A stretch of DNA of 59,550 bases, from positions 4,574-64,123 of the forward strand of contig CADCTC010000035.1 in the NCBI GenBank assembly GCA_902805635.1, written 5' to 3'. Numbering within the stretch: position 1 is the stretch's first letter; every line of letters begins with the position of its first letter. Shown here one piece after another: positions 1-59,550 of this stretch. The stretch comes from an uncultured Chloroflexota bacterium (GTDB lineage Bacteria; Chloroflexota; UBA11872; UBA12225). A model generated the notes under the pieces. The model did no database searches and was not told where the DNA came from. It worked only from the letters and a program-made list of their open reading frames with translations. Position numbers and translations under genes: made by a program.

Positions 1-64
1 CCGTTCGTGGTGAGCCCTTCGGCTCCGCTCAGGACAGGCTTGTCGAAGGGCTCACCACGAACGG
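1..64. repeat. Perfect 21-bp inverted repeat (palindromic intergenic element)
   Basis: Bases 1-21 and 44-64 are exact reverse complements and enclose a 22-base loop that contains ctccgctcaggacaggc. The arms share the core cgttcgtggtgagc with 1271-1297, and the cgaaggg part recurs at 27515-27563. The element lies just upstream of the oxidoreductase gene and may continue beyond the window edge. Such palindromic units are common between genes in many environmental genomes. A role as terminator or REP-like element is inference. Confidence 0.85.
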
Positions 65-116
65 CACTACAGTTAGGCACTCTTACAACTCCATCACCTT
101 CCAAGGGAGCAGCAGC

Positions 117-1253
117 GTGGCTCAGTCCTCCACCAGTAACGGCGCCTCCGGCGGCAGCGGCGGCAGCGCGGGCAAGACCATCAAGATCGGCATTATCGGC
201 AGCGGCGGCATCGCCAAAGCTCACGCTCGTGCCTACAAGACCATCCCGGATGTCGAGGTGGTCGCCGTCGCGGACGTGGTGCCCGGCAAGGCACAGAAGT
301 TCGTGGACGAGCTGGAGCTGACATCCGCTCGTGCTTTCGAGGACCATAAGCAGGCGCTCGAGCTGGGCCTTGATGGCGTCTCGGTCTGCACGCCCAACGT
401 CGCCCACCACCGCACCTCCATTGATGCGCTAGAAGCGGGCACCCACGTGCTCACCGAGAAGCCGATGGCCGTCACACTGGACCAGGCGATGGAGATGGCC
501 CGCGTGGCCAAGCGCACGGGCAAGATCCTGACGATCGGCTTCCAGCCACGCTACGACCCCAACATGCAGATGGTCAAGCAGATGGTTCAGTCGGGCGAGC
601 TTGGCAAGGTCTATTACGTGGAGACGGGCGGCGGCCGTCGTCGCGGCATGCCCGGCGGCACGTTCATCCGCAAGGACCTGGCCGGCGCCGGCGCACTGGC
701 GGACATCGGCTGCTACTCACTGGACATGGCGCTCAACGCCATCGGCTATCCCAGGCCGCTGACCGTCTCCGCCTACGCCTCCAACCACTTCGGCTCCAAC
801 CCGCGGTACCACAAGGAGGCCGACCGGTTCGAAGTGGAAGACTTCGGCTGCGCGCTGGTGCGCCTGGAAGGCGACGTGGCACTCAACTTCAAGCTGAGCT
901 GGGCCATGCACATGGACACGCTCGGCGCCACCATGTTCCTGGGCACAGATGCCGGCCTGAAGGTCACCCCCGCCGGCAGCGGCCCCTGGAGCGGCGTGTG
1001 GGATGGCGGGGTCGGCTCGGTCACCCTGTACCACGACATCCGTGGCCACCACACCGAGAGCCCCATCCCCATCCGCCAGCACCAGCTGCGCATCTTCGAC
1101 GAGAAAGTCAAAGACTTCGCCGCTGCGATCCGCGAGGGCCGTCCCGCCCCCATCCCCGGCGAGCAAATCGTGCGCAACCAGGCCGTGATCGACGGCATCC
1201 TGCGCTCCGTCGAGCAGCAGCGCGAGGTAGAGATCCACATCCCGGAGATCTAG
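117..1253 (+). CDS. Gfo/Idh/MocA family NAD(P)-dependent oxidoreductase
   Basis: 378 aa, starting at GTG 117 with aagggag at 103-109 as a well-spaced ribosome binding site. A glycine-, serine- and alanine-rich N-terminal tail precedes the Rossmann fold, whose dinucleotide motif is GIIGSGGIAKAH. The EKP motif that follows the fold is present (TEKPMAVT), as is the C-terminal dehydrogenase/MocA domain (GALADIGCYSLD). Members oxidise or reduce sugars, inositols and related polyols in the cytoplasm. The substrate cannot be told from sequence. The next gene is a sugar mutarotase-like protein on the same strand, which would fit sugar catabolism. Confidence 0.93.
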   Translation: MAQSSTSNGASGGSGGSAGKTIKIGIIGSGGIAKAHARAYKTIPDVEVVAVADVVPGKAQKFVDELELTSARAFEDHKQALELGLDGVSVCTPNVAHHRTSIDALEAGTHVLTEKPMAVTLDQAMEMARVAKRTGKILTIGFQPRYDPNMQMVKQMVQSGELGKVYYVETGGGRRRGMPGGTFIRKDLAGAGALADIGCYSLDMALNAIGYPRPLTVSAYASNHFGSNPRYHKEADRFEVEDFGCALVRLEGDVALNFKLSWAMHMDTLGATMFLGTDAGLKVTPAGSGPWSGVWDGGVGSVTLYHDIRGHHTESPIPIRQHQLRIFDEKVKDFAAAIREGRPAPIPGEQIVRNQAVIDGILRSVEQQREVEIHIPEI

Positions 1254-1270
1254 AACCCGTTTCAATACGC

Positions 1271-1297
1271 CCGTTCGTGGTGAGCTTGTCGAACCAC
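1271..1297. repeat. Partial copy of the cgttcgtggtgagc repeat
   Basis: The sequence repeats ccgttcgtggtgagc from the window's first element, then cttgtcgaaccac. It carries a short internal inverted repeat (gtggt at 1277-1281, accac at 1293-1297). It sits in the 124-base gap between the oxidoreductase and the RbsD/FucU gene. Confidence 0.7.
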
Positions 1298-1377
1298 AGG
1301 GCGCCCCGCGGGCCGCGCCCGGCGCGCTACCCTAGCGCCACCCGTGGCCCTCCATTCGCCGCTGGGCCGGAGGACAC

Positions 1378-1842
1378 ATGCTCAAGGGACAGCTGATTCA
1401 TCCCGATCTGCTGCGCGCGCTCGGCGCGGCAGGTCACGGCGCCAAGGTGCTGCTGGCCGACGGCAACTACCCGGTCGGCACCCAGGCGCCGGCCGGCGCT
1501 GCGCGCGTGTACCTCAACCTCGCGCCCGGTGTCGTCACCGTCACCGACGTGCTGCGCGCCCTGGTCACGGCCATCCCCATTGAGAAGGCCGAAGTGATGG
1601 TGCCCGACGTCGGTGCGGAACCCGCCATCTTTGCCGAGTTCCGCTCCATCCTGGAGGACGCCACCACCTGGACCCCGCCCGGCAGTGCGCCCACCAAGGG
1701 CCTCACCACCATGGACCGTTTCGCCTTTTACGCCGCCGCTTCACAGCACGACGTGGCAATAGTGGTCGCCACCGGCGAGCGGCGCGTCTACGCCAACCTC
1801 CTGCTGACTATCGGCGTAGTAGATCCCGATACCGGCGAGTAA
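1378..1842 (+). CDS. RbsD/FucU family protein (ribose pyranase / fucose mutarotase-like)
   Basis: 154 aa, with ATG 1378 preceded by ggagg at about 1369-1373. The N-terminus carries the family signature (AGHGAKVLLADGNYP, with the catalytic-type His20), followed by an LLDVL-like region. The C-terminal part ends in the ATGERRVYANLLLTIGVV segment typical of FucU. Known members interconvert pyranose and furanose forms or anomers of ribose or L-fucose in the cytoplasm. Which sugar is used here is not resolved, though the length is closer to FucU. It lies 125 bases downstream of a sugar-type oxidoreductase and may be co-transcribed with it. Confidence 0.88.
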   Translation: MLKGQLIHPDLLRALGAAGHGAKVLLADGNYPVGTQAPAGAARVYLNLAPGVVTVTDVLRALVTAIPIEKAEVMVPDVGAEPAIFAEFRSILEDATTWTPPGSAPTKGLTTMDRFAFYAAASQHDVAIVVATGERRVYANLLLTIGVVDPDTGE

Positions 1843-1910
1843 GCGGCATCGCCACTCGACAATCGTATGGGCGTCCGCCCCGGTGACTTCAGAACCTTGT
1901 AGGCTCTAGC

Positions 1911-3374
1911 GTGACAGCCGTGTCATCCTCTGTGGTCGGGTTCGTTTCCTTTGTGCTGACGTGCCTTGGCCTGAGTGTCCTGGCGCTCGGTGCCCTGGGG
2001 AGACGCACTCGCAGAGCCGTCCAGTGCGGGGGCATGGTCCTGGTGGCCATGGCCGTGCTGGCGGCGCGCGGCAGCGCGCCGGTCCGCCTGCTGGCAACCG
2101 GCGGCGTGACGACCTTTGCGCTGGGCGCGTCGCTGCTGGCCCTGCCCCATGCGCCACGTGCTGTGCGCCAGCTCCCCGTGATCCACCGGGTAGCCCTTGC
2201 GGTGGATCACGTGCCGTTCCCCTGGAAGCCGCGACTGGCAGCGCACGTGCCCCTGGCGGTGCTGGCGGAGACGTCCCTGCCAACGCTGGCGAATGACGGT
2301 CCCACACCGGCGTCTGCACCGGCGTCCTCACCAGCGTCAGCACCGGCCCAGACCCAGGCACTGGCCACTCCGGCAGGCGGCGGCACGCAGGACATGCCCC
2401 CGGCGGCTGCCGCTTCGGTGGTGGAAACCGGACTGCCCACCCTGCCGGGCGAAGTGCGGCTAGAGGGCGTCAAGCACCAATGGCAGACCTGGAACAACTG
2501 CGGCCCGGCGACAATTACGATGGCCGTGAGCTACTTCGGACGCAAGGAGACGCAGACCGACGCTCTGCGCTTCTTGAAGTCCAATCCAGACGACAAGAAC
2601 GTCAGCCCTCACGAGCTCGTGTCCTACGCGCGCTCACTCGGCCTGGAAGCGAACTGGCGTCTCGGTGGCGACTTGACGCGCTTGAAACAGCTGCTGGCGC
2701 ACAACATCCCGGTAGTAGTGGAAGTGTGGATTGCGCCCGAACCCAACGACTGGATGGGGCATTACCGGCTGTTGGTGGGCTACGACGACAAGGCGGGACG
2801 GTTCATCGCCTATGACAGCGTCCAACAGCCCGGCCCTAACCTGCTGCAGCCGTACGCGAAGTTCGACGACGACTGGCGCGTGTTCAACCGCACCTACATC
2901 CCCGTGTACACCAAGGAACAGGCGCCGCTGGTGGAGCGGATCATTGGCCAGGATCGGGACGACAAGGTGATGTACGAGCGAGCGCTGGCGGCGGCGCAGC
3001 GCGAGACGTTGGCCAGGCCCGATGATGGCTTCGCGTGGTTCAACGTTGGGTCCAGTCTCACCGCGCTCGGCAAGCACGCCGAGGCGGCGGCTGCCTTTGA
3101 CAAGGCGCGCTCCATGAAGCTGCCGTGGCGCATGCTCTGGTATCAGTTCGCGCCGTTCGAGGCATACCTGGCAACGGGGCGCACGAGCGATGTCCTGGCG
3201 CTGGCCAATGCCAACCTGCAGCGCAGCGCCGACCTGGAGGAATCGCACTTCTACAAGGGCAAGGCATTCCAGGCGCAGGGGCAGACGGCACAGGCGCGCG
3301 CCGCCTTCCAGGCCGCCGTCAAGGGGAACACGAAGTACACGGCGGCGCGCGAGGCGTTGGCGAGCCTGGGATAG
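1911..3374 (+). CDS. Membrane-anchored C39-like cysteine peptidase with TPR repeats
   Basis: 487 aa from GTG 1911. Two or three hydrophobic segments fill residues 1-80, followed by an Ala/Pro/Ser-rich linker (about 110-165). Residues 185-330 are a peptidase C39-like (papain-fold) domain. Cys197 is in NNCGPATI, His284 in GHYRLLVGYD and Asp302 in AYDS, so all three expected catalytic positions are filled. Residues 345-487 form TPR-like helices (FAWFNVGSSLTALGKHAEAAAAFDKA and similar). No ABC transporter is fused or adjacent, so it is unlikely to be a bacteriocin exporter. The substrate is unknown. An extracytoplasmic position for the peptidase is inferred from the N-terminal membrane segments. 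Confidence 0.85.
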   Translation: MTAVSSSVVGFVSFVLTCLGLSVLALGALGRRTRRAVQCGGMVLVAMAVLAARGSAPVRLLATGGVTTFALGASLLALPHAPRAVRQLPVIHRVALAVDHVPFPWKPRLAAHVPLAVLAETSLPTLANDGPTPASAPASSPASAPAQTQALATPAGGGTQDMPPAAAASVVETGLPTLPGEVRLEGVKHQWQTWNNCGPATITMAVSYFGRKETQTDALRFLKSNPDDKNVSPHELVSYARSLGLEANWRLGGDLTRLKQLLAHNIPVVVEVWIAPEPNDWMGHYRLLVGYDDKAGRFIAYDSVQQPGPNLLQPYAKFDDDWRVFNRTYIPVYTKEQAPLVERIIGQDRDDKVMYERALAAAQRETLARPDDGFAWFNVGSSLTALGKHAEAAAAFDKARSMKLPWRMLWYQFAPFEAYLATGRTSDVLALANANLQRSADLEESHFYKGKAFQAQGQTAQARAAFQAAVKGNTKYTAAREALASLG

Positions 3375-3410
3375 GGCGCCTGGGTCCCGCGATGCGGGCA
3401 CCTTCGTCGG

Positions 3411-4766
3411 TCAGCCCGCGGCCCGGGCAAGGTCCCGCACCGCTAAGTAGGCTGGCCGCGGCGTGCGGTCGGGGTTGAGCAGCGCGAACCAGTAGGCGCC
3501 GGAGGTGGGGGGATTCCACGGTACGGTGCTGAAGTCCAGGTTGAACAGCACCATCCCCTCCAGCCACGTCCAGTGCCGGCGGGCGTACTCGACCGCGGCC
3601 CGGAGGTAGTCCGCCTGCTGTTGGGGACTCACCTTCATCCAGTCGTAGGGGCCCAGCGCCAGGTTGGTGGCGTGCAGGTAGCCGAACTCCGTGATCCACG
3701 CCGGCGTCTCGGCATCGCCACGCTCCACCATTACCCGGCGGTAGAGCTCCACCCTGCGGAAGCACAGGCCGCAGCCCGCCGGGTCCTGGTCGGGAGGACG
3801 CGGCCCGCCGTAGGCGTGCATCGCCAGCGCATCGAACGTGCCTTTGGCCCCCGCGGCGTACAGGCTCCGCAGGAAGTCCACGTCCTCCATCGTGCCGGCC
3901 TGGCCTCCGGTATACGGCGAGAGCCCCGCGGCGAGGACCACCGCCGCTGGGTCGGCTCGCTTAACGCCCCGGTGCGCCGCAGCCAGCAGTCGCGCGTAGG
4001 CCGCGGGATCGGGAGGACCGCCCCACTCGAACGACAAGTTCGGCTCGTTCAGCACCTCGTACGCAGCCGCCACGCCACGCGCGCGTGACGCCACCCCCTC
4101 GGCGAAGCGCTCCATCAGGCTCGGGTCCAGCCGGCTCAACGACTGGGTCCAGCCCTGTGGCCGGCCGAGCCGTACCACTAGCCGCACGTTGTGGGCCCGC
4201 GCCGCTCGGAGGAAGTTGTCCACGTCATTCGCCTGGCCGGCGTCCCAGGCAAATCGCCCTCCCTCGTGCAGCACGTTGGCCCAGTCCACCACCACGTAGG
4301 CGTGGGTGAGTCCCGCCTGCCGGGCCAGTGCGAAGGACCGATCTGGAGCATCCGATGCGTCCGCCACGGTTACGCCAAGGGTGAACGGCCGCCGCTGGGC
4401 GCCCGGCGACGGCGTCGCGGCGATCGTGGCCTGCGCCATGACCGGCGACGGCGCCGCGGCGACGGTGGCCTGCGCCGTGACCGCCGCAGGCGTCGCGGCG
4501 ATCGTGGCCTGGGCCGTAGCCGCCACTGCCGGGGCGGTGGCGGCGGGGCTCTGCGCAGCCGGCTGCGCAGAGCCTGCGGTGGGCGACGGCACCGGGGTCC
4601 TGGTTGGCGGCTCTGCGTCCGCCCGGTGTGCTGCCAGCGTCGAGGCCGCCGCGCGTGGCTGTGCGGGCGGCGCGCCGCCCGCACAGCCGGCGACGAGCAC
4701 AGCCACCACCGACAGGAGGCCCGCGACTAACTGTGCCGCCGTGATCGGCTTTGGACCGGTGCGCAT
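3411..4766 (-). CDS. Glycoside hydrolase-like lipoprotein (clan GH-A, PslG/GH39-like)
   Basis: 451 aa from the start chosen at ATG 4766. The open frame extends to 4937, but only this start puts a signal peptide and lipobox (LVAGC, Cys28) at the N-terminus. A long Ala/Thr/Pro-rich linker (about residues 40-130) includes three 13-residue repeats. A TIM-barrel catalytic domain follows. Glu241 in VLNEPN would be the acid/base and Glu360 in ITEFGY the nucleophile, as in clan GH-A enzymes acting on polysaccharides outside the cell. The exact family and substrate are not determined. The gene diverges from the Ser/Thr kinase gene. Confidence 0.82.
   Translation of the reverse strand: MRTGPKPITAAQLVAGLLSVVAVLVAGCAGGAPPAQPRAAASTLAAHRADAEPPTRTPVPSPTAGSAQPAAQSPAATAPAVAATAQATIAATPAAVTAQATVAAAPSPVMAQATIAATPSPGAQRRPFTLGVTVADASDAPDRSFALARQAGLTHAYVVVDWANVLHEGGRFAWDAGQANDVDNFLRAARAHNVRLVVRLGRPQGWTQSLSRLDPSLMERFAEGVASRARGVAAAYEVLNEPNLSFEWGGPPDPAAYARLLAAAHRGVKRADPAAVVLAAGLSPYTGGQAGTMEDVDFLRSLYAAGAKGTFDALAMHAYGGPRPPDQDPAGCGLCFRRVELYRRVMVERGDAETPAWITEFGYLHATNLALGPYDWMKVSPQQQADYLRAAVEYARRHWTWLEGMVLFNLDFSTVPWNPPTSGAYWFALLNPDRTPRPAYLAVRDLARAAG
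4411..4527. repeat. Three tandem 39-bp repeats in the lipoprotein linker
   Basis: Units starting at 4411, 4450 and 4489 each read approximately ggcgtcgcggcgatcgtggc followed by ctgcgcc. They encode 13-residue Ala/Thr-rich units (AQATIAATP-like) on the minus strand. They make up part of the flexible linker between the lipid anchor and the glycosidase domain, and the copy number may vary between strains. Confidence 0.8.
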
Positions 4767-4884
4767 CGGTGACCGCGGAAGTTCATCTGGCCGGGAGGCC
4801 GAGTAGCGTTCCTGAGGCAAGAAGCGCACCAGTGCTCGGAGCGCCCGGCCGGACTCACGGGGACCTCCCGGGGCCGCGCGGCGG

Positions 4885-6735
4885 ATGGAGGGCGTAGACT
4901 TTCCACCAAACATGATCGGGCGAACACCCGCCGCCATTCCGGACGGCCTTGACGGCGGCTCCGGCCGCCACCTTCTTGGGGGCCTCGGAGGGAGCGGATG
5001 GAGCGAAGGGAGCGAAGCCAGCGCGGTGCTGGGCGGGCGCTATGAGCTCGGTGGGCTCATCGCCGAGGGCGGCATGGCCCGGGTGTTCCGAGGCACCGAC
5101 CGGCGGCTCGGCCGCCCGGTGGCGATCAAGCTCCTGCGCCCGCAGCACGCCGCGTCGGCCGAGTGGCGAGCCCGCTTCCATGAGGAAGCGCGGGCGGCTG
5201 CCTCGCTGGCGCACCCGCACCTCGTGCAGGTATTTGACGCTGGCGAGGACGGCCTGGACGGCGGGCACGGAGAGGAAGCCCTCCGGCCGTACATCGTGAT
5301 GGAGCTTCTGCCCGGGCGCACCTTGAAGGATCTGGTCGTCGGCGCCGGCGGGCCGCTCCCGCCGCGCGATGCCGCGGCGCTGGCCCGACAGATCGCGCTC
5401 GGTATGGCCGCCGCGCATCGGCGGGGGTTAGTACACCGGGACTTGAAGCCACAGAACGTCCTCATAACAGAGGACGGCAGCGCCAAGGTGGGCGACTTTG
5501 GGCTGGCGCGCGCCTCCGGCGGCGCGCAGCTGACCCAGCCAGGCACCGTCTGGGGGACAGTGCAGTACCTCTCGCCGGAGCAGGCGGAGGGCCGGCCCGC
5601 GGACGCGCGCAGCGACATCTACGCGCTGGGCGGGATCCTCTTCGAGCTGCTCACCGGGTCGCCGCCGTACCAGGCCGATACCCCCGCGGCGATCCTGCTC
5701 AAGCACATCGCCGGCCCGGTGCCGCGCGCCCGGGACAAGCACCCGTCACTGCCCGAGGCCGTCGACGCCGTGCTAGGGCGGGCGCTGGCCAAGTCGCCCG
5801 ACGAGCGCTTTCAGTCCATGGACGAGCTGGCCGAAGCGCTCGCCTCCTTGGCCTCCCAGGCGGACGCCATTACACACCCAACCGCTTGGCCAGTGCCGGC
5901 GCCCGCCGTCGCTGGCGCCGTCACGGGCGCCGGCACTGGCCACCCCGGCTCCCGCTCCCGGCCCGACGATGTCACGGTCACCCTGCGGGAGCTCCAGGAG
6001 GCGGACCATGTCAAGACACCCGCTCCGGCGGTGCCAGCCGGCGGCCCCCGCCAGCCCAAGCCACACCGCGCTCGAGCACCGCTGGTGCGCGCTGCCGGTC
6101 TGGCGCTCTTCGCCGCGGTGGCCATAGTTGGGACCGGGGGCGCCGTGCAGGCCCTGCGCGCCGGCCTATGGGCGCCCCGGGCCCCTATCGGCGCCGTCGT
6201 GTCGAGTCCTTCTACGCAGTCTCCCCAAGCACAGGCGTCCCCAGTCGCCGGCGCGGCGGCAGTGGCCAGCCCGTCGGCATCACCTCTGGCGCCTTCCGCC
6301 GCGGTCACGCCCGTGCCACGTCCGTTGGGGGCCTACGTGCGACTGGCGGGGTGGTCGGTGACGGTGGCGCGGTACGAATGGCACACCTCCTGTCCACGGG
6401 GCGTGGGCCGCCTGGCCCCAGGAGCCAAGTTCGCGGCCGTCCGAATTGCCGGCCGCAACGACCTGCCGACCGCCGCTCCCGTCCCGGCGCTCGAATGGAC
6501 CCTGGCGGGCCACCCGGCGAGCGCCGACGGCACGGGCGAGCCGCTGCCGTGCCAACCGGAGGGCCGGGCGCCGGCCGCCGCCTGCGCGCCCGGAGTACCG
6601 CTCGCGGCCAGAGCGCGGTGCGATGGCTTGCTCGTCTTCGAGGTACCCGCCTCTGTGGAGGTGCGCGGCGCGCTTCTGCTGGCCCGTGCCGCCGGAGCCG
6701 CCGCGCCCGAAGTGGCGGCGTGGCGCCTCACCTGA
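4885..6735 (+). CDS. Membrane Ser/Thr protein kinase with C-terminal extracytoplasmic domain
   Basis: Up to 616 aa from ATG 4885. An in-frame GTG at 5026, just before LGGRYEL, has a purine-rich upstream region and is an alternative start that removes a low-complexity leader. The Hanks-type kinase domain spans residues 50-330, with Lys82 (VAIKLL), Asp186 in HRDLKPQN, Asp204 in DFG and the SPEQ motif of bacterial kinases. A Pro/Ala linker leads to one transmembrane helix (about 402-425). A Pro/Ser linker then leads to a C-terminal domain of about 135 residues that looks like the DUF4352/immunoglobulin-like domain. No PASTA repeats are present. It probably senses an external cue and phosphorylates cytoplasmic targets. 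Targets are unknown. Confidence 0.92.
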   Translation: MEGVDFPPNMIGRTPAAIPDGLDGGSGRHLLGGLGGSGWSEGSEASAVLGGRYELGGLIAEGGMARVFRGTDRRLGRPVAIKLLRPQHAASAEWRARFHEEARAAASLAHPHLVQVFDAGEDGLDGGHGEEALRPYIVMELLPGRTLKDLVVGAGGPLPPRDAAALARQIALGMAAAHRRGLVHRDLKPQNVLITEDGSAKVGDFGLARASGGAQLTQPGTVWGTVQYLSPEQAEGRPADARSDIYALGGILFELLTGSPPYQADTPAAILLKHIAGPVPRARDKHPSLPEAVDAVLGRALAKSPDERFQSMDELAEALASLASQADAITHPTAWPVPAPAVAGAVTGAGTGHPGSRSRPDDVTVTLRELQEADHVKTPAPAVPAGGPRQPKPHRARAPLVRAAGLALFAAVAIVGTGGAVQALRAGLWAPRAPIGAVVSSPSTQSPQAQASPVAGAAAVASPSASPLAPSAAVTPVPRPLGAYVRLAGWSVTVARYEWHTSCPRGVGRLAPGAKFAAVRIAGRNDLPTAAPVPALEWTLAGHPASADGTGEPLPCQPEGRAPAAACAPGVPLAARARCDGLLVFEVPASVEVRGALLLARAAGAAAPEVAAWRLT

Positions 6736-6788
6736 CGCGCCACGCCGCCCCACGACACGCGCTGATCGGGCCTACCGCCCCTTACGCG

Positions 6789-7298
6789 TCAAACGGTCAG
6801 TAAGCGCCGGAAGAAGGAGCGGTAGCGCTGCAGCGTCAGGCGGAGGTCCTCGGTGGAGACATCACCGCCGCGGCCCCACTGCTGCTCCAGTGTTGCCCGC
6901 TCCTGGGCAAACACCTCCGCCAGCCGGCGCACTGTCTCCGCCACCAGCTGGTCGGCCTGCTCTACCGCGCTGCGCGGGTCGTCCACGAAGCCCGCCTGGA
7001 CGCTCTCCCACTGCTGTCGGAAGGACGCCGCCTTGTCTTCCGCGAACAAGGCGGGCTCAGACGCACCGGTAGAAGGCTCCGGCCCCGCACGACCGGCTGC
7101 CGGCCCAGACCCCTGCATCGAGCGCAGCAGTCCCGCGGTGCCTCCGACCCCCGAGCCCCCGCCCCCGGTGGCTCCGGCGCCGGTGCCCCTGGAGCCGTCC
7201 GCTTCGCTGCGTCGCGTGTCTTGCTCCATCTCAGGCCGCCCTGGTGCTGGAGCCGCGGCCTGCGGCCCCGTCTCCTTCGCCTCGCTCGGCGCGCCCAC
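6789..7298 (-). CDS. Hypothetical protein related to the C-terminus of its upstream neighbour
   Basis: 169 aa with no recognised enzymatic motif. Residues 1-85 are Gly/Ala/Pro-rich and disordered. Residues 88-169 are helical and carry FVDDPRSAVEQADQL and TEDLRLTLQRYRSFFRRLL. The same blocks (FVDDPPAAIADANEL and TEDLRQAMVHYRALFQELL) occur in the protein encoded immediately upstream, so the two appear to be diverged paralogues. The gene overlaps that neighbour by 68 bases and is probably translated from the same transcript. The start is uncertain because the disordered leader has no clear ribosome binding site. Confidence 0.65.
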   Translation of the reverse strand: MGAPSEAKETGPQAAAPAPGRPEMEQDTRRSEADGSRGTGAGATGGGGSGVGGTAGLLRSMQGSGPAAGRAGPEPSTGASEPALFAEDKAASFRQQWESVQAGFVDDPRSAVEQADQLVAETVRRLAEVFAQERATLEQQWGRGGDVSTEDLRLTLQRYRSFFRRLLTV

Positions 7299-7851
7299 CG
7301 CGCTCCGGAGCTTCGTCGCCTTCGAGCAGCTCCTGGAACAGCGCGCGGTAGTGCACCATGGCCTGGCGGAGGTCCTCCGTGCCCGCCTGTCTCCGTTCGC
7401 TGCGGCCGGCGATCTCCCGGGCGGCGCGGTAGTGCTGCACCACCTCGGGATGATGGACCGAGATGTCTTCCGCCCGCTGGTCGAAGTGCGCCATCGGGTA
7501 GCCCCGAGCCTGCATCACGCCCTTGATGAGCTCGTTGGCATCGGCGATCGCCGCGGGCGGGTCGTCCACGAAGCGCGCCTGCGCCTCGCGCCAGGCGGCG
7601 GCGTAGCGCAGCCGGTCCGCTGGCGGCAGCGCACGCAGCTCCAGCCCTGCCACCCGCTTCTGCCGCTCGCGCAGCCGCTCCTCTGCCACCTTCTCGTCCC
7701 CGTACTCGCGCACCGTCCGCTCGTACTCAGGGCCAAACCGCTCGCGCAGCTGTTCCGACCGCTGCCGGCGCATGTACGCCCATGCGGCGAAGCCCGCCAG
7801 CGCGAGCACCACCAGCACCACGAGCACCACGGCTACCACTGTGTTGTCCAC
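7231..7851 (-). CDS. Single-pass membrane protein of unknown function
   Basis: 206 aa from GTG 7851, chosen because aggagac (reverse complement of 7858-7864) sits at ideal spacing and the protein then opens directly with a membrane helix (residues about 4-25, VVAVVLVVLVVLALAGFAAW). A longer frame reaches 7923 but has weaker signals. The rest is charged and helical (RSEQLRERFGPEYERTVREYGD, then QARFVDDP and a YRALFQELL end). The arrangement resembles an uncharacterised membrane-anchored family that I have seen in actinobacteria and Chloroflexota, with no known role. It is followed by a smaller paralogue. Confidence 0.78.
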   Translation of the reverse strand: MDNTVVAVVLVVLVVLALAGFAAWAYMRRQRSEQLRERFGPEYERTVREYGDEKVAEERLRERQKRVAGLELRALPPADRLRYAAAWREAQARFVDDPPAAIADANELIKGVMQARGYPMAHFDQRAEDISVHHPEVVQHYRAAREIAGRSERRQAGTEDLRQAMVHYRALFQELLEGDEAPERGGRAERGEGDGAAGRGSSTRAA

Positions 7852-8014
7852 GGCGACGTCTCCTCTCATCCCACCCCTGGCCGCCACGTGCGCCGGGCGC
7901 CGGGTGGTAGTGCCCTGCCCCAAAGCGACATGCAGAAGCCGTGCCGCTCTAGCCTGAGCGTCAGTCCCAAGGATTGGTGGTGTCGCCTAGCTCGGCGCGC
8001 AGGCGGCGTTCCTT

Positions 8015-9364
8015 CTAGGTGGCCGGGAATTGGTCCACGATGCCCTGTAGCTGCGACTGTAGCGGCGGCAGCGCTGCCCGCGCGGTCGCTTTGCCTGCCC
8101 ATATGTCCGCCAACACCGGCTGGATCACCTTATTCAGCTCGAGGAACGCGGGGTGGTATGCATACTTGTCCACCGGGCGCGCGATCCTGGTCGTCTGCGT
8201 GATCACTTCGATGCGCGCGTTGGAGTTGTGGCTGAACGTCTCGCCCGCCCATCGCTGGGCATCGTCCTGGATCGCCGGGATACGGCCCTCCAACGCCCCC
8301 CAGCGGTTCCCCTCCACCAGGTACTTCAGCAGCTCCCACCCGTGGTCGGGGTAGGCGCCCTGCCTGGTGAGCAAGATCGTGTTGGACTGCACCTCCGGCG
8401 AGGCGTACTTCATTTTGGGACTCACCGCGAAGCCCCAATCCAGCCCGGCGTCGCTGAACTTCTTGGCCGGGACAGCCGGCCCCCCCGCGACGACGTACAT
8501 GCCCGCCCGGCCGGTCAGGAATGCCTGCTCGTTGTTGGTGACGCCCACGTTCACCCCCGGGCTCGCCATGGTTGCGCCGTCCCGGTTGACCAGGTCCGCC
8601 CAGTTGTCGATGGTCTGCAGCAGCTCGCCGTCACTGCTGGTGATCCGCTTCCAGTCGTCGGTGATCCATTTGCCGTCCGAATGGACCAGCAGCGACGTGA
8701 CAGGGTCCCCGTAATGCGTGATGCCGACCTGCGTCGTGGCGCCATCGCTCTTCTTGGTCAGTCGCCGCATCGCATCGCGGAACTCATCCCACGACCACGC
8801 CTTATTCCAGTCGGACGGTGGCTCGGGGACCCCCACTTGCTTGAAGAGCGCGCGATTGTAGAAGTGCGCCGTCAGGTTGCCGCCATATGCGTAGAAGAGC
8901 GAGTAGACCTTGCCGTCGATCCTCCCTACGAGGTCCAGCTCCTTGGCGTTGAACCGCTTGACGTCGTAGTTGTCGCGCCTGATGTAGTCGTCCAGCAGCA
9001 GCGCGATGCCCGTCCGCTTGTTGAAGGCGCGCACAGTCTGGTACCAGCCCAGCATGTCGATCTTCGCGCCCCCCGCGATGTGCGGCGTCAGCTGCTCCAG
9101 CGTTGAGTTGCCCTGGGACAGCTCCACCTTCCAGGTGGGATGTGCCGCGTACCAGTCCTTCAGCATGATGGCGGCATCCGGCTCGGTCATCACCTGGCGC
9201 TTGTAGAGCGTGACGGTGACCGGAGCCGCTGACAGCACCGGCTTCTGCGCCTGCTGCGCGGCCGGCCCACCAGGCGCGACGCAGCCCGCCAGCACCCCGA
9301 CCGCAGTGCTCGCCCCCGCCGCGTGGATAAACCTGCGCCTGGATTGCCCCGACTTCCCCAACAT
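8015..9364 (-). CDS. ABC transporter extracellular sugar-binding lipoprotein
   Basis: 449 aa from ATG 9364, preceded by gaggaaagg on the minus strand. The N-terminus has a twin-arginine signal (SRRRFIH at residues 8-14) and a lipobox ending at Cys28 (LAGC), so it is predicted to be a folded, TAT-exported, membrane-anchored protein. The rest matches family 1 solute-binding proteins for carbohydrates (VTVTLYKRQVMTEPDAAI, DMLGWYQTVRAF, GRAGMYVVAGG). No permease genes accompany it here, so its transporter partners lie elsewhere or have been lost. A remnant of a similar gene lies just upstream on the other strand. Confidence 0.9.
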   Translation of the reverse strand: MLGKSGQSRRRFIHAAGASTAVGVLAGCVAPGGPAAQQAQKPVLSAAPVTVTLYKRQVMTEPDAAIMLKDWYAAHPTWKVELSQGNSTLEQLTPHIAGGAKIDMLGWYQTVRAFNKRTGIALLLDDYIRRDNYDVKRFNAKELDLVGRIDGKVYSLFYAYGGNLTAHFYNRALFKQVGVPEPPSDWNKAWSWDEFRDAMRRLTKKSDGATTQVGITHYGDPVTSLLVHSDGKWITDDWKRITSSDGELLQTIDNWADLVNRDGATMASPGVNVGVTNNEQAFLTGRAGMYVVAGGPAVPAKKFSDAGLDWGFAVSPKMKYASPEVQSNTILLTRQGAYPDHGWELLKYLVEGNRWGALEGRIPAIQDDAQRWAGETFSHNSNARIEVITQTTRIARPVDKYAYHPAFLELNKVIQPVLADIWAGKATARAALPPLQSQLQGIVDQFPAT

Positions 9365-9440
9365 TGGACCTTTCCTCCTCGCGCGGCCATGCTAGCACGC
9401 GCCACTGCGAATTCAGGTACCCATACAACACGCTAGGTCC

Positions 9441-9680
9441 CCGGGCCTGCATCCGCTCATCACCGGCCTCACCCATCATATGCCCCCGCCGCCCAAGAGC
9501 GCCCGCATCTTCACCGACGGTCTCGCCTTCGCCCGCCCCGACTCCTTCACCACCAACTGGGCCGACGTTGAGACGGCGATGATGGAGGAACAAGCCCAGC
9601 TCTGGTAAGGCACGCGCGCCGCCGGCGAGACCATGGGCTCCATCAAGACCCGCGTCGACGCGCTGCTTCGGTCGTGGACG
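9441..9680 (+). pseudogene. Remnant: C-terminus of an ABC sugar-binding protein with an in-frame stop
   Basis: Reading frame 9480 onward gives a run typical of the end of family 1 solute-binding proteins (ARIFTDGLAFARP, then NWADVETAMMEEQAQLW). It meets an in-frame TAA at 9606-9608. The same frame resumes with GTRAAGETMGSIKTRVDALL, the expected last helix of the family. No N-terminal two-thirds is present upstream, where the intact binding-protein gene starts in the opposite direction. This is a decayed fragment. TAA excludes selenocysteine or pyrrolysine recoding. Confidence 0.7.
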
Positions 9681-10064
9681 CCTGGATCATCACTGTCGAG
9701 GGTGGGATTCCGACCAAGGGCGATGCTGCGGCGCCCGATTAACGGCGCAATTTGCCGCAGGTTGGCGCAGGTTCTCTTACTTTTCTCCCGTTACCGTATA
9801 TCAGGGCCCTTTAGGTGCACACTTCCTTCACAGGAATAGAACGGCCAAGACACGCAGATTTTCGGGCAATTGGAAGCGGGCATGACTCCTCGACCGGCGC
9901 GGCATGGGAGAGGGCCACATGAGTCACTTCTGTGCAGATCGTGAAACCACGCGTCGCGTCGATGGCCTGCTGAAACTCGTCCAGCTTCATGCAGCGCGCG
10001 GGCTCTATGAAGCCGTGACTAGACGGATTGGCGGGATTTGCGTACCTACCTGTCGCGACGTGGA
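9681..10064. other. Region without a convincing gene
   Basis: About 380 bases between the solute-binding remnant and the hairpin repeat. By eye it is less GC-rich than its surroundings. A minus-strand frame ending at 9811 could encode about 60 residues (starting MKLDEFQQAIDATRGF), but there is no ribosome binding site or recognised family. It may be degraded coding sequence. Confidence 0.5.
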
Positions 10065-10088
10065 GTCCCTCTCCTGTGGGAGAGGGAC
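10065..10088. repeat. Palindromic repeat (gtccctctcc-tgtg-ggagagggac)
   Basis: Perfect 10-bp arms (10065-10074 and 10079-10088) flank a tgtg loop. The same core, cctctcctgtgggagagg, recurs at 37512-37533 and 54077-54094. Here it lies about 40 bases past the stop of the minus-strand aldolase gene and could serve as a hairpin terminator, but no T-tract follows it. Confidence 0.8.
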
Positions 10089-10127
10089 AGCGCGAAGCGC
10101 ATGGTGAGGTCTCTGACGCTAGGCATG

Positions 10128-10910
10128 CTACCCCAGCAGCTTGCGCATCCCTTCGCCGTTCTGCTTGCCCCACTGGTAGAGCACCGCGATGTCGGTGCCG
10201 ATGCAGAAGTCCTTGACCCCCATGTCCAGGTAGGGCTTAGCGTCCTCCGGCGAGCCGATCTCCGCGCGTGGCCGGATGCCCTTCTTGATGCACGTCTCGA
10301 AGACATGCTTCTGCGCCGCGCGCACCTCCGGGTTGCCCCGCTCCCCCGCCTTGCCGATGCTCATCGAGTAGTCCGACGGTCCCCACTGCACCATGTCGAT
10401 CCCCGGCACCGACAGGATCTCCTCCAGGTTCTCTACCGCCTGGCGTTTCTCGATCATGATCGCGATCACCACGTCGCGCAGCGCCTGCACGTAGGCCTGG
10501 TTCCCGCCGTAGCCCATGTACGTGATGCGCCGCGTTGCCACGCCGTGCACGCCGCCATCCTCCGGCGTCTCCGGCTTCACGATGCGCACCGCCTGCCGCG
10601 CGTCTTCCGCTGTGCGGATATCCACGAACAGCACCGAATGGAACCCTGACCCGATCGCGTGCTGCGTCACCAGCTGCTGGTTCGCCTGGTCCGGCTTGAT
10701 CATCATGGACACGTCGTGCAGCTCCGCCGCGCGCGCCAGATTGTCCAGGTCGTGCAGCGTGTACGGCGCGTACTCCGCCACAAACTCGATGTAGTCGTAC
10801 GCCCCGGTCAGAGCGAACGCCTCCACCACCGACGGCCACGTGCCGTGGATGTGGGTCGCCAGCGTCGGCTTGCCCTCGTTCAGCAGCTGGCGGATCTTGT
10901 TCGGCTTCAT
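10128..10910 (-). CDS. HpcH/HpaI aldolase / citrate lyase family protein
   Basis: 260 aa from ATG 10910. The TIM-barrel family signatures are visible: ATHIHGTWPSVVEAFALTGAYDYIEF near the N-terminus, IEKRQAVENLEEILSVPGIDMVQWGPSDYSMS, which holds the acidic metal-ligand region, and a C-terminal KDFCIGTDIAVLY. Family members are metal-dependent class II aldolases that cleave 2-keto-3-deoxy sugar acids or 4-hydroxy-2-oxoheptanedioate to pyruvate and an aldehyde. The substrate here is not known. Sugar-binding genes next door make sugar-acid catabolism plausible. Confidence 0.88.
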   Translation of the reverse strand: MKPNKIRQLLNEGKPTLATHIHGTWPSVVEAFALTGAYDYIEFVAEYAPYTLHDLDNLARAAELHDVSMMIKPDQANQQLVTQHAIGSGFHSVLFVDIRTAEDARQAVRIVKPETPEDGGVHGVATRRITYMGYGGNQAYVQALRDVVIAIMIEKRQAVENLEEILSVPGIDMVQWGPSDYSMSIGKAGERGNPEVRAAQKHVFETCIKKGIRPRAEIGSPEDAKPYLDMGVKDFCIGTDIAVLYQWGKQNGEGMRKLLG

Positions 10911-11057
10911 GTCTGTCTCGTCCTCTCGTTCGCTAGGGGCCCCTGTGTGGCCTTATGGATCCCACTCACAGAGTCGCGCCCACAAGTGTGCGCCGGGAGG
11001 GTACCGCGCCGCGGTGCAATAACGTACCTCATAGACGCCATCTATCATCGGAAGCAC

Positions 11058-12026
11058 GTGTTCGCTCCCTCTTCAATCCATCTCGAACACTCCCAGCGGT
11101 CTGGCCGATGGCCCGCCTGGGCCGGCGCCACCCTTGCGGCTGGCGCGGTCGGCCTCGCCGGCTGGCGCAAGCACGCCCTCACGCTCGACGGCGCAGCGGC
11201 CGCCACTGGAGTCGGCGCCGTCACCCTGGCTTGCGGTGGACTGCCCGCCTCCACGGCCCTCGTCACCTTCTTCATCACTTCCAGCGCACTCTCCCGCTTC
11301 AAGATGCGCGAGAAGGCACGCCGCGGCGTCCTCGCGCAAGCGAAGGGTGGCCGGCGCGACGCGTGGCAGGTACTCGCCAACGGCGGCGTGGCCGCCGCCT
11401 GCCTCGGTTCATGGGGCGCCCGTGGCGTGCCCGGCTTTCTCGGCGCCCTCGCTGCCGCCGGCGCGGACACCTGGGCCACCGAGCTCGGCCTGCTCGCCCG
11501 CCGCCCGCCGCGCCTCATCACTTCACTCCGCCCGGTCCAGCCCGGCACGTCCGGCGGCATCACACCAGAAGGCACCCTAGCCGCCATTGCGGGTGCAATG
11601 ACGGTCGGCGCTGCCTGGGCCTGCGCTACGCGCTTCGGCCTCCATGACGGACGAGCCGCACCAGATGTAGAGCAAGGGCCCAGGGTCCGGCCCTCTGCCC
11701 CTGCGGGGCATTCACCCGTCCCTTGCCGAGCGGCGCCTCGGTTTGCGCTTATCGTGGACATACTCACCACCACCTTGGCCGGCACCGCCGGCGCCCTCTT
11801 CGACTCGTTCTTGGGCGCCACCGTCCAGGCACAGTTCTGGTGTCCCACCTGTGAGGAGCCAACCGAGGCGCCACTCCATTCCCGCTGCGGGCAGACAACC
11901 CGGCTTACGCGCGGCTGGCGCTGGATGGACAATGACGCGGTGAACGCTCTCGCCACCGCGGCCGGCGCCCTCTCAGGTGTTGCACTTGCCAGCTGCACCC
12001 GCCGGACACAGGGAGCGGCCGGGTAA
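11058..12026 (+). CDS. DUF92 family integral membrane protein
   Basis: 322 aa from GTG 11058; the start is a best guess, since the frame is open to 10659 over the antisense aldolase. Several membrane helices are visible. The DUF92/TMEM19 hallmarks are present: KGGRRDAWQVLANGGVAA, AAAGADTWATELG, PGTSGGITPEGT, DSFLGATVQ and a C-terminal CPTCEEP/NDAVNALAT segment. A plant relative (VTE6) is a phytyl-phosphate kinase, so prenyl-phosphate metabolism is possible but unproven. Residues about 197-229 are an unusual hydrophilic, Pro/Arg-rich insert in a loop. The insert has the palindromes of an intergenic repeat (see the separate entry). Confidence 0.85.
   Translation: MFAPSSIHLEHSQRSGRWPAWAGATLAAGAVGLAGWRKHALTLDGAAAATGVGAVTLACGGLPASTALVTFFITSSALSRFKMREKARRGVLAQAKGGRRDAWQVLANGGVAAACLGSWGARGVPGFLGALAAAGADTWATELGLLARRPPRLITSLRPVQPGTSGGITPEGTLAAIAGAMTVGAAWACATRFGLHDGRAAPDVEQGPRVRPSAPAGHSPVPCRAAPRFALIVDILTTTLAGTAGALFDSFLGATVQAQFWCPTCEEPTEAPLHSRCGQTTRLTRGWRWMDNDAVNALATAAGALSGVALASCTRRTQGAAG
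11649..11745. repeat. Palindrome-bearing insert within the DUF92 gene
   Basis: Within the coding sequence, gcaaggg (11672-11678) pairs with cccttgc (11720-11726). A nested hairpin tgcccc-tgc-ggggca occupies 11696-11710. The segment gtcccttgccg also occurs in the intergenic hairpin at 13910-13932. The piece stays in frame and adds roughly 30 residues. Its origin as a repeat insertion is inferred. Confidence 0.55.
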
Positions 12027-12149
12027 GACGGCATCCGCCGGTAGACGGATGGGTCGATCCGCCTAATGGCGCAGGGTGAAAATCGGTCATCTTGCCCATG
12101 ACCGTAGCCCCTCCGCGTGCGTATAGTGACGGCGGATGAGGAGGAACCG

Positions 12150-12362
12150 ATGAGCACACTGGACGCCGCGGTCCTCGACTGCGTCGAGATTTGCGCGGAC
12201 TATCGCTGGATGCCGGCGCCTGAGCAGACGCTGCGCCTGATCCGGCTGCGGTCCGACGTGCGCGCCGGCAAGCGCAGCGAGTTCGTCCTGAGTGGCGACG
12301 AGCGACAGCGCCTGCGCTGGACCCGCTGGATGGTCCAGCATGGCTTCCTCGGCGAGGGCTAG
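12150..12362 (+). CDS. Small hypothetical protein
   Basis: 70 aa from ATG 12150, chosen for the strong gaggaggaa at about 12138-12146. The upstream part of the frame lacks such a signal. The protein is charged, with two aromatic residues near the middle (DYRWMPAPEQTLRLIRLRS) and an arginine-rich C-terminus (RQRLRWTRWMVQHGFLGEG). No motif or membrane segment is seen. It is transcribed toward the sulfatase gene 76 bases downstream. Function unknown. Confidence 0.65.
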   Translation: MSTLDAAVLDCVEICADYRWMPAPEQTLRLIRLRSDVRAGKRSEFVLSGDERQRLRWTRWMVQHGFLGEG

Positions 12363-12438
12363 CGCGCCTGCGCTGGCCGGCTGGCAGCGTACCACCGATT
12401 GAGCACAAACTCACCCACGGAAAGACCCTGAGCCCGCC

Positions 12439-13881
12439 GTGCCTGATCCGATCCGCAACGTCCTTCTCATCCTCACCGACCAGCATCGCGCCTCCGCCGC
12501 CGGCTTCGCGGGCGACGCGCACGCGCACACGCCCAACCTCGATGGCTTGGCGCAGCGCTCCACCGCCTTTACACGCGCCTACACTCCTGCGCCGCTGTGC
12601 GTGCCCGCCCGCCAGAGCCTGCTCACGGGCCGCTACCCCCACGCCCACGGCGCCATCAACAACGGCAGCCCGATGAAGGCCGACGAAGTCACCTTCGGCC
12701 ACCTCGCGGCGTCGCACGGCCTCGCCACCGGCGCGATCGGCAAGATGCACTTCGTGGGGCCGGATCGGCAGCAGGGCTTCACGGCGCGCTGGGACTACGA
12801 GGACTATGCCGCCGCCGAGCCCTACGCAGCCGGCGACGCCGCCTCCGGCATGGCATACAAGGACCGTTACGGCGTACGCTCGGCGGGCAATCCCGTCCCC
12901 ATCCTGCCCGACACCAACCCACTCGACCGCGCCTACTGGTCTGGCCCCTCTCCCTTCCCAGCCGAGCGTCACGTGGAGTCCTACATCACGCGCGAGACGG
13001 TCCGCTTCCTGGAGGGCCACCAGGATGAGCGGTTCTTTCTGGTCTGCTCCTACTTCAAGCCGCACGACCCGATGATGCCGCCCGCCGAGCACTGGGAGCG
13101 GTTTGCCGGTGTGACGTTCCCGCCGCCGCTCGTGCCCACCTCCGGCAACACGGAAAACAACGCCGTCCCAGAGCCGCTCCGGCGTATGCAGCGCATGCTA
13201 GGTGTCCAGGAGTTCGACGACGCCCGCTGGCAGGACGCCATCCGCGGCTACTACGGCAACCTGGCCTTTGTAGACGGTGAGATCGGCAAGGTGCTCGCCG
13301 CGCTCGACTGCCTGGGCCTGCGCGACGACACGCTGATTATCTACACCAGCGATCACGGTGAGTACGTCGGGGCGTCGTCGCCTCCCGCCGGCCGCCTGGC
13401 TGGCAAGTCGTCGTTCTATGAGCCCGCCTGGCGCGTGCCACTCCTGATCTCCGACCCGCGCACTGCCGGGTCAGCACCTGGGCCAGTGGGGAGCACATCG
13501 GACGCGCTCGCATCGCTGGTCGACCTCTTCCCCACAATCTCGGAAGCCGTCGGGCTGTCAGTTTCTGCCGGGTCTCCCCAGCGCCACGGCGTGTCTCTGC
13601 TCCCGGCTGTGTACGGGACTCGCGGGACAAACGAGAATGATGGCGCCGGCCAACCCGCGGCGCGCAGCCACGTCTTTGCCGAGCTTCACGCCCGCCAGTC
13701 GCCCCGTCCCTTCTATGCGGTGCGCACCGAGGAGTGGACGCTGGCGCGCTACGAACCCGGCGAGGACTACCTCTTTAACCTGCGCGACGATCCCGACGAG
13801 CGCCACAACCGATACGCCCAGGAGCCGCAACGCGTCGCCGAGCTAGAACAGCTCATCGCCCACGACGCATCGCTTCCCTGA
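12439..13881 (+). CDS. Sulfatase (alkaline phosphatase superfamily, Cys-type)
   Basis: 480 aa from GTG 12439. The N-terminal metal site is NVLLILTDQHR. The sulfatase signature is CVPARQSLLTGR, with Cys54 as the residue to be converted to formylglycine. The mid-protein IYTSDHGEYVG carries the second metal site. No signal peptide is seen, so a cytoplasmic enzyme is likely unless the start is wrong. Arylsulfatases and choline-sulfatase-like members hydrolyse sulfate esters, and phosphonate monoester hydrolases share the fold. The substrate is unresolved. A formylglycine-generating enzyme must be encoded outside the window. Confidence 0.92.
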   Translation: MPDPIRNVLLILTDQHRASAAGFAGDAHAHTPNLDGLAQRSTAFTRAYTPAPLCVPARQSLLTGRYPHAHGAINNGSPMKADEVTFGHLAASHGLATGAIGKMHFVGPDRQQGFTARWDYEDYAAAEPYAAGDAASGMAYKDRYGVRSAGNPVPILPDTNPLDRAYWSGPSPFPAERHVESYITRETVRFLEGHQDERFFLVCSYFKPHDPMMPPAEHWERFAGVTFPPPLVPTSGNTENNAVPEPLRRMQRMLGVQEFDDARWQDAIRGYYGNLAFVDGEIGKVLAALDCLGLRDDTLIIYTSDHGEYVGASSPPAGRLAGKSSFYEPAWRVPLLISDPRTAGSAPGPVGSTSDALASLVDLFPTISEAVGLSVSAGSPQRHGVSLLPAVYGTRGTNENDGAGQPAARSHVFAELHARQSPRPFYAVRTEEWTLARYEPGEDYLFNLRDDPDERHNRYAQEPQRVAELEQLIAHDASLP

Positions 13882-13909
13882 TGCTGATTCCCTCGCGCAG
13901 GTCTTGTAG

Positions 13910-13930
13910 GGCAAGGGCTTGTCCCTTGCC
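13910..13930. terminator. Hairpin between convergent genes (possible bidirectional terminator / repeat)
   Basis: ggcaaggg (13910-13917) and cccttgcc (13923-13930) form a perfect 8-bp stem with a 5-base loop. It sits between the ends of the sulfatase gene and the convergent CobW gene. There is no clear T-tract. The arms resemble the insert in the DUF92 gene, so it may be a dispersed repeat that also terminates transcription. Confidence 0.5.
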
Positions 13931-13978
13931 GGAAGCTAATCCGCCTGCGTGCAGCCGTTGTGGTCGTGTCTGTCCCGC

Positions 13979-15148
13979 CTACACCGGATGCAGGCGGAAC
14001 AGCGGCACCGGCCGCGCCGGGCTGAACGCGGACAGGCGCGTCACACTGAAGGTGGCGCCGTGGGCAGTAGTGGCCTCGTCAATCGCCGCTTCGATCCACC
14101 CGCGCAGCGCGTCCGGCGCTGTTGCCACGCGCGCGTTCACCAGCACGCGTGCCTCTGGTCCCGGCTCACCCCGCGCCCAGACCACCGGCTCCCGCGCGTT
14201 GCCCACCACGTTGCCACCCGCAGTGCCCGCCGCGTCGGGATCATCACCCCACGCCGCACTCCCTGCCTCCGGCGGCTCAACCCACAGCTTCACGTGTGCG
14301 ATCTCGGCCGCATTCGCCACCGCCATGCGTCGCACGCCATCCAGCACTGCGCGCACCCACTCTGCCACCGGCGTTCCGTCCGTCGTGAGCGTGCCTTCCA
14401 TGTTGAGCCATCCCAGCGCCGCCTCGGCCGCCGCGTAGCGGTCGTAGTCCAGCTCCAGCACCCGCGCCCCCGCGCCCGGCGTCTCCACCAGTCGCTCCAG
14501 CCACGCCGCAATGCCTTCCCCGGCCGCCGCGCTCAGCGGCAGCACCGGCACGCCGGGGTGCGTCTCTGCCAGCACCGCTTCCACCCGCCGCCGCTCTTCG
14601 GCCGAAAGCAAGTCCACCTTGTTCAGAAGCAGCACGTCCGCCTCGGCCAGCTGCTTGCGGTAGAGATAGGCCACGTCGTCCTCACCCCCCGCTGCGCCTT
14701 CCGGGTGCTTGCGCTGCGCGTCGTGCAGACGCCTGGCGTCGATCACGACGCTGAGTGGTCCCAGCCGCACCGGTATGGCTCCACGCTGCCGCAGCGGCTG
14801 GTAGACGGTGGCCGCAAGGTCGGTGCATGACCCGACCGCCTCAGCCAGGATCACGTCCGGCTGCGCCTGGTCCACCAGCTCAGCCAGCGTCTCTTCGAAC
14901 ACGTCGTAGCGGCAGCAGAAGCAGCCACCCGCGATCTCCGCCACCGTCTCGGTGGCCGCACGCGCCAGCGCCGTGTCCACCAGTCCAGACGCCTGGTCAT
15001 TAGTCACGATCCCTACGCGCCTGCCCTGCGCCACCATGCGCTGCGCCGCTGCCACGATGGTCGTCGTCTTTCCCGCGCCCAGGAACCCGCCCACGCCGAC
15101 GACGAGCGGTGCACTGGGCGCAGTGGGCGTGATCGGCGAAACGGACAT
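13979..15148 (-). CDS. CobW/COG0523-type GTP-binding metallochaperone
   Basis: 389 aa from ATG 15148, with aaggag upstream on the minus strand. The frame is open to 15247 but without better signals. The Walker A motif is at residues 20-28 (GGFLGAGKT, Lys27). The metal-binding GGCFCC is at residues 74-79, giving the CxCC motif of this family. An NKVD guanine-specificity motif follows. The C-terminal CobW domain is present, though its usual His-rich segment is absent. Members deliver Zn, Co, Fe or other metals to enzymes using GTP. The client here is unknown. The gene stands alone and convergent to the sulfatase gene. Confidence 0.87.
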   Translation of the reverse strand: MSVSPITPTAPSAPLVVGVGGFLGAGKTTTIVAAAQRMVAQGRRVGIVTNDQASGLVDTALARAATETVAEIAGGCFCCRYDVFEETLAELVDQAQPDVILAEAVGSCTDLAATVYQPLRQRGAIPVRLGPLSVVIDARRLHDAQRKHPEGAAGGEDDVAYLYRKQLAEADVLLLNKVDLLSAEERRRVEAVLAETHPGVPVLPLSAAAGEGIAAWLERLVETPGAGARVLELDYDRYAAAEAALGWLNMEGTLTTDGTPVAEWVRAVLDGVRRMAVANAAEIAHVKLWVEPPEAGSAAWGDDPDAAGTAGGNVVGNAREPVVWARGEPGPEARVLVNARVATAPDALRGWIEAAIDEATTAHGATFSVTRLSAFSPARPVPLFRLHPV

Positions 15149-15321
15149 GCCTAGGCTGCTCCTTGTAACAGATTCTGAATACAGAGTGTGAACGAGTACC
15201 TGCCCGGTGGCACGGGCGGTGCGTAACGGCCAGGGAGCGCGCGTCACTGCCTCGGGGAGGTCGCGCCTCGGACATCACGAGTACCGCTCTCATATCCGAG
15301 GGTGGGCATTTCGGGAGAGAG

Positions 15322-15795
15322 ATGCCGATGGTAGGTACGTTAGGCACCGGCGAATCGAGCACCGACACGCATCCCCAGCACCCGCCGAGCGGGCCAGGCG
15401 CACCGAGCGGGCCTGTGCTGGTGGTGAATGACGAGCCCCAGATCCTCGCGTTTGTCCGCCTGGCATTGGAGGACGAGGGCTATGCAGTGGTGACCGCCGG
15501 CGATGGCGCCGCCGCACTGGCGGTCCTGGAAACAGCGCGTCCGTGTGCCATCCTGCTCGATCTCCAGATGCCGGGAATGGGTGGTCTGGCCTTTGTGGAG
15601 GAATACCGTCGCCGGCAGGGCCAGCACCGTACCGACGGTGCCCCCATCATCGTGTTCACCGCTTCACGCGTGCCGCTTGAAGCGGCGTCCGACATGGGTG
15701 TGGAAGGCGTGCTCCGCAAGCCCTTCGCCGTAGACGAGCTAATCGTCGGCGTCGCCAGCCATATCGCCAGCTACCAACGCGACCGCGCCAATTAG
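15322..15795 (+). CDS. Single-domain response regulator (CheY-like receiver)
   Basis: 157 aa from ATG 15322, with gggagagag just upstream. A Pro/Ser-rich tail of about 30 residues precedes one receiver domain. It has the acidic pair in NDEP, the phospho-acceptor Asp80 (LLDLQMPGM), the switch residue Thr in FTASR and the conserved Lys in LRKPF. There is no output domain, so it likely acts by protein contact or as a phosphorelay step. A histidine-kinase-like gene lies convergent 45 bases downstream, which suggests a pair, although that kinase looks degenerate. Confidence 0.9.
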   Translation: MPMVGTLGTGESSTDTHPQHPPSGPGAPSGPVLVVNDEPQILAFVRLALEDEGYAVVTAGDGAAALAVLETARPCAILLDLQMPGMGGLAFVEEYRRRQGQHRTDGAPIIVFTASRVPLEAASDMGVEGVLRKPFAVDELIVGVASHIASYQRDRAN

Positions 15796-15839
15796 CGTTC
15801 TCACCACCCGGCGTCACCGGCGAGCGGCGCGTGGCCTGT

Positions 15840-16727
15840 CTAGAGGGTGGTGTCCGCCCGTCGTGCCGGGCCAGGCGCCGCACTGCGTAGCGGCAGAACG
15901 ACTACCACGTATGGCCGATGGTCCCCTGGTTCCTCTGCTTCTCCCGCGGCCGCTGCGCCATCCATGCCCGCACCGTGCGTACCCAGCGAGATGCGTCCGC
16001 CGTGGAGCGACACGACCTGCCGGCACAGGTACAGGCCCAGGCCCGCAGCCCGTCCCAGTCCCGCGACGACGCGGCGCGGATCGCCGACCAACAGGTCGCG
16101 GTCCTCGGCTGGGATGCCCGGCCCCGCCGACCGGATGGTCACCTGCGCCCCCGCACCCGCGCTGTCCGGCCCCGGCGTCACCACGCCTAGCTCCACCGAG
16201 ATCGGCTCACCCGGCGCGTAGCGCGCCACGCTCTCCACCAGTGCCATCAATGCCAGCTTGAGCTTCTTCGCGTCTGCATTGATCACCAGCGGCCCGGCCG
16301 CTCCGGCCGCCCCGGCAGCCTCCGCCAGCGCCACCGGCGGCGCCGTCACGTCCGCCTGCACCTCTTGCACCACCTCCTGCACCACCTCGCGCACGTCCAT
16401 GTCGGCCCGCACCAGCACGGTCTGTCCACGCGCGATGCTCGCGGCTTCGATCAGCTGAGCCAGCAGGCGCGTCAGGCGATCGGTCTGCTCGTCGATCACC
16501 CGCATCGCGCGTGCCAGCCGCGCGGCGTCGACTTCCCCTCGTTCCAGCCGCCGCCGTGCCAGCTGCGCCGTGCCCTTCAGCGTCGTCACTGGCGTGCGCA
16601 GCTCGTGCACTGCGGCGTGCAGGAAGCTCTGCAGCGCCTGCGCCGTGGCTTCCGCGGCGTGTACCCGCTCCTCCGCGCTCGCTTCGCCGGTTCCAACCGT
16701 CGGTTCCACCGCTGTCACGTCGTCCAC
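15840..16727 (-). CDS. Soluble histidine-kinase-like protein with degenerate ATP site
   Basis: 295 aa from GTG 16727 with no clear ribosome binding site. The HisKA dimerisation helices carry His41 in HELRTPVTTLKG. The HATPase domain follows at about residues 105-285. The G2 box GLGRAAGLGLYLCRQVV is intact. However, the N-box reads VESVARY, with Ser166 where Asn is expected. The G1 box reads RSAGPGIP, with Ser200 where the adenine-contacting Asp is expected. No transmembrane or PAS domain is present. It could be a weak kinase, a phosphatase or a scaffold for the convergent response regulator. Confidence 0.83.
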   Translation of the reverse strand: MDDVTAVEPTVGTGEASAEERVHAAEATAQALQSFLHAAVHELRTPVTTLKGTAQLARRRLERGEVDAARLARAMRVIDEQTDRLTRLLAQLIEAASIARGQTVLVRADMDVREVVQEVVQEVQADVTAPPVALAEAAGAAGAAGPLVINADAKKLKLALMALVESVARYAPGEPISVELGVVTPGPDSAGAGAQVTIRSAGPGIPAEDRDLLVGDPRRVVAGLGRAAGLGLYLCRQVVSLHGGRISLGTHGAGMDGAAAAGEAEEPGDHRPYVVVVLPLRSAAPGPARRADTTL

Positions 16728-16847
16728 CGCATTCTGCCCTCTGTACGACTGCCGCAGCCACCCAGTGTGCCTTCTACCCCCGTGTGCGTGTCTGCATCGG
16801 ACGTGCTCCGTATGCCAGCGGCCCGGCTAGTCCCGTGATTTGCCCGG

Positions 16848-17888
16848 TCACGCCCGTCGGTCGCGCAGTCGCGGCGCCACCTGGGACGCGAACAGCAGCG
16901 CCCCTGCCGTGCTGGGGAAGTCCAGGAAGCGCAAGATGAAGTGGCGCACTCCTACGTCGACGTACTCCTGCAGCCGCGCCGCCACTTGCTCCGGTGTCCC
17001 TACCAGTGCCGCTCCCGCCCCCGTGTGCTTGTAGAGCGTGCTGCGTTCTGCGATGGCGCGCGCCTCCGCTTCGGTTTCGGCGATTGCCATCGCTTGCAGC
17101 TGGAGGTTGTAGAGAATGGACGTGGGGTCGCGGCCCACCGCATCGCAGTGCTCCTCCAGCACGCGCGCCTTCTGCGCGAACCCCTCCGGCGTCACGTCAC
17201 TCAGGTTCCACCAGTCCGCGTGGCGCGCCACCAGCCGCAGCGCCAGCTGCTCCCCGGATGCCCCAATCATCACCGGAGGCGGCGGTTCGGGCAGCGGCAG
17301 GCAGTAGGCGTCTTCAATCGCGTAGTGGTCGCCGCGAAACGTGGCCGGCGTCCGCGTCCACATGCGCCGCATCAGCCGGATCGCTTCGTCGAGCTGCCGC
17401 AGCCGCACCGCCGCGGCGGGAAAGTCGTAGCCGTACGCCTTGTACTCGCTTTCCATCCAGCCCGCGCCTATACCCAGGATCAGCCTCCCTCCGGTCAGCG
17501 CCTGGAGCGTGGCGGCCATCTTCGCCATCAGGGGCGGGTAGCGGTAGGAGTTCCCCATCACGATCTGCCCGAACAGGTAGTCCGGGTACGCCATCGCCAT
17601 CGCCGCCGTCGCAGTCCAGCACTCCAGCGTGTCGGTGTCCGGGCTCTTCCATCCGGCCCCCGGCACTAAGTGGTCGGAGAGCCACACCGACTCGTACGTG
17701 CCGCGCAGCGCGTCCAGCGTGGCGTGCACCCCCGGCAGCCAGATTGCCAGCGGCGCCCCATCCGGGTCCCACATCGGCATCCGCCACCCGAACGCCACCG
17801 GCGCTGCACGCCCGCTCCCCGGCGCCATCACGCTCGTGATCCGCGCTCTTCCCCTCGGCGCCGGTGTGGTCGTCTCTGCGTCGCTCAC
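16848..17888 (-). CDS. LLM class (luciferase-like) flavin-dependent oxidoreductase
   Basis: 346 aa from GTG 17888, chosen for gggagaa at 17895-17901 on the minus strand. The frame is open to 17990. The TIM-barrel bacterial luciferase family features are visible: YESVWLSDHL, TGGRLILGIGAGWMESEYKAYG and PPVMIGASGEQLALRLVARHADWWN. Members use FMN or F420 to oxidise or reduce small organic molecules. The actual cofactor and substrate cannot be read from sequence. The upstream gene is divergent. Confidence 0.9.
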   Translation of the reverse strand: MSDAETTTPAPRGRARITSVMAPGSGRAAPVAFGWRMPMWDPDGAPLAIWLPGVHATLDALRGTYESVWLSDHLVPGAGWKSPDTDTLECWTATAAMAMAYPDYLFGQIVMGNSYRYPPLMAKMAATLQALTGGRLILGIGAGWMESEYKAYGYDFPAAAVRLRQLDEAIRLMRRMWTRTPATFRGDHYAIEDAYCLPLPEPPPPVMIGASGEQLALRLVARHADWWNLSDVTPEGFAQKARVLEEHCDAVGRDPTSILYNLQLQAMAIAETEAEARAIAERSTLYKHTGAGAALVGTPEQVAARLQEYVDVGVRHFILRFLDFPSTAGALLFASQVAPRLRDRRA

Positions 17889-18071
17889 CTGAGTTCTCCC
17901 TGCTTCCTGCTTCGAATCGTTCAGAGCACGCGCCCAGGCGCTGCCGACCAACGGTAACGTATGCGTAACTCCGCGGCACGACTCGTGCATTTCGTTACCC
18001 CAGCGTCCGCGGCGCAGCGGCGGGCGAACACTGTTGGCAATGACCAGTACAGGTCTGACGAGGAGATCACA

Positions 18072-18401
18072 ATGGCACAGGTAAATGTAAATCCGGGCCC
18101 TGCCCGTTCGGATGAGTCCGGCACCGGCATGGGGATGGGGATGATTGTGGGATTGCTGCTCGGCTTGCTGCTGCTCGCCCTAGTGGCGTGGTACGCGTTC
18201 AGCCAGTCGGGTTGGTTCGGCCCGGCCGCTCCCGGCGGCACCACCAACGTAAACGTCACCACCAGCCAGCCATCGGGCGGCACCGGTACCACCGGAAGCG
18301 CGGGCGGCACCGGCGCCAGCTCCAGCAGCTCCAGCACCGGCGCGACGGGCAGCACCGGCACCACCGGCGCGACGGGTGGAGCGACCACCGGCGGCAGGTA
18401 A
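18072..18401 (+). CDS. Small single-pass membrane protein with Gly/Thr/Ser-rich tail
   Basis: 109 aa from ATG 18072 with gaggagatcac just upstream. Residues 1-20 are polar. A Met/Gly-rich membrane helix follows at about 22-42 (MIVGLLLGLLLLALVAWYAF). The remainder is a low-complexity tail of TGTTGSAGG and SSSSS type repeats. The tail is probably extracytoplasmic and flexible. No family or function is recognised. A hairpin followed by four Ts lies 36 bases past the stop. Confidence 0.72.
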   Translation: MAQVNVNPGPARSDESGTGMGMGMIVGLLLGLLLLALVAWYAFSQSGWFGPAAPGGTTNVNVTTSQPSGGTGTTGSAGGTGASSSSSSTGATGSTGTTGATGGATTGGR

Positions 18402-18436
18402 CGCTCTCCTACTCTCTCACACACGCTCACCCATGG

Positions 18437-18468
18437 AACGGGGACGGCCTTTCGGTCGTTCCCGTTTT
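18437..18468 (+). terminator. Likely Rho-independent terminator
   Basis: A GC-rich imperfect stem, with left arm aacggggac and right arm gtcgttcccgtt around ggcctttcg, ends in tttt at 18465-18468. It directly follows the small membrane protein gene. It ends two bases before the putative ATG of the DUF885 gene, which raises doubt about that start. Confidence 0.65.
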
Positions 18469-18469
18469 C

Positions 18470-19780
18470 ATGTCACGCGCTACCCTCTGGCGCGTGAACG
18501 ACCTGGCCACGGCGTACGTGAAGCTCGTGCTGGCGATGGGCCTGCACGACGCCGACTACGTGGACGCGTACCATGGCCCGCAGGAATGGCGGGCAGATGT
18601 CGAGCGTGAACGCCCCGCTCTCCACGAGGTCCATCAGCGCGCCACCGCGCTGGCAGCGGAGTTGGACCGTGCGGAGCCTCCGCTTACGTGCACTGAGACT
18701 GCCGGAGAGGACATCAACCGGCTGCGGCACACCTACCTCACCCGCCAGCTTGCTGCCCTGATCGCGCGTGCCGAGCAGCTGCAGGGGCGACGCTTCACGT
18801 TCGACGAAGAGTCGCGCGCGCTGTACGATGCGGTGTCCCCGCACCAATCCGAGGAGGAGCTCGCCGCCCGTGTCTCGTCCCTGGAGCAGGACGTGCCTGC
18901 CATCCCCGGCAGCGCCGGCGCCTCGAGCAGCGCAGCGGTTTCGCTGCAAGAGCGTCTCGCTGCCTACCGCCGACGCTTCATTATCCCACCGGACCGGCTG
19001 GATGCCGTCTTCGCCGCTGCCATTGATGAATGCCAGCGCCGGACCGCCGTGCACGTGACCCTCCCACCCGGCGAGTCCTTCACCGTCGAGCAGGTGACGG
19101 GCAAGTCCTGGTCGGGCTACAACTGGTACCAGGGCGACTTTGCCAGCCTCATCCAGGTCAACGTCGATCTTCCCATCTTTCTGAGCCGTGCCCTGGACCT
19201 GGCCGCGCACGAGGGCTACCCCGGCCACCACGTCTACAACGTGCTGCTCGAGCGCCACCTCGTGCGCGAGCGCGGCTGGCCGGAGCTGACCGTCTACGCC
19301 CTGTTCAGCCCGCAGTCGCTGATCGCCGAAGGCACCGCTAACTTCGGCGTCGACGTGGTCATGCCCCCCGCCGAGCGTTTAGCCTTCGAGCGCGAGACCC
19401 TCTATCCGCACGCCGGGCTGGATGCGACGGAAGCCGAGCGCTACCACCGCATCGAGGAGCAGGTAGCAGGCCTGACCTATGCCGGCAACGAGGTCGCCCG
19501 CCGCTACCTGGACGGCGCCCTTAGCGCCGAAGACGCCGCCGGCTGGCTGGCGCGCTACACCCTCACCGAGCCGGAGCGCGCCCGGCAGCGCGTCCGCTTC
19601 ATCGACCAGTATCGCTCGTACGTCATCAACTACAACCTGGGCAAGGACCTCGTCCGCCGTCACGTCGAGGCCCGCGGCGGCACACCAGATCAGCCAGGTA
19701 AACGCTGGGAGGTGTTTATCGAGCTGCTCACCACACCCCGCGTCCCCTCCACGTTGACAGCGCCTGCTGTCCCGACATGA
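18470..19780 (+). CDS. DUF885 family protein (putative metallopeptidase/carboxypeptidase fold)
   Basis: 436 aa from ATG 18470; an alternative in-frame GTG at 18494 (VNDLATAYVKL) avoids overlap with the terminator. The family's hallmark AHEGYPGHHVYN, which resembles a zinc-binding helix, lies near residue 250. EGTANFGVDVVMP follows and may supply a further acidic ligand. Members are thought to be zinc peptidases. The cellular substrate is unknown. No signal peptide is evident. The 3' end overlaps the convergent membrane protein gene by 91 bases. Confidence 0.82.
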   Translation: MSRATLWRVNDLATAYVKLVLAMGLHDADYVDAYHGPQEWRADVERERPALHEVHQRATALAAELDRAEPPLTCTETAGEDINRLRHTYLTRQLAALIARAEQLQGRRFTFDEESRALYDAVSPHQSEEELAARVSSLEQDVPAIPGSAGASSSAAVSLQERLAAYRRRFIIPPDRLDAVFAAAIDECQRRTAVHVTLPPGESFTVEQVTGKSWSGYNWYQGDFASLIQVNVDLPIFLSRALDLAAHEGYPGHHVYNVLLERHLVRERGWPELTVYALFSPQSLIAEGTANFGVDVVMPPAERLAFERETLYPHAGLDATEAERYHRIEEQVAGLTYAGNEVARRYLDGALSAEDAAGWLARYTLTEPERARQRVRFIDQYRSYVINYNLGKDLVRRHVEARGGTPDQPGKRWEVFIELLTTPRVPSTLTAPAVPT

Positions 19781-20466
19781 TGCGCGCCAAGAGGCGTTTC
19801 GTTGTGGGGATGCAGCTTCTCCCCGGCGCAGGCGCCCACGCCCGCCGGCATGGCGTTCCGGACCGTGTCAACGCGGAACATGACGCCGCAGCCCGTCTGC
19901 GCCGCGACGGGCCACACCGGGATGATCGCCAGCAGCGCGGCTGCTCCCACCGCTACAGCGGGCGCGTGGCCCCAACGCTGCTTCCCGCTGGGCTGCACCG
20001 TCCGCGGCGCGTGCCGGCGAGTGGTCTGCCCATTCACTATCGCCAGGAATGGCGCCACCAGCCACAGCATGGCTAGCTCGATCACCTTGGACACCGCGAC
20101 TATCGGCCCAAGGTGCTCTGGCTCGCCGGCGTGCGGACCAAGTGGGATGCCAACCGAGTACGCCACGGCGAAGAGCGCGAACAGCGCCAGGCTCCCGACC
20201 ACCAGGGCGGTTATCAGGGGCTTGTCGGGCCGCCGGGTCAGTGCTATCCCGGCGGCGATCTGGGCTATTCCCACCGCCGCCAGGAAGGCCGAGGGCTCCG
20301 GGCCTTCGGCCAGGTGGTCATACGCGGCGACGAAGTGCACCGTGCCTGCCAGCACCGCTAAGGCTGCGCCGGCGGCCAAACGCCGTTCTGTGGCGGCCAG
20401 CACACGGTCTGCTCCACCGGCCAGCCGCACTATTGGCACAAGGGTGGATGTGCGTGTCACGATCAT
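19690..20466 (-). CDS. Multi-pass membrane protein of unknown function
   Basis: 258 aa from ATG 20466. Five hydrophobic segments are visible (for example LAAGAALAVLAGTVHFVAAYDHL, ITALVVGSLALFALFAVAY and IELAMLWLVAPFLAIV). The last ends in a small-residue helix before a polar C-terminus of about 60 residues. No family motif is recognised. The C-terminal 91 bases overlap the DUF885 gene on the other strand. The gene is divergent from the ECF sigma factor gene, and the two could share a control region. Confidence 0.65.
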   Translation of the reverse strand: MIVTRTSTLVPIVRLAGGADRVLAATERRLAAGAALAVLAGTVHFVAAYDHLAEGPEPSAFLAAVGIAQIAAGIALTRRPDKPLITALVVGSLALFALFAVAYSVGIPLGPHAGEPEHLGPIVAVSKVIELAMLWLVAPFLAIVNGQTTRRHAPRTVQPSGKQRWGHAPAVAVGAAALLAIIPVWPVAAQTGCGVMFRVDTVRNAMPAGVGACAGEKLHPHNETPLGAHHVGTAGAVNVEGTRGVVSSSINTSQRLPG

Positions 20467-20670
20467 TTCCGTGGCGCTAATACGGCAGGCACTGGCGCCG
20501 GGATCATCGGTTGCTGGGCATCGATCCTGCTGGAATACTGGGGACGGTGATCCGCACGCCCCTGCGTTCCGTAGTAGCGGAGGACAGGCAGTGATGGCGT
20601 GCCCATGCAACCAATCCTCTGGCACCCCACCAATCCAACCGGTGCCATGCTCCTCGTGGGGGCGTGGCCG

Positions 20671-21318
20671 GTGACGACGCTGCCGCTCAATCAGAGCGAG
20701 GGCGCTGCGGACGAGACGCTGCTCGCCGCCGTCCGGGACCGCGACGCCGCTGCGCTTGAGGCGCTCTACGACAAGCACCACGCGGTCGCGCTCTCGGTGG
20801 CGCTGCGACTGGTGCGCAACCAGCAAGTGGCAGAGGACGTGGTGCAGGACGCCTTCCTCGCGGTGTGGCGCCAGGCCGGCACCTTCGCCGGCCAGCGCGG
20901 CAGCGTGCGCAACTGGCTGTTATCCATCGTGCATCATCGCGCTATAGACTGGCTGCGCCGCCGCGAGGTGGCACAGCCACCGGTCGCGCTGGAGACGCTG
21001 GAGGCGGCCACCGGCGCCTTGCCCGATACGCATGGCGGAGAGGTGTGGGAGGACGCCGCGCGGAGCATCGAGCGGCAGCAGGTACACGCCGCGCTGACGG
21101 CGCTGCCGGTGGAGCAGCGCCAGACGGTTGAGCTGGCCTACTTCGGCGGGCTGACGTGTCAGGAGATCGGGGAGCGGCTTGGCGTTCCGCTAGGTACTGT
21201 TAAGGGACGCATGCGGCTTGCGTTGCGAAAGCTGCGCGTCGCACTTGGTCCCGATGTGCTGTTTGACGTAACGGGGGAGAGCGCCGGCGCAGCCGGCAGC
21301 ACGGAGGTGGCGGGATGA
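20671..21318 (+). CDS. ECF-type RNA polymerase sigma factor
   Basis: 215 aa from GTG 20671; an in-frame ATG at 20647 is possible. Region 2 is clear (EALYDKHHAVALSVALRLVRNQQVAEDVVQDAFLAVWRQ, and VRNWLLSIVHHRAIDWLRRR). Region 4 has the helix-turn-helix (VELAYFGGLTCQEIGERLGVPLGTVKGRMRLALRKLR). There is no region 1.1 or 3, as expected for an extracytoplasmic-function sigma. Its stop overlaps the start of the anti-sigma gene by 4 bases, so the pair is translationally coupled. The signal sensed is unknown. Confidence 0.93.
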   Translation: MTTLPLNQSEGAADETLLAAVRDRDAAALEALYDKHHAVALSVALRLVRNQQVAEDVVQDAFLAVWRQAGTFAGQRGSVRNWLLSIVHHRAIDWLRRREVAQPPVALETLEAATGALPDTHGGEVWEDAARSIERQQVHAALTALPVEQRQTVELAYFGGLTCQEIGERLGVPLGTVKGRMRLALRKLRVALGPDVLFDVTGESAGAAGSTEVAG

Positions 21319-22337
21319 GCTCCATACACGACTCAGACTCAGACAAGGTCCCTGCCGTACCAGACCTAACCCGGCCGCACGAGGACGTCACGCTCTCTCA
21401 GGCCGAGAGCATTGCGCTGGAGGGTCACGCCGCCGCGTATGCCCTGGATGCCTTGACCAAGGATGAGGCACGCGAGTTCGAGCTCCATCTGCGCGGCTGC
21501 GCCTTTTGCAGCGCGGCCGTCGCGGAGTTCGACGACGTCGTTGGGCAACTGCCGGAGGCGATCGAGCCGCTGCCAGCGGCGCCGGCGCTGAAGCAGCGCC
21601 TGATGGACGCGGTCCGCGCCGACATCGCTGCGGCCCGCTCGATCACGGCGAGCGCGGGCGCTCCGACAGGGGCCCGCCTCGCGGGACCGCCGACGTTCAA
21701 TGTACCCGGCGCTACCAGGGCTCCCGGCGCCGCTCACCCACTAAGACCAGTCGCGGGTATGACGACTTTCCAGGACACGACGGCGCAGCGCCCCGCCACG
21801 ACGCCACCGGTGCCGGCGATGTCGGGGCCCGCGAGCGCTCCCGTGTGGATGGCCTGGCAGCCGCCCCGCTGGCTCGCCGCCACCCTACTCGTCGCCAGTC
21901 TGGGACTAGGCGCATGGAACGTCTCGCTCCTGCGCAGCGCCGCCGCCGAGCGAGACCGCGCCGCCACGTATGAGGCGGCGCTGGCCACCGCCGCCGGCGG
22001 CCGGGTCGTACCGCTTGCCTCCACCAGCGAAGCCGCCGGCCGGAGTGCACGCGTTGCGCTCATCACTCCGGCGGCGGGAACAGCGGCCACAAGCCAGGAA
22101 TCTGTCCGCCTGGTCGTCGCCGGCCTCCCGCCGGCCGCAGCAGACCGCACCTATCAGTTGTGGCTGATCCAGGACGGCACGCCGCGCGACGCGGGCACGT
22201 TCGGCGGTGCGTCTGGTGTGGAGACTGTGGCCGTCAAGGGCGACCCCTCCCGCGCGCAGGTAGTGGCCGTGACCGTCGAGCCCCGTGGTGGGAGCTCCGC
22301 CCCAACGTCACAACCGATCCTCGCTGCCCGCCTCTGA
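21315..22337 (+). CDS. Anti-sigma factor (ZAS domain, RskA-like C-terminus)
   Basis: 340 aa. ATG 21315 overlaps the sigma gene stop. The N-terminal anti-sigma domain has HLRGCAFCS, giving His58-x3-Cys62-x2-Cys65, the zinc-binding pattern of ZAS proteins. A Pro/Ala-rich linker follows. One membrane helix is at about 186-206 (LAATLLVASLGLGAWNVSLL). The extracytoplasmic C-terminus resembles the RskA domain (RLVVAGLPPAAADRTYQLWLIQDGTPRDAGTF). It should hold the sigma factor at the membrane until proteolysis or a redox change releases it. Confidence 0.9.
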   Translation: MSSIHDSDSDKVPAVPDLTRPHEDVTLSQAESIALEGHAAAYALDALTKDEAREFELHLRGCAFCSAAVAEFDDVVGQLPEAIEPLPAAPALKQRLMDAVRADIAAARSITASAGAPTGARLAGPPTFNVPGATRAPGAAHPLRPVAGMTTFQDTTAQRPATTPPVPAMSGPASAPVWMAWQPPRWLAATLLVASLGLGAWNVSLLRSAAAERDRAATYEAALATAAGGRVVPLASTSEAAGRSARVALITPAAGTAATSQESVRLVVAGLPPAAADRTYQLWLIQDGTPRDAGTFGGASGVETVAVKGDPSRAQVVAVTVEPRGGSSAPTSQPILAARL

Positions 22338-22367
22338 TCCCCAGACCCATCCCCGCATCGCTTCAGA

Positions 22368-24188
22368 TCACACTCGCGCTCTTACTTCCTGGATAGCGAA
22401 CTGCGCCTCGTACAGCTCGCGGTAATAGCCGCCGTGCGCGAGCAGCGTCGCGTGGCTGCCCTGCTCCATGATCCGTCCGTGGTCCAGCACCACGATGGCG
22501 TCCGCGCTCTGAATGGTGGACAGCCGGTGCGCGATGACGAAGCTCGTGCGCCCCTTCATGACGCGGTCGAGCGCGTCCTGGATCTGGCGCTCGGTCGCGG
22601 TGTCGACGGCGCTGGTGGCCTCGTCCAGGATCAGGATCTTGGGGTCCTTCAAGAACGCCCGCGCGAGCGAGAGGCGCTGACGCTGCCCGCGTGAGAGGCG
22701 CGACCCTGCCCCCTCCAGCGTCGTGTCGTACCCATCGGGCAGCTCCTTGATGAACTCGTGCGCGTTGGCCAGGCGCGCCGCGGCCTCGATCTGCTCGTCT
22801 GTCGCGTCAAGGCGCCCGTAGGCCACGTTGGCGCGCACTGTGGCGTTGAACAGGTGGTTCTCTTGCAGCACCACCGCCATTTGCCCGCGCAGCGAGTCCA
22901 ACGTCACATCGCGCAGGTCGTGGCCGTCCAGGGTCAGCCGCCCGTCGGTCGGGTCGTAAAAGCGCGGGATCAGGTTGATGATCGTGGTCTTGCCGGAGCC
23001 GGTGTGGCCCACCAGCGCGATCATCTGGCCCGGCAGCGCCTCCACGTCCACGCCGTGCAGCACCGGCTCGCCTTCGGTGTAGGCAAAACGCACCCCCTCC
23101 AGCCGCACGTGCCCGGCCACCTCGCGCAGCTCCACCGCGCCCGGCTTGTCCACTACGTCCGGCTTTTCGTCCAGGAACTGGAAGATCCGGTCGGACGCCG
23201 CGAGTGCCTGCTGCACCACGTTGTTCACCTGCACCAGGTCGTTTACCGGCTGGTAGAAGGCCGTAGCGTACGAGAGGAAGGCCACCAGCTCCCCGACAGA
23301 TAGCTGCCCCAGGCGGATCATCGAGCCGCCGTACCACAGGATGAGGCAGGTCGAGAACGTCTGGATGAGCTGGATCGTCGGCCCGGTCACCGATTGCACG
23401 GCGCGCGTGCCGAGCGCGGCCTGCACGCTCTCGCGATTGCGCTCCTCGAAGCGGCGGATCGAGACGTCCTCTCGCGCGAACGCCTTGTTCACGCGCATGC
23501 CGGTGATGTTCTCCTGGAGCACGGCGTTCACCGCCGCTGCCTTTTCCTGCACGCGCCGGTAGCGCGGCCGCAGGATGCTGGCCGAGATCGAGCTTGCCAC
23601 TACCATGGCCGGCGCAGTGCATACGATCAGCAGTGTCAGCCGCCAGTTCAGCGACAGCAGGATGACCAGGTAGATCACCAGGTTCAGCACACTTACTAGC
23701 GACCCGATGGTGTTGCCCGCCAGCGTCTGCTGGAGCGCGTTGATGTCGTTGGTCAGGCGGGACATGATCTCTCCCGCCTCGCGCCTCTCGTAGAAGCGCA
23801 GTGACAGCCGCTGCACGTGCTGAAACAGGTCCTTCCCGATGATGTACAGCACGTGCTGTCCCACCCACGTTACGATGTACCGGTTCAGGAAGGTGAGGGC
23901 GCCGCGCACCAGATGCAGCGCCACCAGCGCCAGGGCAGCCCAGAGCAGCAGCGCCCGGTCTTCCTGGGGGATGATGTCGTCGATGACGTGCTTGGTGATC
24001 CACGGCGGCGCCAGCTGCAGCACCGACGCCCCGGCCAGCGTGCCGGCCGCAATACCCCAGTGCGCGTAATACGGACGGGCGTACGCGAACAGCCGAGTCA
24101 GCGTCCCCCGCACGCGCCCCTTGAGCTGTGGAAGGTCAGCCGTGCGCGATGAGAAGCCGCGCGAGCCACGGCCGCCGAAGTCGCTCAC
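22368..24188 (-). CDS. ABC half-transporter (membrane domain plus ATPase), exporter type
   Basis: 606 aa from GTG 24188, overlapping the stop of the upstream ABC gene by 4 bases. Six membrane helices span about residues 40-330. The ATPase domain shows Walker A (GHTGSGKTT), Q-loop (VLQENHLF), signature LSRGQ (a variant of LSGGQ), Walker B with catalytic Glu (ILILDEATS) and the H-loop (IAHRLST). With its partner it probably forms a heterodimeric exporter of lipids or drugs in the cytoplasmic membrane. The signature change is the only departure from consensus. Confidence 0.93.
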   Translation of the reverse strand: MSDFGGRGSRGFSSRTADLPQLKGRVRGTLTRLFAYARPYYAHWGIAAGTLAGASVLQLAPPWITKHVIDDIIPQEDRALLLWAALALVALHLVRGALTFLNRYIVTWVGQHVLYIIGKDLFQHVQRLSLRFYERREAGEIMSRLTNDINALQQTLAGNTIGSLVSVLNLVIYLVILLSLNWRLTLLIVCTAPAMVVASSISASILRPRYRRVQEKAAAVNAVLQENITGMRVNKAFAREDVSIRRFEERNRESVQAALGTRAVQSVTGPTIQLIQTFSTCLILWYGGSMIRLGQLSVGELVAFLSYATAFYQPVNDLVQVNNVVQQALAASDRIFQFLDEKPDVVDKPGAVELREVAGHVRLEGVRFAYTEGEPVLHGVDVEALPGQMIALVGHTGSGKTTIINLIPRFYDPTDGRLTLDGHDLRDVTLDSLRGQMAVVLQENHLFNATVRANVAYGRLDATDEQIEAAARLANAHEFIKELPDGYDTTLEGAGSRLSRGQRQRLSLARAFLKDPKILILDEATSAVDTATERQIQDALDRVMKGRTSFVIAHRLSTIQSADAIVVLDHGRIMEQGSHATLLAHGGYYRELYEAQFAIQEVRARV

Positions 24189-25969
24189 GCAACCGGCACG
24201 CTTTCTCTAGCCTCCGCCTCGTTCGGCTCCGCCCGCTCACCCTCGCGCTCCTGGACCTGGAACTGAGTCTCGTAGAGCCAGCGGTAGGGCGCGCACGTCT
24301 CCAGCAGCTCGGCGTGGCGGCCGCGGGCCAGCACCCGGCCGGCCTCCAGGTACACGATCTGGTCGGCGCGCAAGATCGTCGAAAGCCGGTGCGCCACCAC
24401 CACCGTGGTGCGGCCGTGCATCAGCCGCTCTAGCGCGCGCTGGATCAGGAAGTCCGTACGCGTGTCCACGCTCGACGTGGCTTCGTCCAGGATGAGGATG
24501 CGCGGATCCACCAGCAGGGCACGCGCAATGGCCAGGCGCTGGCGCTGGCCGCCGGAGAGGCGCACGCCCTTCTCGCCGGTGAGCGTCTCATAGCCTTCCG
24601 GCAGCTCCATGATGAAGCCGTGGGCGTTGGCCGCCTGGGCGGCGGCCTCCACCTCCGCGTCGGTGGCGTCTTCGCGACCGTAGCGGATGTTCTCCTTGAT
24701 GGTCATGTTGAACAGGAAGGTCTCTTGGAGCACCATGCCGATCTGGCTGCGCAGCGATTGCAGCTTCGCATCGCGCACGTCCACGCCGTCTACCGTCACG
24801 CGGCCCGTGGTGACGTCGTAGAAGCGCGGGATCAGGTTGACCAGCGTCGTCTTCCCGGAACCACTGGGTCCCACGATGGCAAGCGACGTACCCGGCGCCA
24901 CGTCGAGCGTCACGTTGGCGAGCAGCGGACGGTCGTGGCCGTAGGAGAACGTTACACGCTCGAACGCCAGCGCGCCACGCATCCGCGGCAGCGCCAGCGC
25001 GTCGGGCTTCTCCGCCACGTCGAGCGGCCAGTCGATAATCTCGAAGACGCGTTCGCCGGACGCCATGGCCTGCTGCATGCTCTGGTTGATGTAACCGAAC
25101 ATGCGTACGGGGCCCCACAACATGCCAACGTACGTCTGGAACGCCACCATCCCGCCCACGGTGAGGGTGCCCTCCATGACGCGCTGGGCGCCGAAGAAGA
25201 GCACCAGCACTCCCGCGAGCGCAGTGGAGATCTCCTGGGCCTGTGACCAGGCCCCCATCAGGCGAGTGGCGTGCAGACGCTTGGTGCGGATCTGCCAGTA
25301 CTGCGAAAGGAAGCGATCGGTCTCGTACTGCTCGCGCGCATACGCCTTGACCAGCTTGATGGCCGAGACGTTCTCCTGCAAGATCCCGGTCAGCTGGCCC
25401 ATCATGCGCTGCAGCTCGCGGTAGATGCGCGTGACGCGCCGCACGCGCATCTGGCAGAAGAAGATCAGCGGCGCCGCCGTGAGCGCGATGAGCGCCAGCT
25501 GCACGTCGAGCGCCATCAGCACGACGACGTACAGCGTGATGCCGACGATGGCGTCCAGGATGCGGACCGTGCCGCTGGCGACGAACGCCTGCACCTGGCT
25601 GACGTCGCTCGTCACGCGGGACATCAGCTGCCCCGTCTGGTGCGAGTCGAAGAAGCTCATGCTCTGCCCCTGCAGGTGGCGGTACAAGTCGTTGCGCAGG
25701 TCGTGCACCACGTTCTGCCCCATCCACTCGGTGAGATAGTTCTGCAGGGAGTTGAGCGCCCGCGCCACGCCCGTCACCAGGAACAGCCCTATCGCCAGCC
25801 ACGCCAGCTGGCCAAAGGTGCCGTGCACCGCCACGTCGTCCACGATGGTCTTGGTCAGCCATGCAGGGGCCAGCCGCAGCGATGCCTCGGTGGTCATGAC
25901 CACCAGGATCGAGACGAGGATCGGCCAGTGGGCGCGGGTGTAGCCGAGAAGGCGGGAAAGAATCCTCAC
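24185..25969 (-). CDS. ABC half-transporter (membrane domain plus ATPase), exporter type
   Basis: 594 aa from ATG 25969. Six membrane helices are followed by an ATPase domain with Walker A (GPSGSGKTT), Q-loop (VLQETFLF), canonical LSGGQRQR, Walker B (ILILDEATS) and H-loop (VAHRLST). It is coupled by a 4-base overlap to a second half-transporter and lies 63 bases downstream of a HlyD-like adaptor gene. The three form a likely exporter operon. The cargo is unknown. A Glu-rich C-terminal tail (EREGERAEPNEAEARES) follows the ATPase. Confidence 0.93.
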   Translation of the reverse strand: MRILSRLLGYTRAHWPILVSILVVMTTEASLRLAPAWLTKTIVDDVAVHGTFGQLAWLAIGLFLVTGVARALNSLQNYLTEWMGQNVVHDLRNDLYRHLQGQSMSFFDSHQTGQLMSRVTSDVSQVQAFVASGTVRILDAIVGITLYVVVLMALDVQLALIALTAAPLIFFCQMRVRRVTRIYRELQRMMGQLTGILQENVSAIKLVKAYAREQYETDRFLSQYWQIRTKRLHATRLMGAWSQAQEISTALAGVLVLFFGAQRVMEGTLTVGGMVAFQTYVGMLWGPVRMFGYINQSMQQAMASGERVFEIIDWPLDVAEKPDALALPRMRGALAFERVTFSYGHDRPLLANVTLDVAPGTSLAIVGPSGSGKTTLVNLIPRFYDVTTGRVTVDGVDVRDAKLQSLRSQIGMVLQETFLFNMTIKENIRYGREDATDAEVEAAAQAANAHGFIMELPEGYETLTGEKGVRLSGGQRQRLAIARALLVDPRILILDEATSSVDTRTDFLIQRALERLMHGRTTVVVAHRLSTILRADQIVYLEAGRVLARGRHAELLETCAPYRWLYETQFQVQEREGERAEPNEAEARESVPVA

Positions 25970-26032
25970 GTGTACGTCAGGGTTGTCCTGGCGCGAGTGT
26001 AGCCGAAGGGCGGGCCGGTCAGGCAGGCCACC

Positions 26033-26752
26033 CTAGCGCACGCCGATCTTCACTTCCGCCGTCATGCCTGGATAGAGCGGTTGCGCTGGATCCTGACCCG
26101 CCGCGGTAGCGCCCGCGGTGCCCCCCGGCTCCGGCAGCTCCAGGCTAATGCGCACCGCTACGGTCTGTGCCGGGCGCGTGGTCGCGGCGCTCGTGTTGCG
26201 GTTGGTGCCGGCAGCGGCCTGGCGCTGCGCTTGGCCCCCCGCGCCTGCCAGCGCGGACTGCGTTGCCGGGGTGATCTCTTCCACCGTGCCGGCCAGCGTC
26301 ATCCCCGCTGCTTCAATGCGCACCTCCGCCTGCTGCCCGCGCCGCAGCAGGCGGGCTCGCGCCTCCTCCACGTTGGCCACGATCCACAGGTGATCCAGGT
26401 CACCGATCGTCACCACCGGCTGCCCCGCGCCAATCGCCGCGCCTTCATCCGTGGGGAGGTTGAGGACGGTGCCCGCCAGTGGCGCGCGCACGTTCAGGCG
26501 CACCCGTGCCGGCCCGCTCATCCAGGCCACCACGGCACCTTCCTCCACCACGTCTCCCACCCGCACCAGGTACTGTCCCACCTGTCCGGCCGCCGGCGCC
26601 TGCGCGTTCACGATGCGCGCCGCGACGTGCGCGTCCCTGGTGGTGACGAAGAAGCTGGCGTTCCGCCACACGTCTACCAGCGCCATGATGGCGCCGGCGA
26701 GCAAGGGCGCCAGCGCCACACCCACCAGCAGAGCGATTCGTTTACGCGTCAC
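26033..26752 (-). CDS. HlyD-family membrane fusion / periplasmic adaptor-like protein
   Basis: 239 aa from GTG 26752. An N-terminal membrane helix (about residues 7-27) is followed by a biotinyl-lipoyl-like barrel (VNAQAPAAGQVGQYLVRVGDVVEEGAVVAWM, NVRAPLAGTVLNLPTDEGAAIGAGQPVVTIGDLDHLWIVANVEE). A shorter beta domain ends in YPGMTAEVKI. The long coiled-coil hairpin of classical adaptors is missing, so the protein is compact. It is the first gene of the ABC exporter operon and presumably assists substrate handover on the outer face of the membrane. Confidence 0.87.
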   Translation of the reverse strand: MTRKRIALLVGVALAPLLAGAIMALVDVWRNASFFVTTRDAHVAARIVNAQAPAAGQVGQYLVRVGDVVEEGAVVAWMSGPARVRLNVRAPLAGTVLNLPTDEGAAIGAGQPVVTIGDLDHLWIVANVEEARARLLRRGQQAEVRIEAAGMTLAGTVEEITPATQSALAGAGGQAQRQAAAGTNRNTSAATTRPAQTVAVRISLELPEPGGTAGATAAGQDPAQPLYPGMTAEVKIGVR

Positions 26753-26866
26753 GCCGGCTTCTGCGCTCCACTTCTGGCGCTAAGGCTAGCGCATAGTAGA
26801 CTCGAACAACGACCATCCTGCGTCTCGTTCTAGATGCGCGCCAGGCGCGCCAGGCATCGTTCCCCT

Positions 26867-27496
26867 ATGAGCCAGCCGTACGTGAAGTGGGCCGACGAAG
26901 AGGCCCCGAGCCCCTCCGACCAGCGCGTCCGCGCCGCGTGGCTTGTGCGCGACGTGCAGGACAGCTTTGGCGAGCACCAGGATGTGCTCGCCTACCTGGG
27001 CGAACGGCCTGAGATTTCCCCAGTTCTTGAGGAAGAGCTCACCGCGCTCTATCCGGAAGTGGACTTCGACTGGGCGGCGTTGCGCCGCGCCGTGACAGCA
27101 GCGCCGCCGACCGATGTCTCCACCCTCACCGACGACGAGGTAGCGCTGCGTCTGCGCCAGCTTGCCCAGGAGCGCGGGCTCTCGCCCATGGAGCTCTCGC
27201 TCCGGCTGGGGTACAGCCAGCGCCAGATCCTGCCCGAGCTGCTCGCGCTGCTCGACGGTGAAGGCAACGTCGCGCGCCTAGAGCGCAGCGCCGGGAGCAT
27301 CTTCGAGTACCTGGCGAAGAGCCACCTCGACTACGCGTTCCTGGTCTACAAGGCGCGCCTCTTCTTCCAGGACGAGACTGCGGCCCTGGAGGAGGCCATT
27401 CGCTCAGAGCCAAGTGGCTACGGCGATGCCGCCTGGCAGGCGCGCCGCGCATTCTGGCGAACGCACCTGGACGCGTATCGGGCTCGCCGGACGTAA
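26867..27496 (+). CDS. Hypothetical protein with possible helix-turn-helix segment
   Basis: 209 aa from ATG 26867; the open frame begins at 26834 but the extra residues are Arg-rich and unlikely. Soluble and mostly helical. Residues about 85-125 (ALRLRQLAQERGLSPMELSLRLGYSQRQILPELLALL) read like a small helix-turn-helix. The C-terminus is aromatic (YLAKSHLDYAFLVYKARLFFQ). No family is recognised. It diverges from the exporter operon, so a regulatory role is conceivable but unproven. Confidence 0.7.
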   Translation: MSQPYVKWADEEAPSPSDQRVRAAWLVRDVQDSFGEHQDVLAYLGERPEISPVLEEELTALYPEVDFDWAALRRAVTAAPPTDVSTLTDDEVALRLRQLAQERGLSPMELSLRLGYSQRQILPELLALLDGEGNVARLERSAGSIFEYLAKSHLDYAFLVYKARLFFQDETAALEEAIRSEPSGYGDAAWQARRAFWRTHLDAYRARRT

Positions 27497-27514
27497 CCCG
27501 TGGTTTCCGCTCGT

Positions 27515-27563
27515 CCGTTCACTCTGAGCCTGTCGAAGGGCATGGTTCGACCAGCTCACTACT
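27515..27563. repeat. Degenerate copy of the ttcg/tgagc intergenic repeat
   Basis: ccgttcactctgagcctgtc with cgaaggg (27515-27540), followed by ggttcgaccagctcact, matches parts of the palindromic element at 1-64 and 1271-1297. It lies 18 bases past the stop of the preceding gene. Bases 27564-27767 beyond it show no gene, RNA or further repeat that I can identify. Confidence 0.6.
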
Positions 27564-27767
27564 AACCGAGAGCCGCATCGGTTCAAAGGCTGCGCCAAAC
27601 ACCGAGCGCCCGTGGATGACCACAGAGACCGTGCAACTTCCGCCTCTCCACGCCGTTGACAGTGATGCACGCCCCAGAGGCTGCGCGCCGCGGCCGGCGG
27701 CGCGTGGACGGGGGGTCCGTGCGCTGCCCTTTCCGCTCGAACCGATCTGGGCAGCGTAATCCGGTCC

Positions 27768-27809
27768 GAACACAAAGACGCCCACCGTACGGTGGGCGTC
27801 TTTGTGTTC
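27768..27809. terminator. 42-bp perfect palindrome, likely bidirectional terminator
   Basis: gaacacaaagacgcccaccg continues into its exact reverse complement with no unpaired bases (arms 27768-27788 and 27789-27809). The GC-rich core is flanked by cacaaag and ctttgtg, so both strands end in a short U-rich run. It lies between two convergent genes (ends at 27496 and 27836), where a two-way terminator is expected. Confidence 0.85.
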
Positions 27810-27835
27810 GGCAGCCGCGGTAGCTGTGACTACTG

Positions 27836-28051
27836 CTACGCCTTCGGGCCCGCGAGTAGTGCAATCGCCTGAGCTGCGCGCACGAACTTGTTCTCCGCAA
27901 GCTGCCGGATGGTGCGCACGTTGAGCGCCTTCTGGATTGCCTCGGAGTCCGCCTTGCTCACGCCCTGCAGCGCGTCGATGGGCAGCTCGGCAATTTCAGC
28001 GAACTCCTTGCCCTCGAACGACTTGTCGATGTACTTGCCAATGTCGGCCAT
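27836..28051 (-). CDS. Small helical protein (helix-hairpin-helix-like)
   Basis: 71 aa from ATG 28051, chosen for aggagaa upstream on the minus strand. The frame is open to 28423 but the extension is not protein-like. The sequence is compact and all-helical, with IDALQGVSKADSEAIQKALNVRTIRQLAENKFVRAAQAI. This resembles the GVSxxDAxxLxxAxxIxTIxDLA pattern of helix-hairpin-helix/SAM-like domains. It may bind nucleic acid or protein. Its own transcription unit is closed by the 42-bp palindrome. Confidence 0.72.
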   Translation of the reverse strand: MADIGKYIDKSFEGKEFAEIAELPIDALQGVSKADSEAIQKALNVRTIRQLAENKFVRAAQAIALLAGPKA

Positions 28052-28309
28052 GTCCGTGTGATTCTCCTGGCGCCCGCCCCCAGATCGGCGCCTGCGTCTG
28101 AATTCTGGCTGGTCTGACGCCATTCCCCCAGCGTCAGATAGCGGGATGAAGTAAGCAGCAGGCGGCGTGCCACGCGCTATTGGAGTGCGCTTTTGGAGTG
28201 GAATGCCGGGCTCGCGACGCCCGGCAGCATACTCGGCCACCGAGACGCTGGTACTATGCGCGCAGCACACGCCGGTCCCGTTCGCTCTTCCAGCAGCACG
28301 CCTACACCT

Positions 28310-29218
28310 ATGGACACTCAATCTCAGTCCGGCTTCACCGTCGGCATCGTCGGCGTCGGCCGGATGGGCGTCAACATCGCGCGCCACCTCAAGGACGTGG
28401 GTTTCCCAGTGGTGGCTATCCATGACACTCGTGCTGAGGTGGCGCGTGACCTGGCGGCGGAACTGGGCGCATGCGCAGTGGAGACGCCGGCGGCGGTCAC
28501 GCGGGACGCGCAGATAGTGCTCACCGTGGTGAGCGATGACGCCGCCATGCGCGCCATCTTCGCCGATCCCGAACGGTCACCAGACAGCCTGCTCACTGGC
28601 GCGGCGGGGCGGCTATTCGTGAATTGCGCCACGGTCAGCCCCGCCGCGCATGTGGAGGTGGAGCGCCTCGCCCACGCCGCGGGCGCGCAGAGCCTGGAGG
28701 CGTGCATGGCCAGCAGCATCACCCAGGCGCGGGACGGGACGCTCTACCTGATGGTGGCGGGCACGACGGAAGCGTTCGAGCGGGCGCGCCCGGTCCTGGA
28801 GGCGATGAGCAGCGCGCTGCGGCACGTGGGGCCGGCCGGACGCGCGGCGCAGGTCAAGGCGCTGGTGAACATGGTGATGAACAGCAACACCGCGGCGCTG
28901 GCAGAAGGGCTAGGGCTTGGGGCGGCGCTGGGGCTGGACCTGGGCATGCTGCGTGAGGTGTTTGCCCAGACGGGGGCTGCTTCGCGCGTGCTGGAGACCG
29001 ACGGCGAAGACATGCAGCTGCGCCAGCACGACGTCTACTTCTCGGCCGCGCACGCTGCTAAGGACTCGGGGATTGCCCTGGATCTGGCGCGCGAGGCGGG
29101 CCTCGATCTACCGGTTGCCGAGGCCGCGCGTGGCCAGTTCGAGCGGCTGGTCCAGGCTGGCAAGGGGGAGCTGGACAAGTCCGCCGTGGCCGAGCTCACC
29201 TTCCCAGGACGCGCCTGA
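28310..29218 (+). CDS. NAD(P)-dependent beta-hydroxyacid dehydrogenase (HIBADH family)
   Basis: 302 aa from ATG 28310; the longer frame from 28193 lacks a good start. The N-terminal Rossmann fold has GIVGVGRMGVNIARHL. The substrate-binding segment reads FVNCATVSPAAHVEVE, and the catalytic Lys region is GRAAQVKALVNMVMNSN. The all-helical C-terminal domain is complete. Members oxidise 3-hydroxyisobutyrate, tartronate semialdehyde and related acids. The substrate here is unknown. A hypothetical gene follows after 7 bases and is probably co-transcribed. Confidence 0.9.
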   Translation: MDTQSQSGFTVGIVGVGRMGVNIARHLKDVGFPVVAIHDTRAEVARDLAAELGACAVETPAAVTRDAQIVLTVVSDDAAMRAIFADPERSPDSLLTGAAGRLFVNCATVSPAAHVEVERLAHAAGAQSLEACMASSITQARDGTLYLMVAGTTEAFERARPVLEAMSSALRHVGPAGRAAQVKALVNMVMNSNTAALAEGLGLGAALGLDLGMLREVFAQTGAASRVLETDGEDMQLRQHDVYFSAAHAAKDSGIALDLAREAGLDLPVAEAARGQFERLVQAGKGELDKSAVAELTFPGRA

Positions 29219-29225
29219 TCCCACC

Positions 29226-29660
29226 ATGGCAGAATGGACGCGCGGACGCATGTGGATCGAGCTGGATTTTGACGAGCAACGCTTCCCCGAGCCGGTCTGG
29301 GATTCGCTGTATGTGACGGCGCGCGCGCTGCGCCACGTGGGCGGCGACGCAATCGAGCGCGTCCGCATCGAAGCGCACCGCACCGAGGTGGACGGCAGCG
29401 CCGCCACGCTGCTGCGCATGACGGTTACCCTTCTGGTGAACGGCGCCGGCCATGTCCGCACGATCGAGTTCGGTGCGGCCGGGCGCTGGCGCGTGCGCTC
29501 GGCCTCTCTCGGCGACGACACGCCGTTCCAGACGTTCCTCCCCAAGTCCCAGCACGCGTACGAGCACGACCTCATCAACCGCACCGAGCTGCAAGTGGCG
29601 CTGCTCCACCAGGAAGTGCCCCGCTGGATCGAATCTCTGCGCCAATCCGCCCCGACCTGA
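29226..29660 (+). CDS. Hypothetical protein
   Basis: 144 aa from ATG 29226, 7 bases after the preceding dehydrogenase gene. The sequence is soluble with predicted beta strands (RVRIEAHRTEVDGSAATLLRMTVTLLV, HVRTIEFGAAGRWRV) and a C-terminal helix. There is no membrane segment, cysteine or known motif. It is likely translated with the dehydrogenase. Function unknown. Confidence 0.65.
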   Translation: MAEWTRGRMWIELDFDEQRFPEPVWDSLYVTARALRHVGGDAIERVRIEAHRTEVDGSAATLLRMTVTLLVNGAGHVRTIEFGAAGRWRVRSASLGDDTPFQTFLPKSQHAYEHDLINRTELQVALLHQEVPRWIESLRQSAPT

Positions 29661-29737
29661 TCCAGTAGGGCGCGCGTGTCGGGGACAGCGGCGGTGGGCA
29701 GCCGTCGTGGAAGCGGCGCCACTCTACCCTGTACGTT

Positions 29738-29857
29738 CTATTCCTTCGATAGCTGCGCCACTGCGTCTTCGTCGAGCTCTACTCCCAGCCCAGGGCCGTC
29801 GGGCACCTGGAGGTAGCCGCCCTCCGGCAGCAGCGGCGTCTTGAAGATGCCGCTGCG
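29738..29857 (-). pseudogene. Remnant: C-terminus of an enolase-superfamily (mandelate racemase-like) enzyme
   Basis: The last 38 residues before the stop (FKTPLLPEGGYLQVPDGPGLGV, then ELDEDAV) match the highly characteristic end of mandelate racemase/muconate lactonizing enzymes, which close with PDGPGLGVELDE. Upstream of this point the frame runs into the start region of the following plus-strand gene and shows no barrel sequence. The rest of the gene is gone. A short ggtggctggt duplication (about 29860-29877) marks the breakpoint. Confidence 0.72.
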
Positions 29858-29905
29858 CTGGTGGCTGGTGGCTGGTGTACCGGCGCCTACCGGCACAATG
29901 GATGC

Positions 29906-31036
29906 ATGGCCCGCTTTGCTGTCCGGCTGCTCATCCGCCTGCGGCGGGCCGCAGCGTTGGTCGCGATGCCCATGACGGCGTTCCTGCTTGCCGTGCTGCC
30001 GCGGACTGCCTTCGCGCACGAGAAGTGGTTCACCGATCCCGTTTATCACCCCACGGATTGGGCTCTTGTCTTCAGTGGCCGCACGGCGGTTGCGCTGGGC
30101 GGCGGCCTGGCTGCGGTGGCTGTGGCCGGCCTGCTGCAGCGCCTGATCGGCGATCCAGGGTGGCCGCGGCTGCCGTTCTTGCACCGCATGGCGAGCGGCG
30201 ACGTCAAGCTGCTCGCCGTGCAGACCGCCATCGCGCTCATCTATATGGCCGTTCGCCTAGCGCTCCTGGTGCCGCAGCTCACGCTCGCCCCCTCACTGCT
30301 CGGGTTCGCCGTCGCCGCGGTTGAAGTAGCTATCGCGTTTTCCTTTATCACCGGGGTGCTGGACCGCGCCGGTGCAGTGGCGTTGCTATTGTTGGGCCTG
30401 CTGGTGTTGGTCCTCAATGGGCCACTAACCCTACTGGCCCAGGCCCACTACGCCGGCATCGCGGTCGCGGTGCTGCTGGTGGGGAGCAGCCGCCAGATCC
30501 GGGCGCCGCGCCCTCCGTTCGACGCGCCGGAGTGGGCTGCGCGTGGCGTTGCCATTCTGCGCGTCCTCACCGGGGTCGCGATCCTATCGCTTGCTCTCGG
30601 CGACAAGATCTGGAACCCCGACCTCGGTCGCGCCTTTCTGGAAGGCTATCCCCACTTCAACGTCACCCATGCGCTTGCCGGCACAGGGTTGCCCATCGCG
30701 CTCTCCGACGATGTCTTCGTCCTCGCAGCCGGAGTTATCGAGACCGCCGCGGGGCTGCTGCTGCTCTCCGGCTTCCTGACCCGCGCCGTGATCCTGGTGC
30801 TCCTGGTGCCTTTCAACCTGACGGTGCCATTTCTTCCCGCGGAGGAGATGATTGGCCACCTGCCGATCTTCGGCATCCTCTACGTCCTGCTGATTCACGG
30901 CGCCGGGAGCCTGCGTGGTCGCGCCCTGGACCGGCACGGACACGAGGATGCCGAAGCCGCTCAGGACCGTGCCAGCCACCCCAGCAGCAGCACGGTCGCC
31001 AGCGCCGCCCCAGCCAGCGGCCACAGGAGCGTGTAG
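29906..31036 (+). CDS. Polytopic membrane protein with DoxX-like C-terminal half
   Basis: 376 aa from ATG 29906. A cleavable-looking signal or first helix ends in AFAHEKWF at about residue 38, then eight or so further membrane segments follow. The C-terminal half (RVLTGVAILSLALGDKIWNPDLGRAFLE, AGVIETAAGLLLLSGFLTRAVIL) resembles the DoxX/DoxD four-helix family. The HEKWFTDP motif after the first helix is reminiscent of secreted or copper-related membrane proteins, but no metal site is proven. Function unknown. The 3' end overlaps a small minus-strand gene. Confidence 0.78.
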   Translation: MARFAVRLLIRLRRAAALVAMPMTAFLLAVLPRTAFAHEKWFTDPVYHPTDWALVFSGRTAVALGGGLAAVAVAGLLQRLIGDPGWPRLPFLHRMASGDVKLLAVQTAIALIYMAVRLALLVPQLTLAPSLLGFAVAAVEVAIAFSFITGVLDRAGAVALLLLGLLVLVLNGPLTLLAQAHYAGIAVAVLLVGSSRQIRAPRPPFDAPEWAARGVAILRVLTGVAILSLALGDKIWNPDLGRAFLEGYPHFNVTHALAGTGLPIALSDDVFVLAAGVIETAAGLLLLSGFLTRAVILVLLVPFNLTVPFLPAEEMIGHLPIFGILYVLLIHGAGSLRGRALDRHGHEDAEAAQDRASHPSSSTVASAAPASGHRSV

Positions 31037-31200
31037 CGCCCGGCTCCGCGTGTGCCGGCGCCCAGGCCGCCGAGACTGCCCAGCGAGCCCTGAAAGCCGG
31101 ACGGTCGCCCGCTAATTCCGCCGGTCCGCCGCGGCAGCGCCACGGTCTGTCCAGAACGCCGCCGCCGCCATAGATGGCGCCCCCGTGCGTCCGCCTTCAT
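30961..31200 (-). CDS. Small basic protein with C-terminal membrane helix
   Basis: 79 aa. ATG 31200 is preceded by ggaggag at ideal distance on the minus strand, which is the main reason for accepting it. The N-terminal half is Arg-rich (RGRHLWRRRRSGQT), then comes a Gly/Ser stretch and a single C-terminal helix (YTLLWPLAGAALATVLLLGWL). It could be tail-anchored. It overlaps the preceding gene's 3' end by 76 bases in the opposite direction. No family is known. Confidence 0.5.
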   Translation of the reverse strand: MKADARGRHLWRRRRSGQTVALPRRTGGISGRPSGFQGSLGSLGGLGAGTRGAGRYTLLWPLAGAALATVLLLGWLARS

Positions 31201-31545
31201 CGCTGCTCCTCCGGCAAATCAAGGCGCGCAATTGTCCCCGTCCCCGTGCTTGCGCGCCGGTCCTCCAGAATACCGCGGCGGCCGTCCGGTAGCGTCCGTG
31301 GCGGGGGCGGCGCCACCTACTTCCAGGGACGTAGCCGTGACTGATAGACTCCAGATGAGAAGCGACGCGCCGCGCGCCGCCCGCGCCACCCACGACCACG
31401 AGCGCCCTCCCACTTCCGCCGCTCGCCCTGAGTCGGTCGCAGGCCATTTCTCGAGGACACCGCGCCTCCGGTCCTCGGTTTCGCGTGTCCCTGCGCCTGC
31501 GGGCGCACGTCGCGCGAGATTGTGATGCAGGAAGAAGGATTTGCC
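31201..31545. other. 345-base gap without a convincing gene
   Basis: The stretch between the small minus-strand gene and the TIR gene contains only short, compositionally odd frames without ribosome binding sites. It presumably holds divergent promoters for the two flanking genes, but I could not identify -35/-10 boxes. Confidence 0.4.
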
Positions 31546-32571
31546 ATGACCCAGGTCTACTACGCGTACTCTGAAGCGGATGCCCGCCACCGTGACCCGC
31601 TCGAGCGCCAGCTCCGCAACCTCAAGCAGCGCGGTGTCATCAGCGACTGGCACGGCCGTGCCGTCGGCCGCGTCAACGCCCGCGGCGAGGTGAGCCCCCA
31701 CGCCAAGGACGCCGACGTGGTGCTGCTGCTCACCAGCAGCGACCTCGTCTCCAGCGACTACTTGCACGGCCCTGAGCTCAACCTGGCTCTGGAGCGCCAC
31801 CGCAAGGGGGAGGCGCGCGTCATCTCGGTGCTGCTGCGTCCGTGCAACCTGAAGGGCACGCCCTTTGCCAACCTGCCGTCGCTGCCGCGCGACGGCAAGC
31901 CGGTGACGCGCTGGAGCGACACCGAGGCCGCCTTCCAGGCCATCGCCGCCGGTATCGCCGGCCCCAGGGCGGCCACCACCGCGACCACGGCAGCAACCGG
32001 CGACGAGGGCAGTGAGGCGCAGCCAGCGGCCCCGCAGGCCAACGGCACATCTGCCGGCACGGCCGGCGCCGCGTCGCGGCCCGCCGCTACGGCGCCGTCT
32101 GGCCCCGCCGGTCCCTCTTCCGCGGAGGTGGCGCTGCGCCCCGATGAGATTGGTCCCGACTACACGGCAGTCGAACAGCCCGGCGCCGCCGAAGCGGCCC
32201 AAGGTGCGGCCCAGGGTGATGCCGGGCGCAAGTTCGTCAGCCAGGCCCGTGCAGGCTCCCGGCGCGTCGCGCAGCTGGTGTATCAGGCCAATGACACCGC
32301 CGACGCCGTCGCCCGCCTCGAGAGCGCCGTGCGCTCAGAAGTCTCACGGGGTGCTGAGCTTGATCCGGCCGGCTCGATCACCTTTGCCGGCGCCACAATG
32401 CGCCGCGTGCGCGCCGCCGGCAAGACGCTCACATCGAGCATGCTGGCTGCTAAGGGACGCTACCTCATCGCCGTCAAGGTCATCGATCCGGCTGGTACGG
32501 AGAGTGAGCAGGACGCAATGGCCTTCGCGGAGAGTCTCACCAGCCGCTTGCTGGCGCGCATCCCCTTCTAG
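31546..32571 (+). CDS. TIR-domain protein with unknown C-terminal domain
   Basis: 341 aa from ATG 31546 with gaagaagg upstream. Residues 1-135 match bacterial TIR domains: VYYAYSEADARHRDPLERQL, ADVVLLLTSSDLVSSDYLHGPEL and RVISVLLRPCNLKGTPFANL. Glu77 is at the position of the NADase catalytic glutamate. An Ala/Pro/Gly linker (about 136-230) leads to a C-terminal alpha/beta domain of about 110 residues (SITFAGATMRRVRAAGKTL, GRYLIAVKVIDPAGTE) that I do not recognise. TIR proteins in bacteria degrade NAD in antiphage defence or act as protein adaptors. No defence genes surround this one. Confidence 0.85.
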   Translation: MTQVYYAYSEADARHRDPLERQLRNLKQRGVISDWHGRAVGRVNARGEVSPHAKDADVVLLLTSSDLVSSDYLHGPELNLALERHRKGEARVISVLLRPCNLKGTPFANLPSLPRDGKPVTRWSDTEAAFQAIAAGIAGPRAATTATTAATGDEGSEAQPAAPQANGTSAGTAGAASRPAATAPSGPAGPSSAEVALRPDEIGPDYTAVEQPGAAEAAQGAAQGDAGRKFVSQARAGSRRVAQLVYQANDTADAVARLESAVRSEVSRGAELDPAGSITFAGATMRRVRAAGKTLTSSMLAAKGRYLIAVKVIDPAGTESEQDAMAFAESLTSRLLARIPF

Positions 32572-32586
32572 GCCCGCGTCGCTGGC

Positions 32587-33627
32587 ATGCGTGGCCCTGG
32601 CGGCCTGGGGGGCCTGGTGGCTCTCCCGCGCCTGGACCTATGCGAGAAGCCATCCCCCCTACAGCACGCGCCGCGTCTGAGCGCGCGACTGGGCGTAGAG
32701 GTGTGGCTCAAGCGCGATGACCTGCTCGGTCCCGCCTTCGGCGGCAACAAGGCACGCAAGCTGGAGTACCTGCTGGCGGACGCCCGCGTCCAGGGCGCCG
32801 ACTGCGTGATCACCTGCGGCGCCGCGCAGTCGAATCACGCGCGGCTGACCGCCGCCTGTGCCAATCTGGCTGGCCTGGACGCGTACCTGGTCTTGCGCAG
32901 CATGGATGATCCCGCGGAGCAGGGCAACCTGTTGCTGGACCACTTGCTGGGCGCACGCGTGCAGATCGTGCGCACGCACCGCACTGCCAACCTGGCGGTA
33001 GCGATGCAGACACTCGCCGGCCGCTTGCGTGCGGAGGGCCGTCGGCCGTACGTCATCCCAGTGGGAGGATCGACCGCTTTGGGCGCCGTGGGGTACGCCG
33101 CTGGGCTCGTCGAGCTCGATGCGCAGAGTGTCTCGGCCGGTCTGGAGCCATGCGCCGTGTACCACGCAAGCAGCTCCGGTGGCACGCAAGCGGGGCTGGC
33201 GGTGGCGGCAGCGGCCTTGCACGCCGGGGGGCGCCCGTGGCGAGTCATCGGCGTAGACGTGGACGGGGACCCCGATGGACTGCGCACCACCGTCACCGCC
33301 TTGGCGCGCGATGCCGCGGCGCTGATCCAATCCGGCGATCCACCGCTCGTCCCTGCTGTTGACCCCGCTCCGCATGTGCGCGTGCTGGCCGGGTATACGG
33401 GCCCCGGCTACGGCATCGTCTCAGAGGAGGGGCTGGCCGCTATCCGGCTGCTCGCGGAGATGGAGGGGGTGTTCGTCGACCCGGTCTACACGAGCAAGGC
33501 GCTGGCCGGGATAGTTGGCGCGGTGCGCTGCGGAGACCTTCCGCACGGCAGCAGTGTCGTCTTCTGGCACACTGGCGGCACTCCGGCGCTGTTCGCCTAC
33601 GCGCACGAGCTTGCCGGCGCAGGTTGA
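32587..33627 (+). CDS. PLP-dependent D-cysteine desulfhydrase / ACC deaminase family enzyme
   Basis: 346 aa from ATG 32587, although an in-frame GTG at 32617 would trim a Gly-rich leader. The family features are VWLKRDDLLGPAFGGNKARKLEYL, with Lys55 as the PLP-binding lysine, and TCGAAQSNHARLTAA. SSSGGTQAGLAV, for the phosphate cup, and the C-terminal FWHTGGTPALFAY are also present. Known members convert D-cysteine to pyruvate, sulfide and ammonia, or open aminocyclopropane-carboxylate. Sequence alone does not separate these. It lies 15 bases after the TIR gene on the same strand. Confidence 0.9.
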   Translation: MRGPGGLGGLVALPRLDLCEKPSPLQHAPRLSARLGVEVWLKRDDLLGPAFGGNKARKLEYLLADARVQGADCVITCGAAQSNHARLTAACANLAGLDAYLVLRSMDDPAEQGNLLLDHLLGARVQIVRTHRTANLAVAMQTLAGRLRAEGRRPYVIPVGGSTALGAVGYAAGLVELDAQSVSAGLEPCAVYHASSSGGTQAGLAVAAAALHAGGRPWRVIGVDVDGDPDGLRTTVTALARDAAALIQSGDPPLVPAVDPAPHVRVLAGYTGPGYGIVSEEGLAAIRLLAEMEGVFVDPVYTSKALAGIVGAVRCGDLPHGSSVVFWHTGGTPALFAYAHELAGAG

Positions 33628-33641
33628 AGGAGACACAACGC

Positions 33642-34655
33642 ATGTCCGCCACGCAGTCACCGCAGTCCGCACCGTTGACGCCCATCCCGCAGCAGCTTAC
33701 GTACCAGGTAATCGAAGGCTGGGAGCAGCTGCCGGCCGGCTATACCCACAACGACTGTGTCGGGGTCACCACCGACGCCGAGGACAACGTCTATCTCTTC
33801 ACGCGCGAGCAGCCTCGCGTGATCGTGTACTCGCGCGCCGGCGCCTTCCTGCGCTCGTTTGGAGAGGACCTGTTCACCGAGCGCACGCACGGCCTGACCA
33901 TCGGCCCCGATGGGCTGCTGTATGCGGTGGACGAGGGACATAACTGTGTCTTCAAGCTCACGCCGGAGGGCTCGCTGCTGCAGACCATCGGCAACAAGGG
34001 CGTGGCGGCAAACACGGGCTACGACGGCACCCTGGACAGCATTACGGGCGGTCCGCCGTTCAATCGGCCGACCAACGTCGCCGTCGCCGCGAACGGCGAG
34101 CTGTACGTCTCGGATGGGTACGGCAACTGCAAGGTGCATCGCTTCGCGCCCAACGGCGAGCTAATCCGGTCGTGGGGGGAACCCGGCACGGGCCCCGGCC
34201 AGTTCTACCTCGTCCACGGGGTAACGGTCACGCAGGACGGGCGCGTCATGGTCGCCGACCGCGAGAACGACCGTATCCAGGTGTTCACCCCCGACGGTCA
34301 CTTCCTGGAGGAGTGGACCGACGTGCAGCGCCCCACCAACCTCGCGCTTGACCGGGCCGGCAACGTCTACGTGAGCGAGCTGTGGTGGCGTGTTGGCCAG
34401 CACTCGTACGTGCACGGCGACGTGGCCGAGGACAAGCCGGGCCGCGTTAGTGTCTTCTCCCCGGACGGCCGCGTGCTTGCCCGCTTTGGCGGCCCCGACC
34501 GCGCCGCGCCCGGCAATTTCGTCGCGCCGCACGACCTCTGCGTCGACTCGCGCGGCGACATCTACGTCGCCGAAGTCACCCATACCTTCGCCGGGCGCGC
34601 TAGCCTGGTCCCGCCCGGCACCCATACCTTCCAGAAGTTCCGCCGCGTGTCGTAG
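33642..34655 (+). CDS. NHL-repeat beta-propeller protein
   Basis: 337 aa from ATG 33642 with gaaggag at about 33626-33632. At least five NHL-type blades are visible (HGLTIGPDGLLYAVDEGHNCVFKLTPEGSLLQTIG, TNVAVAANGELYVSDGYGNCKVHRF, HGVTVTQDGRVMVADRENDRIQVF, HDLCVDSRGDIYVAEV). The fold resembles peptidyl-alpha-hydroxyglycine lyase-like and SMP-30-type propellers. No signal peptide is present, so it is probably cytoplasmic. The ligand is unknown. Its start lies 14 bases after the desulfhydrase-like gene, so the two may share a transcript. Confidence 0.87.
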   Translation: MSATQSPQSAPLTPIPQQLTYQVIEGWEQLPAGYTHNDCVGVTTDAEDNVYLFTREQPRVIVYSRAGAFLRSFGEDLFTERTHGLTIGPDGLLYAVDEGHNCVFKLTPEGSLLQTIGNKGVAANTGYDGTLDSITGGPPFNRPTNVAVAANGELYVSDGYGNCKVHRFAPNGELIRSWGEPGTGPGQFYLVHGVTVTQDGRVMVADRENDRIQVFTPDGHFLEEWTDVQRPTNLALDRAGNVYVSELWWRVGQHSYVHGDVAEDKPGRVSVFSPDGRVLARFGGPDRAAPGNFVAPHDLCVDSRGDIYVAEVTHTFAGRASLVPPGTHTFQKFRRVS

Positions 34656-34808
34656 CGGCCGTCGGGTGGTCCGTAGCGCCGGCACACCCGGCACACAGGC
34701 GCGGTGTCTAATTCGTCACCGGGCGTAATACAACCGTAGAACTCCTGGTGGCGTCCCGTTACCGCTTGGTTCCAGCGCAGGCACGGCCGCTGCTTCGGCT
34801 GTGTAGCC

Positions 34809-35258
34809 ATGATGTACTGGGACGACTCCCAAGACGCCGACGCTCGCCAGCCGCACCGCTTCCAGGCGGAGCGACACGACCAGGCCCCTGGAGAAACCCC
34901 TGACGCCGACAACACCTCCACGGCACGCGGAGAGCAGCAAGATGGGCAGGCGCCGCCGGCACGGCAGGCGATGATCGAGGCGCAGCGACGGCTGGCGCGC
35001 GCCATTGTCGCCCTTAAGATAGCCCAGCGGTTTGGTGCTCCCGCCGCGGACCTGTCGGCCGCCCAGGCCGAGTACAAACACGCCGAGGCCGGGGTCTACG
35101 ACGCCTGGGAAGGCGTGCGCGCCAGCCAGATCGCGCCTGCACCGCAGTCCGCGGCTTCGCCTGGTGGCGAGCCCGCCTCGCTCGACCGGCTTCGGTTTGC
35201 CCGCTGGCTTGCCCAGAGCGGCCGGCTGAACGAGTTCCCAGAACGGCGCGCGGCCTAG
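34809..35258 (+). CDS. Hypothetical protein
   Basis: 149 aa from ATG 34809 (a second ATG follows at 34812). The first 50 residues are polar and disordered (Gln, Asp, Thr, Ala-rich). Residues 55-105 form amphipathic helices (MIEAQRRLARAIVALKIAQRFG, AEYKHAEAGVYDAWEGV), and the C-terminus ends in FARWLAQSGRLNEFP. Third-position GC bias supports coding. No ribosome binding site is strong and no family is known. Confidence 0.5.
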   Translation: MMYWDDSQDADARQPHRFQAERHDQAPGETPDADNTSTARGEQQDGQAPPARQAMIEAQRRLARAIVALKIAQRFGAPAADLSAAQAEYKHAEAGVYDAWEGVRASQIAPAPQSAASPGGEPASLDRLRFARWLAQSGRLNEFPERRAA

Positions 35259-35386
35259 CTCGCGACTGCTTCACTCTCACCGTTGGCTCTACACGTGTGT
35301 AAGGAAGCCGGGGGCGCTCCGCACCGAGATAGGTGGACTTCCCCTACCGGTAGACCCCGTCCGCGCCGGTACCCTCTGGGGATCGA

Positions 35387-36442
35387 ATGGATGGAGAGAC
35401 TCGCTTCCTGGCGGCGCTGCGCCGGGAGCGCACCGACTGCACTCCGGTCTGGTTCATGCGCCAGGCCGGCCGCTGCCTGGCAGACTACCGGGCGCTGCGT
35501 AAGCGATACGACATCCTGACCCTGGCGCGGACACCCGAGCTGTCCACGCAGGTCACGCTGATGCCGGTGGAGCGCTTCGGCGTGGACGGCGCCGTGATGT
35601 TCGCCGACATCATGCTGCCGCTCCAGGCCATGGGTGCGCCGTTCTCCATCGAACCGGAAGTCGGGCCTATCGTCCATCATCCCATCCGCACGCGAGCGGA
35701 CGTGGACGCGCTGCGCGTGGTGGATGGCCAGGAAGCGACCCCGTACGTGCTGGAGACGATCCGGCTGCTGCGCCGCGAGCTCTCCGGCGGCAAGGCCGCC
35801 CTGATCGGCTTCTCAGGCGCTCCCTTTACCTTGGCGTGTTATCTGATCGAGGGGCGTCCCTCGCGGGACTACTCCAAAGCCAAGGGCATGATGTACTCCG
35901 AGCCGGAGACGTGGCATGCCCTGATGAACGTAGTCACTGAGACGGTCATCCTGTACCTGCGCGACCAGGTCACTGCCGGCATCCAGGCGATGCAGCTCTT
36001 CGACTCGTGGATGGGCATCCTGTCGCCGGCCGACTACGAGCGCTACAGCCTGCCCTACAGCCGGCGCGTCTTCCAGGCGCTGTCGGAGCTCGGCGTGCCG
36101 CGCATTCACTTCGGCACCAGCAACGCCAGCCTGCTCGAGCTCGTCGCGTCCGTGGACTGCGAAGCGGTCAGCGTCGATTGGCGCGTGTCGCTCGACCAGG
36201 CGTGGGAGCGCATCGGCCATGACAAGGGCATCCAGGGCAACCTCGACCCGGTGCTGGCGCTGGCACCGTGGGACCGCCTGCGCGAGGGTGCGCACGATGT
36301 GCTGCGGCGCGCTGCCGGCCGTCCCGGCCACATCTTCAACCTCGGACACGGCGTGCTGCCGGAGACCGACCCCGACCAGCTGGCCCGCCTGGTGCAGGAA
36401 GTGCACGCCACCAGCCGGGTCGCCGAGGCCGCCACGGCATGA
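35387..36442 (+). CDS. hemE: Uroporphyrinogen III decarboxylase
   Basis: 351 aa from ATG 35387, the usual length. It carries the PVWFMRQAGR signature near the N-terminus, with substrate-binding Arg residues. FGVDGAVMFADIMLPL holds the catalytic Asp, and SGAPFTLACYLIEG and HIFNLGHGVLPETDP complete the pattern. The enzyme converts uroporphyrinogen III to coproporphyrinogen III by four decarboxylations in the cytoplasm. It is the first gene of a seven-gene tetrapyrrole operon, and its TGA overlaps the ATG of the ferrochelatase gene. Confidence 0.97.
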   Translation: MDGETRFLAALRRERTDCTPVWFMRQAGRCLADYRALRKRYDILTLARTPELSTQVTLMPVERFGVDGAVMFADIMLPLQAMGAPFSIEPEVGPIVHHPIRTRADVDALRVVDGQEATPYVLETIRLLRRELSGGKAALIGFSGAPFTLACYLIEGRPSRDYSKAKGMMYSEPETWHALMNVVTETVILYLRDQVTAGIQAMQLFDSWMGILSPADYERYSLPYSRRVFQALSELGVPRIHFGTSNASLLELVASVDCEAVSVDWRVSLDQAWERIGHDKGIQGNLDPVLALAPWDRLREGAHDVLRRAAGRPGHIFNLGHGVLPETDPDQLARLVQEVHATSRVAEAATA

Positions 36443-37566
36443 GCGTTGCCCGGCCACCGTCCGGTCTGACCGCTACGCCTGGCGATGGCAGCCCTCAGCG
36501 GGGAACTGAACAGGGTGCCGGCAGCTCGGTGCGCACGTTCGGCGTGCTGCTGATGACATTTGGCTCGCCCGGCACGCTTGACGACATCCCGGCCTACATG
36601 GCCAGCGTGCGCGGTGGCCGCCCGGCTTCGGAAGAGGTTATTCAGGAGTTCCGGCGTCGCTATGCGCTTATCGGCGGGTCGCCATTGCTTCGCATCACCG
36701 CTGAACAGGCCGCCTCGGTGCAGGAGCGCCTGAACGCAGCCGCGGCGCCGGGGGAGCGCCACATCGTCGCCAGCGGCATGCGCCACTCTCCGCCGTTCAT
36801 CGCCGATGCGCTGGCCGCACTGGCCGGCGCCGGCGCGGAGCGCATCGCGGCGGTCATCATGTCCCCGCAGTACTCGCCCATCATCATGGGCGGCTACCAC
36901 CGCGCCGTGGACGCGGCGCGCGCGCGGCTGCCGGAACACGTCTCGGTCACTGTGGCCGGCGCCTGGCACCAGCATCCGCTCTTCCTGCAGGCGCTCTCCG
37001 AGCGCGTGAGCGAGGCGATGGAACGTCTGCCCGCCGAGGCGCGCGCGACAGTGCCGGTGGTCCTCACGGCGCACAGCCTGCCCAAGCCCGTGGTGGACCG
37101 CGAGCCGCACTACCTGGACCAGATCCACGAGACGGTGCGCGCCATCGTCGATCGCGCTGGAATTCCCGACGACCGCTGGCAGTTTGCCTACCAGAGCGCC
37201 GGGCACACTCCCGAAGAGTGGCTGAAGCCTGACTTCAAGGACGTGCTGCCCGACCTCGCCGCCGCGGGGCACCGCCACGTGCTCTTCGTGCCCACCCAAT
37301 TCCTGGCCGACCACCTGGAGATCCTGTACGACATCGACGTGGCCGCGCGTGAAGAAGCCGAAGCGCACGGCATCGCCTTCCACCGCATCGAATCGCTCAA
37401 CTGCTCTCCACCGTTCATCGAGGCGCTGGCTGACGTGGCCCGCCGGACGCTTGATGCTGCGGACCTAACAACCCCGGCCTTCTCTGGTGATACCGCCGGA
37501 GTCGCCACACTCCCCTCTCCTGTGGGAGAGGGGTCGGGGGTGAGGGCTGCGGAAGCCACGAGGTGA
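36439..37566 (+). CDS. hemH: Ferrochelatase, with repeat-derived C-terminal tail
   Basis: 375 aa from ATG 36439, overlapping hemE by 4 bases. A polar leader of about 30 residues precedes the core (FGVLLMTFGSPGTLDDIPAYM). Catalytic His212 is in LTAHSLPKP, and Glu294 in DHLEILYDID completes the metal-insertion site. The enzyme inserts Fe(II) into protoporphyrin IX or coproporphyrin III; which of the two is not resolved. The family normally ends near VARRTL. Here about 35 extra residues follow, part of them encoded by the palindromic repeat at 37512-37533, so the tail is probably not functional. Confidence 0.95.
   Translation: MSVARPPSGLTATPGDGSPQRGTEQGAGSSVRTFGVLLMTFGSPGTLDDIPAYMASVRGGRPASEEVIQEFRRRYALIGGSPLLRITAEQAASVQERLNAAAAPGERHIVASGMRHSPPFIADALAALAGAGAERIAAVIMSPQYSPIIMGGYHRAVDAARARLPEHVSVTVAGAWHQHPLFLQALSERVSEAMERLPAEARATVPVVLTAHSLPKPVVDREPHYLDQIHETVRAIVDRAGIPDDRWQFAYQSAGHTPEEWLKPDFKDVLPDLAAAGHRHVLFVPTQFLADHLEILYDIDVAAREEAEAHGIAFHRIESLNCSPPFIEALADVARRTLDAADLTTPAFSGDTAGVATLPSPVGEGSGVRAAEATR
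37512..37533. repeat. Palindromic repeat inside the hemH 3' end
   Basis: cccctctcc (37512-37520) and ggagagggg (37525-37533) flank tgtg, followed by tcgggggtgaggg. This is the same unit as at 10065-10088 and 54077-54094. Here it is read through as coding sequence, giving the LPSPVGEGSGVR part of the ferrochelatase tail. Confidence 0.85.
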
Positions 37567-38507
37567 TGCCGTCGATGGAGCAGCTCACCATTGGCACGCG
37601 CGGTAGCCGGCTGGCTCTGGCGCAAGCCGAGCAGGTGGCCTCCTGGCTGCGCCAGGAGGCGCCGGAACTCGACGTGCGCCTGGAAGTGATCTCTACGGAA
37701 GGCGACCGCGTGACGAGCGGCGCGCTCCCTTCCTGGGGGCGCGGCGTGTTCGTCCGCGACATTGAAGCCGCGCTGCTGGACGGACGTATCGACCTTGCCG
37801 TGCACAGCCTTAAAGACGTGCCTGCCGAGATGACCGAGGGGCTTGCCCTGGTTTCGGTGCCGGCGCGCGCGGACGCGTTCGACGTACTGGTCACCCGCGA
37901 TGGCTTGACGCTGGACCGGCTGCCGCCCGGCGCGAGGGTGGGCACCAGCAGCCTGCGCCGGGCGGCGTTCCTGCGCGCGGTCCGCCCGGACCTGCAGTGC
38001 GCATCCATCCGTGGCAACGTCGATACGCGCTGGCGCAAGCTGCTCGACCAGGCGGGGGACTACGATGCCTTGGTGCTGGCCGCTGCCGGGCTGGACCGTC
38101 TTGGACTGGACGTGCCGCGCCAGCCCATCCCGCTGGACGTGCTCCTGCCCGCCCCCGGCCAAGGCGCGCTTGGACTCCAGGCGCGCGCCGGAGACCAGGA
38201 CACCGCGTCTCTCGCCGGTCTGATCGACCACCCGGCTACCGCCGCCGCCGTGCGCGCCGAGCGACGCACGCTGCGGGACCTTGAAAGCGGCTGCCGGCTC
38301 CCGGTGGCGGCGTTCGCCACACTGCTGCTTGACGATGGTCTGCATCTCTCGGCTGCCGTTGCCTCGCCGGACGGAGAGCGGGTAATCCGGCGTGAAGCAA
38401 CCGGTTACCGCTCAGACCCGGAAGCACTCGGCGCCGCGGTCGCGGTCGACCTCATCGCCGCCGGAGCCGCCGGCCTGCTGCGGCTGTCAGAGGCTGTGGG
38501 GGTCTAG
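37563..38507 (+). CDS. hemC: Hydroxymethylbilane synthase (porphobilinogen deaminase)
   Basis: 314 aa from GTG 37563, with ATG 37566 as an equally likely start; both overlap the hemH stop. Core motifs include IGTRGSRLALAQ, DLAVHSLKDVPAE with the catalytic Asp region, and LRRAAFLRAVRPDL. Cys244 (SGCRLPVAAFA) anchors the dipyrromethane cofactor. The enzyme links four porphobilinogen units into hydroxymethylbilane. Length is normal and all substrate-binding arginines of the LRR region are present. Confidence 0.97.
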   Translation: MMPSMEQLTIGTRGSRLALAQAEQVASWLRQEAPELDVRLEVISTEGDRVTSGALPSWGRGVFVRDIEAALLDGRIDLAVHSLKDVPAEMTEGLALVSVPARADAFDVLVTRDGLTLDRLPPGARVGTSSLRRAAFLRAVRPDLQCASIRGNVDTRWRKLLDQAGDYDALVLAAAGLDRLGLDVPRQPIPLDVLLPAPGQGALGLQARAGDQDTASLAGLIDHPATAAAVRAERRTLRDLESGCRLPVAAFATLLLDDGLHLSAAVASPDGERVIRREATGYRSDPEALGAAVAVDLIAAGAAGLLRLSEAVGV

Positions 38508-38510
38508 ACG

Positions 38511-39344
38511 GTGGCTACCGCCATGTCACGCCGTCCGCGCGTGCTGGTCACGCGGTCCGTGGACCAGGCTGGCCCGCTCGGCGAGCTACTGACCGCCGCG
38601 GGCTGTGAGCCGGTCTGCATCCCCACCATCGCGATTCAGCCGGTCGAAGACCTGAGCTTGCTTGACAGGGCGATCCGCGACCTGGACACCTTCCAGTACG
38701 TGGTCTTACCCAGCGTGAACGGCGCACGCGTGTTCCTCGACCGCGCGAGCGCGCTTGGTCAAGACCTGGCATCCGCCGGGCATCTGCGCGCCGTCGCGGG
38801 GCCGGCCACCGCGCGAGTGCTTGAGAACGCGGGTTTCACGCCACGGATCGTGCCGGACCCTTTCAGCGCGGAAGCTGCCTTGACTGCTCTGAAGGGAGAG
38901 CCACTGGCCGGTGCGCGGGTCCTGTTGCCGCGCGCGCAGGAGGGTCGTGAGGCGTTGGGTGATGGGTTGCGCGCCTCTGGCGCGCGCGTAAAGGAAGTCC
39001 CCGTCTACCGCACAGTGCCTGTCAGCGGAGCGCCGCGTCTCTCCACTGCGCTGACGCGCGGTGAGCTGGACGCGGTCACCTTCTTTAGCCCATCGGCGGT
39101 GCGGGGCTTTACACTGTCGTTGGAGCACGCCAGGTTGCAGCGCGAGACGCTGACTCTCCGGCCGCTAGTGGCATGCATCGGCATGACGACCGCCACCGCG
39201 GCGGCGCAGCTGGGCTGGCCGGCGGACGTCATCGCCGCCGGCACCACCGCCGAGGCGCTGGTTATCGCGCTCGCCAGCGCACTGTCCTGCGTACTGTCCG
39301 CCACGTCTCCATCACACCACCGAGAGCTCGCCGCCGTCCAATGA
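38511..39344 (+). CDS. hemD: Uroporphyrinogen III synthase
   Basis: 277 aa from GTG 38511 (in-frame ATG at 38523). HemD sequences are poorly conserved, but the pattern fits: RPRVLVTRSVDQAGPLGELL at the N-terminus, VVLPSVNGARVF, VAGPATARVLENAGF and the C-terminal DAVTFFSPSAVRGF and ACIGMTTATAAAQLG. The position between hemC and hemA supports the call. It closes hydroxymethylbilane with inversion of ring D. Its stop overlaps the hemA start by 4 bases. Confidence 0.92.
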   Translation: MATAMSRRPRVLVTRSVDQAGPLGELLTAAGCEPVCIPTIAIQPVEDLSLLDRAIRDLDTFQYVVLPSVNGARVFLDRASALGQDLASAGHLRAVAGPATARVLENAGFTPRIVPDPFSAEAALTALKGEPLAGARVLLPRAQEGREALGDGLRASGARVKEVPVYRTVPVSGAPRLSTALTRGELDAVTFFSPSAVRGFTLSLEHARLQRETLTLRPLVACIGMTTATAAAQLGWPADVIAAGTTAEALVIALASALSCVLSATSPSHHRELAAVQ

Positions 39345-40747
39345 ATGTCACCCCTGCCCGCTGGACGGGCACACTCCTCGCTGCCGGCACGTCCCACCAC
39401 GTCACTCCCGTTGCGATGCGTGAGCGGCTGCTGGGCAAGGGAGGCGAGCGCGCCGCCGAGGCACTGACCACCGCCGTGCGCGCGCGGCTGGGTCCCGCGG
39501 TGGTTCTTTCTACCTGCAACCGTCTGGAGGTCTATTGCTGGACCACCCGCCGGAATGGCGCCGCCACGCTGGTCCGCATCCTTTCCGAGTGGAGCGGCCT
39601 CCCGCGCGCCGACCTGGCGCCACACCTGTACCTGCGCCGTGGCGCCGATGCCGCCTATCACTTGGTGCGCGTCGCCGCCGGGCTTGACTCGCTCGCGGTG
39701 GGAGAGAGCCAGGTGCTGGGCCAGGTGCGCGCCGCCTGGCAAGCTGCTCGCCACCCCGACTGCGACGGAGCCTCGGCGTCGGTGCCGGGGACCGCACTCG
39801 GTCCGGAGCTAGACGGCGTCTTCCGCCGCGCCATCGAAGCGGCGCGTCGCATCCGACGTCTCGGCCACTTTGACCGGCATCCTTCGGTCGCCGGGATCGC
39901 CGTCGCTCGCGCTTCTGGCGCGCTTGGTAGCCTCGAAGGCCGGCCCTGCGCGGTGCTGGGCGCGGGTGTCACCGGGCAAGAGGCGATGCGTCTGCTGCTG
40001 GTAGCGGGGGCCGCCGCGGTGACGCTGCTCAACCGCTCGCGGCACCGCGTTGCACGCATGCAGGGCGCGCTCCCGCCGCACCTGGCGGACCGCGTGCGTT
40101 TCGCCACCCTGGACGCGCTACCTGAGACGCTCGCCGGCAGCGACGTGCTGATCAGCGCGACCGCCGCGCCGGATCCGGTGGTGACGCCGGCAATCGTCGC
40201 AGAGGCACTGAACCTGCGCCGCGGTGCTACAGGTAATTCGCCCGTGTCCGCACTCTTGTTGATCGACATAGCAGTGCCGCGCGACGTCCATCCTGCCGTC
40301 CGGGAGATTGCAGGTGTGACCGTGTTCGACCTCGATGACTTGGCGTCCGGGTGTGCCGCCGACGCGACGGCGCGCCGCGCGGCGCTTGATCGGGCCGACG
40401 CGCTGGCGCGCGAAGCGGCCGATGCCTTCACGGCCGAGCTGCGACTTCGCGCCGCCGCGCCCGACGTGGCGACTCTGCGAGAGCACGCCGAAGCGGTTCG
40501 CCTGGCCGAGTTGCGCCGCGTGCGCGGCCGTCTAGCCGGACTCTCGCCACGCCAGCTGGCCGCCGTGGAGCAGCTGACTCATACGATCATGCGGAAGCTT
40601 CTCCATCCCCCCACGATGGCGCTGCGCGACACCGCCCGGCTGTCTCCCACCGTCGCGCGCCGACACCGCGCCGGGCTGCTGGCTTCCACCGTGCCCGCTC
40701 CACCCAAGCTGCAAGAGAGGCGCCCCGACGATGCCCTTCCCGCTTGA
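39341..40747 (+). CDS. hemA: Glutamyl-tRNA reductase
   Basis: 468 aa from ATG 39341. The N-terminal catalytic domain has [15 protein letters not shown] and the nucleophile Cys59 in [26 protein letters not shown] follows. The NADPH-binding domain shows [17 protein letters not shown]. The C-terminal helical dimerisation domain ends with [18 protein letters not shown]. It reduces glutamyl-tRNA to glutamate-1-semialdehyde, the committed step of the C5 route. The last 17 bases overlap hemB. The 468-residue length includes a short insert around residue 145 ([13 protein letters not shown]). Confidence 0.96.
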
Positions 40748-41714
40748 CCGCCCCCGCCGGCTGCGCCGTTCCGCCGGATTGCGCCGCCTGACGCGCGAGA
40801 CGCGCCTCTCCACCGACCAGCTGGTCTACCCACTGTTCGTGGCGCCGGGTCGCAACCAGCAACAGGAGATCGCGTCTATGCCTGGCCAGTACCGCTGGTC
40901 GGTGGACACCGCGGTCAGCGAGGCCGAAGACGCCGCGCAGCTGGGGATTCCGGCCGTGCTCTTGTTCGGCCTACCGGAAGAGAAGGACCCGCAGGGCACC
41001 GGCGCCTACGATGCCAGCGGGATAGTCCAGCAGGCCGCCCGCGCCATCAAGCGCTCGGTGCCGGACCTAGTGGTGATCGCCGACACGTGCGTCTGTGAGT
41101 ACACCTCCCACGGCCACTGCGGCGTGATCTCAGAGTCCGGTAACCCCGATGTGGAGAACGACGCCACGCTGGAGCTACTGGCGCGCACCGCCGTGTCGCA
41201 GGCGGATTCTGGTGTGGACGTGATCGCCCCGTCGGACATGATGGACGGCCGTGTGGCCGCCATTCGGCACGCGCTGGACGAGCGCGGCTTCGCCGGCTTG
41301 CCGATCATCTCTTACGCCGCCAAGTACGCCAGCGCCTTCTACGGCCCCTTCCGAGAGGCGGCGGACTCCGCGCCTCAGTTCGGCGACCGGCGCACCTATC
41401 AAATGGACCCACCCAACGTGCGCGAGGCGCTGCGTGAGATCGCACTCGACCTGGAAGAAGGGGCGGACGCCGTGATGGTCAAGCCCGCGCTTGCATATCT
41501 TGACGTCATACGCGCTGCGCGGGATCGGTTCGACGCGCCGCTGGCCGCGTACAACGTGAGCGGTGAGTACGCCATGGTCAAGGCCGCCGCCCGCAACGGC
41601 TGGCTGGACGAGCGCCGCGTCGTGACCGAGATCCTCACCGGCATCGTCCGTGCCGGCGCCGACATCGTCATCACCTACCACGCCAAAGACATCGCCCGCT
41701 GGCTCCGTGACTGA
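40731..41714 (+). CDS. hemB: Delta-aminolevulinic acid dehydratase (zinc type)
   Basis: 327 aa from ATG 40731, overlapping hemA by 17 bases. The catalytic zinc ligands are the three cysteines in [14 protein letters not shown], so this is a Zn-dependent enzyme rather than the Asp-rich Mg type. Schiff-base lysines are Lys198 (SYAAKYAS) and Lys251 (MVKPAL). It condenses two 5-aminolevulinate molecules to porphobilinogen. All core motifs ([33 protein letters not shown]) are intact. Confidence 0.97.
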
Positions 41715-41733
41715 GCAACCTCCAAGAACCACT

Positions 41734-43059
41734 ATGACCGCCACGACTGACGCGACCACCAGGACTGCCACCGCCCGCCGGACCGCCCGTTCCGCACAGC
41801 TCTTCGAGGAAGCGCAGCGTCACCTGCCCGGCGGTGTGAACAGCCCCGTGCGTGCGTTCCGCGGCGTTGGTGGCACGCCACTCTTCATCGGCAGGGCACA
41901 AGGCGCGCGCGTGTGGGACGCGGACGGCAACGAGTACTTGGACTACGTCGCGTCGTGGGGGCCGCTCATCGCCGGCCACGCTCACCCGGAAGTGGTGCGC
42001 GCCATCCAGGAGGCGGCGCCGCGTGGCACCAGCTACGGCGCGCCGGCCGAGGGGGAAGTGCGCCTGGCGGCCCTGGTCAAGGAAGCGTTCCCCTCGATCG
42101 ACCTGGTGCGCTTCGTCAATTCCGGCACTGAGGCGACGATGAGCGCGCTGCGTCTGGCGCGCGGCGCAACGGGGCGTGAGCTGATCGTCAAGTTCGATGG
42201 GGGCTACCACGGTCACGCCGATGGCTTGCTGGTGCAAGCGGGGTCCGGACCGCTGACGCTCGGCGCCCCCGACTCCCCCGGCGTACCCGCCGCCACCGCC
42301 GCGCAGACGCTCTCGCTGCCGTATAACGACCTCGGTGCGGTCACTGCTGCCTTCGAGCAGCGGCCGGGACAGATCGCCGCCGTGATTATCGAGCCGGTGG
42401 CGGGCAACATGGGCGTCGTGCCGGCGGCGCCCGGCTTCTTGGAGGGTCTGCGCGAGCTGTGCACCCAGCACGGTAGTGTATTCATCCTGGACGAGGTAAT
42501 CACCGGCTTCCGCGTTGGGTGGGGCGGCGCGCAGGCGCGCTTCGGCGTCACCCCGGACCTGACCTGCCTGGGCAAGATCGTGGGTGGCGGACTGCCGGTC
42601 GGCGCCTACGGTGGACGCCGCGACCTCATGGAGTGCGTCGCCCCGCTGGGGCCGGTCTACCAGGCCGGCACGCTCTCCGGGAACCCGCTCGCCATGGCGG
42701 CAGGCCTCGCCACGCTGGAGCTGCTGCGCCGGCCGGGCGTGTACGAGCAGCTGGAAACGCTGGCCACCCGGCTGGAAGCGGGCCTGGGCGATGCGGCGCG
42801 CGGCGCGGGCGTCGCCTACACCGCCAACCGCGTCGGCTCGATGTTGACCGGCTTCTTCTCTGACGCGCCCGTGACCGATTACGCCACCGCCAAGCGCTCG
42901 GACGCCGCGCGCTATGCCCGCTTCTTCCACGCTTTGCTCGACCGCGGTGTCTACTTCGCACCCTCCCAGTTCGAGGCTGCCTTTGTCTCACTGGCGCATA
43001 CGGCTGCAGACGTGGACCACACGGTGGCGGCCACACGTGAAGTGATGCGACAGCTGTAG
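41734..43059 (+). CDS. hemL: Glutamate-1-semialdehyde 2,1-aminomutase
   Basis: 441 aa from ATG 41734, 19 bases after hemB. Class III aminotransferase fold. It has [57 protein letters not shown] and PLP-binding Lys281 in [17 protein letters not shown]. It isomerises glutamate-1-semialdehyde to 5-aminolevulinate. With hemA it provides the C5 route, so no ALA synthase is needed. It is the last gene of the hem run; the next gene starts 29 bases downstream and is unrelated in function. Confidence 0.97.
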
Positions 43060-43088
43060 CGGCAGGCGGGGTACCCTGTCCGGCAACC

Positions 43089-46000
43089 ATGTCTGACAGC
43101 GCCCCCGCGCTTCCGCCACACACACTGCACGTCATCTCCCACACCCACTGGGACCGCGAGTGGTACCTGCCGTTTCAGCGCTTCCGCTTGCGCTTGGTGC
43201 GCGTGGTGGACGAGCTGCTGTCGCTGTTCGAGAGTACCGCTGAGGAAGACGCGGCGTTCCGCGCCTTTCACCTGGACGGCCAGGCGGTGGTGCTGGAGGA
43301 CTACGTGGAGGTGCGTCCCGGAAACGCCGAGCGGCTGCGCCGGCAGATCGAGGCGGGGCGCATCCTGGTGGGGCCGTGGTACGTGCTGCCGGACGAGTTC
43401 CTGATCAGCGCCGAATCGCACGTGCGCAACTTGCTGGTGGGGCAGCAGGTGGTGGTGCGCTTCGGTCCCAGCATGCGCCTGGGTTACCTGCCCGACCTGT
43501 TCGGGCATATCAGCCAGATGCCCCAGATCCTGGTGGACGCCGGCTTTGATACAGCCGTGCTGTGGCGCGGACTGTCCGGCGAGCGCGAGGGCCTCAAGAG
43601 CGAGCTCTGGTGGGAAGCCCCCGACGGCAGCCGCGTCTTGTGCGTCCACCTGCCGGAGCAAAGCGGCTATTCCAACGCCAACAACCTGCCGTCCGCGCCC
43701 GACGCGGCACTGGAGCGGGTGCGCACTCTGCGCGGTGAGCGCGCGCAGCACGCCACCACCGAGCACCTGCTGTTGATGAACGGCACCGACCACCACGGTC
43801 CGCAGCGCCGGCTGCCCACCCTGCTTCGCGCGCTCAACGAGTACCTGCGCCCGGAGGGCGCCGAGCTGATGCACGCCACGCTGCCGGAATACATCGCGGC
43901 GGTGCGTGGCACGCTGGACCTGGACCGAGAGTCTTCACCTGAGGAACGGGCAACGGAACGGACGCTTCGCTCCACGCAGCATGATGAGGCTGGGCGAGGC
44001 GACGAAAGCGGTCAGATCGACATCAGTACAGGCGAGGTCAGTGCTGCCGAGAGCGGCGCCGGTCCAACGTGGCACGGGACCGACAGTCGAACCGGGCTCC
44101 AGGTACGGCGGGGGGAGCTGCGCGACGTGAACCGTTCGGGCGTGATGTACTCGAACTTCCTGCTGCACGGCGTGGCGTCGGCGCGCATGTACATCAAGCA
44201 GGCCAACCATCGCGCGCAGCAGGCGCTGGAGCGCTTTGCCGAGCCGTGGAGCGCCGTGGCATGGCTGCTGGGAGAGGCGTACCCGCAAGGCCTCTTGCAC
44301 CAATCGTGGAAGTACCTGCTGCAGAACCACCCGCACGACAGCATCTGCGGCTGCAGCGTGGATGAGGTCCACGAACAGATGATGACCCGCTTCCAGTGGT
44401 CACAGGAGATCGCGGACGGCCTCACCACCGAGGCGCTGCACCAGCTCGCTCGCCGCACCGCGCGGCCTGATTTGGCGGAAGGAGAGGCCGGCTTCCGCCT
44501 GTACAACTCGCTCCCGTGGCCGCGCGACGAGGTGGTGGAGGCGACGGTCTACCTACCACTGGATGGTCCGGCGGGCCGTGCTCGCGGGTTCGTGGTAGTG
44601 GACGCCTCCGGCAGTCTGCTGCCGGCAGTTATCCGTGGCGACCGTGAGGCGGTGCGCACCGTGGAGCACTCCGGCATGAGCCCGGCGCCGCGCCACCCGC
44701 GCAGTCGCGAGCTGACGCTGGCGTTCCGGGCCAAGGTGCCGGCCACCGGCTACGCGACGTTCGGCGTGCGATCGGTTGCGCTGCCGGCGTTCGATCGGCC
44801 GGCGGCGCACCCAGCGGATGTGCAGGCAGGACCCACATGGCTGGAGAACGAGCACCTACGGGTGGACGTGCAGCCGAACGGCATGCTGAAGCTGCATCAC
44901 AGGGCAACCGGCAGAAGCTTCGAGAGCTTACTGGCCTTCGAGGACGGCGGGGACGTGGGCGACGAATACACGTTCTCGCCACCCGTGCGCGACCGCGTCG
45001 TGAGCAGCTACGGCGCCCAGGCGACGGTCTCTGTGATCGAAGCCGGATCGGCCACGGGGCGCCTGGAGATTGCAATGGCGCTCGAGGTGCCGGACGGCGC
45101 CGCCCCGGACCGCCGGTCGCGCTGCGAGAACACAACCCAACTGAGTATTCGCACCACAGTTACGCTCACAGCCGGCTCCCGCCGGCTGGAGTGCGAGACG
45201 GTGGTGGACAACACCGCCAGGGACCACCGGCTGCGTGTGCTGTTCCCGGCCGGCGTGACGGCCAACACACACTGCGTGGACCAGGCATTCGACGTGGTGG
45301 AGCGACCGAACGACTACCCCGCCACACCGCCAGAGTTCTGGAACGAGGACGCGCCGGAAACCCACCCGCAGCGCCTGTTCGTCGATCTGACGGACAGAGA
45401 AGGCGGGCTGGCGCTGCTGAACCAGGGTATCGCGGAATACGGCATCACGGGTCGGGCCGGCGGTCCGCGTGGGCTGGCGCTGACCCTGCTGCGCTGCGTG
45501 CAGTACCTGGGCGGCGGCGCCTACCCGCAGACCATCCGTTCCGGTGCGGGGCCGCACCTGGAAACACCGGGCGCGCAGTGCCCCGGCCGGCGCACCTTTC
45601 AATATGCGCTGATGCCGCACGTCGGGACGTGGGAGGAAGCGGACCTCGTGCGCGAAGCTGTCGCATATAACACGCCGGTGCAGGCGTATCCGGTGGACGA
45701 CACGCCGCTGCCGTGGGTGCCAACGTGGGCGTCTGAGAACCAGCGGCGGACAGCGGCAGCGCTGGCGGCGCAGGTGGAGTCGGACCGGGAGCCGATGCTG
45801 GGGCTTGAAGAGTCGTTCCTGCGGATCGATGGCGGCGCTCTGGTCCTCAGCGCGATGAAGCGCGCCGAGGCGCCCGACGAGCACGAGGGCGGCGACCCCG
45901 GCGGTCGGCTGGTGCTGCGCCTGTACAACCCGACCAGCACCACGCAGCAGGCTCGCATCCGCCTGCGCGGCGGCATCAGCCGCGCCTGGTGCGCGAATAT

Positions 46001-46166
46001 CCTGGAGCAACCGGGAGATGAGCTACCGGTAACAGGCGGGGAGCTGGTGCTGACGCTGGGGCCGAAGAAGATTGTGACGCTGCTGATTGCTGCGCTTCTG
46101 GAGGCGGATCAATACTCCCAGCGCCGGCCTTCACGAGCCGCTGCCGAGTCCGGCGTGCACCGGTAG
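43089..46166 (+). CDS. Alpha-mannosidase, glycoside hydrolase family 38
   Basis: 1025 aa from ATG 43089. The GH38 domain begins at once, with zinc ligands in SHTHWDREWY (His18, His20 region) and the nucleophile Asp136 in LGYLPDLFGHISQMPQI. NHPHDSICGCSVDEVHEQM supplies the further zinc ligand. Middle and C-terminal beta domains follow. No signal peptide is seen, so it is cytoplasmic. Residues about 279-336 are a hydrophilic insert just before VRRGELRD that family members usually lack. It hydrolyses terminal alpha-mannosides. Its 3' end overlaps the convergent regulator gene by 58 bases. Confidence 0.94.
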   Translation: MSDSAPALPPHTLHVISHTHWDREWYLPFQRFRLRLVRVVDELLSLFESTAEEDAAFRAFHLDGQAVVLEDYVEVRPGNAERLRRQIEAGRILVGPWYVLPDEFLISAESHVRNLLVGQQVVVRFGPSMRLGYLPDLFGHISQMPQILVDAGFDTAVLWRGLSGEREGLKSELWWEAPDGSRVLCVHLPEQSGYSNANNLPSAPDAALERVRTLRGERAQHATTEHLLLMNGTDHHGPQRRLPTLLRALNEYLRPEGAELMHATLPEYIAAVRGTLDLDRESSPEERATERTLRSTQHDEAGRGDESGQIDISTGEVSAAESGAGPTWHGTDSRTGLQVRRGELRDVNRSGVMYSNFLLHGVASARMYIKQANHRAQQALERFAEPWSAVAWLLGEAYPQGLLHQSWKYLLQNHPHDSICGCSVDEVHEQMMTRFQWSQEIADGLTTEALHQLARRTARPDLAEGEAGFRLYNSLPWPRDEVVEATVYLPLDGPAGRARGFVVVDASGSLLPAVIRGDREAVRTVEHSGMSPAPRHPRSRELTLAFRAKVPATGYATFGVRSVALPAFDRPAAHPADVQAGPTWLENEHLRVDVQPNGMLKLHHRATGRSFESLLAFEDGGDVGDEYTFSPPVRDRVVSSYGAQATVSVIEAGSATGRLEIAMALEVPDGAAPDRRSRCENTTQLSIRTTVTLTAGSRRLECETVVDNTARDHRLRVLFPAGVTANTHCVDQAFDVVERPNDYPATPPEFWNEDAPETHPQRLFVDLTDREGGLALLNQGIAEYGITGRAGGPRGLALTLLRCVQYLGGGAYPQTIRSGAGPHLETPGAQCPGRRTFQYALMPHVGTWEEADLVREAVAYNTPVQAYPVDDTPLPWVPTWASENQRRTAAALAAQVESDREPMLGLEESFLRIDGGALVLSAMKRAEAPDEHEGGDPGGRLVLRLYNPTSTTQQARIRLRGGISRAWCANILEQPGDELPVTGGELVLTLGPKKIVTLLIAALLEADQYSQRRPSRAAAESGVHR

Positions 46167-46732
46167 ACGCCGCCCTCGCGCTGCATCAGCTGGCTCCCGA
46201 CCAGCTCACGGCGCAGGGTAGCGGTGTCTTCGTGGTGCCGCTTGATGATCTCGTTCAGCTCACGCTCCGGATAGCGGCGCTCCGGCTCGAACTGTTCGGC
46301 CAGCCACCGAAGCACGACCCAGCGCTTTTTGCGCTGCGCCGGTATCTCGCGCAGCCGCTCGCCATCGAAGAAGTCACGCAGCACCTTGCGCTCCCACTCG
46401 TCCCACGCGCCGCCCGGTCCGTCGCCGTTGGCCTGACCGCGCGCAGTCTCTGAGCCCGCGAGCGCGGCCATCCGCTCCGGGGAGAGCACGTCGCGCTTGA
46501 GGCGCGTGAGCGCGTCCGGCTCCAGCCGGTACAGGTGGGTAGTGCCCTGCCGCTCCATACTCACCAGGCCGATGTCCTTGAGCCGGTTGAGATGGTGCGA
46601 AACCGTGGGTGGCGTCAGCGCCAGACGGGTCGCGAGTTCCTCCACCGAGCGCTCCTCGTGCGCCAGCAACCCGACGATCCGCAGCCGGCTCTCATCCGCC
46701 AGGGCCTTAAAGAACTGCACTGCCGTATCCAC
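46109..46732 (-). CDS. ArsR-family transcriptional regulator with DUF2087
   Basis: 207 aa from GTG 46732, with aaggag (reverse complement of 46740-46745) well placed. The N-terminal winged helix is ArsR-like (FFKALADESRLRIVGLLAHEERSVEELATRLALTPPTVSHHLNRLKDIGLVSMERQG). No cysteine metal-sensing motif is seen. The C-terminal DUF2087 domain has LRDFFDGERLREIPAQRKKRWVVLRWLAEQFEPERRYPERELNEII. A palindrome overlaps its ribosome binding site, which suggests autoregulation. The ligand and regulon are unknown. Confidence 0.93.
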   Translation of the reverse strand: MDTAVQFFKALADESRLRIVGLLAHEERSVEELATRLALTPPTVSHHLNRLKDIGLVSMERQGTTHLYRLEPDALTRLKRDVLSPERMAALAGSETARGQANGDGPGGAWDEWERKVLRDFFDGERLREIPAQRKKRWVVLRWLAEQFEPERRYPERELNEIIKRHHEDTATLRRELVGSQLMQREGGVYRCTPDSAAAREGRRWEY

Positions 46733-46743
46733 GATTTCACTCC

Positions 46744-46759
46744 TTAGATGCGTATCTAA
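46744..46759. promoter_or_regulatory. Candidate ArsR operator
   Basis: ttagat-gcgt-atctaa is a perfect 6-bp inverted repeat around a 4-base centre. It touches the Shine-Dalgarno sequence of the ArsR-DUF2087 gene and sits in a locally AT-rich stretch (followed by ttagaagaatat). Its position and symmetry fit a dimeric winged-helix regulator binding its own promoter. Confidence 0.65.
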
Positions 46760-46783
46760 TTAGAAGAATATCGCAGCTGGAGG

Positions 46784-47818
46784 CTAGTGTCCAGGGTGTG
46801 AGGTCGGACGGTGCAAGTCAAGCACGCGTTCTAGCGCATCGCCCGGCAGCGCACCTCGTTCGGCCCACCGCAGGGCGTCCGTGAGCTGTGCAAGGTTGGA
46901 GAAGCCGACGATGACGGTGGAGACGCCTGGCTTGGACAGGGCAAAGCGCAACGCGAGCTCGACCGGCCCTTCGAACCCGAGGTCAGCGGCCAGGGCGGAG
47001 AGCGCCTGGGCGCGCTGCAGGTCGTCTTCGTAGCGCTCGCCGCCACCGCTGCCGGCGCCACCGGCGTTGGCGTGGCGCACGTCGCTCGCGGCGACCGCGC
47101 CCGCTGCCAAAGAGCGGATGATGATGACACCGACACCGTGTTCGGCCGCTCGGTCGATGAGACCGTCGAAGTCGTTGCCGCTTAGCGTGCCGGAGCGCCC
47201 CAGGCCGGGCCAGCCGGCGCTGGGATTGAGGGCGTTGAAGTAGACCTGCGCCGTCTCCGACACGCCGGAGGCGACGACGGAACGCACCGCCGTGGGATCT
47301 CCGGTGGCTGTGATCCCCACGTGCTCGGCCATGCCCGCGTCGCGCACGGCCCGCAGACCGTCAAGCACCGGCCCGAGCACCTGGTCCGGCGTGAAACCGC
47401 CCGAAGCATTGGCCGCCGCGTCGAACGCGATCCGGTTATGCAACTGGAAGAGGTGGACGCGCTCGCGGCGCAGACGGCGCAGGCTGGCCTCGGCAGACTC
47501 GCGGATGGCGTGCGCTACCGTCTGGCCTGCGCCGGGCCCGGTTGCCGTCGCCGGATCGACCCGCACTTTGGTCCCAACGATGACGTCTGCGGCAACACTC
47601 CCTAGCCCGTGCAGCACGCGGCCCAGGTTCTCTTCCGAGCGACCGTCGCCGTAGCCAGGGGCAGTGTCGAAGTAGCGGATGCCTGCGCCCAGGGCGGTCT
47701 CGACCGTGCGGCGCTGCTCGGCGGCGTCGCCGCGCACCATCAGCCCGCCGACGGCGCCGCAACCGAACCCCAGCGCCGAGACGGCAAGTCCCGTTTTCCC
47801 CAGCGGCCGAATCTCCAT
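46784..47818 (-). CDS. Aldo/keto reductase
   Basis: 344 aa from ATG 47818. The catalytic tetrad is present: Asp51 and Tyr56 in YFDTAPGYGDGRSE, Lys84 in VGTKV and His127 in LFQLHN. The NADPH-binding end reads ALSKPGVSTVIVGFSNLAQLTDAL. The fold is a TIM barrel, and it resembles the group that includes L-fucose and D-threo-aldose dehydrogenases. It lies upstream of the ArsR-DUF2087 gene on the same strand, with the operator-like palindrome between them. The substrate is not determined. Confidence 0.92.
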   Translation of the reverse strand: MEIRPLGKTGLAVSALGFGCGAVGGLMVRGDAAEQRRTVETALGAGIRYFDTAPGYGDGRSEENLGRVLHGLGSVAADVIVGTKVRVDPATATGPGAGQTVAHAIRESAEASLRRLRRERVHLFQLHNRIAFDAAANASGGFTPDQVLGPVLDGLRAVRDAGMAEHVGITATGDPTAVRSVVASGVSETAQVYFNALNPSAGWPGLGRSGTLSGNDFDGLIDRAAEHGVGVIIIRSLAAGAVAASDVRHANAGGAGSGGGERYEDDLQRAQALSALAADLGFEGPVELALRFALSKPGVSTVIVGFSNLAQLTDALRWAERGALPGDALERVLDLHRPTSHPGH

Positions 47819-47972
47819 ACGGCGGCAGTATACGCGCGATCGTGCACCTCATAGCCTGGCACGACGGTACGCGCGGGAGCGGCGCCTGGTGCTTCGCTAC
47901 AGTCCCGGCGATGGAGAAGAGCCTCTCGCGGGCGCTGCGCGGCGGCAGCGCGGTGCCAGGCCACCGGTGGTG

Positions 47973-49322
47973 ATGCTGCGCTCCGCCGTCCTGCGGGACT
48001 ACCTCGCTCACGTCCGCGCGTTCTCTCCCAGCGCACGGCTGTTCCTGGCAGCGGCGGCGCTGGGTGGTATCGGCGGGGGCGTCACTAACCTGCTGCTCAA
48101 CCTATACCTGCTCGCGCTTGGCTATCCCGAAGCAGCACTCCCCGGCTTCACTCGCTTTGGCCTGGTAGGCGCCGCCGGCGCCGCGGTTGCCGGTGGTCCG
48201 CTCGTCGATTGGCTCGGGCCGCGGCGGTCGATGCTCACCGGCACAGCGCTGGCTGTCGCCGGGGCGATCCTACTGCTCATTACCGACGCCCGGTCGCTGC
48301 TGGGCCTGGCGCTAGTCGCCGCCAGCGCGGGCGGCGTGTTGGTGTACATAGCAGCTCCCACATTCCTCGTGCGCCACTCTACGCCCGTGGAGCGTCCGTA
48401 CCTGTTCGGAGTCGCCACAGCAGCGTACGTGGCGAGCACCGCCACGGGTGCCGGCCTGGGGGGATTTCTCCCCGACTTTTGGCGTGGGCTCATGCCGGCG
48501 TGGCCCGAGCCCACGGTCTATCGCGCTGCGCTGCTGTGCGGCGGGATCCTATCCGCCACGGGGATACCGCTCTTGTGGCTTGCTACCGGCGCGCGCACCA
48601 CTGTGGCCACCTCCTCGGCCCAACCCGACGCCGCCGGCAGCGCCGGTGCGCCGCGCGCCGCCGGCCTGGTGACCGCCGCGCTGAGAGACCTCCCCGCCAG
48701 GCTGATGAACCGGCAGTTCATCACGCTGGTGACGAAGTTCATCCTCGCTGATGGCCTTATTCGGATAGGAGGCAATCTGTTCATCCCGTACCTCAATGTC
48801 CTCTTCGTGCGCCACCTCGGAGCAAGCGAAGCGCTGTTCGGGTCGATCCGTTTTGCCGAGCGGACACTCGTGGTGCTCGCGACACTCGCGGTGGCGATGG
48901 TGGTCACCCGATTTGGCCCGGTCACGACCATCGCCGTGACGCAGCTCCTTTCAATCCCGTTTCTGATTGCGCTCGGCTTCAGTCCCGCCGTGGGCGTGGC
49001 GGCCGCGATGTACCTGGTACGCGGACCGCTGATGGAGATGACCCAGCCCACGCGCGACGCCTTCTTGATGGAAGTTGCACCGGAGCGCATGCGGGCTACC
49101 GCGTTCGCCATGCTTACACTCGCGGGGTACGTCATCGGGTTCGGGGCGTCATACCTGGCCGAGCGGCTGCTGGGTGCCAACCAGTTCGGCGTCGCGTTCC
49201 TCGTTGCGGGGGCGCTGTATGCGACGAGCGCTGCCCTCTATTGGTTGTTCTTTCACAAGCGGCCGGAGGCAGCGCCGGGCCGCTCCGTGGACCTCGCAGC
49301 GCTGGCCGGCTCGGCGGGTTGA
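47973..49322 (+). CDS. Major facilitator superfamily transporter
   Basis: 449 aa from ATG 47973; two GTG codons just before it are alternatives. About 12 membrane helices are visible. The loop after helix 2-3 reads DWLGPRRSMLTG, a match to the MFS motif A, and there is a large central loop with Ala/Gly/Ser residues. The C-terminal half includes FGPVTTIAVTQLLSIPF and PLMEMTQPTRDAFLMEVAPERMRATAFA. The substrate is unknown. It diverges from the aldo/keto reductase gene and is followed after 73 bases by the DUF971 gene. Confidence 0.9.
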   Translation: MLRSAVLRDYLAHVRAFSPSARLFLAAAALGGIGGGVTNLLLNLYLLALGYPEAALPGFTRFGLVGAAGAAVAGGPLVDWLGPRRSMLTGTALAVAGAILLLITDARSLLGLALVAASAGGVLVYIAAPTFLVRHSTPVERPYLFGVATAAYVASTATGAGLGGFLPDFWRGLMPAWPEPTVYRAALLCGGILSATGIPLLWLATGARTTVATSSAQPDAAGSAGAPRAAGLVTAALRDLPARLMNRQFITLVTKFILADGLIRIGGNLFIPYLNVLFVRHLGASEALFGSIRFAERTLVVLATLAVAMVVTRFGPVTTIAVTQLLSIPFLIALGFSPAVGVAAAMYLVRGPLMEMTQPTRDAFLMEVAPERMRATAFAMLTLAGYVIGFGASYLAERLLGANQFGVAFLVAGALYATSAALYWLFFHKRPEAAPGRSVDLAALAGSAG

Positions 49323-49395
49323 GGGCGGCGCGTATACTCTGGTGCGGCCGGCGGCCAGTCCTCCCTGATCTGGCTGCCGGACAACGTGGGGAGTA

Positions 49396-49839
49396 GTGGC
49401 GAACCAACCAGCGCGTGACGAGCCAGTCGACATCCGATACGACAACGCCCGTCAGCGCCTGGAGATTTCCTGGGCTGACGGCCACGAGAGCGCGTACGAC
49501 TACGAGCTCCTGCGCTGGCGCTGCCCCTGCGCCGAGTGCGCCGGCGAGATGGGCCATCCCGGCCAGCTGCAGTTCGTCCAGCAGCTGCGCCCGGAGCAGT
49601 ACGCGCTGCACTCGATTGAGCTGGTGGGGCACTACGCCGTCCGGCCGGCGTGGTCGGACGGCCACGACACCGGCATCTACGCCTTTGACAAGCTGCGTGG
49701 CATGGACGAAACGGCCGCTGAGGACCTGCGACGTAAGGCGGCGGGCCAGGAGCGCGCGCTCGGCCCCGGTGGTGGAGCCGGGCGTGACGGCAGTGGCGGC
49801 AGCAGCGGCGCGGATCAGTCAACGGCAGGCAACCGATGA
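49396..49839 (+). CDS. DUF971 (gamma-butyrobetaine hydroxylase N-terminal-like) protein
   Basis: 147 aa from GTG 49396. Residues 8-105 match the small GBBH-like N-terminal domain: RLEISWADGHESAYDYELLRWRCPCAECAGEMGHPG and YAVRPAWSDGHDTGIYAFDKLRG. CPCAEC gives the cysteine cluster typical of the family (a likely metal site). The tail is Gly/Ser-rich. In some bacteria such proteins are linked to iron-sulfur cluster assembly or fused to Mrp ATPases. Neither partner is seen here. Confidence 0.88.
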   Translation: MANQPARDEPVDIRYDNARQRLEISWADGHESAYDYELLRWRCPCAECAGEMGHPGQLQFVQQLRPEQYALHSIELVGHYAVRPAWSDGHDTGIYAFDKLRGMDETAAEDLRRKAAGQERALGPGGGAGRDGSGGSSGADQSTAGNR

Positions 49840-49854
49840 GCGCGACTTGCTGAG

Positions 49855-50625
49855 ATGGAGCGCAGCTACCGCTCGTCGAACGCACTCTACGCGTATGCGT
49901 TCCTGCTCGCCTTGACGGGGCTCCTACTCGGCGTCGAGGCTATCCAGCGCGTGCGAGGCGGCGCCACCGCGTTCAGCGTCGTGCTCGCGGTGTTCGCGCT
50001 GGCGTGGATCGGCTGCGCCGCCGCGCTTGGCGTGCGCTGGGGCCGGACGCGCATCTCCCTGCGCTCGGATGCGCTCGCCATCTCCGGCGACGGCCCCGAG
50101 CGCCGGCTGCCGTGGAGCGATGTGATTAGCGTTCGCGAGTATCGTGGCCCTGCGTACCAGCTATCAATACGGGGCTTGCTGCCTGGCCCGTACCTGCCGC
50201 ATGGCTTACTGCGCGGCGAGACGGTGCTTGAGATCGAGGCTCGGCCGGCCATGCTGCTGCACTTCCGCCAGGCGCTGGTGGACAGCTACGGCGCCTTCCG
50301 CCAGGACGTGCTGCGCTCCGTTTCGCGCGACGTGCCCGTGGACCTCCACGCCCGCTGGTGGCGACAGGACGACCCGGCAGACCACTTATCGCTCGGTACG
50401 GACGCGGACGCCGGCTACGACGAGCTTGACGAGGACGCCCCGCCGTCCCGGTCGCGCGGCAGCCGCAGCCCACAGCGACCGTCGCCCCCGACGCGCATCG
50501 ACCGCACCGATCGTGGCGCAGTGGACCGGCTCAGCCCGCCGCGGGATCGTACGACGCGTCCGATTCGAACGGATAGAGGGGACGCCGGCGGTGGTGGTAT
50601 TCGAAGGTCGAGAGATCGGCGGTAG
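49855..50625 (+). CDS. Membrane protein with PH-like domain
   Basis: 256 aa from ATG 49855. Two membrane helices (about 11-31 and 39-61) are followed by a bacterial PH-like beta domain (GRTRISLRSDALAISGDGPERRLPWSDVISVREYRG). The C-terminal 90 residues are a polar Arg/Pro/Ser tail (SRSRGSRSPQRPSPPTRIDRTDRG) that is probably disordered. The last 95 bases overlap the convergent M81 gene, and the tail's odd composition may reflect that shared sequence. Function unknown. Confidence 0.75.
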   Translation: MERSYRSSNALYAYAFLLALTGLLLGVEAIQRVRGGATAFSVVLAVFALAWIGCAAALGVRWGRTRISLRSDALAISGDGPERRLPWSDVISVREYRGPAYQLSIRGLLPGPYLPHGLLRGETVLEIEARPAMLLHFRQALVDSYGAFRQDVLRSVSRDVPVDLHARWWRQDDPADHLSLGTDADAGYDELDEDAPPSRSRGSRSPQRPSPPTRIDRTDRGAVDRLSPPRDRTTRPIRTDRGDAGGGGIRRSRDRR

Positions 50626-52030
50626 TGACCCCTGGCGTGTTAGCCAGGATGATCTGCGCCGCGATCGGCTCGTAGGCTGGCCGGGGCGAAACCACGCCCT
50701 TGGCGACCACCACTTGCTTCTGCTCCGGCCGGATACCCAGCGAGTACATTTGCTCGATGCTGGTGTTGCCAACGCGCCGGCTGGTCAGCACCAGCGTCAC
50801 TCCATCGTCCGCTTCCAGCACCGCCGTGATGCCTGCGTTGAAGAAGCGCTGCCCGCCGTGCGTCGGCCGGTGCTCCTCGAAGAGGCCGTCCGAGATCAGG
50901 CGCACCCGCCCGGTCACCGTCACCGGGCGTCCGTGCCGGTCGTCGGTATTGGCCCCCACCTCCAGCGATACGGTGCTGCCCACGCCCGACGCCACGCACG
51001 CCTCCACCGCATGCGGGTCGAACAGCGTCTGCAAATAGGAGCGCACGCCCAGCCGACGGGCCGTCTCCAGCAGGATGGTGGAATCGGCTGGGCTGCCGCC
51101 GCCGATATTGTCCCCCACGTCCATCACCACGACAGGTCCGCCCGGCGCGGCCATCGCCTGCCGCAGCGCCTCCTCCGACGAGGGCGTGTCTCCGACGAAA
51201 GCGGTGCGGCGCTCCCACGCCCGCTGCGCCATCCAGCGTGCCGCCTCGCGCGCTGCCGCCGGGTCGCCATCGTGCACCGCCAAGAAAGACATGCCCATCT
51301 CTGCCACGTCGGCATAGGGGTAACCTTCTATGGCGCTGGCGGTCAGCATCCCCGTCCGTGCCATGGCGGCGGCGCAGTCGTCCATCACGTCCTTCATCGG
51401 CGGTTCGCCCGTGAACTGCTTGACGATGTTGATGACCAGCGGTGGCGTCTCGAGCGCCTGCACCGGCCGGATCTCACCGCGCACCGTCCGCACGATCAGC
51501 TCGGCGCACTCGCGCGCGCGCGGGCGCGGATCGACGTGCGGGTTGGTGCGGAACACCACCATCACCGTCGTGGCGTCCACCATCTGATGGCTCACGTTGG
51601 CGTGCATGTCCAGCGACATGCCAATGGGTACGCCGTCACCCACAACCTCACGCGCGCGCCGCGCGAAGTCGCCGTCCGCGTCAGGGGTCCCGTCGGCGAC
51701 CGCTGCGCCGTGCTGCGCCAGCAGCACCCCGTCCCACGGTCCCTTGCTATCGAGCAGCTGTAGAAGCTCCGCCGTCAGCCGCTGGTAGGCGTCTCCCGTG
51801 ATCGTGCCGCTGGGCTCCGTGGACGCGTACATCAGCGGGACCACCTCCACGTCGGGCTCCAGCTCCCGCCCCGCCTCCAGGTAGCCCGCCACAGTGGTAT
51901 GCGCCGTCGCGTGCCGGCGCACGATCTCCTCCCCCCGTAGGATGCCGCTCGCCGCCCACTGGTCGTACCCGGTGGGCGGCGTGGCGAACGTATTCGTCTC
52001 GTGCGAGAACCCCAACAGCGCCAGTCTCAT
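50531..52030 (-). CDS. M81 family metallopeptidase-like protein (MlrC type)
   Basis: 499 aa from ATG 52030. The N-terminal half carries the MlrC/DUF1485 pattern: LALLGFSHETNTFA, DGVLLAQHGAAVADGTPDADGDF and GMSLDMHANVS, whose Asp and His would bind zinc. The C-terminal half has VVVMDVGDNIGGGSPADSTILL and the closing NTPGVTTADLSTFEYHHRRRPLYPFE. The name comes from microcystin-degrading MlrC, but most homologues are in other bacteria and have unknown substrates. No mlrA or mlrB is nearby. Confidence 0.92.
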   Translation of the reverse strand: MRLALLGFSHETNTFATPPTGYDQWAASGILRGEEIVRRHATAHTTVAGYLEAGRELEPDVEVVPLMYASTEPSGTITGDAYQRLTAELLQLLDSKGPWDGVLLAQHGAAVADGTPDADGDFARRAREVVGDGVPIGMSLDMHANVSHQMVDATTVMVVFRTNPHVDPRPRARECAELIVRTVRGEIRPVQALETPPLVINIVKQFTGEPPMKDVMDDCAAAMARTGMLTASAIEGYPYADVAEMGMSFLAVHDGDPAAAREAARWMAQRAWERRTAFVGDTPSSEEALRQAMAAPGGPVVVMDVGDNIGGGSPADSTILLETARRLGVRSYLQTLFDPHAVEACVASGVGSTVSLEVGANTDDRHGRPVTVTGRVRLISDGLFEEHRPTHGGQRFFNAGITAVLEADDGVTLVLTSRRVGNTSIEQMYSLGIRPEQKQVVVAKGVVSPRPAYEPIAAQIILANTPGVTTADLSTFEYHHRRRPLYPFESDASYDPAAG

Positions 52031-52084
52031 CGTGCGCCACAGGATAGAGCACCCGCATTAGCACGCCGCCACGCGGATGACGAT

Positions 52085-52108
52085 GAGCCGGGGCGGGTGC
52101 CCCGACTC
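52085..52108. terminator. Hairpin downstream of the selenoprotein gene
   Basis: gagccggggc (52085-52094) pairs with gccccgactc (52099-52108), with one G-U-type mismatch, around gggt. It starts 11 bases past the selenoprotein stop on the minus strand and lies upstream of the M81 gene. It may end the selenoprotein transcript, although no U-tract follows. It may equally be an intergenic palindromic repeat. Confidence 0.5.
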
Positions 52109-52118
52109 TCATGTCTGG

Positions 52119-52367
52119 TTAGCCCCGCAGCTGGCGCAGCACCTCTCCCTCTTCGGGGAAGCGTCCCAGCTGTCGTTTGGAGAAGATCAGCTCGTTTGCG
52201 CTCCGGACCTCGAAGACGCCGCCGCTGCTCGGGATGAGCTCGACGTCCTGCACGCGCCCCGGCAGCGCGCGCTTCAGCTCTGCCGCCAAACTGGCGGCTC
52301 TCTTGTCATAGCCTCATGACGTGCAGTATTCGATGCTGACGTTGAGGGGTTCCTGTGTCTGGGCCAT
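52119..52367 (-). CDS. Selenoprotein of the SelW/SelT/SelH (Rdx) family, in-frame UGA = Sec18
   Basis: 82 aa from ATG 52367 with aaggagga (complement of 52373-52380) as a near-ideal ribosome binding site. Codon 18 (52316-52314) is TGA. Read as selenocysteine, the protein opens with EYCTSUGYDKRA, the CxxU redox motif (Cys15, Sec18) of the Rdx family. It then continues with the family's VELIPSSGGVFEV and ELIFSKRQLGRFPE, up to TAA at 52119-52121. A hairpin 16 bases 3' of the UGA fits a bacterial SECIS. The thioredoxin-like fold suggests a cytoplasmic thiol-redox role. Read without recoding it would be a 17-residue stub. Confidence 0.88.
52282..52298 (-). promoter_or_regulatory. Putative bacterial SECIS element
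   Basis: On the minus strand gccgcca (52298-52292) pairs perfectly with tggcggc (52288-52282) around a gtt loop. The stem begins 16 bases after the UGA, and the loop G is 23 bases after it. This fits the known layout of bacterial SECIS hairpins, which place a short apical loop with an early G about 16-37 bases 3' of the UGA inside the coding region. Confidence 0.75.
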
Positions 52368-52415
52368 CTGAGTCCTCCTTATTGACTACATACTGCTAGA
52401 GCTGTGCCAACAACC

Positions 52416-52490
52416 GAGCACCCGCGCAGCGGGAGCGCAGGGCGTTAGGACGCGCAGCGCCATCCTCAGTGCGAGCTCCCGCGCAGCGGG
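52416..52490. repeat. Two copies of a 13-bp palindrome between divergent genes
   Basis: cccgcgcagcggg occurs at 52421-52433 and 52478-52490, each preceded by gagca or gagct (57-base period). Each copy is itself a hairpin (cccgc-gca-gcggg). They lie between the selenoprotein gene and the divergent xanthine-dehydrogenase-family operon and could be regulatory or a REP-like pair. Confidence 0.65.
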
Positions 52491-52523
52491 CGCACCGGTA
52501 GAATGCCATCTGGAGGAATCAAC

Positions 52524-53399
52524 TTGCGCGATTTCCAGTATCACGCTCCGGCGACCCTCGACGAAGCGCTCGATTTGCTCAGCCAGCACCGCGAATCCGC
52601 CCGTGTCCTCGCAGGTGGGACCGACCTGGTCCTGATGATGACCGACCGGGTCGTCGCGCCGGACCATGTGATTGACGTAAAGAACATCTCCGAGCTCACC
52701 CGCCTAGAGTGGAGCGACGACGGCGCGCTCGCCATGGGCGCTGCTACGTCATTCCGGCGCCTGGAAACCTCACCGGAGGTACGAGACCACCACCCTGGTC
52801 TCGCCGAAGCAGCCGGCGAAGTGGGGTCGTGGCAGATCCGCAACCTGGGCACCGTGGGGGGCAACCTGTGCACCGCGTCGCCCAGCGCCGAGATCGCGCC
52901 GATCCTGCTCGCGTTGGACGCCGAGGTGGAGATCGCCGGCAAGCGCGGGCGTCGCAGCGTGCCTATTGGCCAGTTCCACACTGGCGTGCGCCGCACCGTC
53001 CTGGAACCCGACGAGCTGCTGTTAGAGATTCGCATTCCCGGCGGACGTGGGCGTGCGGGCAGCCACTACCTGAAGCTGAAAGAGCGCCAGAAGATGGACA
53101 TCGCGTTCGTCGGCGTGGCGACGGTGCTGGAGCTGGAAGCAGGGGACGGCGTGGTCAAGAGTGCGCGCATCGCGCTGGGTGCCGTTGCGCCGACTCCCAT
53201 CCGCGCGGAAGAAGCCGAATCGAGCTTGCGGGGCAAGCAGCTATCGGACGATGTGCTTGCCGAGGCCGGGCGCCTTGCCGCGCAGGCTGCCAAGCCCATC
53301 TCGGACGTGCGCGCCAGCGCCGACTACCGGCGAGAGATGGTGAACGTCCTCACCCAGCGCACACTGCGCCAGGCCCTGCACGTGGCGCAGAGCCGCTAG
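52524..53399 (+). CDS. FAD-binding subunit of a xanthine dehydrogenase-family enzyme (CoxM-like)
   Basis: 291 aa from TTG 52524, chosen because ggagga at 52512-52517 sits 6 bases upstream. The in-frame ATG at 52503 precedes that site. The flavin-binding motifs ARVLAGGTDLVLMM and NLGTVGGNLCTASPSAEIAP are intact, and the CO-dehydrogenase flavoprotein C-terminal domain follows. The FAD relays electrons from the iron-sulfur subunit to an acceptor. It is the first gene of the M-S-L set, with the small subunit 24 bases downstream. Confidence 0.95.
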   Translation: MRDFQYHAPATLDEALDLLSQHRESARVLAGGTDLVLMMTDRVVAPDHVIDVKNISELTRLEWSDDGALAMGAATSFRRLETSPEVRDHHPGLAEAAGEVGSWQIRNLGTVGGNLCTASPSAEIAPILLALDAEVEIAGKRGRRSVPIGQFHTGVRRTVLEPDELLLEIRIPGGRGRAGSHYLKLKERQKMDIAFVGVATVLELEAGDGVVKSARIALGAVAPTPIRAEEAESSLRGKQLSDDVLAEAGRLAAQAAKPISDVRASADYRREMVNVLTQRTLRQALHVAQSR

Positions 53400-53423
53400 A
53401 ACACGGAAAGCAAGGAGACTCGC

Positions 53424-54005
<582 letters not shown>

Positions 54006-54076
54006 CCGCCGCTACATACGCTAGGCTTCGTACAGAGATCTTCACTCGCCCATTCCTCAGCCCGTAAACCTTCTCC

Positions 54077-54116
54077 CCTCTCCTGTGGGAGAGGCGGGAG
54101 TCCATGCAGTGCATGG
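54077..54116. repeat. Palindromic repeats within the xanthine-dehydrogenase-type operon
   Basis: cctctcc-tgtg-ggagagg (54077-54094) is the third copy of the family seen at 10065 and 37512. A second hairpin, ccatgca-g-tgcatgg, follows at 54102-54116. They fill the gap between the small- and large-subunit genes and may affect the relative expression of the two. Confidence 0.8.
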
Positions 54117-54152
54117 GCAGCAGGGGTGAGGTCAGCCAGGAGCAAAGAAACC

Positions 54153-56429
54153 ATGACGGCGACAGAGCCACGCACCACCCAGGGCACCCAGACCAACGGC
54201 AATGGGGCCGAACACCAGATCGGCCGCTCGGTCCAACGCATCGACGCGCTGGACAAGGTGACCGGTCGTGCCCAGTACACGTCCGATCTGCAGCTGCCCG
54301 GCATGTGCTACGGCGTCTTCTTGCGCAGCCCGTACGGGCACGCGCGCATCAAGAGCATCGACACGTCAGAAGCGGAGAAGCTCCACGGAGTGACCGCGGT
54401 CGTGCACGCTGCCACGTTGGCGCGCGACATGGCCAGCGTCGTGGAAGAGGAGATGCACGCCGCCCGGCGCGTCGTCAAGCTCTTCCCCGCCGTGGGCGAA
54501 ACCGTCAAGTACCAGGGGCAGAAGGTCGCCGCCGTCGCCGCGGTGACGCGCGAGATCGCCGAGGAAGCGTGCGAGCGCATTCGTGTCGAGTACGAGGTGC
54601 TCCCCGCCGTGGTGGACGTGCGCGAGGCCATCAAGGACGGCGCGCCCATCGTGAACGAGGACAGCACCCCGGCCGATCCGATTGGAGATGGCCCGTGGGC
54701 AAACATGGCGCTGCGCAACGTCGCCGGCCAGAACCACCGGTCTGAGGGCGATGTCGAGGCCGGCTTCCGCGAGTCGGACCGCGTCTTCGAAGACACGTAC
54801 GTCATCCCGCGCGCCCACCAGACCTACATCGAGCCCAATAGCAGCATCGCTGATGTCGCGCTGGACGGCAAGGTGACGGTCTACACCAGCACCCAGGGGC
54901 ACTTCGCCGTCCGCTCCAACCTGGCCAACTCGCTGCGCATCCCGCTGTCCAAGATCAACGTGGTTGGCATGACCATCGGCGGCGGCTTCGGCGCTAAGTT
55001 CGGCGGCATCGTGGATGCCTACACCGTCCTGCTCGCGCAGAAGGCGCAGCGCCCGGTCAAGGTCATCTATACGCGCGAGGAAGAGTTCCTGGACGCGCGT
55101 CCCGCCCCCGGCGCTGTCCTCCACGTCAAGACTGGAGTGAAGAACGACGGCACCATCGTCGCCCGCCAGGCGTGGGCGCTCTGGGACACTGGAGCGGGCT
55201 CAGGCGGCTGCAACTCCACCAATCGAGTCAAGGGCGTATACAACATCGAGCACTTCAAGGTAGACGCCTACGACGTCAACACCAACGAGCCGCCGCCTGG
55301 CGCCTACCGTGCCCCCGGCGCGCCGCAGGCGACGTTGGCCGGCGAAGCGCAGCTGAACAAGATCTGCGCGGCGATGGGCTGGGACCCGGTGGACTTCCGC
55401 ATCCAGAACATGCGCGAAGGCGACCAGGTGGCCTTCAAGGAGACGCTGCGCGCGGTCGCCGAGAAGGCCGGTTGGTGGGACCGCAGCCAGAAGAAGGGCG
55501 AGAACGAGGGCTGGGGCGTCGCCGTCGGCGAGTGGACCAACGGTGGTGGCCCCGCCAGCGCCATTGTCTCCCTGCACGAAGATGGCAAGGTCCACATCTT
55601 CTACGGTCTGATGGACATCACCGGTAGCGACACGTCCATGGCCCAGATCGCGGCCGAAGTATTGGGCGTGCGCTACGAGGACGTGAGCGTCCGGCGTGGC
55701 GACACCGACTCTGCCCCCTTCGGCACCGCTTCCGGCGGCTCGGTAGTCACCTTCTCGTTCGGCAACGCGGTCAAGCGCGCCGCTGAGGATGCCCGCAACC
55801 GGGTGCTGGAGCAGGCCGCCGAGCACCTCGAAGCGGCTGTGGAGGACCTGGAGCTGGCCAACGGCAAGATCACCGTCAAGGGCAACCCGGAGGCGTCGGT
55901 CACCATCGCGCAGATCGGCCAGATGGCGCTGCGCTCCAAGGGTGGTCCCATCGTCGGCCGTGGCTCGTTCGCCAGCGAGCCCAGCGCAACCACCATCGCA
56001 GCCCAGATCGTCAAGGTCAAGGTGGACCCGCAGACCGGCCACGTCACTATGCAGGAGCTCTACAACTCCCTGGACGTCGGCAAGGCGATCAACCCGATGG
56101 CGTGCGAGGGGCAGATGGAAGGCGGCGTCGTCCAGGGGTTTGCCTGGGGCCTGATGGAGCAGATGCGCTACGCGCCCGACGGCCGCAACCTCAACCCTGG
56201 CCTGCTCGACTACCGCATCCCGACCGCCCTCGACTTCCCGGACATCGAAACCGTCTTGGTCGAGCGGGCGACCAAGAACGGTCCCTTTGGCGTCAAGGGA
56301 ATCGGCGAGCCGCCGATCGCCCCCGGCGTCGCATGCCTCGTCTCGGCCGTCGCCGACGCTACTGGCCTGTGGATCCACGAGGTGCCCCTCACGCCAGAGC
56401 GGGTACGGGGCGCCATCCAGGGCAAGTAA
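54153..56429 (+). CDS. Molybdopterin-binding large subunit of a xanthine dehydrogenase-family enzyme
   Basis: 758 aa from ATG 54153; the frame opens at 54126. The aldehyde oxidase/xanthine dehydrogenase a/b hammerhead is followed by the molybdopterin-binding region (GMTIGGGFGAKFGG). The active-site loop reads PPPGAYRAPGAPQATLAGE, not the AYxCSFR loop of form I CO dehydrogenase, so CO is an unlikely substrate. Glu719 in GIGEPPIAPG is the expected catalytic base. With the FAD and iron-sulfur subunits it should hydroxylate an aldehyde, purine or other N-heterocycle. Confidence 0.95.
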   Translation: MTATEPRTTQGTQTNGNGAEHQIGRSVQRIDALDKVTGRAQYTSDLQLPGMCYGVFLRSPYGHARIKSIDTSEAEKLHGVTAVVHAATLARDMASVVEEEMHAARRVVKLFPAVGETVKYQGQKVAAVAAVTREIAEEACERIRVEYEVLPAVVDVREAIKDGAPIVNEDSTPADPIGDGPWANMALRNVAGQNHRSEGDVEAGFRESDRVFEDTYVIPRAHQTYIEPNSSIADVALDGKVTVYTSTQGHFAVRSNLANSLRIPLSKINVVGMTIGGGFGAKFGGIVDAYTVLLAQKAQRPVKVIYTREEEFLDARPAPGAVLHVKTGVKNDGTIVARQAWALWDTGAGSGGCNSTNRVKGVYNIEHFKVDAYDVNTNEPPPGAYRAPGAPQATLAGEAQLNKICAAMGWDPVDFRIQNMREGDQVAFKETLRAVAEKAGWWDRSQKKGENEGWGVAVGEWTNGGGPASAIVSLHEDGKVHIFYGLMDITGSDTSMAQIAAEVLGVRYEDVSVRRGDTDSAPFGTASGGSVVTFSFGNAVKRAAEDARNRVLEQAAEHLEAAVEDLELANGKITVKGNPEASVTIAQIGQMALRSKGGPIVGRGSFASEPSATTIAAQIVKVKVDPQTGHVTMQELYNSLDVGKAINPMACEGQMEGGVVQGFAWGLMEQMRYAPDGRNLNPGLLDYRIPTALDFPDIETVLVERATKNGPFGVKGIGEPPIAPGVACLVSAVADATGLWIHEVPLTPERVRGAIQGK

Positions 56430-56506
56430 GCAGTAGGCCACAAGCAGCACGCCGCTGGGATAGTCTCAGCGGTACTGCCTACCACCTACCGCGACCTCAG
56501 TACTCC

Positions 56507-56743
56507 ATGAAAGTCACTGTCGCCTTCTTCGGGGACTTCGCCCAGTTCAAACCGGCCGACTGGTCCGGCAAGCGCGGCACGGTCGAAGTTCCCGAAGGCG
56601 CAACCATCGACACGCTCGCCAACCAGCTCGGCATCGGCGACGAACCATGTGTGGTGATGCTCAACGAAGATCAGCATCACCGCGGCGCCGAGCTGCATGA
56701 CGGCGACACGGTCACCTTCCTGCCCCCTATTGCGGGCGGCTAA
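56507..56743 (+). CDS. MoaD/ThiS-type sulfur carrier protein
   Basis: 78 aa from ATG 56507. The beta-grasp fold is plain: MKVTVAFFGDFAQF, TVEVPEGATIDTLANQLGI, VVMLNEDQHHRGAELHDGDTVTFLPPIAGG. The C-terminal Gly-Gly that becomes thiocarboxylated is intact at residues 77-78. Position 78 bases after the molybdoenzyme large subunit suggests that it feeds sulfur into molybdopterin synthesis (MoaD role) rather than thiamine, but the sequence alone does not decide this. Confidence 0.88.
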   Translation: MKVTVAFFGDFAQFKPADWSGKRGTVEVPEGATIDTLANQLGIGDEPCVVMLNEDQHHRGAELHDGDTVTFLPPIAGG

Positions 56744-56758
56744 CCTGCGCTGGCGACC

Positions 56759-57076
56759 GTGGACCTCGAACGCGCCCAGCAAAAAGCCGCCGAGCTCATC
56801 CTGGACGACGAAGGCTGGCGCGACGGCATCGAGGACTCCCTGGCGACGCCGCTGCTCGAATGGACGCTCGCCCAGATCGACGGCCGCCTCGCCGGCGCTG
56901 CCGAGTCGGGCGCACTTGACGAGGACTTGCCTTACGCCGTGGCAGACGAGGCGCGCGCCATGCTGCGCGGCGTGTGCGACACCCTACGCGGATTTACGCA
57001 GTCGCACGCTGCCACCGACGCAGGTGACAGCGTAGCCGGTGACGGCGCGGCGTGTGAGCCGGAGGCGCAAGGGTGA
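56759..57076 (+). CDS. Hypothetical helical protein
   Basis: 105 aa from GTG 56759. Acidic and helical (ERAQQKAAELILDDEGWRDGIED, PLLEWTLAQIDGRLAG, LPYAVADEARAMLRGVCDTLR), ending in a Gly/Asp/Ala tail. No motif or membrane segment is recognised. Its stop overlaps the start of the PLD-family gene by 4 bases, and it starts 15 bases after the MoaD-like gene, so all are probably co-transcribed. Confidence 0.68.
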   Translation: MDLERAQQKAAELILDDEGWRDGIEDSLATPLLEWTLAQIDGRLAGAAESGALDEDLPYAVADEARAMLRGVCDTLRGFTQSHAATDAGDSVAGDGAACEPEAQG

Positions 57077-58182
57077 GCGCACGGGTCGTCCTTGCCATCG
57101 TCGTTATCCTGGCGGTGCTCGCCCTAGCCGCGATCATCCTGTGGCCGTTCATCGGCCGGCGCCAGCCCGGCCCGGCGGGCGCGCCTCAGACGACGTCCGA
57201 CTGGTATGAGCTCAGCTTCACTACCCCCGTCTACCCTGACCGGGCGCAGAACCACAAGGGCGGCCTCGACGAGAAGCTGGTAACGCTGATCGACTCCAGC
57301 CGGCGCACGCTCGACATCGCGGCGTACGACTTCGACCTGCGCAACGTTGCGCAGGCCATGGCGCGCGCCAAGCAGCGTGGCGTCACGGTGCGCATGGTCA
57401 CCGACACCGACACCATCGAGAACACCAAGGACGCCGAGATCCAGGCGTCGCTCAAGATTGTGCGTGACGCGGGCATCCCCATCGTGGACGACCAGCGCCG
57501 TTCGATCATGCACCACAAGTTCGCCGTTTCAGACCGGGCGGTGGTGCTGACCGGCTCCTGGAACTTCACTATCGGCGACACCTATCGCCTCAACAACCAC
57601 GCCATCATCATCCGCTCGCCGGAAATCGCCGCCAACTTCGCTAACGAGTTCGAGAAGATGCACGTCCAGCGCAGGTTCGGGCCTACTAAGCCCAAGGACG
57701 TGCCGAACCCGGTGGTCAACGTGGGTGGCGCGCGCGTCGAAACCCACTTCGCATCGGAGACCGACCCCAGCGGGCGGATCGTCGAGGTGATCGGCGGCGC
57801 TCGCCAGCGAATAGACTTCCTGGCCTTTTCCTTCACTCACGACAAGATCGGCGGCGCGATGCTGGAGCGCGCCCAGGCCGGCGTGCAGGTCCGCGGCGTC
57901 TTTGAGAATACCGGCTCAGAGACGCGCTTCTCCGAGTTCGGACGCATGCGCGACGCCAAGCTAGAGGTCTACCAGGACGGCAACCCGTACGTCATGCACC
58001 ACAAGGTGATCGTCGTAGATAGCCGGTTCACAGTCTTCGGCTCTTACAATTTCAGCGCCAACGCTTCTGACGACAACGACGAGAACCTGCTAATCGTGGA
58101 CGACCCCAAGCTCGCCGCTGCCTTCTTGGCCGAGGCCGATCGCATGGTTGCCCTGGCCAAGAACCCGCCCCAGCGCCGGTGA
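57073..58182 (+). CDS. Membrane-anchored phospholipase D-family protein
   Basis: 369 aa from GTG 57073. An N-terminal membrane helix (about 5-27) is followed by two PLD-like domains. Each HKD motif is complete: His147, Lys149, Asp154 in HHKFAVSD, followed by TGSWNF, and His309, Lys311, Asp316 in HHKVIVVD, followed by FGSYNFS. The family includes phospholipases, cardiolipin synthases and nucleases such as Nuc. The catalytic domain is likely outside the cytoplasm. The substrate is unknown. Confidence 0.9.
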   Translation: MSARVVLAIVVILAVLALAAIILWPFIGRRQPGPAGAPQTTSDWYELSFTTPVYPDRAQNHKGGLDEKLVTLIDSSRRTLDIAAYDFDLRNVAQAMARAKQRGVTVRMVTDTDTIENTKDAEIQASLKIVRDAGIPIVDDQRRSIMHHKFAVSDRAVVLTGSWNFTIGDTYRLNNHAIIIRSPEIAANFANEFEKMHVQRRFGPTKPKDVPNPVVNVGGARVETHFASETDPSGRIVEVIGGARQRIDFLAFSFTHDKIGGAMLERAQAGVQVRGVFENTGSETRFSEFGRMRDAKLEVYQDGNPYVMHHKVIVVDSRFTVFGSYNFSANASDDNDENLLIVDDPKLAAAFLAEADRMVALAKNPPQRR

Positions 58183-58194
58183 GCTGGTGAGCCG

Positions 58195-59259
58195 GTGACG
58201 CTCTCGCGCCGCACTGGCCTCGCCGCGCTTTCCGCCGTTTTCCTCGCCGCCTGTGCTGCGCGCCAGGAGCCCGTTGCCGGCGTCGTCGCCTTTCCCGCGC
58301 GCACGCTGAGTTATGCCCCGCTGCTCGCCGCGGTGTCCGCCGGCCTGTACGCTGACCCGAAGGTGCGTGTCGCGCTGATGCAGCGCCGCTCCGGTAGTGA
58401 CGTCGCCGCCGTGGTCGCGGACGGTACTGCCATTGCCGGAGCGCTGCCGCTCGAAGACTTGGTCCAGGTGGTATCCGAGGGGGCGCCCCTCGTCGCGATC
58501 GGCGCTCTGACCCGCCGCCTGCCGTGCCAGCTCGTGATCGCCGACCGGCCCGACGTGGCGCAGCGCAGCCGGGACACCCTCTCCGGCGGTGACTGGAGGG
58601 GGATGCGGCTCGGTGTCGAGGGTGGACCCGGCGGCACCGAGCGCTTCGTGCGCTTCCATGCACTTGCGCAGGGCGTGCAGCCCACCCCCGCCGGACGCCG
58701 CCTCTTGGCCACAGACCCCGCATCGGGCGAGCCGCGCTGGCTGGCATTTGAAACTCCGGAGGCGCTCGTCGCGGCGCTCAAGGACAATCGGCTGGACGCG
58801 TTCGTTGGTCCGCCGTTCGCCGCCGCCCAGACAATCACGCTCGGCGGCGCGGTCGTGGCAACCAACTTTCTGGAGGTTCCCGAGGCGGCCGAAACCGCAG
58901 GGGCGCTGCCTACTGTCCTTGTAGCGCACCGCGATTCGCTGCACGACGGTGGCACTCAGTCGGCCGTGCAGGCTCTGCTTCGCCAGGTCGTCCAGGGCTG
59001 CGCTCGCGCCGCTGCCGACCTCGCCGGGCCAGAGGCGCCCGCCTCGGTGATCAAGGCGCTGCCGGAGCGCGACCCGCTGCACGTCACCCTAGCCGTGCGC
59101 CTGGCTTCGCCTTCACCAGGTGCCAGCGCGTTCGCGGCGGGCGGCAAGTTGGCTGAGGAGAACGTGCGCCGCTACCTGGAGCTCTCCGCCATGGCGGGCC
59201 GCGCTCCGGCTGCCGGCGTGAGCGCGGGCAGTCTCTCCAGCACACGCTTCAGCGGGTAG
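58195..59259 (+). CDS. ABC transporter substrate-binding lipoprotein (SsuA/NMT1-like)
   Basis: 354 aa from GTG 58195. The signal peptide ends in a lipobox at about Cys20 (LAAC). The mature part shows the NitT/TauT/SsuA-type fold (YAPLLAAVSAGLYADPKVRVALMQ, LRLGVEGGPGGTERFVRF, ALVAALKDNRLDAFVGPPFAA). Such proteins bind sulfonates, nitrate, taurine, thiamine precursors and similar small molecules. No permease or ATPase genes are in the window after it. The 3' end overlaps the truncated MFS gene by 88 bases. Confidence 0.87.
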   Translation: MTLSRRTGLAALSAVFLAACAARQEPVAGVVAFPARTLSYAPLLAAVSAGLYADPKVRVALMQRRSGSDVAAVVADGTAIAGALPLEDLVQVVSEGAPLVAIGALTRRLPCQLVIADRPDVAQRSRDTLSGGDWRGMRLGVEGGPGGTERFVRFHALAQGVQPTPAGRRLLATDPASGEPRWLAFETPEALVAALKDNRLDAFVGPPFAAAQTITLGGAVVATNFLEVPEAAETAGALPTVLVAHRDSLHDGGTQSAVQALLRQVVQGCARAAADLAGPEAPASVIKALPERDPLHVTLAVRLASPSPGASAFAAGGKLAEENVRRYLELSAMAGRAPAAGVSAGSLSSTRFSG

Positions 59260-59550
59260 AGCGGGCACGCCGCCAGCGCCACGCCGACCCACGCGATGGC
59301 GGACATGATCAGCGCCGCATACCCAAAGCCTGCCCGCACCGCCGGGTCCGGCCCGGCGCCGCCGGTGGCTGCCAGCGCTGCCCCCGCCGCCAGGGCCGGC
59401 GCCAGCCCCGTCGCCGCCACCGCCACGCCCAGCGTGTGCCCGTACTGGCGAGACGTCTCCAGCATCCCTGACGCGAACCCGCGGTGTGTCTCAGCTAGCG
59501 TGCTCATGATGCGCGTGTTGTTGGTGGTCATGAAGCAGCCCGACCCGATC
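59172..59550 (-). CDS. MFS transporter, C-terminal part (truncated by the window edge)
   Basis: The last 119 residues or so of a DHA2/EmrB-like transporter, reading in from the right edge. SGCFMTTNNTRIMSTLAETHRGFASGM and LETSRQYGHTLGVAVAATGL match the helix 10-11 loop of that group (typically MPPNNTAIL followed by HRGIASGLLNTSRQ). The last membrane helix is GYAALIMSAIAWVGVALAACPLY. The start is outside the window. Substrate unknown. Confidence 0.85.
   Translation of the reverse strand, partial: IGSGCFMTTNNTRIMSTLAETHRGFASGMLETSRQYGHTLGVAVAATGLAPALAAGAALAATGGAGPDPAVRAGFGYAALIMSAIAWVGVALAACPLYPLKRVLERLPALTPAAGARPAMAESSR

Follow-up and report, generated by a model that had tools for sequence, protein, structure and literature searches.

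The minus-strand locus at 52119..52367 of the window (the whole stretch of 59,550 nucleotides that was analysed, from an uncultured Chloroflexota bacterium) is very probably a gene of a SelW-like (Rdx) selenoprotein, whose UGA codon is decoded as selenocysteine (Sec) through a hairpin bound by SelB. This reading of the UGA is supported by the family profiles, the conservation of the codon, purifying selection on the codons that follow it, the hairpin seen in homologues, and the presence of selA, selB and two selD genes in the genome.

The selW frame and its protein family

Re-reading of the minus strand recovered the frame as described in the initial annotation, with the same coordinates and counts. 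The frame, called selW here, starts with ATG at 52367-52365, is preceded by the Shine-Dalgarno sequence AAGGAGG (52380-52374), comprises 82 codons and ends with TAA at 52121-52119. Its 18th codon is TGA (52314..52316), and Cys15 lies three residues ahead of it, giving C15-T-S-U18, an instance of the CxxU motif. After the TGA the frame runs for 64 further codons to the stop, and both landmark peptides named for the Rdx family were found there. As had been predicted, the gene is missed when UGA is treated as a stop: plain ORF calling with translation table 11 does not yield the selW frame among ORFs of at least 60 amino acids.

The assignment to the SelW/Rdx family, for which a comparison with TIGR02174 had been proposed, was confirmed by profile searches, with U written as C in the query. 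The Pfam profile Rdx (PF10262) matches residues 9-81, spanning the TGA, with 83.2 bits (cut-off 22.6, E 1.5e-23), which rules out a chance open frame. Two NCBIfam models of the SelT/SelW/SelH group also match through the UGA above their cut-offs, TIGR02174 with 67.3 bits (cut-off 34.2) and NF041051 (SelTWH_Campy, SelT/SelW/SelH family (seleno)protein) with 89.6 bits, the latter barely clearing its cut-off of 88.

The selW product is predicted to have the thioredoxin-like SelW fold. An AlphaFold2 model, computed from 53 aligned sequences that included homologues from the SelW/Rdx family itself, has a mean pLDDT of 75.9 and pTM of 0.57, and Foldseek aligns it with 2fa8 (TM 0.81) and with mouse SelW 2npb (TM 0.69). 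A sequence search of solved structures gives 2fa8 at E 1.6e-10 (about 2e-10 for the bacterial 2fa8 and 3dex) and a weak match to SelW 2npb (E 0.0026). The identity between 2fa8 and the selW product is 32% over 75 columns. The fold of the model resembles those of the solved SelW-related proteins 2fa8, 3dex, 2obk and 2p0g from bacteria and 2npb from mouse.

An M81 (MlrC/DUF1485-type) metallopeptidase gene, identified by Pfam and locus comparison, lies just downstream of selW on the same strand (50531..52030, minus). The order selW, then M81, on one strand was observed in seven of the eight relatives from the same taxonomic family. In the remaining one (G004) no M81 gene was seen within the 20 kb read, and selW still lies between homologues of CoxM and ORF49855. 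A functional link between the M81 protein and selW is possible.

Conservation of the UGA codon and of the hairpin

In a search of 151 genomes (the window's own and 150 relatives), SelW matches were found in 83. Of the 40 genomes that share at least the class with the window, 37 have a match, each with one in-frame TGA, and all eight genomes searched from the taxonomic family carry selW with one in-frame TGA at the same site. Outside the class, matches both with TGA and free of it were seen; in one of these genomes (G110) the SelW match starts at residue 19, directly past the UGA site. The TGA occupies the fourth position of CxxU in 30/30 whole-genome loci read (own included) and in 25 of the 32 named loci, the remaining seven being four with TGC, two in which the first motif position is TGA as well (UxxU), and one truncated before the motif.

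The codons after the UGA of selW are under purifying selection. The dN/dS values of this part, calculated for the window against each of the eight family relatives, range from 0.18 to 0.38 (59-64 codons), and seven closer pairs, among the 15 of 36 pairs listed, have values of 0.09-0.19. The nearest SelW found, that of G002, is 73% identical. According to the initial annotation, close relatives with a plain stop at this position and a decayed downstream frame would indicate a pseudogene; none was seen among the eight family relatives.

The codon data also bear on two other explanations of the in-frame TGA. It could be a sequencing error or a point mutation of TGC or TGT in an ordinary Cys-type Rdx gene, and such genes do exist, as the four TGC loci of the 32 named ones demonstrate, but UGA at the same site in all eight family relatives, each with a hairpin of six or seven of seven pairs, leaves this next to no probability, and for the taxonomic family refutes it. 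UGA could also encode Trp or Gly under an altered genetic code, and the selW frame would indeed be open under such codes; this deserves hardly any credence. TGA looks like an ordinary stop near selW, where it ends 6 of 11 frames, and TGG codons occur in 9 of the other 10, though the absence of in-frame TGA from these frames is no independent evidence, since they were called with table 11. Among 59 homologues with a CxxU or CxxC motif, 55 (own included) have TGA at this site and 4 have TGC; TGG or a glycine codon never occurs there. A general reassignment of UGA is ruled out by the TGA stops nearby together with these homologue codons.

The hairpin just 3' of the UGA reads as was claimed, with a perfect 7-bp stem and a GTT loop. 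It occupies 52282..52298 (minus), with the stem GCCGCCA at 52298-52292, the loop GTT at 52291-52289 (GUU with G first in the transcript) and the arm TGGCGGC at 52288-52282; the gap between TGA and the stem is 15 bases, so that the stem starts at the 16th. Bacterial SECIS elements are described in an excerpt of PMC1088965 as having G in a small apical loop. When four stretches were folded, the 7-bp stem formed in three of them (38, 55 and 81 bases; z = -2.62, -1.64 and -1.87, respectively), and the fourth (60 bases from the TGA) had a different minimum-energy fold with z = +0.29. No Rfam family matched the window at gathering scores. Taken alone, the hairpin of the window is weak evidence, as 7.9% of synonymous recodings of its sequence retain all seven pairs (P = 0.079).

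The comparative data are stronger and support the proposed SECIS placement: the hairpin is kept across homologues beyond what synonymous codon choice would yield. When the register is fixed as in the window and the two UxxU loci and the truncated one are left out, at least six of the seven pairs form in 33 of the 55 TGA sequences (own included). The mean is 5.52 of 7 pairs for 52 distinct TGA sequences, compared to 4.30 (sd 0.12) upon synonymous resampling, with none of 1000 resamplings reaching the observed value. G is found within the first two loop bases in 53/55 TGA sequences and in 0/4 Cys homologues, two of which also form six of the seven pairs.

Covariation was analyzed in 48 distinct 40-base sequences with 500 shuffles, where the counts are those of sequences, not of independent events, and kinship alone can beat shuffles without any structure. 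The pairs covary on two of the four change measures: there are 31 cells with two-sided changes versus 10.6 in shuffled data (0/500 as high), and the covariation score is 0.335 versus 0.155 (0/500). The two other measures are neutral, namely the number of pairs with a two-sided change (4 versus 3.8, as high in 322/500 shuffles) and that of further pair types (12 versus 9.5, 30/500). When the partner arm is shifted, pairing falls from 78.9% to 59.5% or less; with a shift of -1 there are 32 two-sided cells, yet only 42.9% pairing. The outermost pair is not formed in 31 of the 48 sequences, so that about 6 bp of the stem are shared.

The two UxxU loci belong to a Chloroflexi bacterium (L092:3001-3213, JADFFS010000183.1) and to Verrucomicrobia (L093:3001-3213, CABXDI010000001.1), and in both of them a hairpin follows the second UGA. 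Judging from the motif, a diselenide is possible in these SelW/Rdx proteins. No SelW with two TGA codons was seen among the matches listed for 400 genomes of the window's phylum. In the excerpt of a 2026 review (PMC13188914) the motif of the SelW family is given as CxxU only, and in that of PMC2398784 UxxU is given for a Prx-like family.

Selenocysteine machinery and the fate of selC

The initial annotation had assumed that the host possesses the Sec machinery, and this holds for the protein components. The genome assembly (6.1 Mb, 327 contigs, 89.5% complete, 5.4% contaminated) contains selB (340.6 bits), selA (553.9 bits) and two selD genes (358.3 and 355.3 bits), all above the curated cut-offs. 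Each selD has one in-frame TGA, in S-x-x-A-G-U-A-S-K, which we take to be the active site; together with selW, this makes three UGA-bearing genes of known selenoprotein families in the genome. SelB is 74% identical to that of the family relative G002, its best match among the 20 relatives searched, which rules out contamination as an obvious source of selB.

One UGA-bearing selD is located directly before a gene matching SenA, selenoneine synthase (448.6 bits, cut-off 420), at G000:C55 (L032 about 4683-7403, minus), and the organism may, as judged by this profile match, also make selenoneine. The second UGA-bearing selD is on contig C127. A shorter SelB-like protein is encoded at G000:C99:5673-6848 (+), where an open frame of 427 amino acids is 37% identical to SelB residues 1-357, the C-terminal region of SelB being left uncovered; 14 of the 20 relatives searched likewise have a second SelB-like match (35-43% identity).

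The part of the machinery that was not found is an intact tRNA-Sec. The Rfam model, for which 150 of the 1065 first-look candidates were scored, gave no match over the cut-off in the genome, and at the eight places listed by this search ARAGORN calls serine, leucine, cysteine and arginine tRNAs. A pattern search for tRNA-Sec gave two matches, one of them in the control, neither being judged a tRNA. In the 61 kb surrounding the selB, selA and selD genes (both copies), neither ARAGORN nor Rfam found a tRNA-Sec, nor did ARAGORN find one in the 4.6 kb that precede the window or in 2.1 kb inside the window end. The gene was also not found at the tRNA-Cys cluster, which adjoins selC in G004.

The search with the selC of a relative retrieved a single place, G000:C253:78083-78143 (L118:1501-1561, minus), which is 89% identical and comprises the 3' half of the gene, from the anticodon loop, where the match stops, to the 3' end. 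This half is recognised neither by ARAGORN nor by Rfam. A search for the selC 3' tail with up to three mismatches returned the same place only, and no second copy of the tail was present in the 19 kb of the contig read. About 100 bases past the 3' end of the half there is a scrap with weak similarity to a tyrosine-recombinase C terminus (E 0.065 to an Int protein), and the frame that contains it had no Pfam match. The same contig carries, about 10 kb from the half, a homologue of the selC neighbour in G003, G005, G006 and G007, by our own reading probably of the Gfo/Idh type.

The remnant looks like the attachment-site copy of an integrative element residing in selC, and a half gene is what the insertion of such an element into the 3' half of a tRNA gene is expected to produce. 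As a rule, the gene is kept intact at the opposite end of the element; accordingly, an intact selC would sit beyond the end of the contig, which is 1.1 kb from the half. A full tRNA-Sec was found in six of the eight family relatives. The other two (G001 and G008) have none over the cut-off, yet their SelB match extends over residues 1-634 and they carry a UGA-containing selW; in G004 selC was found and the SelB match is only weak. Since most relatives have the full gene and the gaps are scattered among them, the missing selC is probably an assembly gap at an island insertion site. The initial annotation had named the lack of selB or tRNA-Sec in the complete genome as a sign of a pseudogene; this is not applicable here, because the assembly is 89.5% complete and holds the 3' half of selC.

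The same remnant admits a different history, in which decoding of Sec has been lost: selC was split by the integrative element, UGA now acts as a true stop, and selW has recently been left behind as a pseudogene. In its favour, the half selC beside the weakly integrase-like scrap is the only trace of the gene found in the assembly, but the assembly is incomplete and retains selA, selB and two UGA-bearing selD above cut-off, G001 and G008 show that selC can drop out of draft bins, and an intact copy would usually remain at the other end of the element. We consider this history quite unlikely. There is a similarly small chance that the element cut selC at the anticodon loop and left no working copy in a genome where selA, selB, both selD genes and selW are otherwise complete; if true, this genome would record the loss of the 21st amino acid through an island insertion shortly after the event.

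Proposed decoding and comparison with known SelW-like proteins

Under the preferred reading of selW as a functional selenoprotein gene, the ribosome would start at 52367 and reach the UGA at codon 18, where the hairpin at 52298-52282 would be bound by SelB carrying Sec-tRNA-Sec, and Sec would be inserted in place of termination. The product would be a thioredoxin-like protein of 82 residues with the redox motif Cys15-x-x-Sec18, probably involved in selenol/thiol-disulphide exchange. We infer the Sec insertion, the redox activity and its substrate, as well as an intact selC outside the assembled contigs.

Bacterial SelW-like selenoproteins with CxxU had been described by 2005 at the latest (PMC1088965), and the locus is a further ordinary case. 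The excerpts of the published surveys give 48 SelW-like genes and name the family the most abundant selenoprotein family of the Sargasso Sea set (PMC1088965), mention SelW-like selenoproteins in bacteria (PMC1794560), count 427 SelW-like sequences, the most widespread together with SelD in the GOS set (PMC2398784), and list SelW-like CxxU proteins (PMC13188914). As the bacterial family has been known for that long, the locus leaves the picture of selenium biology unchanged. It adds a gene missed by plain table-11 ORF calling, and a Sec-type SelW whose SECIS has comparative support; in this lineage, selenium probably goes into SelW and two UGA-bearing SelD proteins at the least.

The locus shares with the bacterial SelW-like (SELENOW-like) family the common profile (PF10262), the CxxU motif and, 3' of the UGA, a hairpin whose small apical loop contains G. 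No family-defining difference was observed, the downstream M81 gene being a feature of the locus in this taxonomic family.
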